The notes under the pieces are model-generated. The model saw only the letters and a list, made by a program, of their open reading frames with translations. It ran no database searches and had not been told where the DNA came from. This document shows positions 1 to 64,000 of a DNA stretch of 64,000 nucleotides, piece after piece (within the stretch, counting starts at the first letter, position 1; every line of letters starts with the position of its first letter). The DNA comes from Vagococcus xieshaowenii (lineage in GTDB: Bacteria > Bacillota > Bacilli > Lactobacillales > Vagococcaceae): the NCBI RefSeq assembly GCF_004792515.1, contig NZ_CP038865.1, forward strand, positions 952,001-1,016,000, read 5' to 3'. Position numbers and translations under genes: made by a program.

Positions 1-1
1 G

Positions 2-208
2 GATGTCTTAAATGTGATGTCTGTTTCATATGAAGTAGGCAAAGAAGAAACAGTGATTATGATTGCAATGGGGGAACTAGGTAAGGTTACTCGTGTGTTA
101 ACGAAGCAGCTTAACAGCTGGCTAACATTTGTAAGTCTAGACGCTTTGTCTGCACCAGGTCAGATGACAATTGAACAAGCTAAAGAGTTGCTATCACAAT
201 TTAAATGA
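2..208 (+). CDS. aroD: 3-dehydroquinate dehydratase type I, C-terminal part
   Basis: This is the 3' end of a gene whose start lies before the window; the frame is open from base 2. The visible 69 residues contain the type I dehydroquinase tail: a VIMIAMGELGKVTR segment and later SAPGQMTIEQAK, which match the strand and substrate-lid region around the MGxxG and SAPGQ motifs of AroD. The enzyme converts 3-dehydroquinate to 3-dehydroshikimate in the cytoplasm (shikimate pathway) through a Schiff-base lysine, which lies outside the window. An internal GTG at base 14 could be misread as a start, but the upstream codons (DVLN) fit the family, so I treat the gene as truncated only by the window edge. 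Confidence 0.85.
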   Translation, partial: DVLNVMSVSYEVGKEETVIMIAMGELGKVTRVLTKQLNSWLTFVSLDALSAPGQMTIEQAKELLSQFK

Positions 209-240
209 TAAAAAATACAAGACGCCAATCATTATTATGA

Positions 241-246
241 TATAAT
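241..246 (+). promoter_or_regulatory. Extended -10 promoter element before trmK
   Basis: A perfect TATAAT preceded by TGA (extended -10) lies 31 bases before the trmK start. No convincing -35 is visible. It would allow trmK and the following gene to be transcribed separately from aroD. Confidence 0.45.
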
Positions 247-277
247 TAAACTAGATTATTTAGAAAGTAGTGAAAAA

Positions 278-976
278 ATGAATGAACAAAAATTATCCAA
301 ACGGTTAGAAAGAGTGGCAAGTTTTGTACCAAAAGATGCTGTAGTGGCAGACATTGGATCAGATCATGCTTATTTACCTGCTTGGTTATATTTAAATAAT
401 AAAATTACGCGTGCGATTGCTGGAGAGGTTGTAGAGGGACCTTTTAATTCGGCGAAGTCTTTAGTAGCTTCTTTAGGACTAGAAGATAAAATTTCTGTAA
501 GATTAGCAGATGGGTTGGAAGTTCTTTCTAAAGAAGATAATGTTACAGCTATCACTATTTGCGGAATGGGTGGCTCACTGATTAGAGACATTTTATCTCG
601 TGGGAAACATAAAGGTCACCTGGTTGGGACAGAGCGTCTTATTTTGCAACCGAATGTTGGTGAACCTACATTAAGACGTTGGTTACAACAAGAGGGCTAT
701 GAAATTCTTTTAGAAGATATTCTAGAAGAAGATCAAAAAATTTATGAAATAATCGTTGCTGAAAAAACAGGTAATAAAACAGACTATGACGATAAGACTT
801 TATTTTTTGGTCCGTTTTTACTAAAAAATCATGATGAGATTTTTATCAAAAAATGGCAGTATCAATTAGAAAAATACCACTATATTTTATCTAGTATGGA
901 ACAGGCTACACATGTTGAACCAAATAAATTAATCGAAGTGAAAGAAAAAATCAGTTGGATTGAAGAGGTGATGTAA
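278..976 (+). CDS. trmK: tRNA (adenine(22)-N(1))-methyltransferase TrmK
   Basis: A 232-residue SAM-dependent methyltransferase that makes m1A22 in tRNA. Residues about 22-38 carry the diagnostic SAM loop DIGSDHAYLP. An ICGMGGSLI segment near residue 95 and QPN near 126 are the conserved catalytic-fold motifs of the TrmK/YqfN family. The length is normal for the family. The gene is followed without a gap by a NIF3-family gene (its TAA is directly adjacent to the next ATG), the usual trmK-yqfO order in Firmicutes, so the two are almost certainly co-transcribed. Confidence 0.93.
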   Translation: MNEQKLSKRLERVASFVPKDAVVADIGSDHAYLPAWLYLNNKITRAIAGEVVEGPFNSAKSLVASLGLEDKISVRLADGLEVLSKEDNVTAITICGMGGSLIRDILSRGKHKGHLVGTERLILQPNVGEPTLRRWLQQEGYEILLEDILEEDQKIYEIIVAEKTGNKTDYDDKTLFFGPFLLKNHDEIFIKKWQYQLEKYHYILSSMEQATHVEPNKLIEVKEKISWIEEVM

Positions 977-1780
977 ATGCTAGCATCAGCATTTATCGAA
1001 AGATTTGAAGAGTATTTCCCACTTGAACTGGCTGAGCCAGGAGACCCAGTTGGTTTACATATTGGGACATTAAATAAAGAAATCAAACGCGTGATGATTA
1101 CGTTGGATGTTAGACCAGAAGTTGTGGCCGAAGCAATTGAGAAGAAAATAGATCTATTAATTGCCAAACATCCCCCTATTTTTCGCCCAGTTAAAGATTT
1201 AATTACAGATCATCCACAGCAACAAATGTTTGCAGATTTATTACGTCATGATATAGCTGTGTATGCGGCACACACAAATATGGATATTGTGCCAAACGGC
1301 TTAAATGACTGGTTCTGTGAATTATTAGGAATAGAAGAGACAACCTATATTACCAAAACACACGAAATAAATAATCAATCATACGGTATTGGTCGGGTTG
1401 GTGATATTAAACAAGCAATGACACTAGAAGAATTAGTTTATCAGGTAAAAGATACATTTAAATTAGATGGTCTAAGATTGATTAGCCGTTCACCACAAAA
1501 CATAGTGAAACGTGTGGCTATATGTGGCGGAAGCGGGGAAAAGTTTTACCGAGATGCCCAAAAAGCTGGAGCCGATGTCTATATAACTGGTGATGTTTAT
1601 TATCATACAGGTCATGATATGATAGCCGATGATTTTTCTGTCATTGATGCGGGTCATTACATCGAATCTTTATGTAAAGAAAAAATAGTTTCTCTATGTA
1701 ATGAATGGAAAAAGGCGTATAATTGGGATATAGAGATTGTTGAGTCAATGGAAAATACTAATCCATTTTCTTATTATTAA
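977..1780 (+). CDS. NIF3-like dinuclear metal-center protein (YqfO family)
   Basis: A 267-residue NIF3/DUF34 protein. Likely metal ligands are H65 in KHPP, H99 and D103 in AAHTNMD, and the C-terminal GHYIE motif. It lacks the roughly 100-residue inserted domain of Bacillus YqfO (about 370 residues) and so resembles the short E. coli YbgI form. The family forms toroidal hexamers; a GTP cyclohydrolase role has been suggested but the physiological function is unsettled. The ATG abuts the trmK stop, indicating translational coupling. Confidence 0.88.
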   Translation: MLASAFIERFEEYFPLELAEPGDPVGLHIGTLNKEIKRVMITLDVRPEVVAEAIEKKIDLLIAKHPPIFRPVKDLITDHPQQQMFADLLRHDIAVYAAHTNMDIVPNGLNDWFCELLGIEETTYITKTHEINNQSYGIGRVGDIKQAMTLEELVYQVKDTFKLDGLRLISRSPQNIVKRVAICGGSGEKFYRDAQKAGADVYITGDVYYHTGHDMIADDFSVIDAGHYIESLCKEKIVSLCNEWKKAYNWDIEIVESMENTNPFSYY

Positions 1781-1801
1781 AATTAAAGGAGTTGTCGTCA
1801 A

Positions 1802-3037
1802 ATGTACAAAAATTTAGTGCCACGTTTTATTAATTATGTAAAGAAAGAAACACGCTCAGATCATTCTAGCCAAACAGTTCCATCAACACCAACACAAGTA
1901 GAATTCGCTCATATGTTAGTGGAAGAACTAAAAGAACTAGGCATGTCTGATGTGAAATACAATGAAGCAAATGGATTTGTAACAGCTGAGTTGCCAAGTA
2001 ATACTGACAAAGAAGGCGTTCGCAGCATTGGATTTATTGCTCATATGGATACAGCTGATTTTAATGCCGTTGGAGTTAATCCTCAATTTGTTGAGAACTA
2101 TGATGGGCAATCAGACATTACATTAGGTGATAGTCAATATAAATTAACAGTGAAAGATTTCCCTAACTTAGCTAATTATGCAGGTCAAACACTTATTACA
2201 ACAGATGGTACAACATTATTAGGCGCAGATGATAAATCTGGTATTGCTGAAATTATGACTGCAATGGAAATCTTAATTAGTCAACCTGATATTAAACATG
2301 GTAAAATCAAAGTGGCCTTTGGTCCAGATGAAGAAATTGGTGTCGGCGCTGATCGCTTTGATGTTGAAGATTTCGATGTTGATTTTGCTTATACAATGGA
2401 TGGGGGTCCAGTTGGCGAATTGAACTATGAAACATTTAGTGCTGCTCAAGCCAATATTACCATTCATGGTAAAAATGTTCATCCAGGAACAGCTAAAAAT
2501 ACGATGATTAATGCGTTATCTTTAGCGATTGAATTTGATAATCAATTACCAGCCAAAGAACGTCCACAATTTACAGAAGGTTACGAAGGTTTCTTCCACT
2601 TAATGGAATTATCAGGTAATGAAGAAGAAGCAAAAATGGGTTATATTATTCGTGATCATAAACGTGAAGCGTTTGAAGCTCGTAAAGCGTTAATAACTGA
2701 AATTCAAACAAACATGAATGCACGTTTTGATGAAGAACGTATTGTAATTGACATGTATGATCAATATTACAATATGGGCGAAGTTATTGAAAAAGATATG
2801 AGTATTATTGAATTAGCTAAAGAAGCAATGGTTGAAGCTGGGATTGAACCAAAAGTTGAGCCTGTACGTGGTGGAACAGATGGTTCTAAGATTTCATATA
2901 TGGGCTTACCTACACCTAATATTTTTGCTGGAGGCGAAAATATGCATGGACGTTTTGAATTTGTCGCTGTTGAAAGCATGCAAAAAGCGACTGATGTTAT
3001 CGTAGGTATTATTAAATTAAACGAACAAAAGGCTTAA
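1802..3037 (+). CDS. pepT: Peptidase T (tripeptide aminopeptidase)
   Basis: A 411-residue M20-family zinc aminopeptidase that releases N-terminal residues from tripeptides in the cytoplasm. Visible metal and catalytic motifs are HMDTAD (H81, D83), GADDKSG (D143) and PDEEIG (E177/E178). The C-terminal GGTDGS and [10 protein letters not shown] motifs are typical of PepT. The length matches the family (about 410). A good AAAGGAG ribosome-binding site lies upstream of the ATG. It follows the NIF3 gene by 21 bases and precedes a small membrane protein by 7, so it is probably part of the same transcript. Confidence 0.95.
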
Positions 3038-3044
3038 TCAATAA

Positions 3045-3320
3045 ATGAGTACTGGAATTCTAGTTTATCTGATTGTAGCAAATGTATATGTTTTTCTGTT
3101 GATGTGGTTAGATTATTATCAACAAAAAACAGGAAAAAAAGAATGGCCAGTATCTGAATGGCAAATGATGACGATTGGTTTATGCGGGGGTGGCTTAGGT
3201 GGTGCCCTTGCCATGATTATTTTAGGACATAAAGAAAATCGTCAACGAGTGAAAATTATTTTTTCTTTAGGGCTAATCATCGCGGTTATCCTTTTTGCAA
3301 AAATGGTTGGTTGGATATAA
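3045..3320 (+). CDS. DUF1294-family small membrane protein
   Basis: A 91-residue protein with an N-terminal hydrophobic helix, a hydrophilic DYYQQKTGKKEWPVSE loop, a glycine-rich helix (GLCGGGLGGALAMI) and a short GHKENRQRVK segment before a last helix. This layout and the H-K-x-x-R motif match DUF1294 membrane proteins, whose function is unknown. It follows pepT by 7 bases and is closed by a terminator, so it looks like the last gene of the trmK-pepT transcript. Confidence 0.75.
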   Translation: MSTGILVYLIVANVYVFLLMWLDYYQQKTGKKEWPVSEWQMMTIGLCGGGLGGALAMIILGHKENRQRVKIIFSLGLIIAVILFAKMVGWI

Positions 3321-3327
3321 AAAGTGT

Positions 3328-3372
3328 AGCAATGGGCTAGAAATAAGTCTTTTCTGGTTCATTGCTTTTTTT
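3328..3372 (+). terminator. Rho-independent terminator after the pepT transcript
   Basis: AGCAATG pairs with CATTGCT across an imperfect inner stem, and a run of seven T follows. It lies 8 bases after the DUF1294 gene stop. Confidence 0.75.
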
Positions 3373-3386
3373 GAAAGGAACGAAAG

Positions 3387-3845
3387 ATGCTTACATTTGA
3401 TGAAAAGAAAAAAATTATTGAGGAATTTGCTGAACTTCAAGCACAACCTGTTTCAATGAATAGAATTAATTATCACTATCCAGAAAGTGCAGTTGATCAT
3501 ACGGTCGTTGTAAAATATTTACATCCCAAAAGCCATAATGCATTTGTTTATGCAGGTTATTTGCCAGCAGATGAGACAAATGATGGGTATGTTTCCGTTA
3601 GAGATGCTTCTGAAAGTGAATTAAGACGCTTCATTCAATTAGGAATTGAAGAGCTTAAAAAGACTGTTGATGGGTTTGAAGAAGGTTATGAAGAAGAGTG
3701 GCAAGATGAACGTGGAGATGTCTTACGTTTACGCTATGTCAATCCAGTATGGGCAGTTGTTATGCAAACTGAAACAATTGAAGCTATTTTTAAAACTAAA
3801 GAAGCAGCAGAAAGTTATTTAGAGGACGAAGGATTTTATTTCTGA
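3387..3845 (+). CDS. Conserved hypothetical acidic protein
   Basis: A 152-residue soluble, acidic protein with no motif I can assign. The middle is rich in glutamate (FEEGYEEEWQDERGD), and there is no signal peptide or membrane segment. An AAAGGA site precedes the ATG. It sits alone between two terminators, so it is probably monocistronic or reads through weakly from upstream. The coding looks genuine (codon use like its neighbours, a convincing start). I believe similar proteins occur in enterococci but cannot verify that here. Confidence 0.7.
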   Translation: MLTFDEKKKIIEEFAELQAQPVSMNRINYHYPESAVDHTVVVKYLHPKSHNAFVYAGYLPADETNDGYVSVRDASESELRRFIQLGIEELKKTVDGFEEGYEEEWQDERGDVLRLRYVNPVWAVVMQTETIEAIFKTKEAAESYLEDEGFYF

Positions 3846-3851
3846 CTATTA

Positions 3852-3899
3852 ATGATGACTAAAAAACACTTCCGAAAGGAAGTGTTTTTTAGTCATCAT
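3852..3899. terminator. Bidirectional terminator embedded in the end of the PBP gene
   Basis: A perfect 22-bp stem with a GAAA loop carries A/T tracts on both sides, so it can end transcription from both the plus-strand hypothetical gene and the minus-strand PBP gene. The PBP stop codon (3889-3891) and its last aspartate codons lie inside the right arm. Confidence 0.9.
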
Positions 3900-6300
3900 C
3901 TTTATCTTTTTTCTCGTTTTTCTTTTCTGTTTTTTGATTTGTTTTTTTGGTAGTTGTATTATTTTTCTTCTTTTGATTATCTTTTGCTACTTGATTCCAA
4001 AACTTATCATAATTTTCTGTTGTTCCTCCTACACCAAATTGATAAGTTGGAGCCGATGGACTGTTACCTTCAGCGTAATAGGCTGTAACGTTTTTACCAG
4101 GTGTATAGTAGTTACGAGAGTTATATTGGAATGATCCGATAGTTGTCCCAGTTTTATCAGAGACTTGATAAGATTTAACAGAACTATCAAGTGTAAATTT
4201 TTTATTTGTTTCAAACGCATCAGGTTTTACTTGATAGGCAGCATTAGCTATAGCCGCCCATAGCTGCATGTTGTTTTGTCCAAAGGTTTGTGGCATGTTA
4301 ACATTGTTCGGATTATCAGTATTTGACTTACCAATCCATGAGCTTAACGTGACACCAGGTGTGGATGCTGTAAACCAAAAATCACGATCGCTTTCAGATG
4401 TCCCAGTTTTTCCTACCCAATCTGCATATGCAACATCTCCGTATAAATAATTCTTCGCAGTTGTTCCAGTACCGCTTGTTAAAACATCTCTCATTAAATT
4501 ATTCATGATTGAAGCTGTTGATTTTTTGTACACTTGAACAGGCTCATTTTTATGCTCAAAAACTACATTGCCTTCTGAATCAGTAATTTTTTGAATAACA
4601 TGACCTTCTTGGTAGGTACCACCATTTGCTAACGTTTGATACGCATTTGTTTGTTCGAAAACACTCATCCCATAATCCATCGCACCAAGTGGAATAGATT
4701 CTCTTAAAAATTCATCAGATCCCATATCTATCTTCATTTTGTCAAAATAGCTTTCAGGATTGGTTACATTGAGTAGCTCTTGATAAAGGTTAACTACCGT
4801 GATATTTCCAGATTTTTTCAATGCATTTCTAACGGAAATGAATGATTCACTAGAAGTTTTTCCATAGTTTGTTAATTCGACATCACTTGAATTACCTTTA
4901 TAGTTACGCTTGAAATCTGGTAACATTGTTTCACTTCCAATTAAGCCGACATCAATTGCAGGTGCATAGGCTAATATTGGTTTCATAGTAGAACCTGGTG
5001 AGCGTTTTGTTTGGAATGCGTGGTTATTTTGGTTTTCTGAATAATCTAGACCACCAACAAACCCGAGTACTTTACCGGTACTATTTTCCATCAGAACACT
5101 ACCATTTTGAATTTGATTACCTGACCAATCATTAATAAGCCATTCATTATTTTTGACTGCATTGTTCATGGCATAGTAGACATCTTTGTCGATTGTCGTT
5201 TCTATTGTATAGCCTTTAAGACGTATATCTCGTTCGGCAAGCGTATAATATTTAGAATAAAGATTATCGTCTTTTTCTATATCTGCATCTGTTAATTTAT
5301 CTGCGGTATAGTACATCTTCATTAACGTTTTAATAGCTTCTGATTCAACTAAGTAATATAAGTAACCTTTATCATCTTGTATGTTTTTTTCTTGTTTACG
5401 GAAATCTTTTGAAATGTCATAAGCTTTTGCTTCTTCATATTCTTTTTTACTGATTAATTTCTCACGATACATATTCGCTAAGACTTGTTGCTGTCTGTCT
5501 ATTCCAATTGTATTATCGTCTTTTAATTCACCGGTATTTGTGTAAGGACTATAAACGATGGGACTTTGAGGTAAGCCAGCAATATAAGCAGCTTGTGGCA
5601 GATTAACCTCACTAGCTTTAACACCAAATATACCTTCTGATGCTTCTTCAACGCCAGCAATATTTTCGCCCTTATTATTACGGCCAAAAGGCGAGACATT
5701 TAAATAAGCCGTTAAAATTTCTTCTTTGCTTAATTCCTCTTCAACTTTTACCGCATATAAAATTTCATTAGCTTTACGTGAAAAACTTAGTTCATTCGTT
5801 AATAGCTGTTGTTTAACTAACTGCTGGGTAATCGTTGAACCGCCAGATTGTCCACCAAGACCTGTGACGTCAGAAATCATTGCACGAATTAATGCTTTGG
5901 GAACGATGCCTTTATGAATATTAAAATACTCATCTTCAGTGGCAATTAACGCATTTTTTATTAATGGCGATATTTGATCGCTGCTTACTCTCGTTCGCAC
6001 GATATCTGAACGTAAATCGGCAATTTTTTGACCATCAGCGTAATTAATATGTGAAACTAGTTCGATATTATTAATGGCTTTTTTCAATTCTTTCTTTTCA
6101 GGTATTTTAGTATGTTCCGTTAAGTTAGTAAAATAGCCTAAGACAATACCGGCACCTAAAGAGCCACCTAATAAAAGGAGTCCAAGGAATAGATACAAGG
6201 TGGATTTAATGACTTCCATTGAAATAATTCCACCAAAAATCAGTTTGTCTTTGACTGTTTTACTTCTTTTGTTTTTTCTTCTTGTCTTCAGTACGATCAC
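3889..6300 (-). CDS. Class A penicillin-binding protein (transglycosylase/transpeptidase)
   Basis: An 803-residue bifunctional peptidoglycan synthase. It has a basic cytoplasmic N-terminus, one membrane helix (about residues 32-57), a GT51 glycosyltransferase domain with ATEDEYF (E122/E124) and GGSTITQQLVKQ (153-164), and a transpeptidase domain with S437-x-x-K440 (SPGSTMKP), SGN (497-499) and KTG (631-633). The C-terminus is a low-complexity Lys/Asn/Asp tail. It resembles PBP2A/PbpF-type proteins. The start is uncertain: the listed GTG lies inside the best ribosome-binding sequence (GAGGTGAT), and the next in-frame ATG is near residue 28, just before the membrane helix. It is a single minus-strand gene flanked by plus-strand genes. 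Confidence 0.92.
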   Translation of the reverse strand: MIVLKTRRKNKRSKTVKDKLIFGGIISMEVIKSTLYLFLGLLLLGGSLGAGIVLGYFTNLTEHTKIPEKKELKKAINNIELVSHINYADGQKIADLRSDIVRTRVSSDQISPLIKNALIATEDEYFNIHKGIVPKALIRAMISDVTGLGGQSGGSTITQQLVKQQLLTNELSFSRKANEILYAVKVEEELSKEEILTAYLNVSPFGRNNKGENIAGVEEASEGIFGVKASEVNLPQAAYIAGLPQSPIVYSPYTNTGELKDDNTIGIDRQQQVLANMYREKLISKKEYEEAKAYDISKDFRKQEKNIQDDKGYLYYLVESEAIKTLMKMYYTADKLTDADIEKDDNLYSKYYTLAERDIRLKGYTIETTIDKDVYYAMNNAVKNNEWLINDWSGNQIQNGSVLMENSTGKVLGFVGGLDYSENQNNHAFQTKRSPGSTMKPILAYAPAIDVGLIGSETMLPDFKRNYKGNSSDVELTNYGKTSSESFISVRNALKKSGNITVVNLYQELLNVTNPESYFDKMKIDMGSDEFLRESIPLGAMDYGMSVFEQTNAYQTLANGGTYQEGHVIQKITDSEGNVVFEHKNEPVQVYKKSTASIMNNLMRDVLTSGTGTTAKNYLYGDVAYADWVGKTGTSESDRDFWFTASTPGVTLSSWIGKSNTDNPNNVNMPQTFGQNNMQLWAAIANAAYQVKPDAFETNKKFTLDSSVKSYQVSDKTGTTIGSFQYNSRNYYTPGKNVTAYYAEGNSPSAPTYQFGVGGTTENYDKFWNQVAKDNQKKKNNTTTKKTNQKTEKKNEKKDKDDD

Positions 6301-6452
6301 CTCATTAATCTACAATCACTTCATTATAGCAAAAAATAGGAGCGGTTCCTAGCTTAAACGGTTTACTTTTATGTTTATGAAAAATAATGTATACTTTCAC
6401 TAGAGATTCATGTTATTTTCAGAAATATTTGATGAAGGGTAGTTTTTAACTA

Positions 6453-7148
6453 ATGATTTTTTTTGATTTAGATGACACACTGTATGACCAAATGTCACCA
6501 TTTAGACAAGCGTTTGAAGAAGTTTTTTATGAAGAAAAGTTTCAAACAATTGATTTAATCGAATTATTTGAGCATCGTCAAGGGTTTAGTATCGAGGCGT
6601 ATTCAATGTTTACAAGAGGCGAGATAACAAAATTAGAAATGTTTAGTTACCGCTTATGTCGCTCGTTTGAAGCGATGGGAATTGAAATTACAGAGAAACA
6701 AGCGCTAGATTTTCAAGAAGCCTATCAAGGATTTCAAGAAACCATTGAATTAGACGAAGAAATGGTTAAAGTATTAGATGAATGTGTGATGAATCAGTTA
6801 CCGATAGGAATACTAAGTAACGGAGAAGATCTTCACCAATGGAAAAAGATTAAACATTTAAATTTAGAAAAATGGTTTAAAAAAGAGCATATTTTTGTTT
6901 CAGGTGCCATCGGATATGATAAGCCAGATAGACGTATTTTTGACTACGTTGAAAAACAAATAGGTTTACCTGCTAGTGAATTATGCTTAGTAGGGGATAA
7001 TTTTGAAAATGACGTGATGGGAGCAAGTGGCGCTGGTTGGAAAACAGTTTTCTTAAACAAATATCGTTTAGATACGTCAAAATTACGACAAGCCAATTAT
7101 GAAATAACATCTAGTAGTGAATTAAAGCAACTTATTGAACACTTATAA
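6453..7148 (+). CDS. HAD-superfamily hydrolase (YjjG/YfnB-like)
   Basis: A 231-residue cytoplasmic HAD phosphatase. Motif I is FFDLDDTLYD (nucleophile D5, acid D7), motif II ILSNGED, motif III around GYDKPDRRIF, and motif IV LVGDNFENDVMGA. An alpha-helical cap between motifs I and II (about residues 15-95) makes it a C1-cap enzyme similar to pyrimidine 5'-nucleotidase YjjG or YfnB. The substrate cannot be told from the sequence. It starts downstream of a weak GAAGGG site and is monocistronic. Confidence 0.85.
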   Translation: MIFFDLDDTLYDQMSPFRQAFEEVFYEEKFQTIDLIELFEHRQGFSIEAYSMFTRGEITKLEMFSYRLCRSFEAMGIEITEKQALDFQEAYQGFQETIELDEEMVKVLDECVMNQLPIGILSNGEDLHQWKKIKHLNLEKWFKKEHIFVSGAIGYDKPDRRIFDYVEKQIGLPASELCLVGDNFENDVMGASGAGWKTVFLNKYRLDTSKLRQANYEITSSSELKQLIEHL

Positions 7149-7153
7149 TTATT

Positions 7154-7187
7154 TTGACAAAATAATTATGAAATGTTAAGGTATAAA
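7154..7187 (+). promoter_or_regulatory. Putative promoter of the trpP leader transcript
   Basis: A consensus TTGACA (7154-7159) lies in AT-rich DNA after the HAD gene. The -10 is ambiguous: TAAGGT at 17-bp spacing or the overlapping TATAAA further on. It lies 30-60 bases before the leader peptide start. Confidence 0.4.
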
Positions 7188-7214
7188 TTAATACTACTGA
7201 GAGGAGCAACTTAC

Positions 7215-7295
7215 ATGTACAATAGTGAACTGACATTAACTAATTCTATAACATTATTTAACTGGCAAAGATACTATTGTATGTATGGCTTCTGA
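7215..7295 (+). CDS. Putative leader peptide with one Trp codon (26 aa)
   Basis: A short ORF begins with ATG after a strong GAGAGGAGC ribosome-binding site and encodes 26 residues; codon 17 is UGG, inside FNWQRYYC. It is followed by overlapping inverted repeats, a terminator and then a TrpP-type transporter gene. This is the layout of a transcription attenuator sensing tryptophan, although one Trp codon is fewer than in classic trp leaders. The ORF is not conserved to my knowledge; the strong Shine-Dalgarno sequence is the main reason to believe it. Confidence 0.55.
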   Translation: MYNSELTLTNSITLFNWQRYYCMYGF

Positions 7296-7403
7296 ACTGA
7301 AACCATAGATACAATTTTAGAGTACTTTCTAAAACATGTATCTGTGCCTAAACTACCTAAAGCATAGAGAAATCTATGCTTTTTTTGTTGTTAGAAAGTA
7401 CTC
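7279..7403 (+). promoter_or_regulatory. Attenuator-like RNA leader before trpP
   Basis: Four pairings can be read. (A) 7279-7292 with 7299-7312 (14 bp, two mismatches). (B) about 7307-7322 with 7328-7343. (C) a terminator hairpin, 7359-7368 with 7373-7382. (D) 7320-7332 with 7391-7403 (13 bp, perfect), enclosing C. A and B share 7307-7312 and are mutually exclusive, and B and D share about 7320-7332. No T-box consensus (GGUGGNACC) is present. Confidence 0.5.
7359..7386 (+). terminator. Intrinsic terminator in the trpP leader
   Basis: A 10-bp stem (AAAGCATAGA with TCTATGCTTT), a GAAA loop and a seven-T tract. It lies 58 bases before the trpP start, so the gene is reached only by read-through or antitermination. 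Confidence 0.8.
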
Positions 7404-7443
7404 GCATCGTGATTCATAAAAAATTATAAGCGAGGAAACCATA

Positions 7444-7992
7444 ATGAAAACAACAAAACAAACCAACATTTTAGCATTAACCCCTATTTTTATCGTGTTA
7501 GGACAAGTATTAACCTTGGTAACACCAAATTTGTTAGGCGTTATTCGCCCTGACTTTGCGTTAGTATTCCTTTTTCTATGTGTGATCATCCATCCAACGA
7601 GCAAGCAAGTAGTGGTGGCAAGCATTTTGACGATGGCTATGTCGTTACTAGCGGGAGGAAATCCCTTGTTCTTATTGCCATCGTTTGCAGATCGTTTAGT
7701 GTCAGCATTTGTTTGCTTAGCTATCTATCAATTAATTAGTCAAGGATTGGCAAGTAATAATAGGTTTAATAAGGGCTTACTCTTTTTTGTTAGCACGCTA
7801 GTCAGTGGGGGTGTGTATGTGTTGAGTGTTTATATCATAGGCGAAATGTTTCAGTTGCCAGAGTTACTTATCATTTTTAAAATGGGACTACCCATGTTAG
7901 TCGTCACCATTTTAATCACTGCGGCAATTAATTTCTTTATCGGAAAATTTTTGATTCAGTTGTTAGCCCTTGTATCAAAAAAAGAATATTAA
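7444..7992 (+). CDS. trpP: TrpP-family tryptophan transporter
   Basis: A 182-residue, highly hydrophobic protein with about five membrane helices. The N-terminal half (TPNLLGVIRPDFALVFLF, then GNPLFLLPSFADRL) matches the Bacillus TrpP pattern of a (M/I)(K/R)PD motif after the first helix and a proline-rich loop later. TrpP proteins are small ECF-S-like permeases that import tryptophan. A GAGGAA ribosome-binding site precedes the ATG. Expression is probably controlled by the leader upstream, which holds a Trp-containing leader ORF and a terminator. Assignment rests on pattern memory; another small ECF substrate component is the alternative. Confidence 0.72.
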   Translation: MKTTKQTNILALTPIFIVLGQVLTLVTPNLLGVIRPDFALVFLFLCVIIHPTSKQVVVASILTMAMSLLAGGNPLFLLPSFADRLVSAFVCLAIYQLISQGLASNNRFNKGLLFFVSTLVSGGVYVLSVYIIGEMFQLPELLIIFKMGLPMLVVTILITAAINFFIGKFLIQLLALVSKKEY

Positions 7993-8064
7993 GCAATTAG
8001 ATTGTTATCTGACTAGAAAAAACATACAATAAATAAGAAGATAAGTTTAGGAGGAATGAAACGA

Positions 8065-8949
8065 ATGTTAATAGGATCACACGTAAGTATGAGCGGTAAA
8101 GCAATGCTATTAGGCGCTGCACAAGAGGCAGCAAGTTATAACGCAAGTACATTTATGATATATACTGGGGCACCCCAAAATACGCGTCGTAAAGCAGTTG
8201 AAGAAATGAATATTGAAAAAGGACAATTAATGATGAAAGAGGCTGGATTAAGCCATATGGTGGTACATGCACCCTATATTATTAATTTAGGCAACACAAC
8301 CAAGCCTGAAAACTTTCCATTTGCTGTTCAATTTTTAAAAGATGAAATCATGCGTGCTCAAGCATTGGGAGGCACTCAAATCACTATGCACCCCGGAGCT
8401 CATGTCGGAGCTGGAGTGGATGCAGGGATTAACCAAATCATCAAAGGGTTAAACGAAGTACTGACAAAAGAACAAGTACCACAAATTGCATTAGAAACAA
8501 TGGCCGGTAAAGGAACAGAAATTGGTCGATCTTTTGAAGAACTTGCTCGCATTATTGAAGGGGTCGAATTAAATGAAAAGTTATCAGTAACATTAGATAC
8601 GTGTCACATACATGATGCTGGCTATGATGTGACAGACTTCGATGCTGTGTTAACAGAATTTGATAAAATCATCGGATTAGATCGATTAAAAGTCATTCAT
8701 GTCAATGATTCAAAAAATATTAGAGGGGCCGGTAAAGACCGCCATGCTAATATTGGATTTGGAGAAATTGGATTTGAAGCACTTAATCGTATTGTGCATC
8801 ATGAGGCATTAAAAGATTTACCTAAAATATTAGAAACGCCTTATGTTGGAGAAGATAAAAAAACAGCAAAAGCTCCTTATAAACATGAAATTGAGATGTT
8901 TAAAGAACAAAAATTTAACCCAAATTTATTGGAAGATATCCAAAAATAA
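8065..8949 (+). CDS. nfo: Endonuclease IV (AP endonuclease)
   Basis: A 294-residue TIM-barrel AP endonuclease that cuts 5' of abasic sites in base-excision repair. The N-terminus [10 protein letters not shown], then [44 protein letters not shown] and [10 protein letters not shown] supply the conserved trinuclear zinc ligands. I choose the ATG at 8065 because AGGAGG (8049-8054) is then 10 bases upstream; the in-frame ATG at 8056 would be only one base from it. Length is typical (about 280-300). It is monocistronic. Confidence 0.95.
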
Positions 8950-9054
8950 CAAAATTTTACTAAAAAAGTAAAATAACCTTTTCAAAACGTCTTTCTTTTA
9001 GTAGAATTGATAGTTGAGAGAAAGAAAAAATTATAGATGAAAGGGGCGATTTAA

Positions 9055-9282
9055 ATGGGTACAGGATGGGTAATTTTAATTGCTATTATAGCGTTATTAG
9101 CTGGTTTAGTCGGCGGCTTCTTCATCGCAAAGAAATATATGGAAGATTACTTACAAAAAAATCCACCCGTCAACGAAGAGTTATTACGCTCTTTAATGGC
9201 ACAAATGGGGCAAAAACCTTCTGAAAAGAAAATCCGTCAAATGATGGCTTCAATGAAAAATCAAAATCAGAAGAAAAAATAG
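9055..9282 (+). CDS. yneF: UPF0154 membrane protein YneF
   Basis: A 75-residue protein with one N-terminal membrane helix ([21 protein letters not shown], about residues 5-25) followed by a charged segment containing [29 protein letters not shown], the conserved block of the UPF0154/YneF family. Its function is unknown. The length is typical and a good AAAGGGG site precedes the ATG. A terminator follows, so it is probably a single-gene unit. Confidence 0.9.
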
Positions 9283-9308
9283 GATTTGATAGAATCAATT
9301 CGTATGCG

Positions 9309-9344
9309 AAAAAGCGAGCGCTTGTGAAGAAGTGCTCGCTTTTT
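9309..9344 (+). terminator. Terminator after yneF
   Basis: AAAAAGCGAGC pairs with GCTCGCTTTTT, and the inner stem extends further. It closes the yneF transcript. Confidence 0.85.
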
Positions 9345-9403
9345 ATGTTTATTATCAGCCATTCCAATCATCGATTACGAATGGCATTATCAGGAGGTGC
9401 AAG

Positions 9404-11155
9404 ATGCAAATTTTTAAAAAGTTAGGCTGGTTCTTTAAACAAGAGAAAAAAGCTTATTTTTGGGGTGTTTTATCATTAATTATTGTGGCATTATTACAAA
9501 TTTTAACCCCAAGAATTATTGGATTAGTTGTAAACGAAGTCAATGCAAAGACCTTAACGAAAGAAAAGTTATGGCTGTATGTAGGAATTGTGTTTGTTGG
9601 AGGTATTTGTCAGTATATTTTACGTTTTATCTGGCGTACTAACATTTGGGGGAGTGCTGCTAGGTTGGAAAAAACACTAAGAAAACGCCTGTTTCATCAT
9701 TTTACATCGATGGACCAAGTCTTTTTCCAAAAATATCGCACAGGTGACTTAATGGCTCATGCAACTAATGACTTAAACGCGATTCAAAATGTTGCAGGTG
9801 CAGGTGTATTAACCTTAGTTGATTCATTATTGAATGGTGGTATTACCATTATTGCCATGTGTTTATTTATTGATTGGCGATTAACCTTAATTGTCTTAAT
9901 TCCGTTACCATTATTAGGTGTGATGTCACGTGTGTTGGGTTCCAAAATGCATGATGCTTTTAAAGAATCACAAGAAGCGTTCTCTATTATCAATGACAAA
10001 ACACAAGAAAGTATTACTGGTGTCAAAGTAATCAAAACATTTGGACAGGAGTCTGAAGATATACAAGAATTTTCAGAAAAAATTGACCATGCGATCACAA
10101 AACAAAATCGTGTAAACTTCATTGATTCGTTATTTGATCCATTAATTACTATTATAATTGGATTATCTTACGTCTTAACATTATCTGTTGGGGGTTATTT
10201 TGTTTCTAAAGGGATAATTAAAGTCGGTGACATGGTCTCAATGTTTGCTTATATTTCCATGTTAGTTTGGCCAATGTTTGCGATCGGTCGTTTGTTCAAT
10301 GTCCTTGAAAGAGGAAGTGCAAGCTACGATCGTATTCAGGAACTATTGCAAGAAACGTCTCAAATAGCTGAACAAACACATGCTATTAATACGCCGGCTG
10401 CTGGAGACTTGGCATTTGATTTAACATCATTCACCTACGAAGGGGATGAAAAGCAAAGTCTTCATAATGTGCATTTCTTATTAAAAGAAGGCCAAACGTT
10501 AGGCTTAGTTGGAAAAACAGGTGCTGGTAAAACGACGATTCTCAAGTTGTTATTACGTGAATTTGATCATTTTGATGGTGTCATTAATTGGGGTAATCAC
10601 CGATTAGAAGATTATTCTTTAGATGCGTTATTATCATCAATTGGTTATGTACCCCAAGATAATTTTTTATTTTCGATGACGGTTCGTGATAATATTAGGT
10701 TTGCAAAACCAGAAGCTACCCAAGAAGAGGTAGAAGAAGTTGCAAGGTTGACTGCTATCCATGAAGATATATTAGGATTTCCGGATGGTTACGACACAAT
10801 GGTAGGCGAACGTGGCGTGTCACTGTCTGGTGGTCAAAAACAAAGAATATCAATTGCTCGAGCATTACTATTAAATCCAGAATTATTGATTTTAGATGAT
10901 TCATTGTCAGCCGTTGATGCGAAGACTGAAGAAAGTATTTTGTCTAATCTGAAAACGACTCGCCAAAATAAAACGACGATCATTGCAGCACATCGATTAA
11001 GTAGCGTGATGCATGCTCAGGAAATATTAGTCATTGATGAAGGAACTATTAGCGAGCGAGGCAACCATGAACAATTAGAAGCACTAAATGGTTGGTATGA
11101 GGATATGTATGAACGTCAACAATTAGAAGCAAAAATAGAAGGAGGGGTTGCTTAA
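9404..11155 (+). CDS. Heterodimeric ABC exporter, subunit with degenerate catalytic site (YheI/LmrC/EfrA type)
   Basis: A 583-residue half-transporter: six membrane helices (about residues 1-320), then an ATPase domain with Walker A GKTGAGKT (about 370), LSGGQ (474) and a Walker B ending in LILDDS (near 497). The catalytic glutamate is replaced by aspartate, as in BmrC/YheI. The start at 9404 follows AGGAGGTG; the longer frame from 9332 would run back into the upstream terminator. It overlaps its partner by the TAATG at 11153-11157, so the two are translationally coupled. It probably exports drugs or amphiphiles. Confidence 0.9.
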   Translation: MQIFKKLGWFFKQEKKAYFWGVLSLIIVALLQILTPRIIGLVVNEVNAKTLTKEKLWLYVGIVFVGGICQYILRFIWRTNIWGSAARLEKTLRKRLFHHFTSMDQVFFQKYRTGDLMAHATNDLNAIQNVAGAGVLTLVDSLLNGGITIIAMCLFIDWRLTLIVLIPLPLLGVMSRVLGSKMHDAFKESQEAFSIINDKTQESITGVKVIKTFGQESEDIQEFSEKIDHAITKQNRVNFIDSLFDPLITIIIGLSYVLTLSVGGYFVSKGIIKVGDMVSMFAYISMLVWPMFAIGRLFNVLERGSASYDRIQELLQETSQIAEQTHAINTPAAGDLAFDLTSFTYEGDEKQSLHNVHFLLKEGQTLGLVGKTGAGKTTILKLLLREFDHFDGVINWGNHRLEDYSLDALLSSIGYVPQDNFLFSMTVRDNIRFAKPEATQEEVEEVARLTAIHEDILGFPDGYDTMVGERGVSLSGGQKQRISIARALLLNPELLILDDSLSAVDAKTEESILSNLKTTRQNKTTIIAAHRLSSVMHAQEILVIDEGTISERGNHEQLEALNGWYEDMYERQQLEAKIEGGVA

Positions 11156-12936
11156 TGTCTGAACATCAATCAGAGTGGACAAAATCCATGTCAACAAAGG
11201 AACAAATCCATGTAGTTAAACGTATGATTGGCTATACTAAGCCATATTGGCATTTGTTTATTCCTTCTATTATTTTGTCGTTAGTTTTAGCGGCAGTTAA
11301 TATGGTTTTACCAAGAATTATCCAACAATTTATCGACAATTATTTAGAGTTAGGAAATACTTCGTTAAATATCTTTTTCTTTTTTGCTATGCTTTATTTT
11401 GCCACAGTTATAGTAAAGGCAATTATTTGGTTTTTCCAATATAGTTTATACTTAAAAGGTTCGGTTAAAACATCGCAAAGTATTCGTTTGGCACTCTATA
11501 ATAAAGTTCAATCACTAGGTATGCGTTATTTTGATCAAACACCTGCAGGCTCAATTGTCTCACGAGTAACAAATGATACAGAAACGTTAGTAGATTTCTG
11601 GTTTGTTTTTCAGAGTGTTTTAACGGGTGTCTTTGGCATGATTACCGGTGTAATTGCAATGTGGTTATTAAGTCCTGCTTTAACACTTAAAATCATTTGG
11701 TTTATTCCATTATTATTAATTATTGTCTGGTATTACCAAAAATTTAGTTCACGTGTCTATCGTCAAATGCGTGAAAAGCTTAGCCAATTAAATACAAAAT
11801 TAAATGAATCGATTTCCGGCATGTCTATTATCCAGCAATTTAGGCAAGAAAAACGTTTAGAAGAAGAGTTTGAAGCGATTAACGATGATTATTTACAAAC
11901 AAAAACGTCAATGATACGCACTAATTCGCTCTTACTAGCACCAGTTATCAATTTATTAGTCGCTACTTCGACTGCTCTAGTTCTGTATTATTTTGGTAAT
12001 TTATCGTTAAATCGTTTAATAGATATTGGAATGATTTATGCGTTTATTACATATGTTCAAACATTTTTCCAACCGATGATTAACATGATGGACTATTTGA
12101 GTGTTTTTCAAGACGGGATAGTAGCAAGTAGTCGTATTTTGAAAATTATGGATCATGATGAAGTGGCACCTCAACAAAACGAACAGGCCGATGCGAAAAT
12201 TGTTGAAGGGAAAGTTGAATTTCGTAATGTTAGTTTTGCATATGATGGCGAGCATCAAGTGCTGAAAAACATTAGTTTTGTCGCAAACCCTGGTGAAACA
12301 GTCGCGCTAGTTGGTCATACTGGGAGTGGGAAAAGTTCTATCATTAACGTTTTAATGCGATTTTATGAATTCTATGATGGAGAAATATTAATTGATGATC
12401 GTGATATTCGTGATTTCCCTATGGAAGAATTACGTGATAAATTGGGCTTAGTTTTACAAGAAGCCTTTATGTTTTATGGGGATATTAAAAGTAATATTCG
12501 ATTACTAGATCAATCCATTACAGATGAAGAAATTATCGAAGCAGCTAAATTTGTTCAGGCAGATAAATTTATTGAATCACTACCAGATGGTTATGATTCA
12601 AAAGTTATTGAACGTGGTGCAAGCTATTCAAGTGGTCAACGTCAGTTACTTTCTTTTGCAAGAACAATCGTGGCGGATCCTAAAATATTAGTACTTGATG
12701 AAGCGACAGCCAATATTGATACAGAAACAGAAGGCTTGATTCAAGAAGGTTTAAAACGCATGCGAAAAGGACGTACAACGATTGCCATTGCCCATCGTCT
12801 ATCAACAATTAAAGATGCAAATTTGATCTTAGTCTTGGATAAAGGACGTATTGTTGAGCAAGGGACGCATGATGAGTTGATTGCTCATGGTGGTTTATAT
12901 TTTGACATGTATCAGCTGCAACAAAAGGGTGAATAG
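11155..12936 (+). CDS. Heterodimeric ABC exporter, catalytic subunit (YheH/LmrD/EfrB type)
   Basis: A 593-residue half-transporter with six membrane helices and an ATPase domain: Walker A GHTGSGKS (about 387), signature region YSSGQ (about 491) and Walker B LVLDEA (about 512) with the canonical catalytic glutamate. The signature is SSGQ rather than LSGGQ. Paired with the upstream subunit, one composite site is fully consensus (this Walker B with the partner's LSGGQ) and the other doubly degenerate, the hallmark of asymmetric exporters such as BmrCD, LmrCD and EfrAB. The ATG overlaps the upstream stop. Confidence 0.9.
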   Translation: MSEHQSEWTKSMSTKEQIHVVKRMIGYTKPYWHLFIPSIILSLVLAAVNMVLPRIIQQFIDNYLELGNTSLNIFFFFAMLYFATVIVKAIIWFFQYSLYLKGSVKTSQSIRLALYNKVQSLGMRYFDQTPAGSIVSRVTNDTETLVDFWFVFQSVLTGVFGMITGVIAMWLLSPALTLKIIWFIPLLLIIVWYYQKFSSRVYRQMREKLSQLNTKLNESISGMSIIQQFRQEKRLEEEFEAINDDYLQTKTSMIRTNSLLLAPVINLLVATSTALVLYYFGNLSLNRLIDIGMIYAFITYVQTFFQPMINMMDYLSVFQDGIVASSRILKIMDHDEVAPQQNEQADAKIVEGKVEFRNVSFAYDGEHQVLKNISFVANPGETVALVGHTGSGKSSIINVLMRFYEFYDGEILIDDRDIRDFPMEELRDKLGLVLQEAFMFYGDIKSNIRLLDQSITDEEIIEAAKFVQADKFIESLPDGYDSKVIERGASYSSGQRQLLSFARTIVADPKILVLDEATANIDTETEGLIQEGLKRMRKGRTTIAIAHRLSTIKDANLILVLDKGRIVEQGTHDELIAHGGLYFDMYQLQQKGE

Positions 12937-12977
12937 TCTTGAGATAGCTCTTTATAAGCTTTGATTTATTATTTACT

Positions 12978-13013
12978 AAAAAGGAAATTGACAATAGTTG
13001 ATTTCCTTTTTTT
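12978..13013 (+). terminator. Terminator after the ABC exporter operon
   Basis: AAAAAGGAAAT pairs with ATTTCCTTTTT, and further T residues follow the stem. Confidence 0.85.
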
Positions 13014-13026
13014 GTTGAAATATGTT

Positions 13027-13040
13027 TGAAAACGCTTTAT
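13027..13040 (+). promoter_or_regulatory. cre-like site upstream of the regulator genes
   Basis: TGAAAACGCTTTAT matches the CcpA-binding consensus TGWAANCGNTNWCA at all but the last two positions. It lies 31 bases before the response-regulator start, where CcpA binding would repress. This is consistent with a second cre-like site before mglB. Confidence 0.55.
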
Positions 13041-13071
13041 AGTAGTGAGAGGAAGAAAAGGAGAGAAGCAC

Positions 13072-14730
13072 ATGTCTTATAAATATTCCATATTATTAGT
13101 AGATGATGAACAAGAAATTCGTGATGGAATGTCTCGACAAATCCCCTGGAATCAGTGTGGTTTTGAATTGTTAACAACAGCAGAAAATGGATTGGAAGCA
13201 TTAGAATTAGTTGAACGTTTAAAACCAGACGTCATTATAACAGATATAAAAATGCCGTTTATGTCTGGGCTAGAGTTTATTAATAAAGCCAGTCAAATTT
13301 CCCCATTAACAAAGTTTATTGTATGTTCAGGATTTGATGATTTTGAATATGCTCAACAAGCTATTTCATTGAGTGTTTTTTCATATGTATTAAAGCCAAT
13401 TTCTTCTAATGAATTTGTAAATGTTCTTGTCAATCTTAAACAGAAAATGGACAGTGAATGGAAAGAGAAAAAAGAAAGTCTATCATTAAAAAATCAACTA
13501 GCTTCTAGTGAATCTATTATTTACGATAATTTTCTAATTTCTTGTATGCAAGGGGCTATTGAAGAAAACCAAATGGCAACTTTTTCAAAATTGATTGGTT
13601 TTAATCAAGAGCAATCCTATTGTGTTTTTTCTTTGCGTGTGGATAAATCCAATCACTTGTTATCTAAGACTGAAATAAAGAGTAATCATCAGGATTTGCT
13701 GGTGTATGCTATTAAAAATATTTTTGATGAATGGCTGATTCAGCGTTATAGTATTCATTCTCTATTAATTGGTAAAGATTTATTTTATATCATAGAGATA
13801 GAGGATGAACAAGAAATCAATCAATTAATGATTGATTTAAATGCATTATGTAAACAGTCTACAAAGCTATCTGACGCGTATGTCTTTGGTGGCGTAAGTT
13901 TTTTAACCAATCGCTTAAGCAAGCTGTCGCAAGCTACTCACCAAGCTATTACAGCTGTTCAATATAGTACGATGTTGGATTTAGAAAATAATTTCGTTAC
14001 GTTTATGGGAGATGTTAAGGATCGATTGGATATTAGCTATTTGTCGATTGAAGAAGATTCTAAATTAATAACTTTAATAAAAAAAGGCACGGCTATCGAA
14101 ATAGAAACAATTATACATGATATTTTTAACGAAATTGAAGAAAAGAAATTCAGTATTAAATCGTACCACCTATATATTATCGATATTTTTAATTCTATAA
14201 TAAAAACAGCTAATCTATATAAGATAAAAAATGATGAGTTATTTGGTGATACAGTTCCCAATATTACGGAGATATTAAGTAAACACCCTAAACATATCAT
14301 TGAATCATGGCTCATTGGTTTGTGTAAAAACATAAATGAAATGATTCTTCACAACAATGAAAAAACACGTAAAAATATTATAGACGATTCATTAGACTAT
14401 ATTAATAGAGAATTTGACAATCCTGATTTAACGGTCGAATTAATTAGTAAAAAATTATATTTAAGTTCTACGTATTTTTCAACATTATTTAAAAGAGAGA
14501 TGGGACAAAGTTTTATTTCCTATTTGACGGAAATACGTTTATCAAAGGCACGTTACTATTTGGAAAAAACGAACGACAAGAACTACATAATTGCTGAAAA
14601 GATTGGCTACTCCGACCCAAATTATTTTGGTTATGTTTTCAAGAAAAAATATGGTATATCACCTAAACAATATCGACAAACTTTGACAACTAACAGGATG
14701 ATGCTAACTAATGAAAAAAATGTTAAATAA
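13072..14730 (+). CDS. YesN-type AraC-family response regulator
   Basis: A 552-residue response regulator. Residues 1-125 form a receiver domain with phospho-acceptor D58 (in IITDIKM), acidic D11/D12 and K in YVLKP. A long middle region of unknown fold follows, then a C-terminal AraC-type double helix-turn-helix (about 445-545, with LSSTYFSTLFKREMG and IAEKIGYSDPNYFGYVFKKKYG). The ATG at 13072 is chosen because AAAGGAGAG lies 7 bases upstream; a GTG at 13045 is in frame but lacks a site. It overlaps the kinase gene by 20 bases. With its genomic partner it most likely activates the galactose transport genes downstream. Confidence 0.9.
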   Translation: MSYKYSILLVDDEQEIRDGMSRQIPWNQCGFELLTTAENGLEALELVERLKPDVIITDIKMPFMSGLEFINKASQISPLTKFIVCSGFDDFEYAQQAISLSVFSYVLKPISSNEFVNVLVNLKQKMDSEWKEKKESLSLKNQLASSESIIYDNFLISCMQGAIEENQMATFSKLIGFNQEQSYCVFSLRVDKSNHLLSKTEIKSNHQDLLVYAIKNIFDEWLIQRYSIHSLLIGKDLFYIIEIEDEQEINQLMIDLNALCKQSTKLSDAYVFGGVSFLTNRLSKLSQATHQAITAVQYSTMLDLENNFVTFMGDVKDRLDISYLSIEEDSKLITLIKKGTAIEIETIIHDIFNEIEEKKFSIKSYHLYIIDIFNSIIKTANLYKIKNDELFGDTVPNITEILSKHPKHIIESWLIGLCKNINEMILHNNEKTRKNIIDDSLDYINREFDNPDLTVELISKKLYLSSTYFSTLFKREMGQSFISYLTEIRLSKARYYLEKTNDKNYIIAEKIGYSDPNYFGYVFKKKYGISPKQYRQTLTTNRMMLTNEKNVK

Positions 14731-16498
14731 ATTCTATGAAAAAAGCACCTTACAAGTCATTATTTCTATTTGTTTTACAAGTGTAGCGGTTATTTTTGTG
14801 TTATTTCTTGCTATTTTTTATCAAAATAGAATGAATAAAGAAAGTGAAAAATCACTTGCCTACACACAGCTTCAGGTGGTAAGTCAAGTGGGTAAACATT
14901 TAGATAGTTATTTTCATAGTACGATGAATATTACGAACACTTTATATGGAGAAACAATTAATAAATGGGATGTAACTTCGGATTATGACAGAATTAAAGC
15001 GGAGTTTAATAAGCAAAAATTGTTGAATCAAGACTATATTACGTCTATTTCGCTCTTTGATTCTAAGGGTGAATTAGTGATGTCTACAAATGGTAATAAA
15101 ATAAATGCCAATTATGACGTCGTTAGTCAACCGTGGTTTTATAAAGCGATTACGAGTGTTGAAAATAGTCACTTCACCAGACCTTATGTCGAAAACCTGT
15201 TTGATAATCAAGAAGCTGAATTTCCTTGGGTATTTTCTTTAAGTCAAGCGGTTATTTACAGAGACAACCATTTAACGAAACAAGGTATATTGCTAATTAA
15301 TATGGATTTATCACGTATCGAACAGATTTGTAAAAATGTTGATTTAGGTAATTCTGGCTATTTATTTCTCATGGATGATAAGAGTGAAATCATTTATCAT
15401 CCTAAAGAAAAATTAATTAGTGATGCACGTTATCATGAAAATTTAGAAACAATTATTCATTATCCAGAAGGAACACAAACAGAAACAATAAATGATGATG
15501 AACGGGTCGTTATTAAGAAAAAATTAGGTTATACTGGTTGGCAATTAATAGGGATTTCTCAACTACCAACACAACTTCCCTTTTATAAAAATCAATTTAT
15601 TTGGTTGTTTTGTGGTGTGAGTATTTTATTGTTATTCTTAATTAATTATATATTATCTAAATTAGTGACAAAGCCAATTGAACAATTAGAACAATCGGTC
15701 GAAAAAATTGAAAATAATAGCGGGGAGATTGATTTTGAATTAAATGGTACGAGTGAGATTCGGCACTTGTCAACAGCTTTGAATTCAATGACAGTCAACC
15801 TACAACGTTTGATGGAAGAATCTGTTGAGAACGAAAAGAAGAAACGACAGTCCGAAATGGCTGTTTTACAAGCACAAATCAATCCTCATTTTTTATATAA
15901 CACATTAGATTCTATTGTTTGGATGATAGAATCAAATAAATATAGTGAGGCCATCACCATGATTACATCGTTGGCTAAGCTATTTAGAATTAGCTTAAAT
16001 AAAGGGAAAGATATCATTACACTAGCTCAAGAAATATCTCACGTTGAGAATTATCTAAAAATTCAGTCGATTCGTTATAAAGACATGTTTCGTTATGATA
16101 TTAATATTGAGTCTAATGTAACGGAAGCTGCTTGTATTAAGTTAATTATGCAACCTTTAGTGGAAAATGCTATCTATCATGGGATTGAACCAGCATTTGA
16201 GGAATGTGTTATTACGATTAGTGTGACAAAAAAAGATAATAAACTCTCCGTACTCATAAAGGATGATGGTGTTGGAATGAGTGAAGAGCAAGTAGATAAT
16301 TTGTTGAATGGTAAGCTACCTATATCAAGTAAGGGATCCAGTGTTGGATTTCGTAATGTTTATGAAAGATTGAAGCTTTGTTATGGCGAAGAAGTAGAGG
16401 TTACTATTGAAAGCGAACTAGAAGAAGGAACTACTATTACTATTAACATGCCAATATATTCTGTTGAAGAATTGGAAAGAAGAAGCCAATCAATATAA
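14711..16498 (+). CDS. YesM-type sensor histidine kinase
   Basis: A 595-residue membrane kinase. Helix 1 is at about 14-36; an extracellular sensor of roughly 255 residues (dCache-like, with SQPWFYKAI and NSGYLFLMDD) follows, then helix 2 at about 294-316 and a HAMP domain. The His_kinase domain has QINPHFLYNTLDSI (His near 391) and the HATPase domain has N-box LVENAIYHG and DDGVGMS. The gene starts inside the response-regulator frame, so the pair is coupled. It is followed 67 bases later by a membrane-anchored galactose-binding-like protein that probably delivers the sugar signal. Confidence 0.9.
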   Translation: MKKMLNKFYEKSTLQVIISICFTSVAVIFVLFLAIFYQNRMNKESEKSLAYTQLQVVSQVGKHLDSYFHSTMNITNTLYGETINKWDVTSDYDRIKAEFNKQKLLNQDYITSISLFDSKGELVMSTNGNKINANYDVVSQPWFYKAITSVENSHFTRPYVENLFDNQEAEFPWVFSLSQAVIYRDNHLTKQGILLINMDLSRIEQICKNVDLGNSGYLFLMDDKSEIIYHPKEKLISDARYHENLETIIHYPEGTQTETINDDERVVIKKKLGYTGWQLIGISQLPTQLPFYKNQFIWLFCGVSILLLFLINYILSKLVTKPIEQLEQSVEKIENNSGEIDFELNGTSEIRHLSTALNSMTVNLQRLMEESVENEKKKRQSEMAVLQAQINPHFLYNTLDSIVWMIESNKYSEAITMITSLAKLFRISLNKGKDIITLAQEISHVENYLKIQSIRYKDMFRYDINIESNVTEAACIKLIMQPLVENAIYHGIEPAFEECVITISVTKKDNKLSVLIKDDGVGMSEEQVDNLLNGKLPISSKGSSVGFRNVYERLKLCYGEEVEVTIESELEEGTTITINMPIYSVEELERRSQSI

Positions 16499-16565
16499 AT
16501 ACTCCATTAATGAGCCAGACATTAAATAGTCCGTGCTAACAATCAAATTATAAGAGAGGATTGAA

Positions 16566-17582
16566 ATGAAAAAAAAATTACTTGGTTATTTCCTAGCCAT
16601 ATTTATTATTTTTATAGTACTTGCTGGATGGTTATATCACTTATCAAATGAAGCAAAGAACCGTAACAAAACATTAAAAATCGGGATATTATTATATAGG
16701 CAGGATGATAATTTTATTAGTAGTATGAGACAATCAATGGAAGAAGAGATTGATAAATTGATGGAAGAGGACTCTGACGTTACGTATGATTTTCAATTTT
16801 TTGATTCTAAAAATAGCCAATTGTATCAAAATGATATAATCGATTCATTAATTTCAGATAAATACGATGCTTTATGTATTAATTTAGTAGACAGGACAGC
16901 TGCCTCCCTAATTATTGATCGGGCGAAATCAGCGGATATTCCAATAGTTTTTTTTAATAGAGAGCCAGTGAATGAAGATCTTACGAGATGGGATAAACTT
17001 TACTATGTAGGTTCAGATCCAAAGAAAGCAGGCATGATGCAAGGAGAATTGGTACTTAACTTTAATCATCATTATCCGTCACGTCTTGATAAAAATCACG
17101 ATGGGATTATCCAATATTGCCTTTTAGAAGGAGAAGTGCTTCATCAAGACGCTATTTTACGAACGAAGTATGCGCTACAAACTATATCTAAGGAGTTATC
17201 GTTAGAAAATATCACACGAGAAATGGCTGATTGGTCATATAATAGTTCTTATATAAAAATGTTAGAAGTAGCAAGAAAACGCCTTAATATTGAACTGATT
17301 ATATCTAATAATGATGCCATGGCACTGGGTGCAAGAAAAGCACTAGTGGATAGTTATTATGTAGAAGAAGATCTACCTTACATAGTCGGAATTGATGGAA
17401 TAGAAGAAGCCTTACAACTTAGTAATGAATCAATCTTGTATGATACAATCATTAATGATCAAATATCTCAGTCAAAAAAAATCATTTCATTAGCACGTCG
17501 ACTTGCATCAGATACTATTATTAATCATAAAAAAGATAGGTATTACTTAGTGCCATATAAAAATACAAAGAAAAAACTCTGA
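16566..17582 (+). CDS. Membrane-anchored galactose-binding-like sensor protein
   Basis: A 338-residue paralogue of the downstream MglB, with an N-terminal membrane helix (about residues 7-26) but no lipobox cysteine, so it should remain helix-anchored. It keeps the sugar-binding signatures of galactose-binding proteins: FFNREP, HQDAILRT, ADW and SNNDAMALGA, and also the calcium loop DKNHDGIIQ. It sits between the two-component genes and mglBAC. By analogy with XylFII-LytS and ChvE-VirA systems I infer a third sensory component rather than a transport receptor. An AGAGGA site precedes the ATG. A terminator starting inside its last codons separates it from mglB. Confidence 0.82.
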   Translation: MKKKLLGYFLAIFIIFIVLAGWLYHLSNEAKNRNKTLKIGILLYRQDDNFISSMRQSMEEEIDKLMEEDSDVTYDFQFFDSKNSQLYQNDIIDSLISDKYDALCINLVDRTAASLIIDRAKSADIPIVFFNREPVNEDLTRWDKLYYVGSDPKKAGMMQGELVLNFNHHYPSRLDKNHDGIIQYCLLEGEVLHQDAILRTKYALQTISKELSLENITREMADWSYNSSYIKMLEVARKRLNIELIISNNDAMALGARKALVDSYYVEEDLPYIVGIDGIEEALQLSNESILYDTIINDQISQSKKIISLARRLASDTIINHKKDRYYLVPYKNTKKKL

Positions 17583-17606
17583 ATTTTTTAAGTTCAGAGT
17601 TTTTTT
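17571..17606 (+). terminator. Terminator between the sensor operon and mglB
   Basis: A perfect 13-bp stem (AAAAAACTCTGAA with TTCAGAGTTTTTT). The left arm includes the sensor gene stop codon (17580-17582). It isolates the regulatory transcript from mglBAC. Confidence 0.88.
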
Positions 17607-17649
17607 CTTAATAAAATTCAAGAATTTAGTGAATTTATTCCGTTATAAA

Positions 17650-17663
17650 TGTATACGTTTTCA
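17650..17663 (+). promoter_or_regulatory. cre-like site in the mglB promoter
   Basis: TGTATACGTTTTCA matches TGWAANCGNTNWCA at every fixed position but one. It ends 3 bases before a TATAAT at 17667-17672, so it lies in the promoter spacer. CcpA bound here would block transcription of mglBAC when preferred sugars are present. Confidence 0.7.
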
Positions 17664-17666
17664 TAC

Positions 17667-17672
17667 TATAAT
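17667..17672 (+). promoter_or_regulatory. mglB promoter -10
   Basis: TATAAT lies 30 bases before the mglB start. The -35 (around 17643-17649, TTATAA) is poor, which fits a promoter needing the upstream AraC-type activator. Confidence 0.55.
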
Positions 17673-17701
17673 ATAACTATCAAAAGGATGGAGGTTATGA
17701 A

Positions 17702-18766
17702 ATGAAACAACACAAAATGCTAACTAGTGCGTTAATCGTAACAGGAGTTTTAGGAGGTCTTGTAGGATGTGGAGCCAGAGAAAGTAGTAGCTCAGAGAGT
17801 GGAGATGCTGGCAAAGGCTCTGAAATCATGGTTGGATCGGCAATCTATAAGTTTGACGATACCTTTATGACAGGTGTTAGAACTGCAATGTCTGCAGAAG
17901 CAGAAAATCAAGGTGTTACATTAGAATTAGTGGACTCACAAAATAAACAACCAACACAAAATGAACAAGTCGATACTTTCATTACAAAAGGGGTAAACGC
18001 ATTAGCTATTAATGCTGTAGATAGAACAGCAGCAGGTCCCATCGTAGAAAAAGCTAAAGCTAAAGAGTTACCAATTGTGTTTTTAAATCGTGAACCGGAA
18101 GAAGATATCATGAATTCTTATGACAAAGTATGGTATGTAGGAGCAAAAGCTGAACAATCAGGAACTCTGTCAGGAGAAATTATTGTTGACTACTTCAATG
18201 AGCATAAAGAGGCTGATAAAAATGGCGATGGTAAAATCCAATATGTTATGTTACAAGGTGAGCCAGGCCATCAAGATGCAACATTGAGAAGTGAATATTC
18301 TATCAAAGCAATTGAAGATGCAGGATATGAAGCAGAAAAATTAGCAGCAGATACCGCAATGTGGGATAAAGCAAAAGCAACTGACTTAATGAAATCTTTC
18401 ATTACTGGTCAAGGTTTAGACAAAATTGAAGCAATCATTGCCAATAATGATGATATGGCGTTAGGCGCTGTAGAAGCACTAAAAGCTGAAGGTTACAATA
18501 AAGGCGATGCTTCAAAATACATTCCAGTAGTAGGGGTTGATGCAACCGCACCAGCGTTACAAGCAATGAAAGATGGTTCGTTATTAGGGACTGTATTAAA
18601 TGATGCTGAAAATCAAGGTAAAGCAACAATTAACGTAGCAAAAGCTGCAGTTGAGGGTAAAGAAGTAAATGAAGAAGCAATTGGCTATCCTGTTACAGAT
18701 GATAAATATGTTTGGATTGATTACGTTAAAGTAACAGTTGATAATTACGAAGAATATATGAAATAA
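17702..18766 (+). CDS. mglB: Galactose/methyl-galactoside-binding lipoprotein MglB
   Basis: A 354-residue ABC substrate-binding lipoprotein. The signal peptide ends in the lipobox LVGC (C near residue 23), followed by a serine-rich linker. Conserved ligand residues of E. coli galactose-binding protein are visible: LNREP, GHQDATLR, MWDKA, ANNDDMALGA, VVGVDA and VLNDAENQ. The calcium loop DKNGDGKIQYVMLQ is intact. It delivers galactose or glucose to MglAC outside the membrane. It has its own promoter with a cre-like site, and a hairpin after its stop probably raises its mRNA over mglA and mglC. Confidence 0.93.
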   Translation: MKQHKMLTSALIVTGVLGGLVGCGARESSSSESGDAGKGSEIMVGSAIYKFDDTFMTGVRTAMSAEAENQGVTLELVDSQNKQPTQNEQVDTFITKGVNALAINAVDRTAAGPIVEKAKAKELPIVFLNREPEEDIMNSYDKVWYVGAKAEQSGTLSGEIIVDYFNEHKEADKNGDGKIQYVMLQGEPGHQDATLRSEYSIKAIEDAGYEAEKLAADTAMWDKAKATDLMKSFITGQGLDKIEAIIANNDDMALGAVEALKAEGYNKGDASKYIPVVGVDATAPALQAMKDGSLLGTVLNDAENQGKATINVAKAAVEGKEVNEEAIGYPVTDDKYVWIDYVKVTVDNYEEYMK

Positions 18767-18770
18767 GAGT

Positions 18771-18797
18771 CAAAGAAGAGGGCTTTCCTCTTCTTTG
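18771..18797 (+). promoter_or_regulatory. Intercistronic hairpin between mglB and mglA
   Basis: A perfect 11-bp stem (CAAAGAAGAGG with CCTCTTCTTTG) has a 5-base loop but no T-run of terminator quality. Such hairpins after binding-protein genes usually stabilise the 3' end of that mRNA or cause partial termination. Confidence 0.65.
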
Positions 18798-18820
18798 CTT
18801 TATTATGGTGAGGTGTAAAA

Positions 18821-20320
18821 ATGTCTGAATATTTGTTAGAAATGAATCAGATTACAAAAGAATTCCCAGGAGTTAAGGCATTAGACAATGTGACACTAAA
18901 AGTTAAAGCTGGTAGTGTGCATGCACTTATGGGAGAAAATGGTGCAGGTAAATCCACCTTGATGAAATGCTTGTTTGGTATTTATCATGAGGATGCGGGT
19001 GAAATCAAAATAGAAGGCAAGACACAAAAGATTATGTCTTCAAAGCAAGCCCTTGATTTAGGTATTTCAATGATTCATCAAGAATTGCATCCTATTCGTT
19101 TCAGACCTGTAATGGAAAACATTTGGTTAGGGCGTTTTCCTAAAAAAGGAATCGCTATCGATCATAAAGAAATGGCAAGAAGAACGGAAGAATTATTTAA
19201 AGATGTTGATCTAAATATCCATCCGGAAACGTTAGCAGGAGATTTATCACCGTCTAGTTTACAACTAGTTGAAATTGCTAAAGCGGTTAGTTACAATTCA
19301 AAAATCATTATTATGGACGAACCAACGTCGTCGCTAACAGAGAATGAAACCAAGCATTTATTTGAAATTATCAAACGTTTACAAGCAAAAGGATGTGCTA
19401 TCATTTATATTTCTCATAAAATGGAAGAGATTTTGAAGATATCAGATGAAGTAACCATTATGAGAGATGGCAACAAAATAGGAACTTGGGATGCTAAAGA
19501 GTTAACTACAGATTTAATCATTAATAAAATGGTGGGAAGAGATATGACGAATCTATTTCCTGAAAGACATTCCATCCCACAATCTGAAAATATTATTGAA
19601 GTGAAAGATTTTACTGCAAGTGATAAAAAATCATTTAAAGATATCAATTTTGAATTAAAACGTGGAGAAATTTTAGGAATAGGTGGACTCGTTGGGGCAC
19701 AACGGACGGAGTTAGTGGAAGCAATATTTGGACTACGTTCAATTGAAAGTGGAATCATAGTTAAAGATGGTAAGGAAATCAATATTTCAACGCCACGAGA
19801 TGCTATCAAACATAAATTTGCTTTGCTAACCGAAGAACGTCGAGCAACCGGTATTTTTGGTATCTTATCAGTTCTAGATAATACAGTGATTGTTGATCAA
19901 AAAAAATACGCAAATAACGGTGTATTAAATGAATCTAAACGATTCAATGCAGCGAGTAAAACAAATGAGGAATTACGAACAAAAACGCCAAATCTGGATG
20001 AGTTGATTCAAAATTTATCTGGAGGGAATCAGCAGAAAGTATTGTTGGCTAGATGGTTATTAACTGAACCAGATGTCTTGATTCTTGACGAACCTACTCG
20101 TGGGATAGATGTTGGGGCGAAATATGAAATTTATACAATTATGCAAAAATTGGTTGAACAAGGAAAATCTATCATTATGATTTCTTCTGAGATGCCTGAA
20201 TTATTAGGAATGTCGGATAGAGTAATGGTAATGGCTGAAGGTCGCGTGAAAGGTATTTTAAATGCAGAAGAGGCCGATTCAGTAGCTGTTATGAATTTAG
20301 CAACTAAATTTGAAGATTAA
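18821..20320 (+). CDS. mglA: Galactose/methyl-galactoside ABC transporter ATPase MglA
   Basis: A 499-residue tandem ATPase of the carbohydrate CUT2 family. The first half has Walker A GENGAGKST (38-46), a signature-like LSPSSLQ and Walker B IIIMDEPTSSL. The second half has a degenerate Walker A (GLVGAQRTE), signature LSGGNQQK and Walker B VLILDEPTRGIDVG. This asymmetry is normal for MglA/RbsA. It energises galactose uptake at the cytoplasmic face. It lies 54 bases after mglB, with the hairpin between, and 25 bases before mglC. Confidence 0.93.
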   Translation: MSEYLLEMNQITKEFPGVKALDNVTLKVKAGSVHALMGENGAGKSTLMKCLFGIYHEDAGEIKIEGKTQKIMSSKQALDLGISMIHQELHPIRFRPVMENIWLGRFPKKGIAIDHKEMARRTEELFKDVDLNIHPETLAGDLSPSSLQLVEIAKAVSYNSKIIIMDEPTSSLTENETKHLFEIIKRLQAKGCAIIYISHKMEEILKISDEVTIMRDGNKIGTWDAKELTTDLIINKMVGRDMTNLFPERHSIPQSENIIEVKDFTASDKKSFKDINFELKRGEILGIGGLVGAQRTELVEAIFGLRSIESGIIVKDGKEINISTPRDAIKHKFALLTEERRATGIFGILSVLDNTVIVDQKKYANNGVLNESKRFNAASKTNEELRTKTPNLDELIQNLSGGNQQKVLLARWLLTEPDVLILDEPTRGIDVGAKYEIYTIMQKLVEQGKSIIMISSEMPELLGMSDRVMVMAEGRVKGILNAEEADSVAVMNLATKFED

Positions 20321-20345
20321 GTAGTGACAGAGAGGACGAATTAGA

Positions 20346-21596
20346 ATGGAAAATCAGATTTTAACTAAGCAAGACCGAGAAAAAGTGATTTCGCGTGCTA
20401 AATTTGCAAAATCATTTATCTTAGTTGGTGCTGTTATTACCATTTTGTCGGTAATTTTATGGTATACATTAGATCCGGCAATTTTTTATGATATGGCATT
20501 ATATATTGGATTGGTCGGTGTTGGGGCACTTATTTATGGGATTAAACAATTACTATCTAGAAAAAGTAAAGATAAACCAGTAATTATTTCTCAAGAAACA
20601 ATAAGAACGTTTATCTTAAATAATGCTATTTTACTAGCTCTATTAATTTTGGTACTCGTTATTATGGCTATTCAACCAAGATTTATGCAGTTAGGTGTAT
20701 TACTTGATATATTGACGATGTCTTCGACAAAAGTTATTGTAGCTTTAGGTATTTGTTTTACGCTTTTAATTGCAGGAACAGACCTTTCAGCAGGGAGAAT
20801 GGTCGGATTAGCTGCCGTAGTGTCTACTTCAATGCTACAAAATCCGGATTACACCAATAAATTTTTCCCAGATTTACCAGTCTTACCGATTGTTTTACCA
20901 ATTATTTTAGCTATTATAGCCTGCGGAATATTTGGGGTTTTAAATGGGTTTTTAGTCGCTAAATTTGAAATGCATCCATTTATTGCGACATTAGCGACAC
21001 AAGTAATTGTTTATGGAATTACGTCTTTATATTTTGACATGGAGCCTAATAAATCTCAGCCCATTGGTGGTATTCGTGAAGATTTTGTTGCACTAGGTCA
21101 AACAAAAATTCTTCAAATTGGTGGTTTCCCAGGGATTTCAATCTTAGTCCCAATAGCCATTGGATTTATTCTATTGATTTGGTTTATTTTAAATAAGACA
21201 GTTTTCGGAAAAAATGTTTATGCCATTGGTGGAAATCGTGAAGCGGCGATTGTCTCTGGAGTTAACGTCTTTAAAACAATCATGGGTATTTTTATGCTAG
21301 CATCTGTTCTTTACGGAGTAGGTGGTGTTTTAGAAGCTGCACGTACAGCTGGTGCGACAAACAACTATGGTAATGGTTATGAGTTAGATGCAATTGCTGC
21401 TTGTGTGGTTGGTGGCGTATCGCTTAATGGTGGTGTTGGTAAAGTTGGCGGTATTGTGAGTGGGGTGTTAATCTTCACTGTTATTCAGTACGGTTTACAA
21501 TTTATTGCCGTTAGTCCAATGTGGCAACAAGTTATTAAAGGGATCATTATTGCAGTAGCGGTTGCAATTGATTTGACAAAATATCGTAAAAAATAA
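20346..21596 (+). CDS. mglC: Galactose/methyl-galactoside ABC permease MglC
   Basis: A 416-residue CUT2-family permease. The BPD_transp_2 core starts near residue 90 and contains LLIAGTDLSAGRMVGL and the EAA-like segment NKTVFGKNVYAIGGNREAA. The final part (AIAACVVGGVSLNGGVG) is highly typical of MglC/RbsC. It is about 80 residues longer than E. coli MglC because of an N-terminal extension with two extra predicted helices (about 25-45 and 50-68) and a basic loop. The AGAGAGGA site fits the start. A terminator follows directly. Confidence 0.92.
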   Translation: MENQILTKQDREKVISRAKFAKSFILVGAVITILSVILWYTLDPAIFYDMALYIGLVGVGALIYGIKQLLSRKSKDKPVIISQETIRTFILNNAILLALLILVLVIMAIQPRFMQLGVLLDILTMSSTKVIVALGICFTLLIAGTDLSAGRMVGLAAVVSTSMLQNPDYTNKFFPDLPVLPIVLPIILAIIACGIFGVLNGFLVAKFEMHPFIATLATQVIVYGITSLYFDMEPNKSQPIGGIREDFVALGQTKILQIGGFPGISILVPIAIGFILLIWFILNKTVFGKNVYAIGGNREAAIVSGVNVFKTIMGIFMLASVLYGVGGVLEAARTAGATNNYGNGYELDAIAACVVGGVSLNGGVGKVGGIVSGVLIFTVIQYGLQFIAVSPMWQQVIKGIIIAVAVAIDLTKYRKK

Positions 21597-21633
21597 AAAA
21601 AACGAAGGGAGAAAAATCTCTCTTCGTTTTTTT
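21595..21633. terminator. Bidirectional terminator between mglC and the MATE gene
   Basis: ACGAAGGGAGA pairs with TCTCTCTTCGT, with A and T tracts on either side, between two convergent genes. Confidence 0.88.
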
Positions 21634-21634
21634 A

Positions 21635-22984
21635 TTATGATACGACATTTTTATTCCGCCAATGTCCTGAATGCCACCTTTTGATCATTGCGATAGATCG
21701 TAATCCTTCATCTATTGTATAGGCTAACCAGACGCCGACTAAGCCCCATTTAACGACAATGGCTAAAAGATACGAAAAAGGTAAACTAATTACCCATAGC
21801 GCAATTAGACTACAAATAAGTGGGAATTTAACATCTCCTGCGGCATTTAAGGCACTAACTAATATCATATTAACAGAACGCCCTGTTTCTAATGCGATAT
21901 CAATTAATAATATGACCTTAGAGATTTCAATAATCTCTTGATTACTAGTAAAGATACTCATAAAAGGTTCTGCAAATAGGTAGACTATAAAGGATAATAA
22001 AATCGTAATAAGCGTTCCAAGTACCGCGCTACGTTTCGCACGATTAAAAGCATGCTCGTATTCTTTAGCACCCACAAATCGTCCAACCATGATTTGGTTT
22101 CCTTGAGCAATCGCGTTAGCTGTAATGTAGACAAATTGAGTAATTGTTTGTACATAGGATTTGGCAATTAAATAGGTAGGACCTAAAGTAGCTACTATAA
22201 TGGTTACCACAATTTGGGAAGCTTGATAAGATAGAGATTCGCCTGAAGAGGGTAAGCCTAATTTAAATATAGTTCCTAAATATTTCTTTGAAATATTAAA
22301 CGGATTATGTTTTGCCACATTATAACCAATGCATGAATTCAATAAATAAAATGAAATAATTAACCCTATAGTATTAGCAATCGCACTTGATAGGCCAAGG
22401 CCATTAACTCCAAGATGAGGAAAACCAAAAGGACTAAACAATGCTAGGTAGTTACCTATTACTGCTAAAATAGTGGAAACAAGTGGGATAATTAAGGCTG
22501 GTTTTGTCTGTCCATGACTTCTAAGAACAGCAATAACCACAGCAGTCAATGCTGATACAATCAAACTACCTCCAAAAAATTGTAAGTAACCTTGCCCAAT
22601 TTCGACAATGTCAGTAGGTAAATTCATAAAGGATAATAACTGTTTAGAAAAGAAAATAAAAGTTAAACTAATTAAGATCCCCATAATAAATGCACCAAAC
22701 AATCCTGTTTGAATGACTTTATTAATTTTATGATGCTCTTTTGCTCCAATTAATTGCGCAATGATGATTTGTGTCCCAACTGTAACAAAGCCATAAATAA
22801 AAACAGTTAAATTGATTAACTGATTCGATGAACTGACGGCCGCGACTGCCGGTTCAGAATAACCTGAAATCATGAACACATTGATGTTTCCAATAATAAC
22901 ACGTAAAAATAATTCTACAAGAATAGGCCAACTTAATAATAGTAATTTTTTATCACTATGAGTCGGCGATAGATAACCTAACAT
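21635..22984 (-). CDS. MATE-family multidrug efflux transporter
   Basis: A 449-residue inner-membrane antiporter with twelve predicted helices in two MatE repeats. Conserved features include the first-helix SWPILVELFLRVIIGNINVFMISGYS and the second-repeat GLPSSGESLSYQASQIVV. It should extrude cationic compounds using Na+ or H+. I choose the ATG at 22984 because AAGGAGG lies 6 bases upstream; the longer frame (23005) would put the ribosome-binding site inside the gene. It is monocistronic on the minus strand, convergent with the mgl operon. Confidence 0.9.
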   Translation of the reverse strand: MLGYLSPTHSDKKLLLLSWPILVELFLRVIIGNINVFMISGYSEPAVAAVSSSNQLINLTVFIYGFVTVGTQIIIAQLIGAKEHHKINKVIQTGLFGAFIMGILISLTFIFFSKQLLSFMNLPTDIVEIGQGYLQFFGGSLIVSALTAVVIAVLRSHGQTKPALIIPLVSTILAVIGNYLALFSPFGFPHLGVNGLGLSSAIANTIGLIISFYLLNSCIGYNVAKHNPFNISKKYLGTIFKLGLPSSGESLSYQASQIVVTIIVATLGPTYLIAKSYVQTITQFVYITANAIAQGNQIMVGRFVGAKEYEHAFNRAKRSAVLGTLITILLSFIVYLFAEPFMSIFTSNQEIIEISKVILLIDIALETGRSVNMILVSALNAAGDVKFPLICSLIALWVISLPFSYLLAIVVKWGLVGVWLAYTIDEGLRSIAMIKRWHSGHWRNKNVVS

Positions 22985-23116
22985 ACAGACCTCCTTTTTA
23001 TTCATTACTTTTATTTTAGACTACCGCTTGTTAAAGTCAATTAAGAATTTGTTTTTTTATGAAAAACAAAAGGGTGGACAAAATGTATGCAAATGAGTAA
23101 AGTAAAGGGAGGAAAA

Positions 23117-23152
23117 ATGAGAAGGAAGTGGAAGACAATATGTATGATGTAG
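23117..23152 (+). CDS. Possible 11-residue upstream ORF overlapping the trxB start
   Basis: An ATG just after AAAGGGAGG opens a short frame (MRRKWKTICMM) that stops at 23150-23152, 10 bases into trxB in another frame. The ribosome-binding site for this frame is better than the one for trxB itself, so it may act through translational coupling. It may equally be chance. Confidence 0.3.
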   Translation: MRRKWKTICMM

Positions 23153-24057
23153 TTATTATTGGCTCAGGCCCTGGCGGTATGACCGCAGCTCTTTATGCAT
23201 CTAGAGCTGATTTAAAGGTTTTAGTATTAGAACGAGGTATTTATGGTGGTCAAATGCAAAACACTGCAGAGGTTGAAAATTATCCTGGTATGGGCATGAT
23301 TAGTGGTCCAGAATTATCAGAAAAAATGTATCAAGATTCGAATAACTTTGGAGCGGAACACGCGTATGGTTATGTTACAGGAATTGAAGTAAATGATACA
23401 CATAAAACGGTGGTAACGGACGATAATCGTTATGAAACGAAAACAGTTATTATTGCGACAGGTGCTGAACATAGAAAATTAGGAACACCTGGTGAAGATG
23501 AGTTTGCTGGACGCGGTGTGTCGTATTGTGCCGTATGTGATGGTGCATTTTTCCGTAACCAACACTTAGCAGTTATCGGTGGTGGTGACTCAGCGGTTGA
23601 AGAAGGAGCTTATTTAACACAGATGGCGTCTAAAGTAACCGTTATTCATCGACGTGACGAATTGCGCGCTCAAAAGATTTTGCAAGATCGTGCATTTAAA
23701 AATGAAAAAATGGACTTTATCTGGAATAAAACAGTAGAGACAATTCAAGGTGATGATAATAAAGTAAATGCCTTACAATTAGTTGATACACAAACGGGTG
23801 AAACGTCGACATTAGAAGTTGATGGTGTCTTTATTTATGTAGGGTTAGTACCAATCACTGAACATTTTAGTAATCTAGGCATTACAGATGAAGAAGGTTG
23901 GGTTATAACTAACGAAAAAATGGAAACAACAATGCCAGGTATTTATGCAATTGGTGACGTTAGAAAAACAGTCTTACGTCAGATCACCACAGCAGTTGGC
24001 GATGGTAGTATTGCCGGTCAAGAAGTTTATAAGTACATTGAATCATTAAATGATTAA
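23140..24057 (+). CDS. trxB: Thioredoxin reductase
   Basis: A 305-residue FAD/NADPH flavoprotein that reduces thioredoxin in the cytoplasm. FAD-binding GSGPGGMTAALYA (8-20), redox-active CAVC (C130, C133), NADPH-binding GGGDSAVEEG and HRRDELRA, and C-terminal GDVRKTVLRQITTAVGDG are all present. The length matches TrxB. The ATG at 23140 follows AAGGAAGTG; a GTG four codons earlier is also in frame but overlaps that site. It is monocistronic, with a terminator 12 bases after the stop. Confidence 0.95.
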   Translation: MYDVVIIGSGPGGMTAALYASRADLKVLVLERGIYGGQMQNTAEVENYPGMGMISGPELSEKMYQDSNNFGAEHAYGYVTGIEVNDTHKTVVTDDNRYETKTVIIATGAEHRKLGTPGEDEFAGRGVSYCAVCDGAFFRNQHLAVIGGGDSAVEEGAYLTQMASKVTVIHRRDELRAQKILQDRAFKNEKMDFIWNKTVETIQGDDNKVNALQLVDTQTGETSTLEVDGVFIYVGLVPITEHFSNLGITDEEGWVITNEKMETTMPGIYAIGDVRKTVLRQITTAVGDGSIAGQEVYKYIESLND

Positions 24058-24069
24058 GATGATCATTTG

Positions 24070-24098
24070 AAAAGGATAACTTAGTTTATCCTTTTTTT
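24070..24098 (+). terminator. Terminator after trxB
   Basis: AAAAGGATAA pairs with TTATCCTTTT, with a T tract. Confidence 0.88.
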
Positions 24099-24152
24099 GT
24101 TTGTATCAAGATATGGTAAACTTAGACTATTAAGAAATAAAGAGAGGTTATT

Positions 24153-25340
24153 ATGAAGAGTTGTGGCATTATTGCAGAATATAATCCGTTTCATAACGGT
24201 CATGAATATCAAATTAAACAAGCAAGACAATACTCGAAGGCTGAGGCAATTATTGTCGTAATGAGTGGGAATTTTTTGCAAAGAGGAGAACCAGCCATTA
24301 TTGATAAATGGCAACGAGCGGCACTAGCTCTTGAATATGGGGCAGATTTAGTTGTCGAGTTGCCCTTTGCATATGCGGTTCAAGCAGCGGATTATTTTGC
24401 TGAAGGTGGGATTAAATTATTGCATGCGTTAGGGGTCGAGGCGTTATCTTTCGGTACAGATTATGAAGGATTGATGGACTATCATGCATTCGCTCAATTT
24501 CAATTGGAAAATGAGTCTGCCATTAACCGAGCCTTTAAAGCAATTCAAAATAATGGGATGAGCTATCCGCAGCAAATGACGGACGTCTATCGACAACTTT
24601 TCCCAGAGATGTGTTTAGATTTTTCATCGCCTAATCATATATTAGGAATGTCTTATGCCAAAGAAAATATTAAGTATACTAAGCCAATGACACTTATACC
24701 TATTACTAGATATCAATCCAGTCATAATGATACATCCATTAACGAACAATCATTTGCTAGTGGGACAGCTATTCGTAAGCTAACATTAGACGGAGAGTTG
24801 AGTGGAATTAAGCATGTGTTACCCAATAATACTTATGACATATTGCGTACAGAAACATTAGTATCATGGGAAAATTTATGGCCGTTATTAAAATATCAAT
24901 TAACTGTTCTATCAACTGATCAACTAGCGAGACTGTACCAGGTAACCCAAGGAATAGAGTATCGACTAAAAGAAGCAGTACGTCAGGCAACAAGCTTTGC
25001 TGAGTTTGTTTCCCAAGTGAAAACTAAACGTTTTACTTGGACAAGAATTCAACGACTATGTACCTATCTATTACTTAATGTCAATGAAGAGGAAATAACA
25101 GAAGCAAGAAAACAGCCTTATGTCAGAATTCTTGGTTTTAACGACGTAGGGCAACAACTAATTAAAGAACGTAAAAAATCTTGTGAAATACCAATCATCA
25201 CCAATATAAATAAAAAAAATGAATCCCTTCTTCGTTTAGATATAAGAGCGGGTCAAATTTATCAGATGGCTAAAAACGATAGAAAAGAACAAGATTATTA
25301 TCAATCTCCGATAAGAAAACAACAAATAAACACTTTTTAG
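24153..25340 (+). CDS. tmcAL: tRNA(Met) cytidine acetate ligase TmcAL (YlbM)
   Basis: A 395-residue enzyme that uses acetate and ATP to acetylate C34 of elongator tRNA-Met. The N-terminal nucleotidyltransferase-like domain has IIAEYNPFHNGHEYQI (HxGH motif near residues 15-18) and MSGNFLQRGEPA; FGTDYEG and SGTAIRK are further family motifs. The length is typical. An AGAGAGG site is 8 bases upstream. The gene stands alone between trxB and a BceAB-type transporter. Confidence 0.93.
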   Translation: MKSCGIIAEYNPFHNGHEYQIKQARQYSKAEAIIVVMSGNFLQRGEPAIIDKWQRAALALEYGADLVVELPFAYAVQAADYFAEGGIKLLHALGVEALSFGTDYEGLMDYHAFAQFQLENESAINRAFKAIQNNGMSYPQQMTDVYRQLFPEMCLDFSSPNHILGMSYAKENIKYTKPMTLIPITRYQSSHNDTSINEQSFASGTAIRKLTLDGELSGIKHVLPNNTYDILRTETLVSWENLWPLLKYQLTVLSTDQLARLYQVTQGIEYRLKEAVRQATSFAEFVSQVKTKRFTWTRIQRLCTYLLLNVNEEEITEARKQPYVRILGFNDVGQQLIKERKKSCEIPIITNINKKNESLLRLDIRAGQIYQMAKNDRKEQDYYQSPIRKQQINTF

Positions 25341-25438
25341 AACTATAAGCCGAGAAAAATGTGGGGCTTAAGACTGATGGCAGAGCAAAAAACTAGCGGT
25401 ATGATTAGGTTATCAGAAAAATAGCAGGGGGAAAAACG

Positions 25439-26209
25439 ATGACAAATAAAGTCGTAGAAATTAATCACTTACAAAAAATATACGGGAAGGCTAATGAGAA
25501 GCAATATCAAGCGTTGGCTGATATATCATTTGATGTGCACGAAGGGGAATTTGTAGGAATTATGGGCCCATCCGGATCAGGTAAAACAACCTTATTAAAC
25601 ATGATTTCAGCTTTAGATACGCCCACTAACGGTACGATTAATATAGCTGGGCAAAACATTGTGAAATTAAACGAAAATCAATTAACAGATTTCCGTGCAG
25701 AAAAAATTGGGTTTATTTTCCAAGATTTCAATTTGCTAGAAAATTTAACGATGAGACAAAATATTGGTCTACCATTATCTTTACAAGGTTTATCCGCTAA
25801 AAAAATTCAAACACAAGTGGAAAAAATTGCAGATCGTTTAAACATTGGACACATATTAGATAATTATCCAACTGAAGTTTCCGGTGGTCAAAAACAACGA
25901 GTAGCTGCTGCTAGAGCATTAATTCATCAACCAGAACTTCTTCTTGGAGACGAGCCTACAGGTGCCTTAGATTCAAAAAATGCGAAAAACCTTTTAGAAG
26001 CACTTCGTGATTTAAACGAACAAGATAAGACGACCATCTTAATGGTAACGCATGATCCGATGAGTGCAAGTTATTGTAAACGAATCTTATTCATCAGAGA
26101 TGGTGAAATTTTTAAAGAAATTGAGAAACAAGGAAGTCAACAAGCGTTTTATGAAGATATTTTATCTATTTTATCACACGTTGACTTTTCAGCAGAAAGT
26201 CAGGTGTAG
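25439..26209 (+). CDS. BceA-type ABC transporter ATPase
   Basis: A 256-residue MacB-like ATPase: Walker A GPSGSGKTT (near 42), a Q-loop in FIFQDFNLL, signature VSGGQKQRVAAARAL and Walker B LLLGDEPTGALD. It pairs with the FtsX-type permease that starts 6 bases later. Such BceAB pairs sense or remove cell-wall-acting peptides such as bacitracin. No BceRS-type two-component genes lie beside it, so control must come from elsewhere. An AGGGGGA site precedes the ATG. Confidence 0.9.
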   Translation: MTNKVVEINHLQKIYGKANEKQYQALADISFDVHEGEFVGIMGPSGSGKTTLLNMISALDTPTNGTINIAGQNIVKLNENQLTDFRAEKIGFIFQDFNLLENLTMRQNIGLPLSLQGLSAKKIQTQVEKIADRLNIGHILDNYPTEVSGGQKQRVAAARALIHQPELLLGDEPTGALDSKNAKNLLEALRDLNEQDKTTILMVTHDPMSASYCKRILFIRDGEIFKEIEKQGSQQAFYEDILSILSHVDFSAESQV

Positions 26210-26214
26210 GTATC

Positions 26215-28068
26215 ATGACATGGAAATTAGCACTGATTAATGTGAAGAAAAGATGGCAAGATTATGCGGTCTTAATGATGGGACTAGTTGTTTCAGTTGC
26301 CATATTTTATATGTTTCAAACATTATCGTTGAATACAACATTTCTACAAGAAGCGATTCCAACTGTATCTATTGTAGGGTTTATTTTCCAAATCGGTTCT
26401 GTTATGTTGGGATTATTGACGATTGTCTATATTTTTTATGCCAATTCATTTTTATTATCGATGCGTAAAAAAGAATACGGTATGTACATGATGTTTGGTG
26501 CTAAAAAGAGCAAAATCAAACAAATGATGACGATTGAAACACTATCAATAGGTGGTTTAGCGTTACTAATTGGTATTTTTGTAGGTGCAGGTTTTGCTGC
26601 CATTATGAGTCGTGTATTAATGAAAATGCTTGAATTAAAAACGAACGCCTATTCAGCTTTTTCTATTAAAGCTATTTTACTAACAATTGTATTCTTTACT
26701 ATTTTGTTTATCTTTACAGCTATTGTAAATAATTCTAAATTCTCTAAGACCAAATTATTGCAATTGTTAAATGAAGAAGGGACAAGCGAAAAATATCGCC
26801 CTAATAAATTTAAAATTATTGGGTTAACGTTATTATCCGTGATCTTATTGGGCATTGGTTATTGGGTAATTATGAACCTTGCGAAAATAGGTCAAATGGG
26901 ATTAGTGATTGCAATGTTAACAATCACTTTTGGAACGTTTGCCTTTTATCAAGCTCTTTTCCCATTAGCAGTTAACTTGTTAAAAAATTCAAATGTTGCA
27001 CAGAAAAAATTACGTATTTTTACTCTATCGCAATTAAGTTTTAAGGCGAATAGTATCAGTCGAGTATTAGCAATGATTACTATGATGCTGGCTTTATCTT
27101 TAGGTGCTATTACGGTTGGATTTGGTTTCAATAATGAAAAGGAATCCTCGGTTAATTTTTATCCTTATGATGTAGTAAGTAATAATCCAACGCCAGAATT
27201 AATAAAAGAGATTAATAGTCTACCGGGTGTAGATGAAAAAGTGATTTACCATATTAAGGAAGTTGGAGATAATACCTATTACTTATATGACGAATTAAAA
27301 GCACATCCAATGTTAGTTGACGAAAGTAAAGTCGATAATCATACCATTCAGTTGAATGATTCTTCTGCTGTCACATGGGTGCCCTACACGAATATTGAAC
27401 AGGGTGGTGTATACACTTATGATAACGTAAGTGATAATCTGTTGATGAATGCTTTTGAAAATTTAGATAATCCTTATAAGAGTTTCACGGTTAATCCTGT
27501 TTATCATGTCTTATCTCAGGCAGATTTTGATCAAGTAGATGCCCCGGTATTAGATAAACATGTCGTTCGTCTATCTAGTTTTAAAGACGGACTTTCACAA
27601 TTAAAAGCTATTAACAATTTAGAGGTAGAACGTTCAGACGTAGAATCATTTAATACTTCTAGTAAATATAACCTTTATAGTATGATGAGCGGCATGATGA
27701 GTGGCTTCATGTTTATGGGTGCCTTCTTAGGTGTTGCCTTCTTAGCAATGCTTGCAAGCTGCTTGATGTTCAAAATTTTATCTGGCGCACACGCTGATAA
27801 AGTGAGATATGAAATGTTAAATAAAATGGGGGTACGTAAGAGTTTGTTAATTAAATCCATGGTACAAGAAATTGGCGTTCTTTTCATCGTCCCTGGTTTA
27901 CTTGGAACGGCGCATGTGTTATTTGGTTTACAAATGTTTAAAGATTTATTAACAGATCCCTATGCAAATTTATGGTTACCGTTTGTATTATTTGCAGTAG
28001 TTTATGTTATCTATTATCTCTTTACGGTTGTTTTATATAAAAATATCGTTTTAAAAGATAAACACTAA
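26215..28068 (+). CDS. BceB-type FtsX-like ABC permease
   Basis: A 617-residue permease with the BceB layout: helix 1 (about 15-35), three helices to 175, a block of four more helices to about 305, a large extracellular domain (about 310-490, rich in D, N and Y) and two or three C-terminal helices. FtsX signatures appear at RKKEYGMYMMFGAKKSKIKQ and in the last third. It works with the upstream ATPase. The shorter extracellular domain than in B. subtilis BceB (about 646 residues in total) hints at a different ligand range. Confidence 0.88.
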   Translation: MTWKLALINVKKRWQDYAVLMMGLVVSVAIFYMFQTLSLNTTFLQEAIPTVSIVGFIFQIGSVMLGLLTIVYIFYANSFLLSMRKKEYGMYMMFGAKKSKIKQMMTIETLSIGGLALLIGIFVGAGFAAIMSRVLMKMLELKTNAYSAFSIKAILLTIVFFTILFIFTAIVNNSKFSKTKLLQLLNEEGTSEKYRPNKFKIIGLTLLSVILLGIGYWVIMNLAKIGQMGLVIAMLTITFGTFAFYQALFPLAVNLLKNSNVAQKKLRIFTLSQLSFKANSISRVLAMITMMLALSLGAITVGFGFNNEKESSVNFYPYDVVSNNPTPELIKEINSLPGVDEKVIYHIKEVGDNTYYLYDELKAHPMLVDESKVDNHTIQLNDSSAVTWVPYTNIEQGGVYTYDNVSDNLLMNAFENLDNPYKSFTVNPVYHVLSQADFDQVDAPVLDKHVVRLSSFKDGLSQLKAINNLEVERSDVESFNTSSKYNLYSMMSGMMSGFMFMGAFLGVAFLAMLASCLMFKILSGAHADKVRYEMLNKMGVRKSLLIKSMVQEIGVLFIVPGLLGTAHVLFGLQMFKDLLTDPYANLWLPFVLFAVVYVIYYLFTVVLYKNIVLKDKH

Positions 28069-28071
28069 GAC

Positions 28072-28117
28072 AAAAAAAAGAGCCTGTAAAGAAAAAACAC
28101 TTTACAAGCTCTTTTTT
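28072..28117 (+). terminator. Terminator after the BceAB-type operon
   Basis: An 18-bp stem with one mismatch (AAGAGCCTGTAAAG with CTTTACAAGCTCTT) flanked by A and T tracts. Confidence 0.9.
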
Positions 28118-28164
28118 TAGTGCTAAACTATCCAATGTAATAAATTGATGGAGGTGACATAATA

Positions 28165-28440
28165 ATGGCAGTTAAAATTCGTTTAAAACGTATGGGTTCT
28201 AAAAGAAACCCATTTTATCGTATTGTAGTAGCAGATTCTCGTTCTCCACGTGATGGACGTTTCATCGAGGTAGTAGGAACTTACGCTCCAACTAAAAACC
28301 CTGCTGAAGTAACAATCAAAGAAGACTTAGTTTTAGATTGGTTATCAAAAGGTGCACAACCTTCAGATACAGTTCGTAACATCCTTTCTAAAGAAGGCGT
28401 TATGAAAAAACATCACGAAGCTAAATTCGAGAAAAAATAA
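28165..28440 (+). CDS. rpsP: 30S ribosomal protein S16
   Basis: A 91-residue ribosomal protein with the typical start [21 protein letters not shown] and the [13 protein letters not shown] motif. GGAGGTGA is a near-perfect ribosome-binding site. It is followed 13 bases later by khpA, the usual Firmicutes order (rpsP-khpA-rimM-trmD), but here a terminator follows khpA and rimM-trmD are not adjacent. Confidence 0.97.
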
Positions 28441-28453
28441 GGTGGCGTAAATT

Positions 28454-28693
28454 ATGACAGATGTGAAAGAGTTGGTATTAACCATCATTCGTCCGTTAGT
28501 CAGTCATCCTGAAGATATCTCATTAACGATTGAAGAGTCAGATGAGTTTATGGAATATAATTTGAAGGTACATTCAGATGATATCGGTCGAATTATCGGC
28601 AAACAAGGTCGTGTTGCAAAAGCAATTCGTACGATTGTTTATTCAGTAAGAACCAATGGCCCTAAAAAGATTCGTTTAAATATTTTAGATTAA
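28454..28693 (+). CDS. khpA: KH-domain RNA-binding protein KhpA
   Basis: A 79-residue single KH-domain protein with the RNA-binding GxxG loop in GRIIGKQGRVAKAIRTIV (about 47-64). KhpA forms a complex with KhpB/EloR and influences cell elongation and division in streptococci and enterococci. GGTGG before the ATG and the short distance to rpsP show co-transcription. Confidence 0.94.
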   Translation: MTDVKELVLTIIRPLVSHPEDISLTIEESDEFMEYNLKVHSDDIGRIIGKQGRVAKAIRTIVYSVRTNGPKKIRLNILD

Positions 28694-28719
28694 GAGAAAG
28701 CTTGGCTTTCTCTTTTTTT
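28692..28719 (+). terminator. Terminator after rpsP-khpA
   Basis: A 10-bp stem (AAGAGAAAGC with GCTTTCTCTT) with a seven-T tract; it begins inside the khpA stop codon. Confidence 0.88.
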
Positions 28720-28725
28720 GTATAT

Positions 28726-28750
28726 AAAAAACAGCGAAAATTCGCTGTTT
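28726..28750 (-). terminator. Terminator of the minus-strand repeat protein gene
   Basis: The AAACAGCGAA/TTCGCTGTTT stem, read on the minus strand, is followed by a six-T tract. It lies 9 bases after the stop of the 28759-29169 gene. Confidence 0.8.
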
Positions 28751-28758
28751 AGTTGGCA

Positions 28759-29169
28759 TTATTTTGTTAACATTTTTTTCAATATTTCTGATAAGAAGTC
28801 ACCTGAACCACTAGCTTCTTCACCACTATTTTGTAAACTTGATGGAATTTCAGGCATTTCTGGTAAATCGCTATTCTGAGCTGACGCAGCGCCACCACCC
28901 AATAAGTCTTTTAATGAGCCAAAAATATCTACTGAACTATCTGTTGAGACATTAGATTGTGTAACATCAGCTTTTTCACTAAATAGGTCTGTTAAATTAC
29001 CAAAAATATCGTGATCAGCTGTTTCATTTTTTTGAGCAAATAAGTCAGTTAGTTGTCCGAAAATATCACCAAATTCAGAGCGGTTTTCTTCGACCTGTGT
29101 TTGGGCTTCCTCAGCTTTTCCTTCATTCATTAAGTTAAACACTGTTTTTAATAAATCTTCAATATTCAT
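28759..29169 (-). CDS. Hypothetical acidic protein with DIFGxLxDLF repeats
   Basis: A 136-residue acidic protein with no signal peptide or membrane helix. Three internal copies of a motif are visible: DIFGQLTDLFAQK (about 35), DIFGNLTDLFSEK (about 54) and DIFGSLKDLLGG (about 81). The N-terminus (IEDLLKTVFNLMNEGKAEEAQ) looks helical, the linkers are low-complexity Ser/Asp, and the C-terminus ends in an amphipathic FLSEILKKMLTK. I do not recognise the family. It has a GGGAGTG site and its own terminator, so it is probably expressed. Confidence 0.65.
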   Translation of the reverse strand: MNIEDLLKTVFNLMNEGKAEEAQTQVEENRSEFGDIFGQLTDLFAQKNETADHDIFGNLTDLFSEKADVTQSNVSTDSSVDIFGSLKDLLGGGAASAQNSDLPEMPEIPSSLQNSGEEASGSGDFLSEILKKMLTK

Positions 29170-29427
29170 TTTTATGACACTCCCTCATCTTTTTATACTT
29201 TATTTATATCATTAAGCAAATAAAATAGCCAAAAAGAGGGCTTACATTTGGAAATTTCTCTTGATTAAGGGATGTTATTTATTCTGGGATAATTTCTATC
29301 TGTTTGGCATATATCTATTAAAAGTGAAAGGTAATAAAATTATTTTTTAGTTTGTTATTGCATCCAAGCAAAAAATTAGGTAACGTAGTAAGGGGATGTT
29401 TTTATTTTTATTATTAGGGGGATTATT

Positions 29428-30543
29428 ATGGGAAGTTATTTGGAGCCAATTAAAATGGCTATTTTGGCATTTCCGATTATAGCCATTGTATTAAGTTTGC
29501 CGATTTTTTTATTTCAGTACTATAGAAATGGCACTTTTTTAAGATGGAATGCATTAGTCATCTATAGTTTTATTTTATATATGATCACAGCGTATTTTCT
29601 AGTGATTTTACCATTACCAGATCGTGATGAAGTCGCAAAGTTGACCATACCAAGATACAATATTAAACCATTTCAAGTAGTAATGGAATTTATCAAACAC
29701 ACAAGTCTTGATATCAAAAATCCGTCAACTTACTTACCAGCATTAAAAGAATCTGTTGTTATTCAACCAGTCTTTAATATATTTTTGACGATTCCATTTG
29801 GTACTTACATGCGCTATATATTTAAGAAAAGTTTAAAAACAACTGTATTATTATCGTTCTGCTTTTCTTTATTTTTTGAATTGACACAATTGACGGGGTT
29901 ATATGGTTATTACCCAAGGAGTTATCGATTATTCGATGTAGATGATTTGTTTTTGAACACATTAGGAGGCATAATAGGGTATTATTTAACCCCATTAATC
30001 AGCAGATTATTCCCACGTCACGATACGTTGCAAAATAAAATCAAAACCAACGCAAAAAAAGTGACCTATGTGAAACGTACAGTGACATTTATAACTGACT
30101 GGATATTATTTAGTGTGCTTCTATCAATAGTTGAAATGTTATTTTTTAAAGGTCATTCTAGTTACTTTTCAGGTATTCTAGTCTTTATCCTTTACTATTA
30201 TATTGTGCCCGCCTATATTTTTGACGGCCAAACAATTGCCAAAAAAATTACGTGGATAAAAATGGTGAATGAAGATGGTAGTAGAATCACTCGCAGGTCA
30301 TTAATGATTAGACAAGCGTTATTTGGTGTTAACTGCTATATTATTATCATTTTATTAGGAAACGCTCTAGAAGCAACTGGCACAGTTCCGGATGAGCAAT
30401 TAGATATTGCGTTATATACGGTCTTTATTATTGCTGGATATGCACTTATTTTTATCTTACATATTTTGTATAATATTGTTATTAAAGATAATGAGTTAGC
30501 CTATGAAGAATTCGCTAAAACAACACAAATAAGTATTAAATAA
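29428..30543 (+). CDS. VanZ-like protein fused to an RDD domain
   Basis: A 371-residue membrane protein. Residues 1-190 form a VanZ domain with four or five helices and the FFELTQLTGLYGYYPRSYRLFDVDDLFLNTLGGIIGY signature in two parts (FELTQ near 151; FDVDDLFLNTLGG near 170). Residues about 215-345 form an RDD domain with WIKMVNEDGSRITRRSLMIRQ. VanZ-type proteins alter glycopeptide or lipoglycopeptide susceptibility; RDD domains are possible transporters. The AGGGGGA site fits the start. It is monocistronic. Confidence 0.85.
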   Translation: MGSYLEPIKMAILAFPIIAIVLSLPIFLFQYYRNGTFLRWNALVIYSFILYMITAYFLVILPLPDRDEVAKLTIPRYNIKPFQVVMEFIKHTSLDIKNPSTYLPALKESVVIQPVFNIFLTIPFGTYMRYIFKKSLKTTVLLSFCFSLFFELTQLTGLYGYYPRSYRLFDVDDLFLNTLGGIIGYYLTPLISRLFPRHDTLQNKIKTNAKKVTYVKRTVTFITDWILFSVLLSIVEMLFFKGHSSYFSGILVFILYYYIVPAYIFDGQTIAKKITWIKMVNEDGSRITRRSLMIRQALFGVNCYIIIILLGNALEATGTVPDEQLDIALYTVFIIAGYALIFILHILYNIVIKDNELAYEEFAKTTQISIK

Positions 30544-30582
30544 AAAAATCTTGGCAGATTTTCCTGCTAAGATTTTTTTTTT
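30542..30582 (+). terminator. Terminator after the VanZ-RDD gene
   Basis: AAAATCTTGGCAG pairs with CTGCTAAGATTTT with one wobble and a long T tract. Confidence 0.88.
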
Positions 30583-30610
30583 GAAAAATACCCTTTTCTT
30601 ATGATATGAT
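30581..30610 (+). promoter_or_regulatory. Promoter of the MFS transporter gene
   Basis: TTGAAA (30581-30586) and TATGAT (30605-30610) are spaced 18 bases apart, directly after the upstream terminator. Confidence 0.6.
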
Positions 30611-30672
30611 AGTTAGGTACCGAATTAATTTGTTTATTAGTATAATTGATTCGAATAGAAGGGAAGAAGTAT

Positions 30673-32067
30673 ATGAAGAAAAAATCAACATCCTTAACGT
30701 TGACGGTCTTGTTGTTTGGTACGTTTATTGCATTTTTAAATCAAACATTAATGAATGTTGCGTTACCAAGCATTATGAACGACTTTGGGATTGATGCCAC
30801 TCAAGGTCAATGGTTAACAAATGGCTATTTATTAATTAACGGGATCATGGTTCCAACGACAGCTTATTTAATTGATCGTTTTAAAACAAGAAATCTATAT
30901 TTAACCATTATGACGATATTTGCCTTAGGGACGTTAATCTGTGGAATTTCTGATAATTTTACGATGTTAATTATTGGAAGAATGTTACAAGCTAGTGGGG
31001 GAGGAATTGTTGGTCCCTTATTAACGGTCATTGTGATGCGTATATATCCAATGGAGCACCGTGGGACTGCCATGGGATTCATTGGATTAGCCATGAACTT
31101 CGCTCCAGCTATTGGGCCTACGCTATCAGGTTGGATTGTCCAATCATTTTCATGGAGATATTTATTCTATTTAATATTCCCATTAGTTATTTTAAATATT
31201 CTATTAGCAGCAGTCTTTTTACCTAATGTTGGTGAGCAAAAAAATATTAGCCTTCATAAGCCAAGTATTATTTTATCTTCATTAGGATTGGGTTCATTAC
31301 TATTAGGATTTAGTAATGCTGGTGGTAACTCTTGGTTAAGTTTAAATGTTGCAGGTTATATTTTAGCTGGTGTTATTATTTTAATTTTATTTGTAAGAAT
31401 GCAATTAAAAATTAAAGAACCTGTGTTGAATTTAAATGTCTTTAAACAAAAAATGTTTAGACTATCAACGATTGCCAACTTCTTCATCATTATGGGATTA
31501 TATGGTGGTATGCTATTGTTACCTTTATTCTTACAAAATGTTAAAGGGGTTATGCCTCTAAAATCTGGAATGGTCTTATTACCTGGAGCTTTATCAATGG
31601 CCATTTTATCGCCAATTACAGGTAATCTATTTGATAAATACGGATATAAATTATTGAGTAATATTGGGTTGAGTGTCTTAGCAATTGGAACGTTACCGTT
31701 TATGTTTTTCAAACCAGATGCAAGTCTTGTAGTGATTGCAATATGTCAAATGATTAGAAACATTGGGATAGCGATGGTATCCATGCCTATTCAAACAGAA
31801 GCAATGAACTCACTACCAGAAAACTTATTAAGTCATGGGAATGCCATGTATAATACCATTCGACAAGTAGCCGGTTCGATTGGGACAGCAGTCTTAATTA
31901 CGATTATGTCAAATGCGAGTGCAACATATGCAAGCAATCACATTGATGTGACACAGCAAACATCACTATTATTCGGTATTCATACAGCCTATACAGTGAC
32001 CTTTGTATTAACTATTATTGCTTTAATATTATTAGCATTTATAAAAGTCCCAAAAAATAATAAATAA
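30673..32067 (+). CDS. DHA2-family MFS multidrug exporter
   Basis: A 464-residue, 14-helix drug:H+ antiporter of the EmrB/QacA type. Motif A region NGYLLINGIMVPTTAYLIDRF, motif B-like LIIGRMLQASGGGIVGPLL and motif C MGFIGLAMNFAPAIGPTLSGW are visible. It should export hydrophobic or cationic drugs. The ATG at 30673 is chosen from the GAAGGG site 9 bases upstream; the frame itself is open from 30646. It is monocistronic and ends 11 bases before a terminator, after which the IS200-type element lies. Confidence 0.9.
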   Translation: MKKKSTSLTLTVLLFGTFIAFLNQTLMNVALPSIMNDFGIDATQGQWLTNGYLLINGIMVPTTAYLIDRFKTRNLYLTIMTIFALGTLICGISDNFTMLIIGRMLQASGGGIVGPLLTVIVMRIYPMEHRGTAMGFIGLAMNFAPAIGPTLSGWIVQSFSWRYLFYLIFPLVILNILLAAVFLPNVGEQKNISLHKPSIILSSLGLGSLLLGFSNAGGNSWLSLNVAGYILAGVIILILFVRMQLKIKEPVLNLNVFKQKMFRLSTIANFFIIMGLYGGMLLLPLFLQNVKGVMPLKSGMVLLPGALSMAILSPITGNLFDKYGYKLLSNIGLSVLAIGTLPFMFFKPDASLVVIAICQMIRNIGIAMVSMPIQTEAMNSLPENLLSHGNAMYNTIRQVAGSIGTAVLITIMSNASATYASNHIDVTQQTSLLFGIHTAYTVTFVLTIIALILLAFIKVPKNNK

Positions 32068-32077
32068 TGGATGATTA

Positions 32078-32107
32078 ACAGATCTGAACTATCAGGTCTG
32101 TTTTTTT
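32078..32107 (+). terminator. Terminator after the MFS gene
   Basis: ACAGATCTGA pairs with TCAGGTCTGT, and a seven-T tract follows. Confidence 0.85.
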
Positions 32108-32152
32108 ATGTCTTTAGACCCAGTTGAGCTCGCGTAGCGTGCGAAACAAAAA

Positions 32153-32173
32153 ACCACCTGCTATGCGGGTGGA
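32153..32173 (+). repeat. Left-end hairpin of the IS200-type element
   Basis: CCACC and GGTGG flank a 9-base loop. In this family TnpA recognises such subterminal hairpins as single-stranded DNA. Confidence 0.65.
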
Positions 32174-32260
32174 ATGGCAAACGGTTATACAAAAAATCTC
32201 TTCTTTTACATTACAATATAGGTGTTCAGGCCATATTGAAAATGAAAGGAAGAGATTAGA

Positions 32261-32716
32261 TTGGCAAATAAAACAAATAGTTTATCTCACACAAAATGGA
32301 TGTGTAAATATCATATTGTCTTTACTCCAAAGTATAGAAGAAAAATCATTTATAATCAATATCGAGAAAGCTTAATTGAAATCTTTCGGAGATTATGCAG
32401 CTATAAAGGAGTAGAAATAATTGAAGGACATTTGATGCCAGATCATGTTCATATCTTGGTAAGTATTCCACCAAAACTTAGCGTGTCACAATTTATGGGA
32501 TATTTAAAAGGGAAAAGTGCCTTAATGATGTTTGATAAGCACGCAAATTTAAAATATAAATTTGGAAATCGACACTTTTGGTCAGAAGGATATTATGTAA
32601 GTACAGTAGGTTTAAATGAAGCCACCATAAAAAAATATATTCAAGAGCAAGAAAAACACGATATGGTGATAGATAAATTGACAACCCGAGAATATAATGA
32701 CCCTTTTAAGGGTTAG
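32261..32716 (+). CDS. tnpA: IS200/IS605-family Y1 transposase TnpA
   Basis: A 151-residue HUH-superfamily transposase with the HUH motif H62-V-H64 (in MPDHVHILVS) and the nucleophilic tyrosine Y126 (in IKKYIQEQ). The N-terminal CKYHIVFTPKYRRK is characteristic. The start is TTG at 32261 after AAAGGAAGAG. The full-length frame with intact catalytic residues suggests the element is potentially active. An overlapping plus-strand frame at 32124-32375 is a shadow. Confidence 0.93.
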   Translation: MANKTNSLSHTKWMCKYHIVFTPKYRRKIIYNQYRESLIEIFRRLCSYKGVEIIEGHLMPDHVHILVSIPPKLSVSQFMGYLKGKSALMMFDKHANLKYKFGNRHFWSEGYYVSTVGLNEATIKKYIQEQEKHDMVIDKLTTREYNDPFKG

Positions 32717-32837
32717 AAAGTGATACACACACCTCTGAAGAGGTGGCGAAAGTGGCAAAACCAATGTGGCTTGAACAAAGTGAAAAGCCAGCGCCTTGAG
32801 ACGCTGGCTAGTAGTAGAGGCTTATAGCCTCAGTGCA

Positions 32838-32860
32838 AACCACCCGTTTGACGGGTGGTT
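32838..32860 (+). repeat. Right-end hairpin of the IS200-type element
   Basis: A perfect 9-bp stem (AACCACCCG with CGGGTGGTT) and a 5-base loop. It is related in sequence to the left-end hairpin. Confidence 0.7.
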
Positions 32861-32949
32861 ATGATTAAATTCAAAAAATAGACACTGTTTTTAGTAATGT
32901 TGTATAATTTGATATATATATAAAGTGTTATATATCTATTCATGTAATG

Positions 32950-32992
32950 CTTAATATAGTTAACATAATATTATTATGTTAACTATATTAAG
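32950..32992. promoter_or_regulatory. 43-nt perfect palindrome before the DUF3307 gene
   Basis: Two 21-base arms are exact reverse complements around one central T. The arms each contain GTTAAC. A promoter could be read within it: TTAACA at 32960-32965 and TATATT at 32984-32989, 18 bases apart. No T tract follows, so an operator is more likely than a terminator. It ends 31 bases before the gene. Confidence 0.6.
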
Positions 32993-33023
32993 TATATGGT
33001 TGAATAATGATGGGGGAGAAGTC

Positions 33024-33911
33024 ATGGGTAATCTTGTATTAGCATTTATAATTGGTCATTTATTAGCAGATTTTCCGTTTCAAAAAAACCAACTGAAATT
33101 AACAAATAAACAGATGGCAGGGCATATTTTTATCCATTTTTGTGTTTATATTGTTTTAGGGGTGGCTTATTTATTATATTTACCAGAAGTTACATCAGAC
33201 ATTGTTTTAAAATTAGTCTATGTTATCTTGTTGATTTGTTTTGTTCATTGGATAGTCGATATAGGGAAAGAACATGTGATTGATTTGATTGATGAAAAAG
33301 AAGAAGATCTTCATTTAGAAATGATCTATCAAGTATGTATTTTCTTATTGGATCAACTTACGCATATGACGATTATTGTAGGTGCTATAAGTTTTGTCTT
33401 TAAAGAAAATTTCCATATTTTCCAACAATTGGACATGCTGTTAAGTGGTATTTTATCATTAGAATTTAGTTCTCAAGTATTATTAACGATTATCGTTGTA
33501 TTATTAAGTATTTTTGTTATTGGGAATTTAAATAAATTAATTTTAGGTTATTTTGAACCTGATAGAGAAATAGTGGAAAAAGTTGAGATTGAAGAAACTC
33601 GTTCATTAGGAAATATTTCTGAAGTTGAACGAGTGACGACAAATCGAGTGTTTACAGTTGAAGAATTTCCTACAAAGTCAGGTTTATGGATTGGTGGATT
33701 TGAACGAAGTATTATTATGATGTGTTGTTTTGCCAATAATTTGATTGCAGTAGCTATTTTTGCTTGTTTTAAAATGTTAGCACGCTTTAAACAATTCGAA
33801 GATAAATCATATGGCGATTACTATTTATTAGGTAATTTAGTCAGTTTTTCATGTGCTATCTTACTGGGTTACTTTTTAAAATTTGTTTGGGGATTTGAAC
33901 TTAACTTTTAA
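33024..33911 (+). CDS. DUF3307-family membrane protein
   Basis: A 295-residue integral membrane protein beginning with the DUF3307 signature (NLVLAFIIGHLLADFPFQKNQLKLTNKQ, in two blocks from residue 3 to about 31) and HIFIHFCVY. About seven helices are predicted, with a charged cytoplasmic loop at about 180-215 (EPDREIVEKVEIEETRS). The function is unknown; such genes often sit near SatD-like regulators, but none is adjacent here. The ATG at 33024 has GGGGGAG 6 bases upstream; the frame extends back to 32976 inside the palindrome, which I reject as the start. Confidence 0.8.
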   Translation: MGNLVLAFIIGHLLADFPFQKNQLKLTNKQMAGHIFIHFCVYIVLGVAYLLYLPEVTSDIVLKLVYVILLICFVHWIVDIGKEHVIDLIDEKEEDLHLEMIYQVCIFLLDQLTHMTIIVGAISFVFKENFHIFQQLDMLLSGILSLEFSSQVLLTIIVVLLSIFVIGNLNKLILGYFEPDREIVEKVEIEETRSLGNISEVERVTTNRVFTVEEFPTKSGLWIGGFERSIIMMCCFANNLIAVAIFACFKMLARFKQFEDKSYGDYYLLGNLVSFSCAILLGYFLKFVWGFELNF

Positions 33912-33912
33912 T

Positions 33913-33955
33913 AAAAAATAAGAGGAGCACATTCAAGTGCACCTCTTATTTTTTT
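33913..33955. terminator. Bidirectional terminator between DUF3307 and the GH1 gene
   Basis: AAATAAGAGGAGCAC pairs with GTGCACCTCTTATTT with one mismatch, flanked by A and T tracts, between convergent genes. Confidence 0.88.
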
Positions 33956-35345
33956 AGAATCCATTATTATCAGAGACTTGTTTAAACCAACGACCGCTGT
34001 TTTTAATTGAGCGTTCCCAGTTTTTATCTAAATTAACAGAGATAAAACCATATCTGTTCTTATAAGCATTAGTCCATGACCAATTATCCATACAAGTCCA
34101 CATATGATAGCCTAAACAGTTAGTACCTTCTTCAATAGCTTGATGAACGTATTTCAAGTGTTCTGAAACAAATTCAATTCTATAATCATCTTCAATGATA
34201 CCCTCAGCATTACGGAATTTTTCTTCGCCCTCAACACCCATTCCATTTTCTGAAATAAAACATGGAATATTACCATAGTTTTCTCTGACATTTGTTAAAA
34301 TATCATAAATCCCTTTTTCATAAATTTCCCAACCTCGGTGTGGGTTCATTTTACGTCCAGGCATTTCGTAATTATCAAAGTAGTCTTCAGGCATTGGACC
34401 ATGTTCATGGTTAATAGGTGTTTCTTTTGCTTTGACACGACGTGGTTGATAATAATTAATCCCTAGTAAGTCGATGGTGTTGTGTTGAATAATCTCCAAA
34501 TCACCCTCTTTAATCTCAGGCATCATGTCAAGTTCTTTGACGATGTCGACTAGTTCGGTAGGGAATGTCCCTTTAACAGAAGGGTCTAAGAATGAACGAT
34601 TGAACATGGCATCGGCAATGATAGAAGCCTTCACATCTTCAGGATTATTCTCATCTCGTGGATAACTTGGTGTCAAATTCAAAATAATCCCGATTTGACC
34701 GTCTAATTTTAGTTCATGATAAACTTTAACTGCCATCGCACTCGCTAGCATTTCATGATAACCTACTTGAATGGCATGTTTTAAGTTGATTTCGTTTGGA
34801 TAATGGAACTGGTAAAGATAACCTGCTTCAACCGGAACAATCGGCTCATTATGCGTAAACCATTTTTTTACACGGTCTCCAAATAGTTCAAAACAAGTCT
34901 GAGCGTAAACAACATACGCCTCAACTGTTTCACGATTTAACCAGCCACCTTTTTCTTGGAAGGGCATCGGCATATCAAAATGATATAAGTTCATAAACGG
35001 TTCAATGCCATTAGCTATCATTTCATTAATTAAATCATTGTAATAGTCAACTGCGGCTTGATTGACTTCACCAACCCCATTTGGAATCAAACGACTCCAT
35101 TGGATAGAGTGGCGGTACGAGTTATGCCCGGTTTCTTTCATTAATTGAATATCTTCTTTATACGTTTGATAAAAACGTGACGCATTATCGGGACCGACAT
35201 TGTTAAAGAATTTTTCTGGTTCAATGTCATACCAGTAGTCCATAACGTTTTGTCCTTTACCATCACCTTCGAATTTACCTTCTGTTTGTGGGCCACTAGC
35301 AGCAGAACCCCACCAAAAATTATCGGGAAATTGATATTTCACCAT
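33954..35345 (-). CDS. Glycoside hydrolase family 1 (beta-glucosidase or 6-phospho-beta-glucosidase)
   Basis: A 463-residue TIM-barrel enzyme with the N-terminal FWWGSAASGPQTEG, acid/base THNEP (E in HNEP) and nucleophile FISENGMG of GH1. It hydrolyses beta-glucosides. The end reads DNWSWTNAYKNRYGF: the tyrosine of the phosphate-binding K-x-Y motif of 6-phospho enzymes is present, but the lysine is shifted by one and asparagine takes its place, so a phosphorylated substrate is uncertain. It is divergent from a GntR/UTRA regulator that is its probable repressor. No PTS gene is adjacent. AGGAGG precedes the ATG. Confidence 0.9.
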   Translation of the reverse strand: MVKYQFPDNFWWGSAASGPQTEGKFEGDGKGQNVMDYWYDIEPEKFFNNVGPDNASRFYQTYKEDIQLMKETGHNSYRHSIQWSRLIPNGVGEVNQAAVDYYNDLINEMIANGIEPFMNLYHFDMPMPFQEKGGWLNRETVEAYVVYAQTCFELFGDRVKKWFTHNEPIVPVEAGYLYQFHYPNEINLKHAIQVGYHEMLASAMAVKVYHELKLDGQIGIILNLTPSYPRDENNPEDVKASIIADAMFNRSFLDPSVKGTFPTELVDIVKELDMMPEIKEGDLEIIQHNTIDLLGINYYQPRRVKAKETPINHEHGPMPEDYFDNYEMPGRKMNPHRGWEIYEKGIYDILTNVRENYGNIPCFISENGMGVEGEEKFRNAEGIIEDDYRIEFVSEHLKYVHQAIEEGTNCLGYHMWTCMDNWSWTNAYKNRYGFISVNLDKNWERSIKNSGRWFKQVSDNNGF

Positions 35346-35505
35346 GAAAACGCCTCCTAAAATTATTATGTTTTAATGATAACACAATATAATACAAATG
35401 ACTATACATTAATCAAAAAGATGCTATAATTATATTGAGAAAGAAAAGGCTTACTTAATTAGTTTATGATATAATACATGAGAATGAAAATGGGGGAGAA
35501 GTAGA

Positions 35506-36210
35506 ATGACAAAATATGAATATATTGCTGATGTTATCCGAAAACGTATTTTATCTGGTGAATATCCTGAAAACACCTTAATTCCTAATCAAATTGAATT
35601 AGTAGAAGAATTTAACGTTAGTCGTATGACAATCAAAAAAGCCATTAATATCTTAATGATGGAAGGACTTGTCTATAGTCAACGAGGCTTAGGAACAACT
35701 GTTTTAAACAATCAGTTACCTGAAAGAAGTGCCACATTGGCAACTGATTATTCTGGTTTAACAAAAGGATTAGAAGGAAAAGAAATACAGAGTAATGTCA
35801 TTAAATTTGATGTGACATTTCCTAATGAACTGACCCAGGAAAAGTTAAAAATCTCATCACATCATCCGGTTTATGAAATTATTCGATTAAGAATCGTTGA
35901 TGAAGAGCCTTATGCTTTAGAACATACCTTGATGCCGGTTGATCTAGTACCAGGGTTAACGAAAGAGATTGCTTCGCACTCAATCTATTCTTATTTAGAG
36001 CAGATTGGGATAGAATTTGCTGGGGCCCATCGTAATATCCATGCAGATAAATCTAATGAATTGGACCACCAATATTTAGAGTGTGCCATCACAGATCCCG
36101 TATTGGAAGTAGAACAAGTTGTTTACTTAAAAAATTCACGTCCAATCGAGTTTTCTAGAAGTAGAAATCGTTATGATAAAAAGAGCTATACAGTACTAGA
36201 TGTCATGTAG
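35506..36210 (+). CDS. GntR-family (HutC/UTRA) transcriptional regulator
   Basis: A 234-residue regulator with an N-terminal winged helix (LIPNQIELVEEFNVSRMTIKKAINILMMEGLVYSQRGLGT in about residues 25-64) and a UTRA ligand domain (about 85-230) with VYEIIRLRI and EHTLMPVDLVPGL. UTRA proteins usually sense phosphorylated sugars. It is divergent from the GH1 gene and followed by a proline iminopeptidase after 10 bases. GGGGGAG precedes the ATG, and TATAAT at about 35471 may be the promoter. Confidence 0.9.
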   Translation: MTKYEYIADVIRKRILSGEYPENTLIPNQIELVEEFNVSRMTIKKAINILMMEGLVYSQRGLGTTVLNNQLPERSATLATDYSGLTKGLEGKEIQSNVIKFDVTFPNELTQEKLKISSHHPVYEIIRLRIVDEEPYALEHTLMPVDLVPGLTKEIASHSIYSYLEQIGIEFAGAHRNIHADKSNELDHQYLECAITDPVLEVEQVVYLKNSRPIEFSRSRNRYDKKSYTVLDVM

Positions 36211-36220
36211 GAGGGATTAG

Positions 36221-37099
36221 ATGAAAGTTGTAGAAGGGTTTATGCCATTTAAAGGTCTTAAAACATACTACAGAATAATTGGAGAAAAAAGAGAAGGAAA
36301 AGCACCGCTAATATTGATTCATGGGGGACCAGGTTCAAGCCATAATTATTTTGAATTACTCGATTCACTAGCTGAAGAGGGGCATCAATTAATTATGTAT
36401 GACCAAATAGGTTGTGGCCAATCACCTGCTAAGGGACGAGTAGATTTATTTAATCTTTCAACATGGAAAGAAGAACTTATTGCATTACGTCAACACTTGA
36501 AACTTGATGATGTTCATCTGTTAGGTCAATCTTGGGGTGGTATGTTGGTAATTGCATATCTTATTGATGAAAAACCAGAAGGCGTTAGAAGTGCAATTTT
36601 TTCAAGCACTTTGTCTTCAGCCAATCTATGGAAACAAGAGCAAGAAAGAATGATTCGCTTAATGACGGAAGAGAACCAAATGTATTTACTAAATGAGAAA
36701 CCAACAGATCCTAAGACATTAAAAGCTTATCAAAAAGCGGAAGACTTATACATGTTAACACATGCTTCAGGTCCCATCAATGACACATCACCTGAGCCAT
36801 TAAGAAGGCCCAAACATTCAGGGAAAGAAGCGTATATCACAGCATGGGGACCTAATGAATTTTCACCAAAAGGTAATTTAAAGGATTTTGATTATACAGA
36901 GAAATTAAAGTTGATTACTGTTCCGGTCTTAATCACAAGTGGAGTAGATGACTTATCAACGCCTTTGATTAACAAAACAATGTATGATCACCTCTCAGAT
37001 GCTAAGTGGGAGTTATTCGCTCATAGTCGTCATATGCCATTTTCTGATGAAACGAAAAAGTATCAGAAGTTATTAAATGAGTGGTTATTAACCCACTAA
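36221..37099 (+). CDS. pip: Proline iminopeptidase (alpha/beta hydrolase, S33)
   Basis: A 292-residue cytoplasmic peptidase that removes N-terminal proline. The oxyanion motif HGGPGSSHNYF (34-44), nucleophile elbow GQSWGG (S104), a late Asp in TSGVDDLSTP and His in AHSRHMPF complete the triad. The length and cap domain match Lactobacillus PepI/Pip. It starts 10 bases after the GntR gene with an AGGAGG site, so the two share a transcript. A very strong terminator begins inside its last codons. Confidence 0.9.
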   Translation: MKVVEGFMPFKGLKTYYRIIGEKREGKAPLILIHGGPGSSHNYFELLDSLAEEGHQLIMYDQIGCGQSPAKGRVDLFNLSTWKEELIALRQHLKLDDVHLLGQSWGGMLVIAYLIDEKPEGVRSAIFSSTLSSANLWKQEQERMIRLMTEENQMYLLNEKPTDPKTLKAYQKAEDLYMLTHASGPINDTSPEPLRRPKHSGKEAYITAWGPNEFSPKGNLKDFDYTEKLKLITVPVLITSGVDDLSTPLINKTMYDHLSDAKWELFAHSRHMPFSDETKKYQKLLNEWLLTH

Positions 37100-37138
37100 A
37101 AAACATGACATCCATAGTGGATGTCATGTTTTTTAGTG
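37094..37138. terminator. Bidirectional terminator shared by pip and fni
   Basis: A perfect 21-bp stem with a 3-base loop. The pip stop (37097-37099) lies in the left arm and the fni stop (37133-37135) in the right arm, so one hairpin serves both convergent genes and also encodes their last residues. Confidence 0.92.
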
Positions 37139-38193
37139 ATAACGATTAGCAAATGATTGCCAATCAATTTGTCTAGCTTCACACCATGTTTTTAGTGGAT
37201 CCATGAGTACGATGTCTGAAGAAGTTAAGCTTGTAACAGTATCAGCACTTAAAAGTGTCATTAACGTTTGAATGGTATTTTTCCAACGTTCAACCTCTGC
37301 AATCGTCTCATCAACCCCTTCATTTAAAACCAAATGTAAGAAGTGGCCAGATAATCCAACCGCTTTAGCACCTAAGGCTAAAGATTTAACAATATCATAA
37401 GGATTTCTGATACCCCTGATGCAATGAGGTTAATATCTTGATGAATAGCGTAACCTTCTAGTAATGAAATAGCTGTAGACTGTCCCCAATCTTCAGCAAA
37501 TGCGAACTCTTGGTGTTCACGTCGTGCATTCTCTATTTTTAAGAAATTAGTACCACCGTTACCACTGACATCAATTGTTTTAACGCCTGCTTGGGATAGA
37601 CGTTGAATGGTCTCTTTACTCATACCAAAGCCAACTTCTTTTACAATAACAGGAACGCCGATTGTTTGAACAGTCTTTTCAATATTATTTAACCATGTGT
37701 CAAATATACGTTCTCCTTCAGGCATTACTAATTCTTGTGGCGCATTAACGTGAATTTGTAATGCGTCAGCTTTCAGGATGTCGACGGCTCTTTGATAATT
37801 TTCAATCGGATGTTCTGGTCCTAAGTTGGCAAAGATTTTACCATTAGGATTTGTTTGACGAATAATTTCAAAACTAGGAGCTGTTTCAGGATGCTTAATG
37901 CCTGCACTAACCGATCCAGAAGCTATTGCAAGCCCTGTTTCTCTAGCGACAGTTGCTAAATCTTGATTAATTTTATATGTTTTATCGCTACCACCAGTCA
38001 TACCATTAATAAAGAAAGGAAAAGGGAAATCCATATCAGCAAACCGAGTGGCTAGACTAACATTTTCCTTATTGACTGTTGGAAATGAATGATGAACAAA
38101 TTTAATCGCATCAAAATGATCAGCTCGACGTTCGTGATAGAAAGCTTCTGCTAATTCTACATGTTCATCTTTACGATTAGTGTGTTGTGTCAT
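37133..38193 (-). pseudogene. fni: Type 2 isopentenyl-diphosphate isomerase, interrupted by one frameshift
   Basis: Type 2 IDI interconverts IPP and DMAPP using FMN and NADPH. The first frame (from the ATG at 38193, after AAAGGA) gives INGMTGGS, ASGSVSAG and DVSGNGGTNF, then goes out of frame at INLIASG. The second frame continues exactly where the family should: GIRNPYDIVK, GAKAVGLSG and the C-terminal KTWCEARQIDW. A run of four G on the coding strand (plus-strand C at 37413-37416) needs one more G to restore a protein of about 353 residues. It is the last gene of mvaK1-mvaD-mvaK2-fni. A real knockout would block DMAPP supply unless another isomerase exists, so a base-calling error is a serious possibility. 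Confidence 0.9.
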
Positions 38194-38211
38194 GGTAATC
38201 ATCCTTTCTGA

Positions 38212-39294
38212 TTAAACTTGTTTTACGTAATCATAATGTACCAAAAGCGGAAGTGGTGTGATATTTTTTCCTAACCATTCAGTAAATAATGGTGTATAAG
38301 TTGGTCGTTTTTCAATAATGACAATGCCACAATCGCCACCACCAGCACCGGATGATTTTGCAGCGCCACCGTATTCTTCAGCAATTTCGCACATTTCAAA
38401 AAGAGTTGATGTTTCAATCTGAATACCACTACTTTTTCCTAGTTGTTGTAGTAATTGGCGATTTTGTTTGATACCGGTTTGGATTGTTTTAATCTCTTGC
38501 TCTTTAAATCCTTCTAACATCTTTTCAACAACCGTTTTGCTTTCTGCTAAAAAGTGCGTGTAACACTCTCGAATTTCAGCTTTCTCATCGTTAATTAAGT
38601 CAACCAAATGAGTCGTAGAAGCAGGTGTACCCGTCCAACCAATTAATAATTCTAGGTTATTAGGCACTTGTAAGGGTTCGATATTTAATAAAGGCCAGTC
38701 CATTTCTAAAAGTTCGGATAAACTGTGCTCGCTAATCTTATTCATTAGCCATTCTCGGTCAAAGCATGAGTAAGCAATCCATCCGCCAAAAGAACTTGCA
38801 GCTAAATCTCCAAATGAACCGTTACTATTGATTGCTAAGTGCGTAATAGCTGCTAGTTTATATAAGGTTTCAGAAGTGAAGGGCACATGATAAAATTTTA
38901 ATAACGCCTTGATTGTTGCAACGGTTACCGCTCCACTTGAGCCTAAACCATATTTACGTCCATCGTGGTTATCTAAATCACTTTCTATTTCTAAATTAAA
39001 GAAGTGTAGTGGTTTATTCAATTCAGATAAATATTTTTCTGTTGTCGTTACAGCTTCAACGACATAGGCAAACGGATTTTCACGTTGGTCCATGAAAAAT
39101 TTTCCTTGTTTACGCGTCCAAGGGATAGGGAACCCATTCGTTAAGCTTGAACGAATCGTCCCCAAATTATTCGTTTGCGTTAATTTTACAGTGATATATT
39201 GATTAAGCGCGACTAAAATAGCGGGATGACCAGGTTCTAGTACGGCATATTCACCGGCAATATATAGTTTGCCAGGTGCGCTAGCTTTTATCAT
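38212..39294 (-). CDS. mvaK2: Phosphomevalonate kinase
   Basis: A 360-residue GHMP kinase that converts mevalonate-5-phosphate to the diphosphate. The N-terminus APGKLYIAGEYAVLEPGHPAI (4-24), GLGSSGAV nucleotide loop (near 117-124) and the C-terminal SSGAGGGDCGI motif are typical of the bacterial MvaK2 type. It lies 15 bases from mvaD and 18 from fni in one minus-strand operon. Length is normal. Confidence 0.95.
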   Translation of the reverse strand: MIKASAPGKLYIAGEYAVLEPGHPAILVALNQYITVKLTQTNNLGTIRSSLTNGFPIPWTRKQGKFFMDQRENPFAYVVEAVTTTEKYLSELNKPLHFFNLEIESDLDNHDGRKYGLGSSGAVTVATIKALLKFYHVPFTSETLYKLAAITHLAINSNGSFGDLAASSFGGWIAYSCFDREWLMNKISEHSLSELLEMDWPLLNIEPLQVPNNLELLIGWTGTPASTTHLVDLINDEKAEIRECYTHFLAESKTVVEKMLEGFKEQEIKTIQTGIKQNRQLLQQLGKSSGIQIETSTLFEMCEIAEEYGGAAKSSGAGGGDCGIVIIEKRPTYTPLFTEWLGKNITPLPLLVHYDYVKQV

Positions 39295-39309
39295 GTGATT
39301 CTTCCTTTC

Positions 39310-40296
39310 TTATTCGACCGACAAGAGGTAAGCGTCTTTACCTACACCAGAAATAATGGTTGTGTTATCGGGAAATGATTGATCTAATAGTTTCTTTATT
39401 TCGTCAGCTTTATCCGCTTGACAGATAACTTTAACGTTTGGTCCAGCATCCATTGTATAGTAACAAGGGATTCCTTGTCCACGTATCTCACGAATTCTTT
39501 GTAAAACTTTAACGGTTAGAGGTTCCCAATAGCTAAATGGAGGATTTGCACCCAGCATTGTCCCATGCATCTTCATACCGTTAGCTTCTGTAAGTTCTCC
39601 TAAAGCAATAAAGTCTTGATTATTAATAGCTTGTTTGATTGCTTTAATATCTTGTCCGGCTTGTTCTACCCATGCTGGATAAAAAGGAGACGTCTCAACA
39701 GTCAATTTCATTCCTTCACGGCTGGAAATTTCTTTTTTGCGTGTATTAACTGGAATAGTTAGCATGGCAATATTCCAATCGGCATCATCTACTTTGATAG
39801 CATAACTATCACTTCCATCAGTTTCAATGCCCATTTGCCACTCTACAAAGCCACCGTATATACTTCGAGTCGCACTACCAGAACCTTGACGAACAAAGGT
39901 GGAAAGTGTTTGTTTATCCATTCTTAACACAAATAATTCGTTTAAGGCGGTTCCCAGGGCAGCAAATGCTGAAGCTGATGATGCTAACCCTGCTGCGGTC
40001 GGTACATGATTATGACTTTCTACCAAAACAGCAGACTTAATAGACGATTGTGTACGGAATAATTCTATAAACTTCGAAATTTTAACACATTCTTCTAGAG
40101 GTTGTTCTACACCATTTAAGAAAAAAACATCCTGGTCTCCGTCAATAAAAGAGACTGTGGTATCAGTATAAAATTCATCTAATGTAAGTGACAACGAACT
40201 ATTCATTGGTAAAAATAATGTCGTATCACGTTTTCCCCAATATTTAATTAAGGCAATATTTGTATGTGCGCGTGCTGTGACGCGTGAATGTTTCAT
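39310..40296 (-). CDS. mvaD: Diphosphomevalonate decarboxylase
   Basis: A 328-residue GHMP-family enzyme that makes isopentenyl diphosphate. The N-terminus TARAHTNIALIKYWGKRD, the AAGLASSASAFAALG phosphate loop and the TMDAGPNVKV C-terminal motif are present. I choose the ATG at 40296 (MKHSRVTARAH), preceded by GGGAGA at the end of mvaK1; the frame is open further upstream to 40326 within mvaK1 but that would give a non-family N-terminus. It follows mvaK1 by 5 bases. Confidence 0.95.
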   Translation of the reverse strand: MKHSRVTARAHTNIALIKYWGKRDTTLFLPMNSSLSLTLDEFYTDTTVSFIDGDQDVFFLNGVEQPLEECVKISKFIELFRTQSSIKSAVLVESHNHVPTAAGLASSASAFAALGTALNELFVLRMDKQTLSTFVRQGSGSATRSIYGGFVEWQMGIETDGSDSYAIKVDDADWNIAMLTIPVNTRKKEISSREGMKLTVETSPFYPAWVEQAGQDIKAIKQAINNQDFIALGELTEANGMKMHGTMLGANPPFSYWEPLTVKVLQRIREIRGQGIPCYYTMDAGPNVKVICQADKADEIKKLLDQSFPDNTTIISGVGKDAYLLSVE

Positions 40297-40301
40297 ATAA
40301 A

Positions 40302-41222
40302 TTAGTCTCCCATCTGATAAAGCCAAGTATTTTTTGCACCATGTGAAGTTAGTGCCTTTTGGATGTGCTGAGCTTCTTGTTTAGAAGTTGCTAAGGCAAT
40401 CATACAACCACCTCGACCACCACCAGTTAATTTAGCCCCAATTGCACCATTATTTAGCGCCACTTTTACAAGTTGATCAAGGCAATCATTAGAAACATTA
40501 AGTTTCGCTAGTAGCTGATGAGAGGCTATCATCGCTTTCCCTAGGTCTAGTGGCTGATTATTTGTAATATAAATTTTTGACGCTTCAGCGAGTTCTCCAA
40601 GACGGCTAATCATCTCACTAACTTCCTTCTGGTGTTGTTTTGACGCTATTTCGGCAACGGCTGCTTTTGTCTGTCCAGTAATACCGGTATCAGCTACAAT
40701 TAAGCAAGCGTCTAGATTCAAAGAAAAAGGTGTCATAAATTGATTTTTCGCAAAAAAATAAGGTGTGGTGCTACTTGTCATTAGCGCATCTAATCCGCTA
40801 GGGTTACCGTGAGCAATTTTTTCAGATTCTCCGACAATACTTAGTAACAATTCATTTGTTAGAGAGACTTCAAAATAATCGAATATCCCACGAACGGTTG
40901 CAACGGCAACAGCAGCACTAGATCCCATACCTCTCTCGGCAGGAATAGTACTTTGAATACCAATGGATAATGTTTCATTTTTATTTAAATAATCTAAAGA
41001 GATCGTAATAACATGACGAAGGCTTTCAAGTAATTCAGGCATTTCTGAAACCAAGCCTTGATAAAATTCACAAGAAATCATTAGTTCTTCTGGGTGAGGG
41101 GTAACTGTCGCAATAATGCCCACGCTAGGGAAGGGGATTGCAATAGCAGGTTTTCCATATACAACTGAATGTTCACCCATCAAAATGATTTTTCCGTGAG
41201 AATTTCCAATTCCAATGCTCAT
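40302..41222 (-). CDS. mvaK1: Mevalonate kinase
   Basis: A 306-residue GHMP kinase that phosphorylates mevalonate. Motifs: GKIILMGEHSVVYGKPAIA (10-28), the P-loop-like ERGMGSSAAVAVA (near 95-107), the catalytic Asp region NPSGLDAL and C-terminal LTGGGRGGCMI. A GGAGGA site precedes the ATG. It is the first gene of the second mevalonate transcript; a promoter (TTGAGA, 17 bases, TAAAAT) lies just upstream on the minus strand. Confidence 0.95.
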   Translation of the reverse strand: MSIGIGNSHGKIILMGEHSVVYGKPAIAIPFPSVGIIATVTPHPEELMISCEFYQGLVSEMPELLESLRHVITISLDYLNKNETLSIGIQSTIPAERGMGSSAAVAVATVRGIFDYFEVSLTNELLLSIVGESEKIAHGNPSGLDALMTSSTTPYFFAKNQFMTPFSLNLDACLIVADTGITGQTKAAVAEIASKQHQKEVSEMISRLGELAEASKIYITNNQPLDLGKAMIASHQLLAKLNVSNDCLDQLVKVALNNGAIGAKLTGGGRGGCMIALATSKQEAQHIQKALTSHGAKNTWLYQMGD

Positions 41223-41254
41223 ATTATTCCTCCATTTACATAGTCAACCTTTAT

Positions 41255-41283
41255 ATTTTAGCTTAAAACTGCTATTTTCTCAA
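41255..41283 (-). promoter_or_regulatory. mvaK1 promoter
   Basis: On the minus strand TTGAGA (41283-41278) and TAAAAT (41260-41255) are separated by exactly 17 bases. The -10 is 33 bases before the mvaK1 start. Confidence 0.65.
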
Positions 41284-41292
41284 TGTTTACAA

Positions 41293-41330
41293 CGATATTT
41301 TCATGATAATTTCGTTATATTCATGATTAT
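41293..41330 (-). repeat. Tandem 18-nt repeats, 20-nt period, upstream of the mvaK1 -35
   Basis: Two copies of CGWTATWTTCATGATWAT (plus-strand reading) at 41293-41310 and 41313-41330 agree at 15 of 18 positions. Each contains the palindrome TCATGA. They lie 10 bases upstream of the -35 and two helical turns apart, the usual placing of an activator site. Confidence 0.5.
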
Positions 41331-41385
41331 CATACGTGATTTTTGAGGAAAATAAACAAATAGGATGTATTATTAAGGAATATTT

Positions 41386-41416
41386 AAAAACTCATAGTGA
41401 AATCACTACGAGTTTT
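41386..41416 (-). terminator. Terminator after mvaA
   Basis: A 14-bp stem (AAAACTCATAGTGA with TCACTACGAGTTTT, one wobble) is followed on the minus strand by a T tract. The mvaA stop codon lies inside it. It separates mvaS-mvaA from the kinase operon. Confidence 0.82.
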
Positions 41417-42704
41417 GTTGTCTATATACAGTTAATAAGTCACTAGCCGTTTTAAGATTCATGCGTTCTAAAAGACGAAGTTGTGATGCGATAGCTTCAA
41501 TTTCATCTCCTACAGCTCCAGCATGAATAGCTAGCGCACTAGCGTGTAACGACATATGGCCTTTTTGAATACCTTCTGTTACCAATGCACGAATTGCTGC
41601 AAAATTTTGTGCTAACCCGACAGAGCAAATGATACGGCCTAATATTTCAGCATCATGGGTTTGCAATAATTCTTGCGAAGCTTTGGCTAGAGGTAAAGCA
41701 TTAATAGCGCCTCCTAAAGAACCAAGTAATAAAGGAAGGGTTAACTCACCAATTAAACAATTAGATTTAGAATCAATGTACCAATTCGTCAAACCTTGAT
41801 AACGACCATCCTTTGCTGCATAGGCGTGAATACCTGCTTCTATGGCTCTTGTATCGTTGCCTGTTGCCATAACAACAGCATCAATACCATTCATCATCCC
41901 TTTATTATGCGTAACAGCGCGATAAGGATCTAATTTTGCATAATGTGACGCTTTTACAATTTTTTCGGCAACCACGTCACCAGACAATTCTTTAGTGGCT
42001 AACTGATTAAAAGGAATAGAACACGATGAACTAACTAATGCACGGTCATTATAATTGCTCAAAATACTCATTAATTTCTCCGCGCGTAGCCATTCTTGTA
42101 TAACAGGTGTCACACCTTCTAAAATGGTATTCACGATATTGGCACCCATGGCTTCTTTTACATCTACAAATAAGTACACCGTTAGATATTCAGCTTGATC
42201 TTTTTCGTTATAAATAATATGAGCCTTAAGATCGACTAATCCTCCTCCACGAGCCACAATGGAAGGGTGAGCAAGTTGCGCTAATTGTTTGATTTCATCA
42301 ATGCGTTGTTCAATTAATCGTTTCCCCTCTGAAAAGTCCTCTAAGTTATAAAAAATCATTTGTCCTGTTTGTAGACGCTCAGGAAAAGAGGTTTTAAATC
42401 CTCCAGTGGCACGTGTAAATCGTGCTGCATTACTACAAGCTGCAATAACAGATGGCTCTTCTGTAACCATTGGAATCAAACATTCTTCGCCATCTACAAT
42501 GAAATTCAACGCAACTCCCATTGGTAGGGTGAATTGACTAATTTGATTCTCAATTAAGTGATTAGCTACTTCTTCAGATAAACCTTTAGCGTTAAATAAT
42601 AGCTTAGCTGTTTCTTCAGATAAAAAGGCTCTTTCCGTTAATAGAGCCAATCGTTCTTCACGACTTTTTTGGTAAAATTTAGAAATACTGGATGCTTTTT
42701 CCAT
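41406..42704 (-). CDS. mvaA: Hydroxymethylglutaryl-CoA reductase (class II)
   Basis: A 432-residue enzyme that reduces HMG-CoA to mevalonate. Class II motifs: ENQISQFTLPMGVALNF (substrate), EEPSVIAACSNAA, the DAMGANIVN cofactor segment, HNKGMMNGIDAVVMATGND and a C-terminal catalytic His in MSLHASALA. It is not fused to a thiolase, unlike enterococcal MvaE (about 800 residues), so acetoacetyl-CoA must come from a gene elsewhere. It lies 8 bases after mvaS and is co-transcribed with it. Confidence 0.95.
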   Translation of the reverse strand: MEKASSISKFYQKSREERLALLTERAFLSEETAKLLFNAKGLSEEVANHLIENQISQFTLPMGVALNFIVDGEECLIPMVTEEPSVIAACSNAARFTRATGGFKTSFPERLQTGQMIFYNLEDFSEGKRLIEQRIDEIKQLAQLAHPSIVARGGGLVDLKAHIIYNEKDQAEYLTVYLFVDVKEAMGANIVNTILEGVTPVIQEWLRAEKLMSILSNYNDRALVSSSCSIPFNQLATKELSGDVVAEKIVKASHYAKLDPYRAVTHNKGMMNGIDAVVMATGNDTRAIEAGIHAYAAKDGRYQGLTNWYIDSKSNCLIGELTLPLLLGSLGGAINALPLAKASQELLQTHDAEILGRIICSVGLAQNFAAIRALVTEGIQKGHMSLHASALAIHAGAVGDEIEAIASQLRLLERMNLKTASDLLTVYRQQNS

Positions 42705-42712
42705 AATATATG

Positions 42713-43903
42713 TTACTCCTTTGATTCTCCAACAAAGTCATAATGACGCTGATGATTAGTTACTTCGACTAATTGAATTGGCGCATGATCAAAGCGACTA
42801 GATAAGCTAGCTGTTGAGCCATCCGTCGGTAATTTTTCAGAGAACACCTCTTCATATTCTGCAACAGTTAATAATTGACGTGCAGCAAGTAAACCAGTAT
42901 GTTCGGCTGTCAATAAATGTTCATCAAAACCATCAACTAGATCAAGTAAGAAGAATTCGCCAACCGCCCCAGAGCCATAGCTAAAGCACCCAATCGTATG
43001 TCCTGCTTTTAAGCTTGGCGCGTTATCTAGTAATGAATTTAAGCCTAAATATAAAGAGCCAGTATAGATATTTCCAATGTTTTTTGTGTAAATAATACTT
43101 TCTTCGTAATGTGTCAAAAAACGTTCTTTTGTTGTCTCTGAAACATTTTCTAATAAATTAGCCATTGCTTTTTTTCCCATTTTTGAATAAGGCAAATGAA
43201 AACATAAGGCTTCTAGAGATGCCACATCAAGAGAATAACGTGATTGATATTCTTTAAGGACTGTTTCAAAAAAGTTAATATAAGCTTCATTTGAAAATTT
43301 ACCATCTACCATGGCATTCTCAGAATAAGTAGGACGCCAGAAGTCAAAAATATCACTCGTATACATAACGGTTTCATCTCTGATTGAAAAAATTCTAGGG
43401 TCTTCGGCAATTAACATCGCTACTGCTCCAGCACCTTGAGTGACTTCCCCAGGTGTATTTAAGCCATAACGGGCAATGTCTGAACCAATTACTAATACCT
43501 TACGTCCAGGATGTAAGGTTACATAGTCCTTGGCCATCATTATACCAGCTGTTGCACTGTAGCAAGCTTGCTTCATCTCAATACAACGGGCAAAAGGATT
43601 AATACCTAATAATTTGTGAATAGACACCGCACCAGACTTAGAATAATCTGTTCCTGATTCTGTGGCAAAAATCACCATATCAATTAGTAACGCATCTTCT
43701 TTAGAAATAATAGGTAGGGCTGCATTAGCTCCCATAGACACCGCATCTTGTGTGATCGGGTTAATTCCCATTTTTTCTTGACCAATGCCAATTGTATATT
43801 TATTAGGGTCTGTGTCACGAGCGTGAGCCAGATCGATCATATCGACATATAGCGTAGGGGTGAAGAAATTTATTTTATCAATACCTATTTTTTTAGTGTT
43901 CAT
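42713..43903 (-). CDS. mvaS: Hydroxymethylglutaryl-CoA synthase
   Basis: A 396-residue thiolase-fold enzyme that condenses acetyl-CoA and acetoacetyl-CoA. The nucleophile is C114 in MKQACYSATAG, the general acid E82 in ATESGTD, and the His lies in FHLPYSKMGKKA. The ATG at 43903 has AAGGAGAG 7 bases upstream; the frame runs back to 43936 without a ribosome-binding site. It starts the mvaS-mvaA transcript, divergent from the mhqR operon. Confidence 0.95.
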   Translation of the reverse strand: MNTKKIGIDKINFFTPTLYVDMIDLAHARDTDPNKYTIGIGQEKMGINPITQDAVSMGANAALPIISKEDALLIDMVIFATESGTDYSKSGAVSIHKLLGINPFARCIEMKQACYSATAGIMMAKDYVTLHPGRKVLVIGSDIARYGLNTPGEVTQGAGAVAMLIAEDPRIFSIRDETVMYTSDIFDFWRPTYSENAMVDGKFSNEAYINFFETVLKEYQSRYSLDVASLEALCFHLPYSKMGKKAMANLLENVSETTKERFLTHYEESIIYTKNIGNIYTGSLYLGLNSLLDNAPSLKAGHTIGCFSYGSGAVGEFFLLDLVDGFDEHLLTAEHTGLLAARQLLTVAEYEEVFSEKLPTDGSTASLSSRFDHAPIQLVEVTNHQRHYDFVGESKE

Positions 43904-44083
43904 ATGTATTCTCTCCTTATTTGGAAAATCTATCATTTGAAGTGTAGCATAAAAATGCTGAAAACGTGAATACTCTTACGATTATTTAAATTATTTTAAT
44001 AAATTTAGTGTCTATTTATCGTTAATTTTAATAAATTAAGTTAGCAAATAAGAATTAAAACTTATTTTTTGTAAGCATATAAA

Positions 44084-44112
44084 TTGTCACTAATAACTAT
44101 ACGAGATATAAT
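44084..44112 (+). promoter_or_regulatory. mhqR operon promoter
   Basis: TTGTCA (44084-44089), a 17-base spacer and TATAAT (44107-44112). The dyad operators overlap the -10 and the start of transcription. Confidence 0.75.
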
Positions 44113-44132
44113 TATCTCGAATTAGAGATAAT
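44111..44132. promoter_or_regulatory. MhqR-type operator
   Basis: ATTATCTC and GAGATAAT flank GAATTA, closely resembling the Bacillus MhqR box (TATCTCGAATTCGAGATA type). A second overlapping dyad, CGAGATA/TATCTCG, spans 44102-44119 across the -10. This predicts autorepression of the operon. Confidence 0.75.
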
Positions 44133-44145
44133 AGAGGTGAATGAG

Positions 44146-44571
44146 ATGAATCAAACAGAGCGAGCACTACATAATTTTATTGCCATCATGAGAACAAAAG
44201 ATTCTATTGAGAATGTTGTAAGACAAGACGTTAAACAGTATGGCTTAAATCTAACCGAATTTGCGGTATTAGAATTACTTTACAGTAAAGGAGAACAACC
44301 TATTCAAAAAATAGGGGACAAAATTCTTATCGCAAGTAGTTCTACAACCTATGTGGTAGATAAATTAGTTGCCAAACATTTAGTCGAGCGCTGTGTTTCT
44401 TCTAATGATCGACGAGTTTATTTGGCTAATTTGACACAGGAAGGCGAAAGGTTAATGCAGGATATCTTCCCTAAACATGCGAAGACTATCGAGCAAATTT
44501 TTTCAACGTTAAATGAAGAAGAAATGAAACAACTACAACGTATTTTACTTAAAGTTAATCAGACAACATAA
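44146..44571 (+). CDS. mhqR: MarR-family regulator, MhqR-like
   Basis: A 141-residue winged-helix repressor. The core ALHNFIAIMRTKDSIENVVR, then LTEFAVLELLYSKGEQPIQKIG, the recognition helix SSSTTYVVDKLV and the wing RRVYLANLT match MhqR/DUF24-adjacent MarR proteins. MhqR represses genes for catechol and quinone detoxification. The downstream genes fit exactly, and the promoter carries MhqR-like dyads. ATG at 44146 follows AGAGGTGA; an in-frame GTG at 44137 lies inside that site. Confidence 0.88.
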   Translation: MNQTERALHNFIAIMRTKDSIENVVRQDVKQYGLNLTEFAVLELLYSKGEQPIQKIGDKILIASSSTTYVVDKLVAKHLVERCVSSNDRRVYLANLTQEGERLMQDIFPKHAKTIEQIFSTLNEEEMKQLQRILLKVNQTT

Positions 44572-44615
44572 GACAATTGATCAATCGAACATAGATTAAG
44601 AAAGAAGGAACGATT

Positions 44616-45581
44616 ATGACAAAACAAACATCATTAAAAGGAATTCATCACGTGACTGCGATGACAAGCGATGCCGTTAAAAACTATCAATTTTTTACGG
44701 AAGTTTTAGGGATGCGTTTAGTAAAAAAAACTGTCAATCAAGATGATATTTACACCTACCATACTTTTTATGCAGACGATCAAGGATCACCTGGAACAGA
44801 TATGACGTTTTTTGATTTTCCAAATAACCCACCCGGTGTTCGAGGAACCAATGCCATTACAAGAACTAGTTTCCGTGTGCCAACAAACGAATCGTTAGAC
44901 TATTGGGTCAAACGTTTTGATACATTAAACGTGAGACATGAAGGTATTAGTGATTTGTTTGGTAAAAAAGTTTTACCGTTTGAAGATGACGATCAACAAC
45001 GTTATCAATTGATTTCAGATGAGGACAATCAAGGCGTGATAGGTGGTACACCTTGGAAAAAAGGGCCTGTTCCATTAAAGCATGCTATTTATGGACTAGG
45101 ACCTATCGAGATAACAGTTGCTTATTTCGAGCGTTTCAAAGAAATAATGACGAGTGTATATGGTTTTACGATTGTCACTGACGAACAAGATGTTGTCTTA
45201 CTAGAAGTCGGGGAAGGTGGTAATGGTGCACAGATGATTTTACGTCACGACACACAATCACCAATAGCTCGTCAAGGATATGGAGAAGTCCATCATGTCG
45301 CATTCCGAGTAGCTGACCAAGAGGTGTTGTATGCTTGGTTGGATAAGTATCAACGTTTAGGGATTCCAAATTCAGGACATGTTGATCGTTATTATTTTGA
45401 AGCGTTATATGCACGAATTGGACATATTTTAATCGAATTATCAACTGATGGACCTGGTTTCATGGGAGATGAACCATATGAAACATTAGGCGAACATCTC
45501 TCTTTACCACCATTTTTAGAAAATCAACGTGCGTATATTGAAAGTGAAATTCGACCATTCAATACCAAAAGGGAGGACTAA
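44616..45581 (+). CDS. VOC-family ring-cleaving dioxygenase (MhqA/MhqO-like), first copy
   Basis: A 321-residue two-module VOC protein. Metal ligands of the dioxygenase fold are visible as HHVTAM near the start, VHHVAFR in the middle and the glutamate in LIELSTDGPGF near the C-terminus. Such enzymes probably open hydroquinone or catechol rings. It starts 44 bases after mhqR and ends 2 bases before a paralogue, all in one operon under MhqR control. AAAGGAAC precedes the ATG. Confidence 0.88.
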   Translation: MTKQTSLKGIHHVTAMTSDAVKNYQFFTEVLGMRLVKKTVNQDDIYTYHTFYADDQGSPGTDMTFFDFPNNPPGVRGTNAITRTSFRVPTNESLDYWVKRFDTLNVRHEGISDLFGKKVLPFEDDDQQRYQLISDEDNQGVIGGTPWKKGPVPLKHAIYGLGPIEITVAYFERFKEIMTSVYGFTIVTDEQDVVLLEVGEGGNGAQMILRHDTQSPIARQGYGEVHHVAFRVADQEVLYAWLDKYQRLGIPNSGHVDRYYFEALYARIGHILIELSTDGPGFMGDEPYETLGEHLSLPPFLENQRAYIESEIRPFNTKRED

Positions 45582-45583
45582 AT

Positions 45584-46477
45584 ATGCTAGGTATTAACAA
45601 AATTCATCATATATCTGCCATAGTGGGAGATGTCCAAGAAAACTTAAACTTTTACCGAGATATTTTGGGTTTACGTTTGATTAAACAAACCGTCAATTTT
45701 GATGATCCATCAACGTATCATTTATACTTTGCTAATGACAACGAAAAAATGGGCACTGTAATCACCTTTTTTCCATGGCAAAATGCCTATGCTGGTCGTG
45801 TAGGTGGTGGACAAGTTGGAAAGATCGCTTTTAGCATTCCTAAAGGCAGTCTAACAAGCTGGGAAGATAACTTTAAACAGTTACAAATTCCTTTTACACG
45901 CGAGCCTGTTTTTTCTGGTGCACAACTTCATTTTTCAGATCCTCACGGTTTAAGCTTAAGCTTGGTAGAAAGCACTGAAGCGTCAGATAATGAAGCCATT
46001 ACGGATATTCATGGCGTAGAATTACTTTCAACTGATTATCAGCAAACATTGACTAGTCTAACCAAACATCTAGGAATGAGTGATGCGTATGAAGAAGCTG
46101 ACGTTTCGCGAATATTCATTAGAGGAGAAAGCGTGCAAGAAATTGTGTTACCTAAAACAAACTTTAACATAGGGCGTTTTGGTGTGGGAACAGTCCATCA
46201 TATCGCGTGGTCAGTTCCAAATGATATCAAACAAATGCTTTGGCAAGATAAATTAATGGCCCTTCAATACGGCGTAACAGAAATTAAAGATCGGCGTTAT
46301 TTCAAAGCTATATACTTGAAAGAATTTGGTAATATTATTTTTGAACTAGCAACGGAAACGCCAGGTTTTACAATTGATGAATCGCTTGAGCATTTAGGAG
46401 AGACATTAATGTTACCTAGTCAATTTGAATCCTTGCGTGAGCAAATTATGGCACAATTACCGGAGTTGAAGGTATGA
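45584..46477 (+). CDS. VOC-family ring-cleaving dioxygenase (MhqO-like), second copy
   Basis: A 297-residue paralogue of the preceding gene with the same ligand pattern: IHHISAIVGD, VHHIAWSV and FELATETPGF. The two are diverged enough to suggest different substrates or an old duplication. A GGGAGGAC site lies at the end of the upstream gene, giving tight coupling. Its last four bases overlap the start of the flavin-reductase gene. Confidence 0.87.
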   Translation: MLGINKIHHISAIVGDVQENLNFYRDILGLRLIKQTVNFDDPSTYHLYFANDNEKMGTVITFFPWQNAYAGRVGGGQVGKIAFSIPKGSLTSWEDNFKQLQIPFTREPVFSGAQLHFSDPHGLSLSLVESTEASDNEAITDIHGVELLSTDYQQTLTSLTKHLGMSDAYEEADVSRIFIRGESVQEIVLPKTNFNIGRFGVGTVHHIAWSVPNDIKQMLWQDKLMALQYGVTEIKDRRYFKAIYLKEFGNIIFELATETPGFTIDESLEHLGETLMLPSQFESLREQIMAQLPELKV

Positions 46478-47091
46478 CTAAAAAATTATTATTAACACCT
46501 AGTGAATTAAATGAACGTGATAATTATAAGTTACTGATTGGTTCAATTGTACCACGGCCTATTGCGCTAATTAGTACACTTAATGAACAACAAGAGCTAA
46601 ATATTGCACCCTTTAGCTATTTTAATATTGTAACGGCTAATCCTCCGATTGTCTCTGTTTCGGTTCAACGTAAAAACGGTCAGTTAAAAGATACGGCTAG
46701 GAACCTTTTAGCTCAAAAAGAAGCAGTGGTTCATCTGGTTGGTACAGAAATTGTAGCAGAAGCCAATCAAACAGCAGCTAATTTAGGGCCTAATGAGAGT
46801 GAGTTATCTTTGACTAACTTTACTACAGTAGCCTCTCATACGATTCAAACGCCGAGTATTTCACAAGCCAACATGCGTTTTGAAACAACCTTACTAGATT
46901 GTATTCCCATTGAAAACGATGGCATACCAACGGCGGATTTGTTTTTATTAAAAGTCCAAGCTTATCAAATTGATGAGCGTATTTATGAAGAAGGAAAAAT
47001 AAATTTAGAGCAATTGTCTCCCGTCAGTCGCTTAGCAGGTGATTACTATGGACAAGTTGCTGAGGTCTTTCGTTTGAAACGACCTGATTAA
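46474..47091 (+). CDS. Flavin reductase-like FMN-binding split-barrel protein
   Basis: A 205-residue protein of the flavin-reductase (DUF447-like) fold. The N-terminal KLLIGSIVPRPIALISTLNEQ and NIAPFSYFNIVTANPPIVSVSV are characteristic. It should bind FMN and may reduce flavin or quinones for the neighbouring dioxygenases. It overlaps the upstream gene by ATGA, so it is coupled to the mhq operon. Confidence 0.87.
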   Translation: MTKKLLLTPSELNERDNYKLLIGSIVPRPIALISTLNEQQELNIAPFSYFNIVTANPPIVSVSVQRKNGQLKDTARNLLAQKEAVVHLVGTEIVAEANQTAANLGPNESELSLTNFTTVASHTIQTPSISQANMRFETTLLDCIPIENDGIPTADLFLLKVQAYQIDERIYEEGKINLEQLSPVSRLAGDYYGQVAEVFRLKRPD

Positions 47092-47112
47092 TAAGTGAGG
47101 AGGTGTCTGTAA

Positions 47113-47727
47113 ATGGAACATCGATTTATTCAAGGAGAAGAACATCAACCGGTCTTTGTATTGCTACATGGAACAGGTGGTAGTATGGAAGATTTAATAC
47201 CAGTAGCAGAGCATTTGAATTCTGACGCGTCAATATTAAGTTTACAAGGAGAGGTATTAGAAAACGGAATGCGTCGTTTTTTTAAACGGTTTCCAGATGC
47301 TAGTTTTGATTGGTGTGATTTGGAAAAACGTGGTGAGCAGTTACTTGATTTTTTAAAGGAAGCCGCTAGTATGTATCAATTCAAATTAAGTGACGTTATA
47401 TTAGTTGGCTATTCAAATGGCGCTAACATGGCGATTAATTTGTTATTAAAGGAACACGGTAACCGGTTAAATCGCGCTATTTTATTCCATCCAATGTATC
47501 CAACAACGGAAACAAGAACAGCAAATTTAGCTGATGTATCAATTTTTGCCTCTTTAGGTGTAAAAGATCCTATCGTATCAGTAACCCAAAGCGAGCAAGT
47601 CATAGCGTTATTCGCAGATCAGGGGGCAAACGTCACCCAGTTTTGGACAACGGGCCATCAATTACTACAAAACGAAGTTGAAAAAGCTAGAAAATGGCTA
47701 AAGCAACAATTAGAAAATACTGACTAA
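47113..47727 (+). CDS. Phospholipase/carboxylesterase MhqD-like
   Basis: A 204-residue alpha/beta hydrolase. It has HGTGGSMEDLI near the start, nucleophile S101 in LVGYSNGANMA, a late acidic residue in GVKDPIV and a C-terminal His in TTGHQL. It belongs to the family of B. subtilis MhqD, a quinone-induced hydrolase. It ends the mhq operon and has a good GAGGAGGTG site. A strong terminator follows. Confidence 0.87.
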   Translation: MEHRFIQGEEHQPVFVLLHGTGGSMEDLIPVAEHLNSDASILSLQGEVLENGMRRFFKRFPDASFDWCDLEKRGEQLLDFLKEAASMYQFKLSDVILVGYSNGANMAINLLLKEHGNRLNRAILFHPMYPTTETRTANLADVSIFASLGVKDPIVSVTQSEQVIALFADQGANVTQFWTTGHQLLQNEVEKARKWLKQQLENTD

Positions 47728-47763
47728 AAAGAGCTGTGACAAAAATTTGTCACAGCTCTTTTT
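47726..47763. terminator. Bidirectional terminator after the mhq operon
   Basis: A perfect 18-bp stem (AAAAAGAGCTGTGACAAA with its complement). It also ends the minus-strand cyclophilin gene. Confidence 0.9.
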
Positions 47764-47768
47764 AAGGA

Positions 47769-48533
47769 CTATTTAGGCTCTTGTAAAATATCTATAGATT
47801 TGATAACAACATCTTTTTCTGGTTTATCATTTGCACCTGTTTTAACTGAAGCAATCTTGTCTACCACATCCATACCTTCAGTCACTTGACCAAAGACTGT
47901 GTGGTTGCTAGTAGATCCTTCGAAAGTGTAATCCAGATAAGGGGTTCCACCAGATTTATATTTATCAATTATTTGTTGAGGATATTCATCCGTTAATAAT
48001 CCATCAGACATATTGTCACTATTTTGGACAATGAAAAATTGACTGCCATTTGTATCAGGACCGGCATTTGCCATTGATAGTGCGCCACGAATATTGAATA
48101 ATTCTCGATTTGATTCATCTTCAAACGGTTCTCCCCAAATACTTTCACCACCAGCACCGGTTCCTTCAGGGTCTCCACCTTGTATCATAAAGTTGTTGAT
48201 CACACGGTGGAAGGTTACACCATCATAATAGCCTTTTTTCGCATGTGTCACAAAATTTTCAACTGTTTTTGGTACAACTTCAGGGAATAATCTAATTTTT
48301 ATTGCTCCCTCAGACGTATTCATTTGCACCAAATATTCATTGGCTTGAACGTCTTCAGATAATTGGGGGAAGCTCATTTTACTGAAATCTACTGATTCTT
48401 CAGTATTTGATGAATCAATCGTTACTTCAGTAGAATTTGTAATACTTTCAACGGTATTTTCTTTTGACGAGCTACATCCACCCAATAATAATAAAGAGGA
48501 AGATAATAGTAGGGGCATTAATAATTTTTTCAT
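47769..48533 (-). CDS. Cyclophilin-type peptidyl-prolyl isomerase lipoprotein
   Basis: A 254-residue extracellular folding factor. The signal peptide ends in the lipobox LGGC (C near 20), and a Ser/Thr/Glu-rich linker (about 21-55) follows. The cyclophilin domain has [37 protein letters not shown] and [17 protein letters not shown]. It should speed proline isomerisation in exported proteins. It is monocistronic and on the minus strand. Confidence 0.93.
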
Positions 48534-48650
48534 TACATTAGTTCACTCACTTTCAATAAGATGATAAAGATTATAAATAAGATTATACCTAATTATGACA
48601 CAAGTGAGAAATAAAATAAAAAAAGTCCTATTTTACCTATAATTAGTGGA

Positions 48651-48666
48651 CGTGGTCTAGACAACT
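48651..48666. promoter_or_regulatory. NagR/DasR-type (dre) operator before the MupG-like gene
   Basis: The dyad core TGGTCTAGACAAC matches the GntR/HutC-family amino-sugar operator (ACTGGTCTAGACCACT type) at 13 of 16 positions. It ends 3 bases before an extended -10 (TGCTATAAT, ending at 48675). This predicts repression relieved by an amino-sugar phosphate. Confidence 0.65.
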
Positions 48667-48669
48667 TGC

Positions 48670-48675
48670 TATAAT
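48670..48675 (+). promoter_or_regulatory. -10 of the MupG-like gene
   Basis: TATAAT with an upstream TGC (extended -10), 36 bases before the start codon. The -35 region is weak. Confidence 0.6.
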
Positions 48676-48711
48676 AAAAGCGTATTCAAAAATAGCTAGG
48701 GGGATATTACA

Positions 48712-49803
48712 ATGGGAAAATTAGGTATTTCAATTTATCCAGAACGATCAACATTTGAAAAAGACAAAGACTATTTAGATTTAGCACATAAATATGGATT
48801 TAAACGTGTGTTCACCAGTCTATTACAAATAACCGGTGACAAAGATCAAGTATTAGCAGACTTTAAAAAAGTCGTAGATTATGCTAATTCACTTGATTTT
48901 GAAGTGATGGTTGATATTAACCCTGGTTTGTTTGAACAATTAGGCATTTCATATGACGATTTGTCATTCTTCCATGAAATGGGCGCAGATGGTGTCCGTC
49001 TAGATATTGGAATGACAGGTGCGGAAGAAGCCCGTATGACACGTAACCCATACGGCATTAAAATTGAAATTAATATGAGTGGTGGTACTAGCTATGTTGA
49101 TAATATTATGAGCTATTCACCTAATACATCTAATTTATTAGGGTCACATAACTTTTATCCTCATCGCTATTCTGGTTTAGATTATCAACATTTTGTTAAT
49201 TGTTCGGAACAATTTAGACAGTATAACCTTAACACTATGGCATTTGTTAATTCGCACGCTGCCACATTTGGTCCATGGCCAACGCAAGATGGTTTATGTT
49301 CGCTAGAAGATCATCGTGATTTAGAAATTGCAACGCAAGTGAAACATTTAGTCTTAACAGGTTTAATTGATGATATTACGATTGGAAATGCCTATGCTTC
49401 AGAAGAAGAATTAAAAGCAATGGCAGAAGCATTCAATGCAGAATTCCCATCAATTAAAGTAGTGCCTGCAGAAGATATAACCGAAAATGAACGTATTTGT
49501 TTATTTGACAATGTTCACAGCTACCGAGGAGATCGCTCATCTTACATGTTGCGTTCGACAATGACTCGTGTTATTTACAAAGACAAGGAATTTCCAGCCC
49601 ATAATACCGTTGACATGGTTCGTGGTGATGTCTTAATTGATAATGTCGGGTATGGACAGTACAAAGGTGAAACTCAAATAGCGCTTAAAGAAATGAAAAA
49701 CGATGGCCGTGTCAATGTGGTTGGTAAAATTTCTGAAGATGAATTATTCCTATTAGAATTTTTAAAACCTTGGTCAAGTTTCAAACTAATTGAAGCTAAA
49801 TAA
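48712..49803 (+). CDS. DUF871 / MupG-like 6-phospho-N-acetylmuramidase
   Basis: A 363-residue protein with a TIM-barrel N-terminal domain (GISIYPERSTFEKD, VDINPGLFEQLG and GADGVRLDIG) and a C-terminal cyclophilin-like domain after about residue 240. It belongs to DUF871, which includes MupG (GH170), a cytoplasmic 6-phospho-muramidase used in peptidoglycan sugar salvage. No other mup or nag gene is adjacent. A NagR/DasR-type operator in its promoter supports an amino-sugar role. AGGGGGA precedes the ATG. Confidence 0.8.
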   Translation: MGKLGISIYPERSTFEKDKDYLDLAHKYGFKRVFTSLLQITGDKDQVLADFKKVVDYANSLDFEVMVDINPGLFEQLGISYDDLSFFHEMGADGVRLDIGMTGAEEARMTRNPYGIKIEINMSGGTSYVDNIMSYSPNTSNLLGSHNFYPHRYSGLDYQHFVNCSEQFRQYNLNTMAFVNSHAATFGPWPTQDGLCSLEDHRDLEIATQVKHLVLTGLIDDITIGNAYASEEELKAMAEAFNAEFPSIKVVPAEDITENERICLFDNVHSYRGDRSSYMLRSTMTRVIYKDKEFPAHNTVDMVRGDVLIDNVGYGQYKGETQIALKEMKNDGRVNVVGKISEDELFLLEFLKPWSSFKLIEAK

Positions 49804-49808
49804 CGACT

Positions 49809-49843
49809 AAACTTAGAGGTCCTTTAGACTTCTAAGTTTTTTT
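49809..49843 (+). terminator. Terminator after the MupG-like gene
   Basis: AAACTTAGAGGT pairs with ACTTCTAAGTTT (one wobble), with a T tract. Confidence 0.85.
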
Positions 49844-49855
49844 GTGTGGTTTAAG

Positions 49856-49885
49856 TTGAGAATAGTGACTTAAAAATGTTATGAT
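49856..49885 (+). promoter_or_regulatory. Putative obg promoter
   Basis: TTGAGA and TATGAT are spaced 18 bases apart. They lie 118 bases before the obg start, giving a long untranslated leader in which I see no clear structure. Confidence 0.5.
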
Positions 49886-50002
49886 AAAGAAGAAGTCTTA
49901 CTATATAGTTTTTTTACATAATAGATTAATAAAAAAATAGACAAGAAAGCTTTTTACCTATAGAATAGACAAAGATTGAATAAGAGTAGGAGGACAAAAT
50001 AT

Positions 50003-51310
50003 ATGTCCATGTTTTTAGATCAAGTAACGATCGACGTTAAAGCCGGTGACGGTGGCGATGGAATGGTTGCTTTTAGAAGAGAAAAATATGTACCCGATGG
50101 CGGTCCACATGGTGGAGATGGCGGTCGCGGTGGAAATGTCGTATTTATTGTTGACGAAGGCTTACGTACGTTAATGGATTTTCGTTTCAACAAACATTTC
50201 CGAGCGCAAAATGGTGAAAAAGGCATGCGTAAAGGGATGCACGGTCGCGGTTCTGATGACTTAATCGTAAAAATCCCACCAGGTACGACTATTAGAAGTC
50301 AAGAAACTGGAAAAATTTTAGGAGATTTAACAGAACACGGTGATAGTATCGTCGTAGCTAAAGGTGGTCGCGGTGGACGAGGTAATATGCGTTTTGCGAC
50401 ACCTTCAAATCCTGCTCCGGAAATTGCTGAAAATGGTGAACCAGGAGAAGAATTACGTTTAGACTTAGAATTGAAAATTTTAGCAGACGTTGGGTTAGTA
50501 GGATTCCCATCTGTTGGTAAATCAACGCTATTATCGATTGTCTCTAAAGCTAAACCAAAAATCGGAAGCTATCATTTTACAACCTTAGCGCCTAATATTG
50601 GGATGGTCCCAACAAAAGACGGTCGTAGTTTTGCTATGGCGGACTTGCCAGGATTAATCGAAGGTGCTTCACAAGGTATCGGACTAGGAACACAATTCCT
50701 ACGTCATATCGAACGTACGCGTGTATTATTACATGTCATTGATATGAGTGGTATGGAAGGTCGCGATCCATATGAAGATTACGTGACAATTAATAATGAA
50801 TTAGAATCACATAACTTAAGACTGTTAGAACGTCCACAAATTATTGTGGCCAATAAAATGGACATGCCGGATTCTGAAGAAAATCTTGAAGAATTCAAAA
50901 AGAAATTAGCTGAAAATATTGAAGGTGACTTACCTTTAGTTTTCCCAATTTCTGGTATTTCAAAACAAGGGGTCGACGATTTATTAGTTAAGACTGCCGA
51001 TATGATTGAAATTACACCGGAATTCCCATTATATGATGAAGAGGATATTCAAGAAGAAAACGTGGTTTATTCATTCGCAGCGACTCATCGAGAATTCGAT
51101 GTTGATCGTGATCCAGACGGTACGTGGGTACTTTCTGGCGAGAAATTAGAACGTTTATTCTTAATGACAAACTTAGAACGTGACGAAAGTACAATGCGTT
51201 TTGCCCGTCAAATGCGTGGTATGGGTGTTGATGAAGAGTTACGTGAACGAGGAGCCCAAGATGGCGACTCAGTTAGAATCATGGACTTTGTCTTTGAATT
51301 CGTTGACTAG
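50003..51310 (+). CDS. obgE: GTPase Obg/CgtA
   Basis: A 435-residue ribosome-assembly and stress GTPase. The glycine-rich OBG domain is at 1-160 ([31 protein letters not shown]), the G domain at about 160-335 ([22 protein letters not shown]), and an OCT domain at the C-terminus. The ATG at 50003 is 9 bases after AGGAGG; the frame opens at 49976 without a site. It heads the obg-rnz-SDR region, a common Firmicutes order, but a terminator separates it from rnz. Confidence 0.95.
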
Positions 51311-51348
51311 TAATTAGGCGCGTATAAAGATATTAAAAATAAGTATCT

Positions 51349-51383
51349 AGAGGTGATGGCACACGTTGCCTCACCTCTTTTTT
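51349..51383 (+). terminator. Terminator after obg
   Basis: AGAGGTGA and TGGCA pair with TGCC and TCACCTCT in an interrupted stem, with a T tract. Confidence 0.82.
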
Positions 51384-51411
51384 ATGGCAAATTAAAGAAT
51401 AGGAGTTAACA

Positions 51412-52359
51412 ATGAAATTAGAATTTTTAGGAACTGGTGCAGGTGTTCCATCAAAACAACGCAATGTAACAGGTATCGCACTAAAGTTATTTGACGAACG
51501 TAATGCTGTCTGGTTGTTTGATTGTGGTGAAGGAACCCAGCAACAAATTTTAAACACAAGTATCCGACCTGGAAAAATAGAAATGATATTTATTACGCAT
51601 TTACACGGTGACCATATTTTTGGGTTGCCGGGATTACTAAGCAGTCGCTCGTTTCAAGGAGGAGATACAACACTGACAATTGTTGGTCCTAAAGGTATCA
51701 AAGCGTTTGTTGAAATAAGTTTAAAAGTATCCGAATCTCGCTTATCCTATCCTTTAGCGTTCATCGAAATTGAAGAAGGTGGCATTGTCTTTAAAGATAA
51801 ACAATTTATTGTGGAATGCCTACCATTAGATCACAAGATTTCGAGCTATGGTTATCGTGTAACAGAAGCCGATCATCAAGGTGAATTACTAGTAGATAAA
51901 TTACAAGCATTAAATATTCCATCTGGCCCTATTTATGGGAAAATCAAAAATCGTCAAATCGTTAGCTTACCGGACGGGCGTGAGATTAATGGAGAAGAGT
52001 TTGTTGGACCCGATCAAAAAGGACGTATTGTGACTATATTAGGTGATACTAGAGCACATCCTAACGTTGCAAAATTGGCAAAAAATGCGGATGTCTTGGT
52101 TCACGAGAGTACCTTTAACCATGCCGAAGCACAAAAAGCTCGAGCCTATTATCATTCAACCTCAACTCAAGCGGCAACTGTTGCTAAGGAACAAGGAGTA
52201 GGTCGACTATTATTAACCCATATTAGTTCACGCTATTTAGGTAAAGCTGTATATGATATGGAAAGAGAAGCTAGAGCTATCTTCCCAAATACTAAGATTG
52301 TAAAAGACTTTGATATTATTGATATACCTTTTGACAAAGAGGAACGTCAAAATGGCTAG
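51412..52359 (+). CDS. rnz: Ribonuclease Z
   Basis: A 315-residue metallo-beta-lactamase-fold endonuclease that matures tRNA 3' ends. The zinc motif is [15 protein letters not shown] (near 62-76), and the early [14 protein letters not shown] is typical. GDTRAH, HESTF and LTHISSRY supply the remaining ligands. The length is normal for the short bacterial form. Its stop overlaps the start of the SDR gene. An AGGAG site precedes the ATG. Confidence 0.95.
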
Positions 52360-53146
52360 ACGCTTAGAAGGCAAAACCGTACTAATTACCGGAGCATCAT
52401 CAGGTTTAGGAGAACAGTTAGCTTATTCTGCAGCAAAAGAAGGGGCTATCCTTATTTTATGCGCTCGTCGTGAAGATAAGTTAGTTACCATTACACAACA
52501 ATGTACACAACTATCTGGTAAAGAAGCAACGTATTATTTGATGGATATTACGGATTATGAAATGACAGAGTTAGTATTAGATAGAATGATAAGACGTTTT
52601 ACAAAAATAGATGTGCTAATTAACAATGCTGGTTTTGGTTTATTTAGAGAATTTTTATCATTTGAGATGGAAACTGCTGAAAAAATGTTTCAAGTTAATG
52701 TCTTAGGGTTAATGCACTTAACCAAAAAAATTGCCAATCATATGGTGACCCAAGAACAAGGTCATATTATTAACATCGGTTCACAAGGAGGTAAAATCGC
52801 CTCGCCTAAGAGTAGTGTCTATTCAGCGACTAAGTTTGCAGTCATTGGGTTTTCTAATGCTCTTCGTTTAGAGCTAAAACCTAAAGGCGTCATTGTTACA
52901 ACCATAAATCCAGGGCCTATAAAAACGAATTTTTTTGATATTGCAGATGAAACAGGTAATTATCTTGATTCAATTGGCAAACTGGCGATTGATCCATCAG
53001 TATTAAGTAAAAAAATTGTAAATCTTATAGGTAAAAACAAACGAGAACTTAACACTCCTAAAATTATGGAAGTTGCAAGTAGAATGTCTAGCCTATTTCC
53101 AAAGCTAAGTGATATACTAACTGTATCGTTATTTAATAAGAAATAG
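52352..53146 (+). CDS. Short-chain dehydrogenase/reductase (YqjQ-like)
   Basis: A 264-residue Rossmann-fold oxidoreductase. The cofactor loop is TGASSGLG (about 13-20), followed by NNAGFG, the catalytic Ser in [10 protein letters not shown] and YSATKFA (Y-x-x-x-K). Start at 52352 ([14 protein letters not shown]) overlaps the rnz stop and follows AAAGAGG. The frame is open further upstream inside rnz. Neighbourhood matches rnz-yqjQ in other Firmicutes; the substrate is unknown. Confidence 0.9.
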
Positions 53147-53163
53147 TTGGGGAGGAAATCACC

Positions 53164-53640
53164 ATGAAAAAAATGTGGAAATGGATTGTAGCTGCAATTG
53201 TTATTTTATTGGTTGTCATTTTTTCAGTTATGAACACACGATATGTTCGTTTAGATTTTTGGTTTAAATCGCTACATCTACCACTAATTTATATTGTTCT
53301 TGGGGCATTTATTTTAGGAGGTTTAGTGACGATGTTACTGTGGTTAACAAGTAATTTTGAACATCGCCATAATATCAAGGCTTTACAAAAAGATTTAGAT
53401 GAACTTCAATCGTCACTTGATGATCGTGTTGCAACAGAAGTCAGTGCATCAAGAATCGAGTACGACGCACAATTATCTGAAAAAGAACAAGAACTAGTAG
53501 CATTAAAAAAAGAATTTGCTGCAGATAGTAATGAAAAAAATAAACAAATTCAACAACTGCAAGCAGAAGTAGCAAGTTTAACATCACCGCTTGTCGATGA
53601 AGTAACGCCTGTTTCTGATGAGTTGAATGATATACAATAA
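53164..53640 (+). CDS. LapA/DUF1049-domain membrane protein
   Basis: A 158-residue protein with two N-terminal membrane helices (about 7-25 and 40-60) carrying the LapA_dom pattern FSVMNTRYVRLDFWF, and then a long charged coiled-coil segment (about 65-140, with heptad-like KDLDELQSSLDDR). It may act in envelope assembly, as E. coli LapA/LapB do in lipopolysaccharide control, but in Firmicutes its role is unknown. It follows the SDR gene by 17 bases. Confidence 0.85.
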   Translation: MKKMWKWIVAAIVILLVVIFSVMNTRYVRLDFWFKSLHLPLIYIVLGAFILGGLVTMLLWLTSNFEHRHNIKALQKDLDELQSSLDDRVATEVSASRIEYDAQLSEKEQELVALKKEFAADSNEKNKQIQQLQAEVASLTSPLVDEVTPVSDELNDIQ

Positions 53641-53653
53641 ATGATAGTGGATT

Positions 53654-53688
53654 AAACTGATACGGAATAAATGCGTATCAGTTTTTTT
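53654..53688 (+). terminator. Terminator after the lapA-like gene
   Basis: AAACTGATAC pairs with GTATCAGTTT, and T residues follow. recJ has its own -10 (TATAAT at about 53721). Confidence 0.85.
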
Positions 53689-53748
53689 GTATTATTTTTC
53701 CGTTCTACGTCTTAATTTGCTATAATAACTGAGTTGGGAGTGATTGAA

Positions 53749-56055
53749 GTGAAGCAATCAAAATTTAATTGGATTCGTTCAAACGAACCAATTCAAGAAG
53801 AATTAATTAATTGGCTAAAAGCGCATGGTTTATCAGAACAACTAGCGCCATTATTAGCTAATCGAAAGATAACAAGCGCAGAAGGATTAACCGAGTATTT
53901 TTATCCAACGCTCGATTCGTTGCATGATCCTTATAAATTGTATGACATGGATAAGGCAGTGAGTCGTTTATACGAAGCCATCGAAGCTGGTCAAAAAATA
54001 GTTATATATGGTGATTATGATGCAGATGGTATTACGAGTACCACAGTAATGAAAGAAGCCATCGAATTAGTTGGAGGAGATGTCTCTTATTTTCTTCCTA
54101 ATCGTTTTGATCATGGTTATGGACCAAACATTGCCGTGTATGAAACGCTAATTAATGAAGGGGCTGAATTAATTGTAACGGTTGATAATGGCGTAACGGG
54201 TCATGAAGCAATTGAATATGCTAAGTCTAGAGGCGTAGACGTTATTGTCACCGATCACCATGAACTACCACAAGAGCTACCCGAACCGTACGCTTTAATT
54301 CATCCAAAACATCCAAAGGGAAGCTATCCATTCGGTGATCTAGCCGGTGTAGGCGTTGCCTTTAAAGTAGCAACCGCTCTTCTTGAAGAAGTACCCGTTG
54401 AATTGCTAGACTTAGTGGCCATTGGTACGATTGCAGATTTAGTCTCGTTGACTGGTGAAAATCGTACGCTTGTAAAGCATGGCCTATCTCTTATGAAACA
54501 AACAGATCGTATAGGCTTAAACGCCTTAATGGACATTGCAAAGATCGATAAGTCATCCCTAACCTCAGAATCAGTTGGATTTGGCATAGGGCCACGCTTA
54601 AATGCGATTGGAAGAATTGGAGATGCCACGCCAGGTGTTGCCTTGATGAGTACATTTGATGAGGAAGAAGCAATAGAGCTAGCTAGTTTTATTCAAAAGA
54701 AAAACGAAGAACGACAAGCTATCGTTGCAAGCATTAGTCAAGAAGCATTAGCAATCGTCGATCAGATGGGCGAACAACCGATTTATTTAATTGCAAAAGA
54801 AGGTTGGAACGAAGGTGTACTAGGAATTGTGGCTAGTCAAGTCGTTCAAAAAACTAATAAACCTTCTATCATCCTTTCAATTAACCCTGCAACTGGTATG
54901 GCGAAAGGTTCTGGCCGAAGTATTGAACAAATCAATCTATATGAGTTATTATCAGAAGTTAATGATGATTTAGTCAAATTTGGGGGCCATCATATGGCAG
55001 CAGGAATGACGATTGAGCAAGACAAGTTAACTTCTATTCAAGAACAGTTACGTCAACGCATACTTGAACTAGACATTGATTTTTCAAAAGGACAACCTCT
55101 AGAAGTGGAAGACTATCTTTCTCTTGATCAACTTGATGTGGCCTTTGTTGAGACGATTCAGGCGCTAGGACCTTTTGGAACAGATAATCCTTCTCCTATT
55201 TTCTTATTTGAAAACGGTAAATCTATAGGTGCTAAAGCCATCGGTACTGACCAAAAGCATTTGAAATTCCAATACCAGACACCTACTACGACATTAGATG
55301 TGATTGGATTTGGATATGGACCTCAATTAATGGAGGTCGAAAGTGCTAATGAACTAGCCATTGTGGGTGAATTGGCAGTTAACGAATGGAATGGCAATAA
55401 AAAAGTACAATTAATGCTGAAAGATTATGGTATTAATGAAACACAAGTTTTTGATTACAGAGAGAAACTACATCTTCTACCAGAATTATTAACATTACCT
55501 AATACGTTTTACGTTTTGTTCGATGGAAAAAACTTAAATCAATTTAAAGACATTCCTAAAGAACATTTACTGATGATTTCAAATCAAGTATCGTTATCTT
55601 CTTACGCAGGCATAGCACAATCAGTCGTATTTTTAGATTGCCCCGATGAAGAACAACAGTTACTTGAAGTTGTCCAAGCGCTTCAAGTTGAAAGAGTTTA
55701 TTTGCTTTTATATAGTAAAGAACAGTGCTACTTAAATGGCATGCCATCACGAGAAGCTTTTGGGAAATTATTTAAGTTAGTTCAGACAAAGCAAGAAATT
55801 GATGTTCGTTATAAATTACACGATCTAGCAAAATTCTTAAATGTAGAATTTCATACAATAATTTTTATGATTAATGTGCTTTTTGACCTGAAATTTGTTA
55901 CAATAGAGAACGGAGTGATGAGTAAAGTTACACAAACGAACTTTACCCCACTGTCAGCAAGTAACGTGTTTCAACGTCGTGAACGAAAAATGAAGACAGA
56001 GAAATTTTTACTTTATAGTAATATTGCAGAATTAGAGAAATGGCTGTTTCAATAG
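53749..56055 (+). CDS. recJ: Single-stranded-DNA-specific exonuclease RecJ
   Basis: A 768-residue DHH/DHHA1 exonuclease, 5' to 3' on single-stranded DNA. DHH motifs: VIYGDYDADGITS, VTVDNG, VIVTDHHE and HPKHP. DHHA1 shows GWNEGVLGIVAS and KFGGHHMAAGM. A further C-terminal domain (about 570-768) is typical of Firmicutes RecJ. I choose the GTG at 53749 because GGGAGTGA lies 6 bases upstream; the frame is open from 53734 with TTG. It is co-transcribed with apt 15 bases later. Confidence 0.94.
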   Translation: MKQSKFNWIRSNEPIQEELINWLKAHGLSEQLAPLLANRKITSAEGLTEYFYPTLDSLHDPYKLYDMDKAVSRLYEAIEAGQKIVIYGDYDADGITSTTVMKEAIELVGGDVSYFLPNRFDHGYGPNIAVYETLINEGAELIVTVDNGVTGHEAIEYAKSRGVDVIVTDHHELPQELPEPYALIHPKHPKGSYPFGDLAGVGVAFKVATALLEEVPVELLDLVAIGTIADLVSLTGENRTLVKHGLSLMKQTDRIGLNALMDIAKIDKSSLTSESVGFGIGPRLNAIGRIGDATPGVALMSTFDEEEAIELASFIQKKNEERQAIVASISQEALAIVDQMGEQPIYLIAKEGWNEGVLGIVASQVVQKTNKPSIILSINPATGMAKGSGRSIEQINLYELLSEVNDDLVKFGGHHMAAGMTIEQDKLTSIQEQLRQRILELDIDFSKGQPLEVEDYLSLDQLDVAFVETIQALGPFGTDNPSPIFLFENGKSIGAKAIGTDQKHLKFQYQTPTTTLDVIGFGYGPQLMEVESANELAIVGELAVNEWNGNKKVQLMLKDYGINETQVFDYREKLHLLPELLTLPNTFYVLFDGKNLNQFKDIPKEHLLMISNQVSLSSYAGIAQSVVFLDCPDEEQQLLEVVQALQVERVYLLLYSKEQCYLNGMPSREAFGKLFKLVQTKQEIDVRYKLHDLAKFLNVEFHTIIFMINVLFDLKFVTIENGVMSKVTQTNFTPLSASNVFQRRERKMKTEKFLLYSNIAELEKWLFQ

Positions 56056-56070
56056 GAGGAAATGTAAACA

Positions 56071-56583
56071 ATGAATTTAAAAGATTATATCGCAAGTATC
56101 CCTGATTATCCAAAAGAGGGTGTAATTTTTAGAGATATTTCACCACTTATGGGAGATGGAGAGGCTTATCGCGAAGCAACAAAACAAATTGTTGATTATG
56201 CTAAAGAAAAAGAAATCGACATGATTGTTGGACCAGAAGCTCGTGGCTTTATTATTGGTTGTCCAGTTGCCTATGAATTAGGCGTTGGCTTTGCACCTGC
56301 TCGTAAAAAAGGGAAATTACCTCGCGAAACGATCGAAGTGGATTATGGTTTAGAATACGGTGAAGCAACTTTAACATTGCATAAAGATGCGATTAAACCA
56401 GGGCAACGCGTCTTAATTTGTGATGATCTACTTGCAACAGGTGGTACCATCGCTGCAACAATAGAGTTAATTGAAAAACTTGGTGGCGTTGTAGCTGGAT
56501 GTGCATTCTTGGTTGAATTAACTGATTTAAACGGAAGAGAAAAAATCAAAGGTTACGATATTTTAACATTAATGGACTTTTAA
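56071..56583 (+). CDS. apt: Adenine phosphoribosyltransferase
   Basis: A 170-residue purine-salvage enzyme. The PRPP loop is [16 protein letters not shown], and the hood motif [10 protein letters not shown] and [10 protein letters not shown] are present. The length matches the family. AGGAGG precedes the ATG. The recJ-apt order is widely conserved in Firmicutes. Confidence 0.96.
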
Positions 56584-56629
56584 TAGACACAAAAGGATGT
56601 GACCATATGTCGCATCCTTTTGTCTATTG
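56582..56629. terminator. Inverted repeat after apt, probable terminator
   Basis: AATAGACA(CA)AAAGGATG pairs with CATCCTTTTGTCTATT, with a 2-base bulge. The T-rich tail is weak, so the terminator call is tentative. Confidence 0.6.
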
Positions 56630-56708
56630 TCTGTCCTTCAAAATAATTGTCATAGTGAAACAATTTATAGTATGATGAATGTTCAAACAATAAAAAGGAA
56701 TGAGGCAT

Positions 56709-57338
56709 ATGACAAAAAATAAGAAACGTCGTCGTCATTTGGGCAAAAAAATAATGACACTATTCCTTTTAAGTATCCTTTCATGTGGCCTATTTTTAGG
56801 AATAAAAGCGAAACATCATGTAGATCGAGTTTTAACATGGTCAGAAGATGTCGAAAGAATAAGCACTAATAATAACATCCAAGATTATCAATTGTTAATA
56901 GAAGCCATTATATTAATGGAATCAAAAGGAAATAAAACTGATTTAATGCAAAGTAGCGAAAGTAGATATGGTAAAGTAGGAAATATCTCAAGTGAACAAG
57001 AAAGTCTTGAAGCAGGGATTAATTTTCTTGCGCAAGCAATTGAACTAGGTAAAGAACAACACGTCGATATTTGGACAAGTGTTCAAGCCTACAATTTTGG
57101 ATTGAATTATATCTATTATGTTAGTGAAAATGGTGGAAAAAACTCTCTAGAATTAGCAGAAACTTATTCAAAAGAAGTCTTAGCACCAACACTAGGAAAT
57201 AATAAATTAGAAACTTACTCCTATAAGATGCCACATGCCATTGTTTATAATGGTGGCTATTTATATAAAAATGGCGGTAATTTCTTTTATGCCGACATGG
57301 TAAAATGGTATCAAAAAATGATTCAAGGGTTATCGTAG
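56709..57338 (+). CDS. Lysozyme-like (PvaA-type) cell-wall hydrolase
   Basis: A 209-residue secreted or membrane-anchored protein. The basic N-terminus and helix (about 14-33) are followed by a lysozyme-like domain with the catalytic glutamate in LMESKGN (near 72) and MQSSESRYGK, and WTSVQAYNFG later. It resembles pneumococcal vaccine antigen A and related muramidases. The ATG at 56709 has AAGGAATGAGG upstream; the frame also offers an ATG at 56700. It is followed 14 bases later by dnaD. Confidence 0.82.
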   Translation: MTKNKKRRRHLGKKIMTLFLLSILSCGLFLGIKAKHHVDRVLTWSEDVERISTNNNIQDYQLLIEAIILMESKGNKTDLMQSSESRYGKVGNISSEQESLEAGINFLAQAIELGKEQHVDIWTSVQAYNFGLNYIYYVSENGGKNSLELAETYSKEVLAPTLGNNKLETYSYKMPHAIVYNGGYLYKNGGNFFYADMVKWYQKMIQGLS

Positions 57339-57352
57339 AAAAGGGTGATTGA

Positions 57353-58069
57353 ATGTTAGAGTTACAAAAGTTTTTAAATGCAGGTAGTACAACTATTTCA
57401 AATTTAATCCTTAAAAATTACCGAGCACTGGGTATTAATGAAGAAGAAGTTATGCTCTATTTTCAGTTACTAATGAATGCTAACGAAGGAAAAGCCTTCC
57501 CAGACATGAAGATAATTGGTGAAACAATGGGCCTTTCTATTCAAGAAGTGTATAGTTTGATTCAAACACTCATTAACAAGCACATTATTAAGCTAGAAAG
57601 TCAACAAAATGAGGCTGGACAACAGATTGATTATTATGATGTGACCGTTGTTTACGAAGCGTTAAAAGATATTCTTAATGCACAAAAACAAAAATCATTC
57701 GTTGAACAAACACAGATAGATACAAGACATTTACTTCATGTATTCGAACAAGAATTTGGGCGAAGTCTTTCTAGTATCGAAAGAGAAAGTATTAACTACT
57801 GGGTATTTGATGATCACTATAGTCCAGAAATAATTGAACTAGCCCTTAAAGAAGCCGTCTTAAACCAAGTGTATAACATCAAATATATCGATAGAATTTT
57901 ACTAAGCTGGGAAAGAAAAAATCTGAGGTCAAAAGCACAAGTACTAAATGAGCTAAATCATCGAAAAAATCAATTAAGAAGTCAAGATAAACAAGCGTTT
58001 ATTAATGAACAAGAGAAAAATAAACCTAAAATACCTTTATTTAATTGGTTAGAAAATGAAGATAAGTAG
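57353..58069 (+). CDS. dnaD: DnaD-like primosome protein
   Basis: A 238-residue protein with the DnaD N-terminal winged-helix domain (FLNAGSTTISNLILKNYRALG at the start) and the DnaD_C domain (about 130-195) with EQEFGRSLSSIE and LKEAVLNQVYNIKYIDRILLSWE. It remodels DNA at replication initiation and restart. It is followed by nth 8 bases later, the conserved dnaD-nth order. Confidence 0.92.
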   Translation: MLELQKFLNAGSTTISNLILKNYRALGINEEEVMLYFQLLMNANEGKAFPDMKIIGETMGLSIQEVYSLIQTLINKHIIKLESQQNEAGQQIDYYDVTVVYEALKDILNAQKQKSFVEQTQIDTRHLLHVFEQEFGRSLSSIERESINYWVFDDHYSPEIIELALKEAVLNQVYNIKYIDRILLSWERKNLRSKAQVLNELNHRKNQLRSQDKQAFINEQEKNKPKIPLFNWLENEDK

Positions 58070-58077
58070 GGGATATT

Positions 58078-58716
58078 ATGCTGTCTAAAGCAAAAACAAT
58101 GGAAGCCATCGATATTATTGCCGATATGTATCCAGATGCCGAATGCGAATTAGTTCATAAAAATCCATTTGAACTTTTAATCGCTGTTATTCTTAGCGCA
58201 CAAACAACAGATGTTTCAGTTAATAAAGTAACACCTGCTTTATTTAATAAATTTCCAACTCCTGAAGCTCTAGCAACAGCTGATTTAACAGATATTGAAG
58301 ACACAATTAAAACAATTGGGTTATATCGAAACAAAGCCAAACATATTAAAGGTTGTAGTCAAAAAATAGTCTCTGAGTTTGATGGTAAGGTACCACAGAC
58401 TATAAAAGAGCTCGTTAGTTTACCAGGCGTTGGGAAAAAAACGGCAAATGTTGTGGTAAGTACAGCTTTTGGCGTTCCTGCTATTGCAGTGGATACTCAC
58501 GTTGAAAGAGTCTCCAAACGTTTAAGAATTGTGAAACAATCGGCTACTGTTAATGAAGTAGAAGAGACATTAATGAAGAAAATACCCAAAGATAGATGGT
58601 CTAAAACACATCATCAATTAATTTTCTTCGGGCGCTATCACTGTACAGCAAGAAAACCAAAATGTAGTGAATGTCCATTGCTTTATATGTGTGCAGAAGG
58701 TCAAAAAAACACATAA
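58078..58716 (+). CDS. nth: Endonuclease III
   Basis: A 212-residue DNA glycosylase/AP lyase that removes oxidised pyrimidines. The helix-hairpin-helix LPGVGKKTANVVV carries the catalytic Lys (in GVGKKTA), the Asp lies in VDTHVERVS, and the C-terminal cluster C-x6-C-x2-C-x5-C (CTARKPKCSECPLLYMC) binds 4Fe-4S. Length is typical. AGGGGAT precedes the ATG. It is the last gene before the terminus gap. Confidence 0.95.
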   Translation: MLSKAKTMEAIDIIADMYPDAECELVHKNPFELLIAVILSAQTTDVSVNKVTPALFNKFPTPEALATADLTDIEDTIKTIGLYRNKAKHIKGCSQKIVSEFDGKVPQTIKELVSLPGVGKKTANVVVSTAFGVPAIAVDTHVERVSKRLRIVKQSATVNEVEETLMKKIPKDRWSKTHHQLIFFGRYHCTARKPKCSECPLLYMCAEGQKNT

Positions 58717-58740
58717 GACTATTTTATGAAAACAATTATC

Positions 58741-58778
58741 AAACCGTATGTAAGTTAATAGCTAACATGCGGTTTTTT
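58741..58778 (+). terminator. Terminator after dnaD-nth
   Basis: AAACCGTATGT pairs with ACATGCGGTTT (one wobble) and a six-T tract. Confidence 0.85.
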
Positions 58779-59051
58779 GGAACGAAATAGATAGTATATA
58801 AATAAATTATGTAAACTAGTATAAAACTAACCAAAAAATCAATCAGTGTCATGATTTTTTTGAGTCATACTTATCACATTTCATTTGACTATCAATAAGT
58901 ATTCGTTGTATCAACAAATGCTAACTTAAATTTTTATAAACAATTCATATAAAATCATTTATCTACATGAATACTTAATAGATAGGACTAAACGAGTGGG
59001 GGACGTATATGGATAGACTTTTTAAAGATGAGTTAATAATTATTTTATCTA

Positions 59052-59079
59052 GGTTTACATAATATATATTATAAGAAGT
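59052..59079 (-). other. dif: Chromosome dimer resolution site dif
   Basis: Read on the minus strand, the 28 bases begin ACTTCTTATAA and end TTATGTAAACC. Compared with the Firmicutes dif consensus as I remember it (ACTTCCTATAA... TTATGTAAACT), 26 of 28 positions agree; compared with the B. subtilis site, 25 of 28. The XerD-side arm (TTATGTAAAC) is intact. The site lies in a gene-free region at the point where gene orientation switches. Confidence 0.85.
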
Positions 59080-59147
59080 AGTTAAAATGAGTTATCCTAC
59101 AGACAGATGCTAGCTATAATCATTAAGTTAATACTAACTATTGATAT

Positions 59148-59205
59148 AATCGTTAAATAAATTAAACTTTTGCAGCTGTTTGAAGGCTTAAGTTATTTAA
59201 CGATT
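59148..59205. repeat. Long inverted repeat in the terminus gap
   Basis: 59148-59165 and 59188-59205 are reverse complements at 17 of 18 positions, with a 22-base loop. A T-rich stretch follows (TTTATTT). It is 69 bases from dif. It may be an orphan terminator or a protein-binding site. Confidence 0.5.
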
Positions 59206-59643
59206 TATTTGCCAGTATCATTCAATCAACTAACTTTGAATAATTAATCAAAAATGTATCCTGTTAATTAAATGCTAGTATTAACTGATCTAATACCATT
59301 TTGTAACTAACCAATTAACTATTTTTCAAAAATCAATCAATTGATATTACATTAGTATTAACGTATTAACCTCATAAAAACTTAATATGAAATTGCATAA
59401 CTAAGTGATATTTAACTAATAGTTATTAGCATTTCTTATCAAATCGTTTTTATTTATAGAATAATAATAACTAATTATCCATAAGTTAAAATCATCGATC
59501 ATTTTATATGATTACATAAATATCAGCCGACTACATATGATCTATATGATTAAACAGGACTGTTTGAAAGCTCTTTTCATCTTTACAGAAAATGATAATA
59601 TTCAATAAAGATGAATAAAAATTAAATAATATGAATATTATGG

Positions 59644-59672
59644 TTGATTAATTGGTATAGACCATATATAAT
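59644..59672 (+). promoter_or_regulatory. xerS promoter with a NagR/DasR-type operator in the spacer
   Basis: TTGATT (59644-59649) and TATAAT (59667-59672) are spaced exactly 17 bases apart. The dyad TTGGTATAGACCA (59652-59664) occupies the spacer and matches the HutC-family NagR operator. A second such site lies before the MupG-like gene. Confidence 0.65.
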
Positions 59673-59712
59673 GATACTATCTCCTACTCTATACATGAAA
59701 GGAATGATAAAA

Positions 59713-60777
59713 TTGAATCGTGAACACGTTATGAATATGCTGCAAAACGAACTTGATCAAGCACCTGATTACCTTAAAGATTTCGTTCATCACAAACTAA
59801 CACAAGAATTCTCTCCTCACACGATAAATGAATACTTAAAAAATTATCGGCTTTTTTTCAACTGGGCTCTTTCGGAGCACATATTGAGTGATTTATCCCC
59901 TGATTCTTTAGAAAGTTTAACCGCTTATAAAATGAATCTGTATAAATCTCACCTACTTTCTCGAGAAAAATATGGCACTCCTTCTGACACTTATAAAGGA
60001 ACGTTGTCTAAACCGACAATTAAGCGACATTTAACGGCTTTAAAAGTATTGTTCCACTATTTAGCTACTAGTTATGATAACGCACAGGAACGCCCCTATT
60101 TGTCACACAATCCAATGAATGGCGTTGAAAATGTAAAAGAACAGCAAACATTACAAGCACGTGCAGATGCTATCGAAGAAAAATTGTTTTTAGGTAAAGA
60201 AACACATGATTATTTAGCGTTTATTGAAGAAGATTATCAGCATACGCTATCTCCTCAAGCCCTAAAATTTTTTAAGCGTGATAAAGAACGCGATGTTGCG
60301 ATTAATGCACTAATTCTTGCTAGTGGTTTGAGACTTTCTGAAGTTGTTAATTTGAATTTAGAAGATGTTTCCTTTGAAAAAAATCGCTGCTATGTCACAA
60401 GAAAAGGTAATAAAAAAGACTCTGTAAGAATCGCTTCTTTTGGCATGGATTATTTAGCAAACTATATTAGCGTTAGAACCTTACGATATCCAAATACTAA
60501 TGAAACCTCTGCTCTGTTTATTACTACATACAAAGGACAGTCCACAAGAATGAGTGGTAACGCTATTGAAAAGATGGTAGCCAAGTATTCTAAAGCTTTT
60601 AGAGTGGAAGTTTCTCCGCATAAGTTACGCCATACACTTGCCACGAATTTATTTAAATCATCCAAAGATTTATTATTAACCTCACAGCAACTCGGTCACT
60701 CTTCAGCCGGACAAACAACCGCACTTTACATTCATATCGATAACGATACGACAATGGACGCATTAAATTCATTATAA
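59713..60777 (+). CDS. xerS: Tyrosine recombinase XerS-type
   Basis: A 354-residue tyrosine recombinase close in length and sequence pattern to streptococcal XerS (about 356 residues). Catalytic residues are R207 (GLRLSE), K231 (TRKGNKKDS), H303 and R306 (HKLRHT), H329 (LGHSS) and Y339 (LYIH). The XerS-typical LGKETHDYLAFIEED and RDKERDVAINALILAS are present. I choose the TTG at 59713, 9 bases after AAAGGA; an ATG at 59704 abuts that site. It lies 0.6 kb from a dif site and is the only plus-strand gene to its right. It should resolve chromosome dimers. Confidence 0.85.
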   Translation: MNREHVMNMLQNELDQAPDYLKDFVHHKLTQEFSPHTINEYLKNYRLFFNWALSEHILSDLSPDSLESLTAYKMNLYKSHLLSREKYGTPSDTYKGTLSKPTIKRHLTALKVLFHYLATSYDNAQERPYLSHNPMNGVENVKEQQTLQARADAIEEKLFLGKETHDYLAFIEEDYQHTLSPQALKFFKRDKERDVAINALILASGLRLSEVVNLNLEDVSFEKNRCYVTRKGNKKDSVRIASFGMDYLANYISVRTLRYPNTNETSALFITTYKGQSTRMSGNAIEKMVAKYSKAFRVEVSPHKLRHTLATNLFKSSKDLLLTSQQLGHSSAGQTTALYIHIDNDTTMDALNSL

Positions 60778-60817
60778 AAAATAGCAATGTCTAGTTAAAT
60801 TAGACATTGCTATTTTT
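60776..60817. terminator. Bidirectional terminator between xerS and the TetR gene
   Basis: An AAAAATAGCAATGTCTA stem with its complement, and T tracts both ways. It overlaps the xerS stop and the TetR gene stop. Confidence 0.9.
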
Positions 60818-61344
60818 GTTTATAAGCAAAAGGCGTTCTAGTAAACCATTAATAACCGCTGAGTCTTCGTAATGTGCAGGCGTCTGTAGTAGCTGAATGG
60901 CTAGACCATATATTCCCCAACTGATGAAACTAGTAGTTATATTGCCGTTCTTTGACCTAGATTTAATAGCTGTTTCAATTATTTGGATTAGCAAATGCGA
61001 CAAACTACTGTTTATTTGATTATATGATAGGGTGAACTCTTCTTTGATAATCTGATGAAGTTTCACGATATCATCAATTAGTTCCTGGTAAAAGGCAACA
61101 TCCTCTTTGGTAGAACTACGCCACTTTTTTCAAGCGTATTTAAATAAACATATGATAACGTTTGCTCTAAAAGTGTCTGCTTATCTTCAAAATTCGCATA
61201 AAACGTTGAACGATTAACGCCTGCTTCTTTTGCAATATAAGCAATTGATAGTTGCTGCCAGTCGTATTTTTTTAATAAGATGAAACAGGTGGATCTAATT
61301 TTTTCTTTTGTTTTAATGATTCGTTTATCTATTTTATTGTTCAT
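60800..61344 (-). pseudogene. TetR/AcrR-family regulator, interrupted by one frameshift
   Basis: Two overlapping minus-strand frames make one TetR protein of about 181 residues. The first (from 61344) has the N-terminal helix-turn-helix IAYIAKEAGVNRSTFYANFEDKQTLLEQTL. The second continues with EDVAFYQELIDDIVKLHQ and the C-terminal ligand domain. The break is at a run of six A on the coding strand (plus-strand T at 61125-61130); one more A restores KKWRSSTKEDVAF. The start at 61344 lacks a strong ribosome-binding site. It is downstream of the aldehyde dehydrogenase gene on the same strand and may control it. Confidence 0.82.
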
Positions 61345-61371
61345 TTTAATTTTTTAGCTCCAAGTAACAAA

Positions 61372-61397
61372 AGATAACCAACAGATGTTGGTTATCT
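61372..61397. promoter_or_regulatory. 12-bp dyad between the aldehyde dehydrogenase and TetR genes
   Basis: AGATAACCAACA and its exact complement are separated by GA. It lies 28 bases before the TetR start, suiting autoregulation by TetR. Read on the minus strand it is followed by TTTGTT, so it could alternatively be a weak terminator for the dehydrogenase gene. Confidence 0.55.
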
Positions 61398-61471
61398 ACG
61401 TCATTTTATAGTCTTAAATAGTGATTTAATGCTTTTAAACGTTTTTCTTGAAAAACTTATCATGCTTTTGT

Positions 61472-62857
61472 TTATTTTAATAACTTTCTGATAATTCTAT
61501 CTTTCATCTCTGAATAAGGTGCATTCATTACGGATAAGGTTAGCCAAGTTTGTCGGTTTAGGACCGCTTTTTGATGCGTAAACGCTTCGTAAGAATAACG
61601 TCCATGGTAATGACCGATACCTGAATTTCCCACTCCGCCAAAAGGTAGATGAATATTGGCTAAATGTAAAATTGTGTCATTAACCGTTGCACCACCATAA
61701 GATAAGGTATTAAGTAGCAATTGCTGTTCTTTTTTGTCTTCAGTAAACGGGTAAAAAGCCAGTGGTTGTTCAAAGGATTGAACAAATTTGATAGCTTGAT
61801 CTAAAGAATCATACGGCACAATCGGTAAAATCGGGCCGAAAATCTCCTCTTCCATACTCTTAGAAGATGTCATCATCTCTACACAAAGAATCGTTGGTTC
61901 AATAGATAAAGTATTCTCATCTACCTGTCCGCCATAAACAATAGCCTCTTGATCATTTTTTAATAGACTGTTTAGTCGTTGCCAAGCTGAATGATTAACG
62001 ATTTTGCCGTAATCAGGATTTGTCATCGGAGTATCTCCATAAAAAACATGAATTGCTTCCTTTACATGTTCCATAAACTCAGGTAAACATTGACGATCGA
62101 CTAGACAATAATCCGGTGCGACACAGGTTTGTCCCGTATTAATAAATTTCCCCCAGACAATGCGTCGTGCTGCATGTGACAACTTAGCATTCTGAGTAAC
62201 GATTGCAGGACTCTTTCCCCCTAACTCTAAGGTAACAGGTGTTAATTGCTTACTAGCAGCTTCATAAACAATTCTTCCAACTTTCGGGCTACCGGTAAAA
62301 AATATTTTGTCAAAATGATGAGTTAAAACAAACGTATTCGCTTCAATACTACTTTCAAAAAAAGATAACAACCCCGGATCAAAATAACGACGGACACCTT
62401 CTATTAAGACTTGGTTAATCGTGGGCGTATATTCGGATAATGCTACTAATGCAGTATTTCCACCTGCTAAAGCACCAATAATAGGATCAAACGATAGCAA
62501 AATAGGATAGTTAAAGGCAGACATAATCAAACTATTTCCTAATGGTTCGGTTATAATGTGACTTGTTGCAGGAAAAAGGGTTAAAGGCGTTTTTACTCGT
62601 TTAGGTTTCATTAGTTTACGTAAGTGTTTAAACATGTAATGAATACTCTCATAGGTAATCCCAATTTCCGTTAAGTACGACTCGCTTGGATGCTTACCTA
62701 AATCACGTTTTAAGGCATTCATTATTTCCGGTTCCAAATCCTTTATCATCTTTTTTAATCTCTTTAAAGCGTCTATACGAGCCTCATAGGAACGTATACG
62801 CCCGTCTTGATAGTATAAGCGTTGTCTTTCTATTATTGATAATAATTCTGTTTCCAT
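61472..62857 (-). CDS. Class 3-type aldehyde dehydrogenase
   Basis: A 461-residue NAD(P)-dependent aldehyde dehydrogenase similar to YwdH and ALDH3. It has SAFNYPILLSFDPIIGALAGGNTALV, FTGSPKVG (cofactor), catalytic Glu in LELGGKSPAIV and catalytic Cys in NTGQTCVAPDYCLV. The end, GIGHYHGRYSYEAFTHQKAV, is ALDH3-like. It oxidises aldehydes to acids in the cytoplasm. The ATG at 62857 follows AGAGGG; the frame is open to 62887. A TetR gene lies downstream on the same strand. Confidence 0.9.
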   Translation of the reverse strand: METELLSIIERQRLYYQDGRIRSYEARIDALKRLKKMIKDLEPEIMNALKRDLGKHPSESYLTEIGITYESIHYMFKHLRKLMKPKRVKTPLTLFPATSHIITEPLGNSLIMSAFNYPILLSFDPIIGALAGGNTALVALSEYTPTINQVLIEGVRRYFDPGLLSFFESSIEANTFVLTHHFDKIFFTGSPKVGRIVYEAASKQLTPVTLELGGKSPAIVTQNAKLSHAARRIVWGKFINTGQTCVAPDYCLVDRQCLPEFMEHVKEAIHVFYGDTPMTNPDYGKIVNHSAWQRLNSLLKNDQEAIVYGGQVDENTLSIEPTILCVEMMTSSKSMEEEIFGPILPIVPYDSLDQAIKFVQSFEQPLAFYPFTEDKKEQQLLLNTLSYGGATVNDTILHLANIHLPFGGVGNSGIGHYHGRYSYEAFTHQKAVLNRQTWLTLSVMNAPYSEMKDRIIRKLLK

Positions 62858-62920
62858 TGTCATCCCTCTATTTTCTTTAGCGATCATTTAACAATTAGTT
62901 CATTACGTTTCTTTTATATA

Positions 62921-62960
62921 AAAAAACATTCTGTCTCTTAATGATAACAGAATGTTTTTT
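62921..62960 (-). terminator. Terminator after the iron-siderophore-binding lipoprotein gene
   Basis: AAAAAACATTCTGT pairs with ACAGAATGTTTTTT; on the minus strand a T tract follows. Confidence 0.85.
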
Positions 62961-62975
62961 ATTTATGTAGTGAGA

Positions 62976-63923
62976 TTATTTAAATGCTGCTTGAACATCG
63001 TCTAACATTAAACCAGTTGATTCAATGCCACCACCTGCTAAATACCAGACGTCAGAAGCTAGTGAAATGATTTTGTCATTTTTAGCAGCATTCGTTTGTG
63101 CTACTAACTCATTTTTAGAGATATTGTTATTTGTTTCATCTCCACCCACGACTTTAGTACGGTCAATAACGAATAAAATATCCGGGTTTGTTTCTAAAAT
63201 ATATTCATAGGATACTTGTTGTCCATGCGTAGATGCTTCAATATTTTCATCAGCTGCTTTAAAGCCAAACACATCATGTACAATACCAAAACGAGAACCT
63301 TTACCGTAAGCAGAAATAGCGCCTTCGTTTACTAATGTTACCAATGCTTTTTGATTTAATGCAGAGGCTTTTTCTTTTGTTTCGTTAATACGTGTTTCTA
63401 AAGCAGTTATCTCTTTGTCTGCTTTTTCTTCTTCACCAAAAATATTTGCTAGAGCATTAATATTATTCTTAGTTGATTCCCAAATATTAGAAGCATCTAC
63501 TCCTAAATAAATCGTTGGCGCAATTTTCTCTAATTCTTCACGAAAATCTTCTTGGCGTCCTGAGATGATGATTAAATCAGGTTGGATAGCGTTGATTTTT
63601 TCCATATCTGGCTCTTTAATACCACCTGCAGAGTCTACGTTTGAAAAATCATCTTTTAAATATTCAGGTAAGCTTTGGTTTGGAACAGCTACTACTTTAT
63701 CGCTTTTCCCTAATGCGTTGATCGTATCTAATGATCCCATATCAAATACAACCACTTTCTCTGGATTTTTATTGATTTCAACATCACCAAACTCAGTTTT
63801 TACCACAACTGTTGAAACTTCTTTATTTGATGATTCTGTTGGCGTAGACGTTTTGCCACAACCGGTAATTAAAAATAACCCCAATACTAATAAACTAAAT
63901 AAAATTTTTCCTGTATTTTTCAT
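62976..63923 (-). CDS. Iron-siderophore ABC transporter binding lipoprotein (FatB/CeuE-like)
   Basis: A 315-residue extracellular binding lipoprotein of the helical-backbone (FecB/BtuF-like) class. The lipobox is LITGC (C near 22), followed by a Thr/Ser linker. The core contains NPEKVVVFDMGSLDTINALG, EPDMEKINAIQPDLIIISGRQ and VLFVIDRT, typical of catecholate or petrobactin-type receptors. No permease or ATPase gene follows before the aldehyde dehydrogenase gene; if they are linked they lie upstream, past the window end. No Fur box was recognised. Confidence 0.88.
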   Translation of the reverse strand: MKNTGKILFSLLVLGLFLITGCGKTSTPTESSNKEVSTVVVKTEFGDVEINKNPEKVVVFDMGSLDTINALGKSDKVVAVPNQSLPEYLKDDFSNVDSAGGIKEPDMEKINAIQPDLIIISGRQEDFREELEKIAPTIYLGVDASNIWESTKNNINALANIFGEEEKADKEITALETRINETKEKASALNQKALVTLVNEGAISAYGKGSRFGIVHDVFGFKAADENIEASTHGQQVSYEYILETNPDILFVIDRTKVVGGDETNNNISKNELVAQTNAAKNDKIISLASDVWYLAGGGIESTGLMLDDVQAAFK

Positions 63924-64000
63924 TTTCTATATTCTCCCCTTAAAATAAGTGATTATTCGTTAAAATATAAACAGAAACGCTTACCCTCTAGTTCACAAAC

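Follow-up and report, generated by a model that had tools for sequence, protein, structure and literature searches.

A conserved palindrome upstream of xerS, next to a classical dif site, is a candidate XerS recombination site at the probable replication terminus of Vagococcus xieshaowenii

Introduction

The XerS/difSL system of streptococci and lactococci was reportedly described by Le Bourgeois et al. in 2007. According to passages of a 2017 review (PMC5357621), streptococcal XerS acts on difSL and is an alternative to XerCD. XerS is presented as such an alternative also in parts of Carnoy and Roten 2009 (PMC2731167), and excerpts of a further paper (PMC8987985) state that it effects segregation in this capacity in Streptococcus and Lactobacillus. 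For Lactobacillus helveticus, sections of Kono et al. 2011 (PMC3025954) report a XerS alongside XerC/XerD close to the skew shift; neither dif nor a XerS site was found there, and the authors termed this state a possible evolutionary intermediate. In the portions of the open-access literature that we searched, we found no account of a dif and a XerS site lying next to each other. The two systems, XerCD/dif and XerS/difSL, are generally portrayed as alternatives. With both adjacent at one terminus in several lineages, the change from one to the other becomes open to testing, and the pairing of dif and XerS in relatives may show how streptococci swapped one system for the other.

The locus analyzed here resembles XerS/difSL in that a XerS-family protein is encoded at the terminus with a candidate site close upstream of its gene. 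It differs in that the genome also has XerC, XerD and a classical dif, and in the arm sequence of the site, which agrees with difSL at 21/31 positions (chance level). Compared with XerCD/dif of Bacillus subtilis (CodV/RipX and Bsdif), the dif sequence (25/28), XerC and XerD above their cut-offs and the position at the terminus are alike, whereas in our case a second recombinase with its own candidate site adjoins dif. As in L. helveticus according to Kono et al. (PMC3025954), XerS occurs together with XerC/XerD near the skew shift; unlike there, dif and a candidate XerS site are present and adjacent, and the pairing is found in many genomes.

Results

The window, by which we mean the whole analyzed stretch of 64,000 nucleotides, is C1:952001-1016000 in a 2.07-Mb genome. 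On its minus strand, a dif site lies at 59052-59079 (ACTTCTTATAATATATATTATGTAAACC; left arm ACTTCTTATAA, centre TATATA, right arm TTATGTAAACC). It was identical at 25/28 positions to the 28-mer of B. subtilis dif, and 100 shuffles of the window gave 0 matches. Thus, the site named in the original prediction is real, and its agreement, given there as about 26/28 with the consensus, is 25/28. A 27-base dif pattern, fitted to the window's site and containing two degenerate positions, had this site as its single match at three or fewer mismatches across the 2.07-Mb genome. A dif pattern was present in 28/29 genomes of the family.

GC skew was calculated for 20 sampled 10-kb stretches. It was positive in all nine stretches at 0.1-0.91 Mb, negative in all ten at 1.016-1.91 Mb, and -0.06 at the contig start. 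Within the window, the 4-kb skew bins flip sign between 1008001 and 1012001, with dif at 1011053; an earlier negative-skew patch, at about 36-44 kb of the window, precedes this main flip. Since the unique dif match is accompanied by a sign flip near 1.012 Mb, the region is very probably the replication terminus. The three observations that the original prediction named as refuting it did not occur: the skew switches at dif and not far from the window, no better dif was found in the genome at three or fewer mismatches of the 27-base pattern, and the site is conserved in relatives. A single dif at the skew switch is also the arrangement expected of XerCD/dif. Window positions 34000-44000, inside an arm of otherwise positive skew, have a higher GC content and mostly negative skew.

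XerC is encoded at C1:786909 (361.7 bits; equivalog cut-off 335.15) and XerD at C1:1047603 (393 bits; cut-off 329.6). The possibility, raised earlier, that XerC/XerD are encoded elsewhere in the genome thus proved correct, and dif has its usual enzymes. From what is known of the family, XerCD would act at dif. With XerC, XerD and dif all present, XerS is not the only Xer system of this chromosome. A third recombinase resembling XerC/XerD, some 315 aa long (L003; C1:1086091-1086897), is encoded about 75 kb from dif and scores below both the XerC and the XerD cut-offs.

The xerS gene (59713-60777, plus strand; 354 aa) has a probable TTG start at 59713, read by eye and preceded by AAAGGAATG, and its ORF is 633 bp from dif. 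In a profile search with NF003462 it scored 398.3 bits against a curated cut-off of 267, in agreement with the assignment of a XerS-type recombinase 0.6 kb from dif. The catalytic residues R207, K231, H303, R306 and Y339 were invariant among 16 aligned XerS. A likely promoter, TTGATT-17-TATAAT, is at 59644-59672 on the plus strand (boxes read by eye, positions checked), and its spacer contains the palindrome TGGTATAGACCA at 59653-59664. At the matching position, GGTATATACC was found in 3/4 Enterococcus xerS upstream regions and GGTCTATACC in the fourth; a palindrome of the GGTnTAnACC type is present in the xerS promoter of the window, of the related genome G019 and of the aligned Enterococcus upstream regions. 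Between promoter and start codon, the window (59680-59690), L189-L194, L285 and L286 carry a TCTCYCCTACT-like leader motif, common to distant XerS groups, which could sequester the ribosome site. An Rfam search of 58600-60900 gave no match. Just 3′ of xerS, at 60800-61344, a TetR-like regulator gene (by eye) is apparently frameshifted into two short minus-strand ORFs.

Upstream of xerS, we found, as a candidate XerS recombination site, a 44-bp imperfect palindrome at 59574-59617, TTTTCATC-TTTACAGAAAA-TGATAA-TATTCAATAAA-GATGAATA, with a 28-bp core at 59582-59609. It is located 95 bp (the core, 103 bp) upstream of xerS, and 26 bp separate its end from the likely -35 box. The dyad matches at 15/19 arm positions around a 6-base centre (core arms, 8/11). 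Since 12/300 shuffled regions reached 15/19, the dyad alone is weak evidence; in the 64 kb this score occurs at 8 places, the candidate site included. The best match to the 31-bp difSL between dif and xerS, at 59579-59609, was 21/31. In 700 bp of random sequence (200 draws), the 95th percentile was likewise 21/31 and the maximum 22. Therefore, similarity to difSL by itself proves nothing; it was rejected as sole evidence for a XerS site, and conservation was used instead.

In the alignment with G019, the interval is mostly diverged (mean 18.3/40 columns identical, sd 7.0). Three blocks were at the top: the promoter (59653-59692, 37/40), the candidate site (59576-59615, 37/40) and dif (59048-59087, 35/40). 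The next block, in the ribosome-site region, was 28/40. In its own genome the candidate site is unique at three or fewer mismatches. The statement of the original prediction that no difSL-like sequence was found between dif and xerS was not confirmed: a conserved dyad with counterparts in relatives is present there, at 59574-59617. The core has an 11-6-11 layout and can in this way be set beside difSL; since passages of the 2017 review give difSL an 11-bp central region (PMC5357621), 11-6-11 describes the sequence and not an established geometry of cleavage. That XerS would recombine the 59574-59617 site is suggested by its position, conservation and co-occurrence and by the precedent of streptococci, as given in parts of that review (PMC5357621).

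XerS was above the cut-off in 16/29 family genomes, namely 14/14 of a neighbouring genus (g4) and 2/4 of the window's genus; the other two of the latter, G017 and G018, have dif and no XerS above the cut-off. The window's XerS is 88% identical to that of G019 and 39-42% to those of g4. In 15/16 XerS-positive genomes xerS is within 8.3 kb of dif, and 15/16, 13 of them g4, have dif, the XerS site and xerS in this order. In G013, xerS and dif are on different contigs, and no XerS site was found. The palindrome between dif and xerS in the 13 g4 genomes has the consensus arms TTTTACCTTTCTTGAAAG / CTTTCAAGAAAGGTAAAA. It is directly upstream of xerS in eight genomes and 1.3 to 7.7 kb from it in G004, G006, G008, G009 and G012, being closer to dif than to xerS in G004, G009 and G012. 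Scored with a pattern in which six of 42 positions are free, these five distant palindromes reached 36 or 37 of 42, and the maximum in 60 random 12-kb sequences was 30. For five of the 13 XerS-less family genomes the dif regions were scored as well, and no site in them exceeded 29. In G019, the site, the promoter and xerS are kept and the DNA between them has diverged; in the G019 stretch compared, we did not find the genes that lie upstream of dif in the window. Separately, G017 has a second dif-like site (L284, about 6301; G017:C53:36300) by ORFs that resemble prophage tail/lysis genes by eye, suggesting a phage that uses XerCD/dif.

For Lactobacillaceae, the figures are counts over related species and not independent events. 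XerS was above the cut-off in 72/251 genomes, and 58/72 had a dif match (two or fewer mismatches of 20 fixed bases). Second and self-complementary matches and the lone 2-mismatch match of G248, on another contig, were dropped, and 57 dif-positive genomes were kept. Among the 72, dif and xerS are on the same contig in 53 and on different contigs in 4, and xerS is within 2.5 kb of dif in 46. Where the contig is shared, dif is upstream of xerS in 52/53, at a median distance of 888 bp. When loci of two Lactobacillaceae XerS types (four and five loci) were aligned, the strongest blocks included dif together with a palindrome of the form TTTCATTAAAA-N6-TTTTAATGAAA, or nearly so. The palindrome is about 600 bp (Lactobacillus-type loci) or about 120 bp upstream of xerS, and the layout dif, site, xerS is the same in all nine. 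No site was seen beside xerS in the eight XerS-only lactobacillus loci aligned; the upstream regions of L200, L201, L207 and L211 gave no clear block, and those of L195, L198, L203 and L212 aligned well only at a tRNA-like stretch, with no XerS site. This stretch, tRNA-Pro by eye, precedes xerS in the latter four loci and is 34/34 conserved in two blocks.

XerC/XerD-type genes were counted with NF001399 at E<=1e-50. Two were present in 56/57 XerS-positive, dif-positive Lactobacillaceae (13/13 and 43/44), the exception being G085, whose xerS is cut by a contig edge. XerS-positive genomes lacking dif had 0 or 1 such gene in 14/15, all below the cut-off, and G248 had two above it. The cut-off was rejected as a clean divide for the genes of dif-less genomes, as some second copies in dif-positive genomes also fall just under it (G052, 278.3 vs 279). 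A dif match was found in 76/80 XerS-negative genomes searched, of 179, by the same loose standard that gave 58/72 for the XerS-positive ones. Every XerS-negative, dif-positive genome tested (32/32) had at least two XerC/XerD-type genes. The XerS-negative sample was chosen to include the dif-less G056 (two genes), G203 (one), G169 and G193 (none); G169, G193 and G203 contradict, as a strict rule, the loss of dif and XerCD only with XerS. There were no XerC/XerD-type genes in three Streptococcaceae and two in each of two Enterococcus. From the gene counts in dif-positive and dif-less genomes, we conclude that XerC/XerD and dif go together, and that their loss is more frequent in genomes with XerS without being confined to them. 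At least three changes of the dif state are needed on the XerS tree, a count that takes streptococci and lactococci as dif-less, the genome-wide dif search having covered three Streptococcaceae. In the Streptococcaceae comparison, 34 of 80 listed XerS loci were scanned, 21 of them Streptococcaceae. In 20/21, all but L096, difSL (27-30 of 31) starts at a point 60-158 bp ahead of the xerS match, and no dif-like site above 20/28 was found in the flanks of the 21 loci.

Boxes with 7 of 8 SOS core positions precede 27/28 family lexA genes; random sequence of the same make-up reaches 7 of 8 in 1.6% and 6 of 8 in 19%. No SOS-box-like operator was found upstream of xerS in the window (4 of 8 core positions) or G019 (6 of 8). 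In g4, 9/14 xerS upstream regions reach 7 or 8 of 8 and 4/14 reach 6; thus, a box in every g4 xerS was rejected. G012 has 4 of 8, and as its match begins at profile position 24, the true upstream region is possibly elsewhere. In the 30 best-scoring of the 72 Lactobacillaceae loci (two were too short), 7 of 8 positions were found in 15/15 dual, dif-positive loci and in 2/13 without dif. From the box itself, LexA would be predicted to control the xerS genes that bear it. The g4 operators with 7-8 of 8, directly before xerS, are those of L011-L015, L018, L020, L022 and L023; the dual-system lactobacillus loci with such boxes are L189-L194, L196, L202, L204, L208, L209, L213, L214, L217 and L218.

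The tree groups the XerS of the window and of G019 with those of Enterococcus (support 88, without a star and subject to a long-branch warning). Among 80 listed loci of 580, the window's XerS is 52-57% identical to five Enterococcus loci and 40-46% to the other 75. PLSDB contained 513 plasmid XerS records at E<=1e-30, 383 of them Enterococcus, with best rows at 54-57% identity. Enterococcal-plasmid XerS are thus among the closest sequence relatives, and a palindrome and a similar promoter are upstream of xerS in the plasmid loci read; the window's xerS, in contrast, is chromosomal, at the terminus, and adjoins dif. The XerS of the window's lineage, which groups with the often plasmid-borne XerS of enterococci, may have been recruited to the chromosome. 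An exactly opposite placement of repA and xerS on enterococcal plasmids was rejected, the separation being about 39% and about 44% of the circle in two plasmids; repA was not found in the stretches examined of NZ_CP118956 and NZ_CP072879.

In E. pallens, xerS is at about 254 kb of a 1.41-Mb contig. The skew of this contig is positive or near zero in six stretches up to xerS. From there to 0.90 Mb, 10/11 stretches are negative (the one at 0.54 Mb is 0.013), and from 0.96 Mb onward the skew returns to positive values. Within 0.90-0.96 Mb, the cumulative minimum is at 903 kb, and ParA and a RepA_N initiator are encoded at 904-907 kb (L281, G031:C1:900001-920000). The dif of E. pallens is on another contig, likewise at a skew switch. 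Since the skew has this pattern, with parA-repA at the minimum and xerS at the positive-to-negative switch, the contig appears to be a second replicon whose terminus carries xerS; an exact overlap of the contig ends, as expected of a circular molecule, was not found. Conserved palindromes are upstream of the E. pallens xerS, one of them with the outer CATCTTT/AAAGATG of the window's site.

Discussion

Judging from the sequences compared, two dimer-resolution systems probably share this terminus, XerCD on the classical dif and XerS on a palindromic site of its own. The XerC and XerD proteins, whose genes are elsewhere in the genome, would act on dif, and XerS, encoded 0.63 kb from dif, on the palindrome just upstream of xerS. 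Since both sites are where replication ends and where FtsK-type translocation would be expected to converge, either system could resolve a dimer. XerS would then be a second, accessory system, giving a chromosome dimer two independent chances of resolution. The elements are present, conserved, unique in the genome and co-occurring, and they lie at the terminus; recombination of its site by XerS would, we infer, yield dimer resolution. The original prediction also offered XerS as a paralogue with another role. This is half correct: position, site and co-conservation suggest that XerS would serve the same general function, resolving dimers at a terminus, and use a different site for it.

XerS is unlikely to be a remnant of a plasmid or mobile element that entered beside dif, a gene that worked for this element and is without a function for the chromosome today. 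The many plasmid XerS (513 PLSDB records, 383 Enterococcus) and the two of four genomes of the window's genus without XerS above the cut-off would fit such an origin. However, the ORFs around xerS look chromosomal by eye, the layout recurs in the neighbouring genus and among Lactobacillaceae, and site, promoter and gene were kept in G019 while the intervening DNA diverged and the stretch compared did not yield the genes that precede dif in the window.

The short distance between xerS and dif (within 0.65 kb here, and up to 2.5 kb in 46/72 XerS-positive Lactobacillaceae) could also mean that XerS, by itself or together with XerC/XerD, uses the classical dif, as the original prediction had considered. 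We regard this as very improbable. XerC and XerD are intact in the window's genome, two XerC/XerD-type genes accompany dif in 56/57 XerS-positive Lactobacillaceae, and streptococcal XerS is reported, in passages of the review, to act on difSL (PMC5357621); action on dif is not needed, since XerS has a separate conserved candidate site. Least probable of all is that a regulator of xerS binds the 59574-59617 palindrome as its operator, or that the palindrome is part of a transcript structure, and that it is no recombination site. Palindromic operators look alike, and this palindrome ends 26 bp upstream of the likely -35 box; its counterparts, however, are about 600 bp upstream of xerS in Lactobacillus-type loci, and in five g4 genomes the distance to xerS is 1.3 to 7.7 kb; its core can be laid out like the streptococcal difSL.

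Beyond the two-system reading of this locus, we tentatively propose, as a possibility somewhat short of probable, a dual terminus in Lactobacillales with XerS beside dif, partly under SOS control, which would have been a bridge to the loss of XerCD/dif. In the lineages with SOS boxes, extra dimer-resolving capacity would appear when DNA damage raises recombination; for these lineages only, the window excluded, we hypothesize that the second system is used mainly under damage. XerCD and dif would have been lost from the dual state in Streptococcaceae and again in some lactobacilli. The XerS module of the window's lineage would have come from the plasmid or megaplasmid XerS clade. Our comparison also connects XerS of chromosomes with the terminus of large plasmids. 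In L043 and L044, two palindromic sites about 370 bp apart are located 198-571 bp upstream of the E. pallens-type xerS, and a lone dif-arm-like sequence, ATTATGTAAAC, lies between them.
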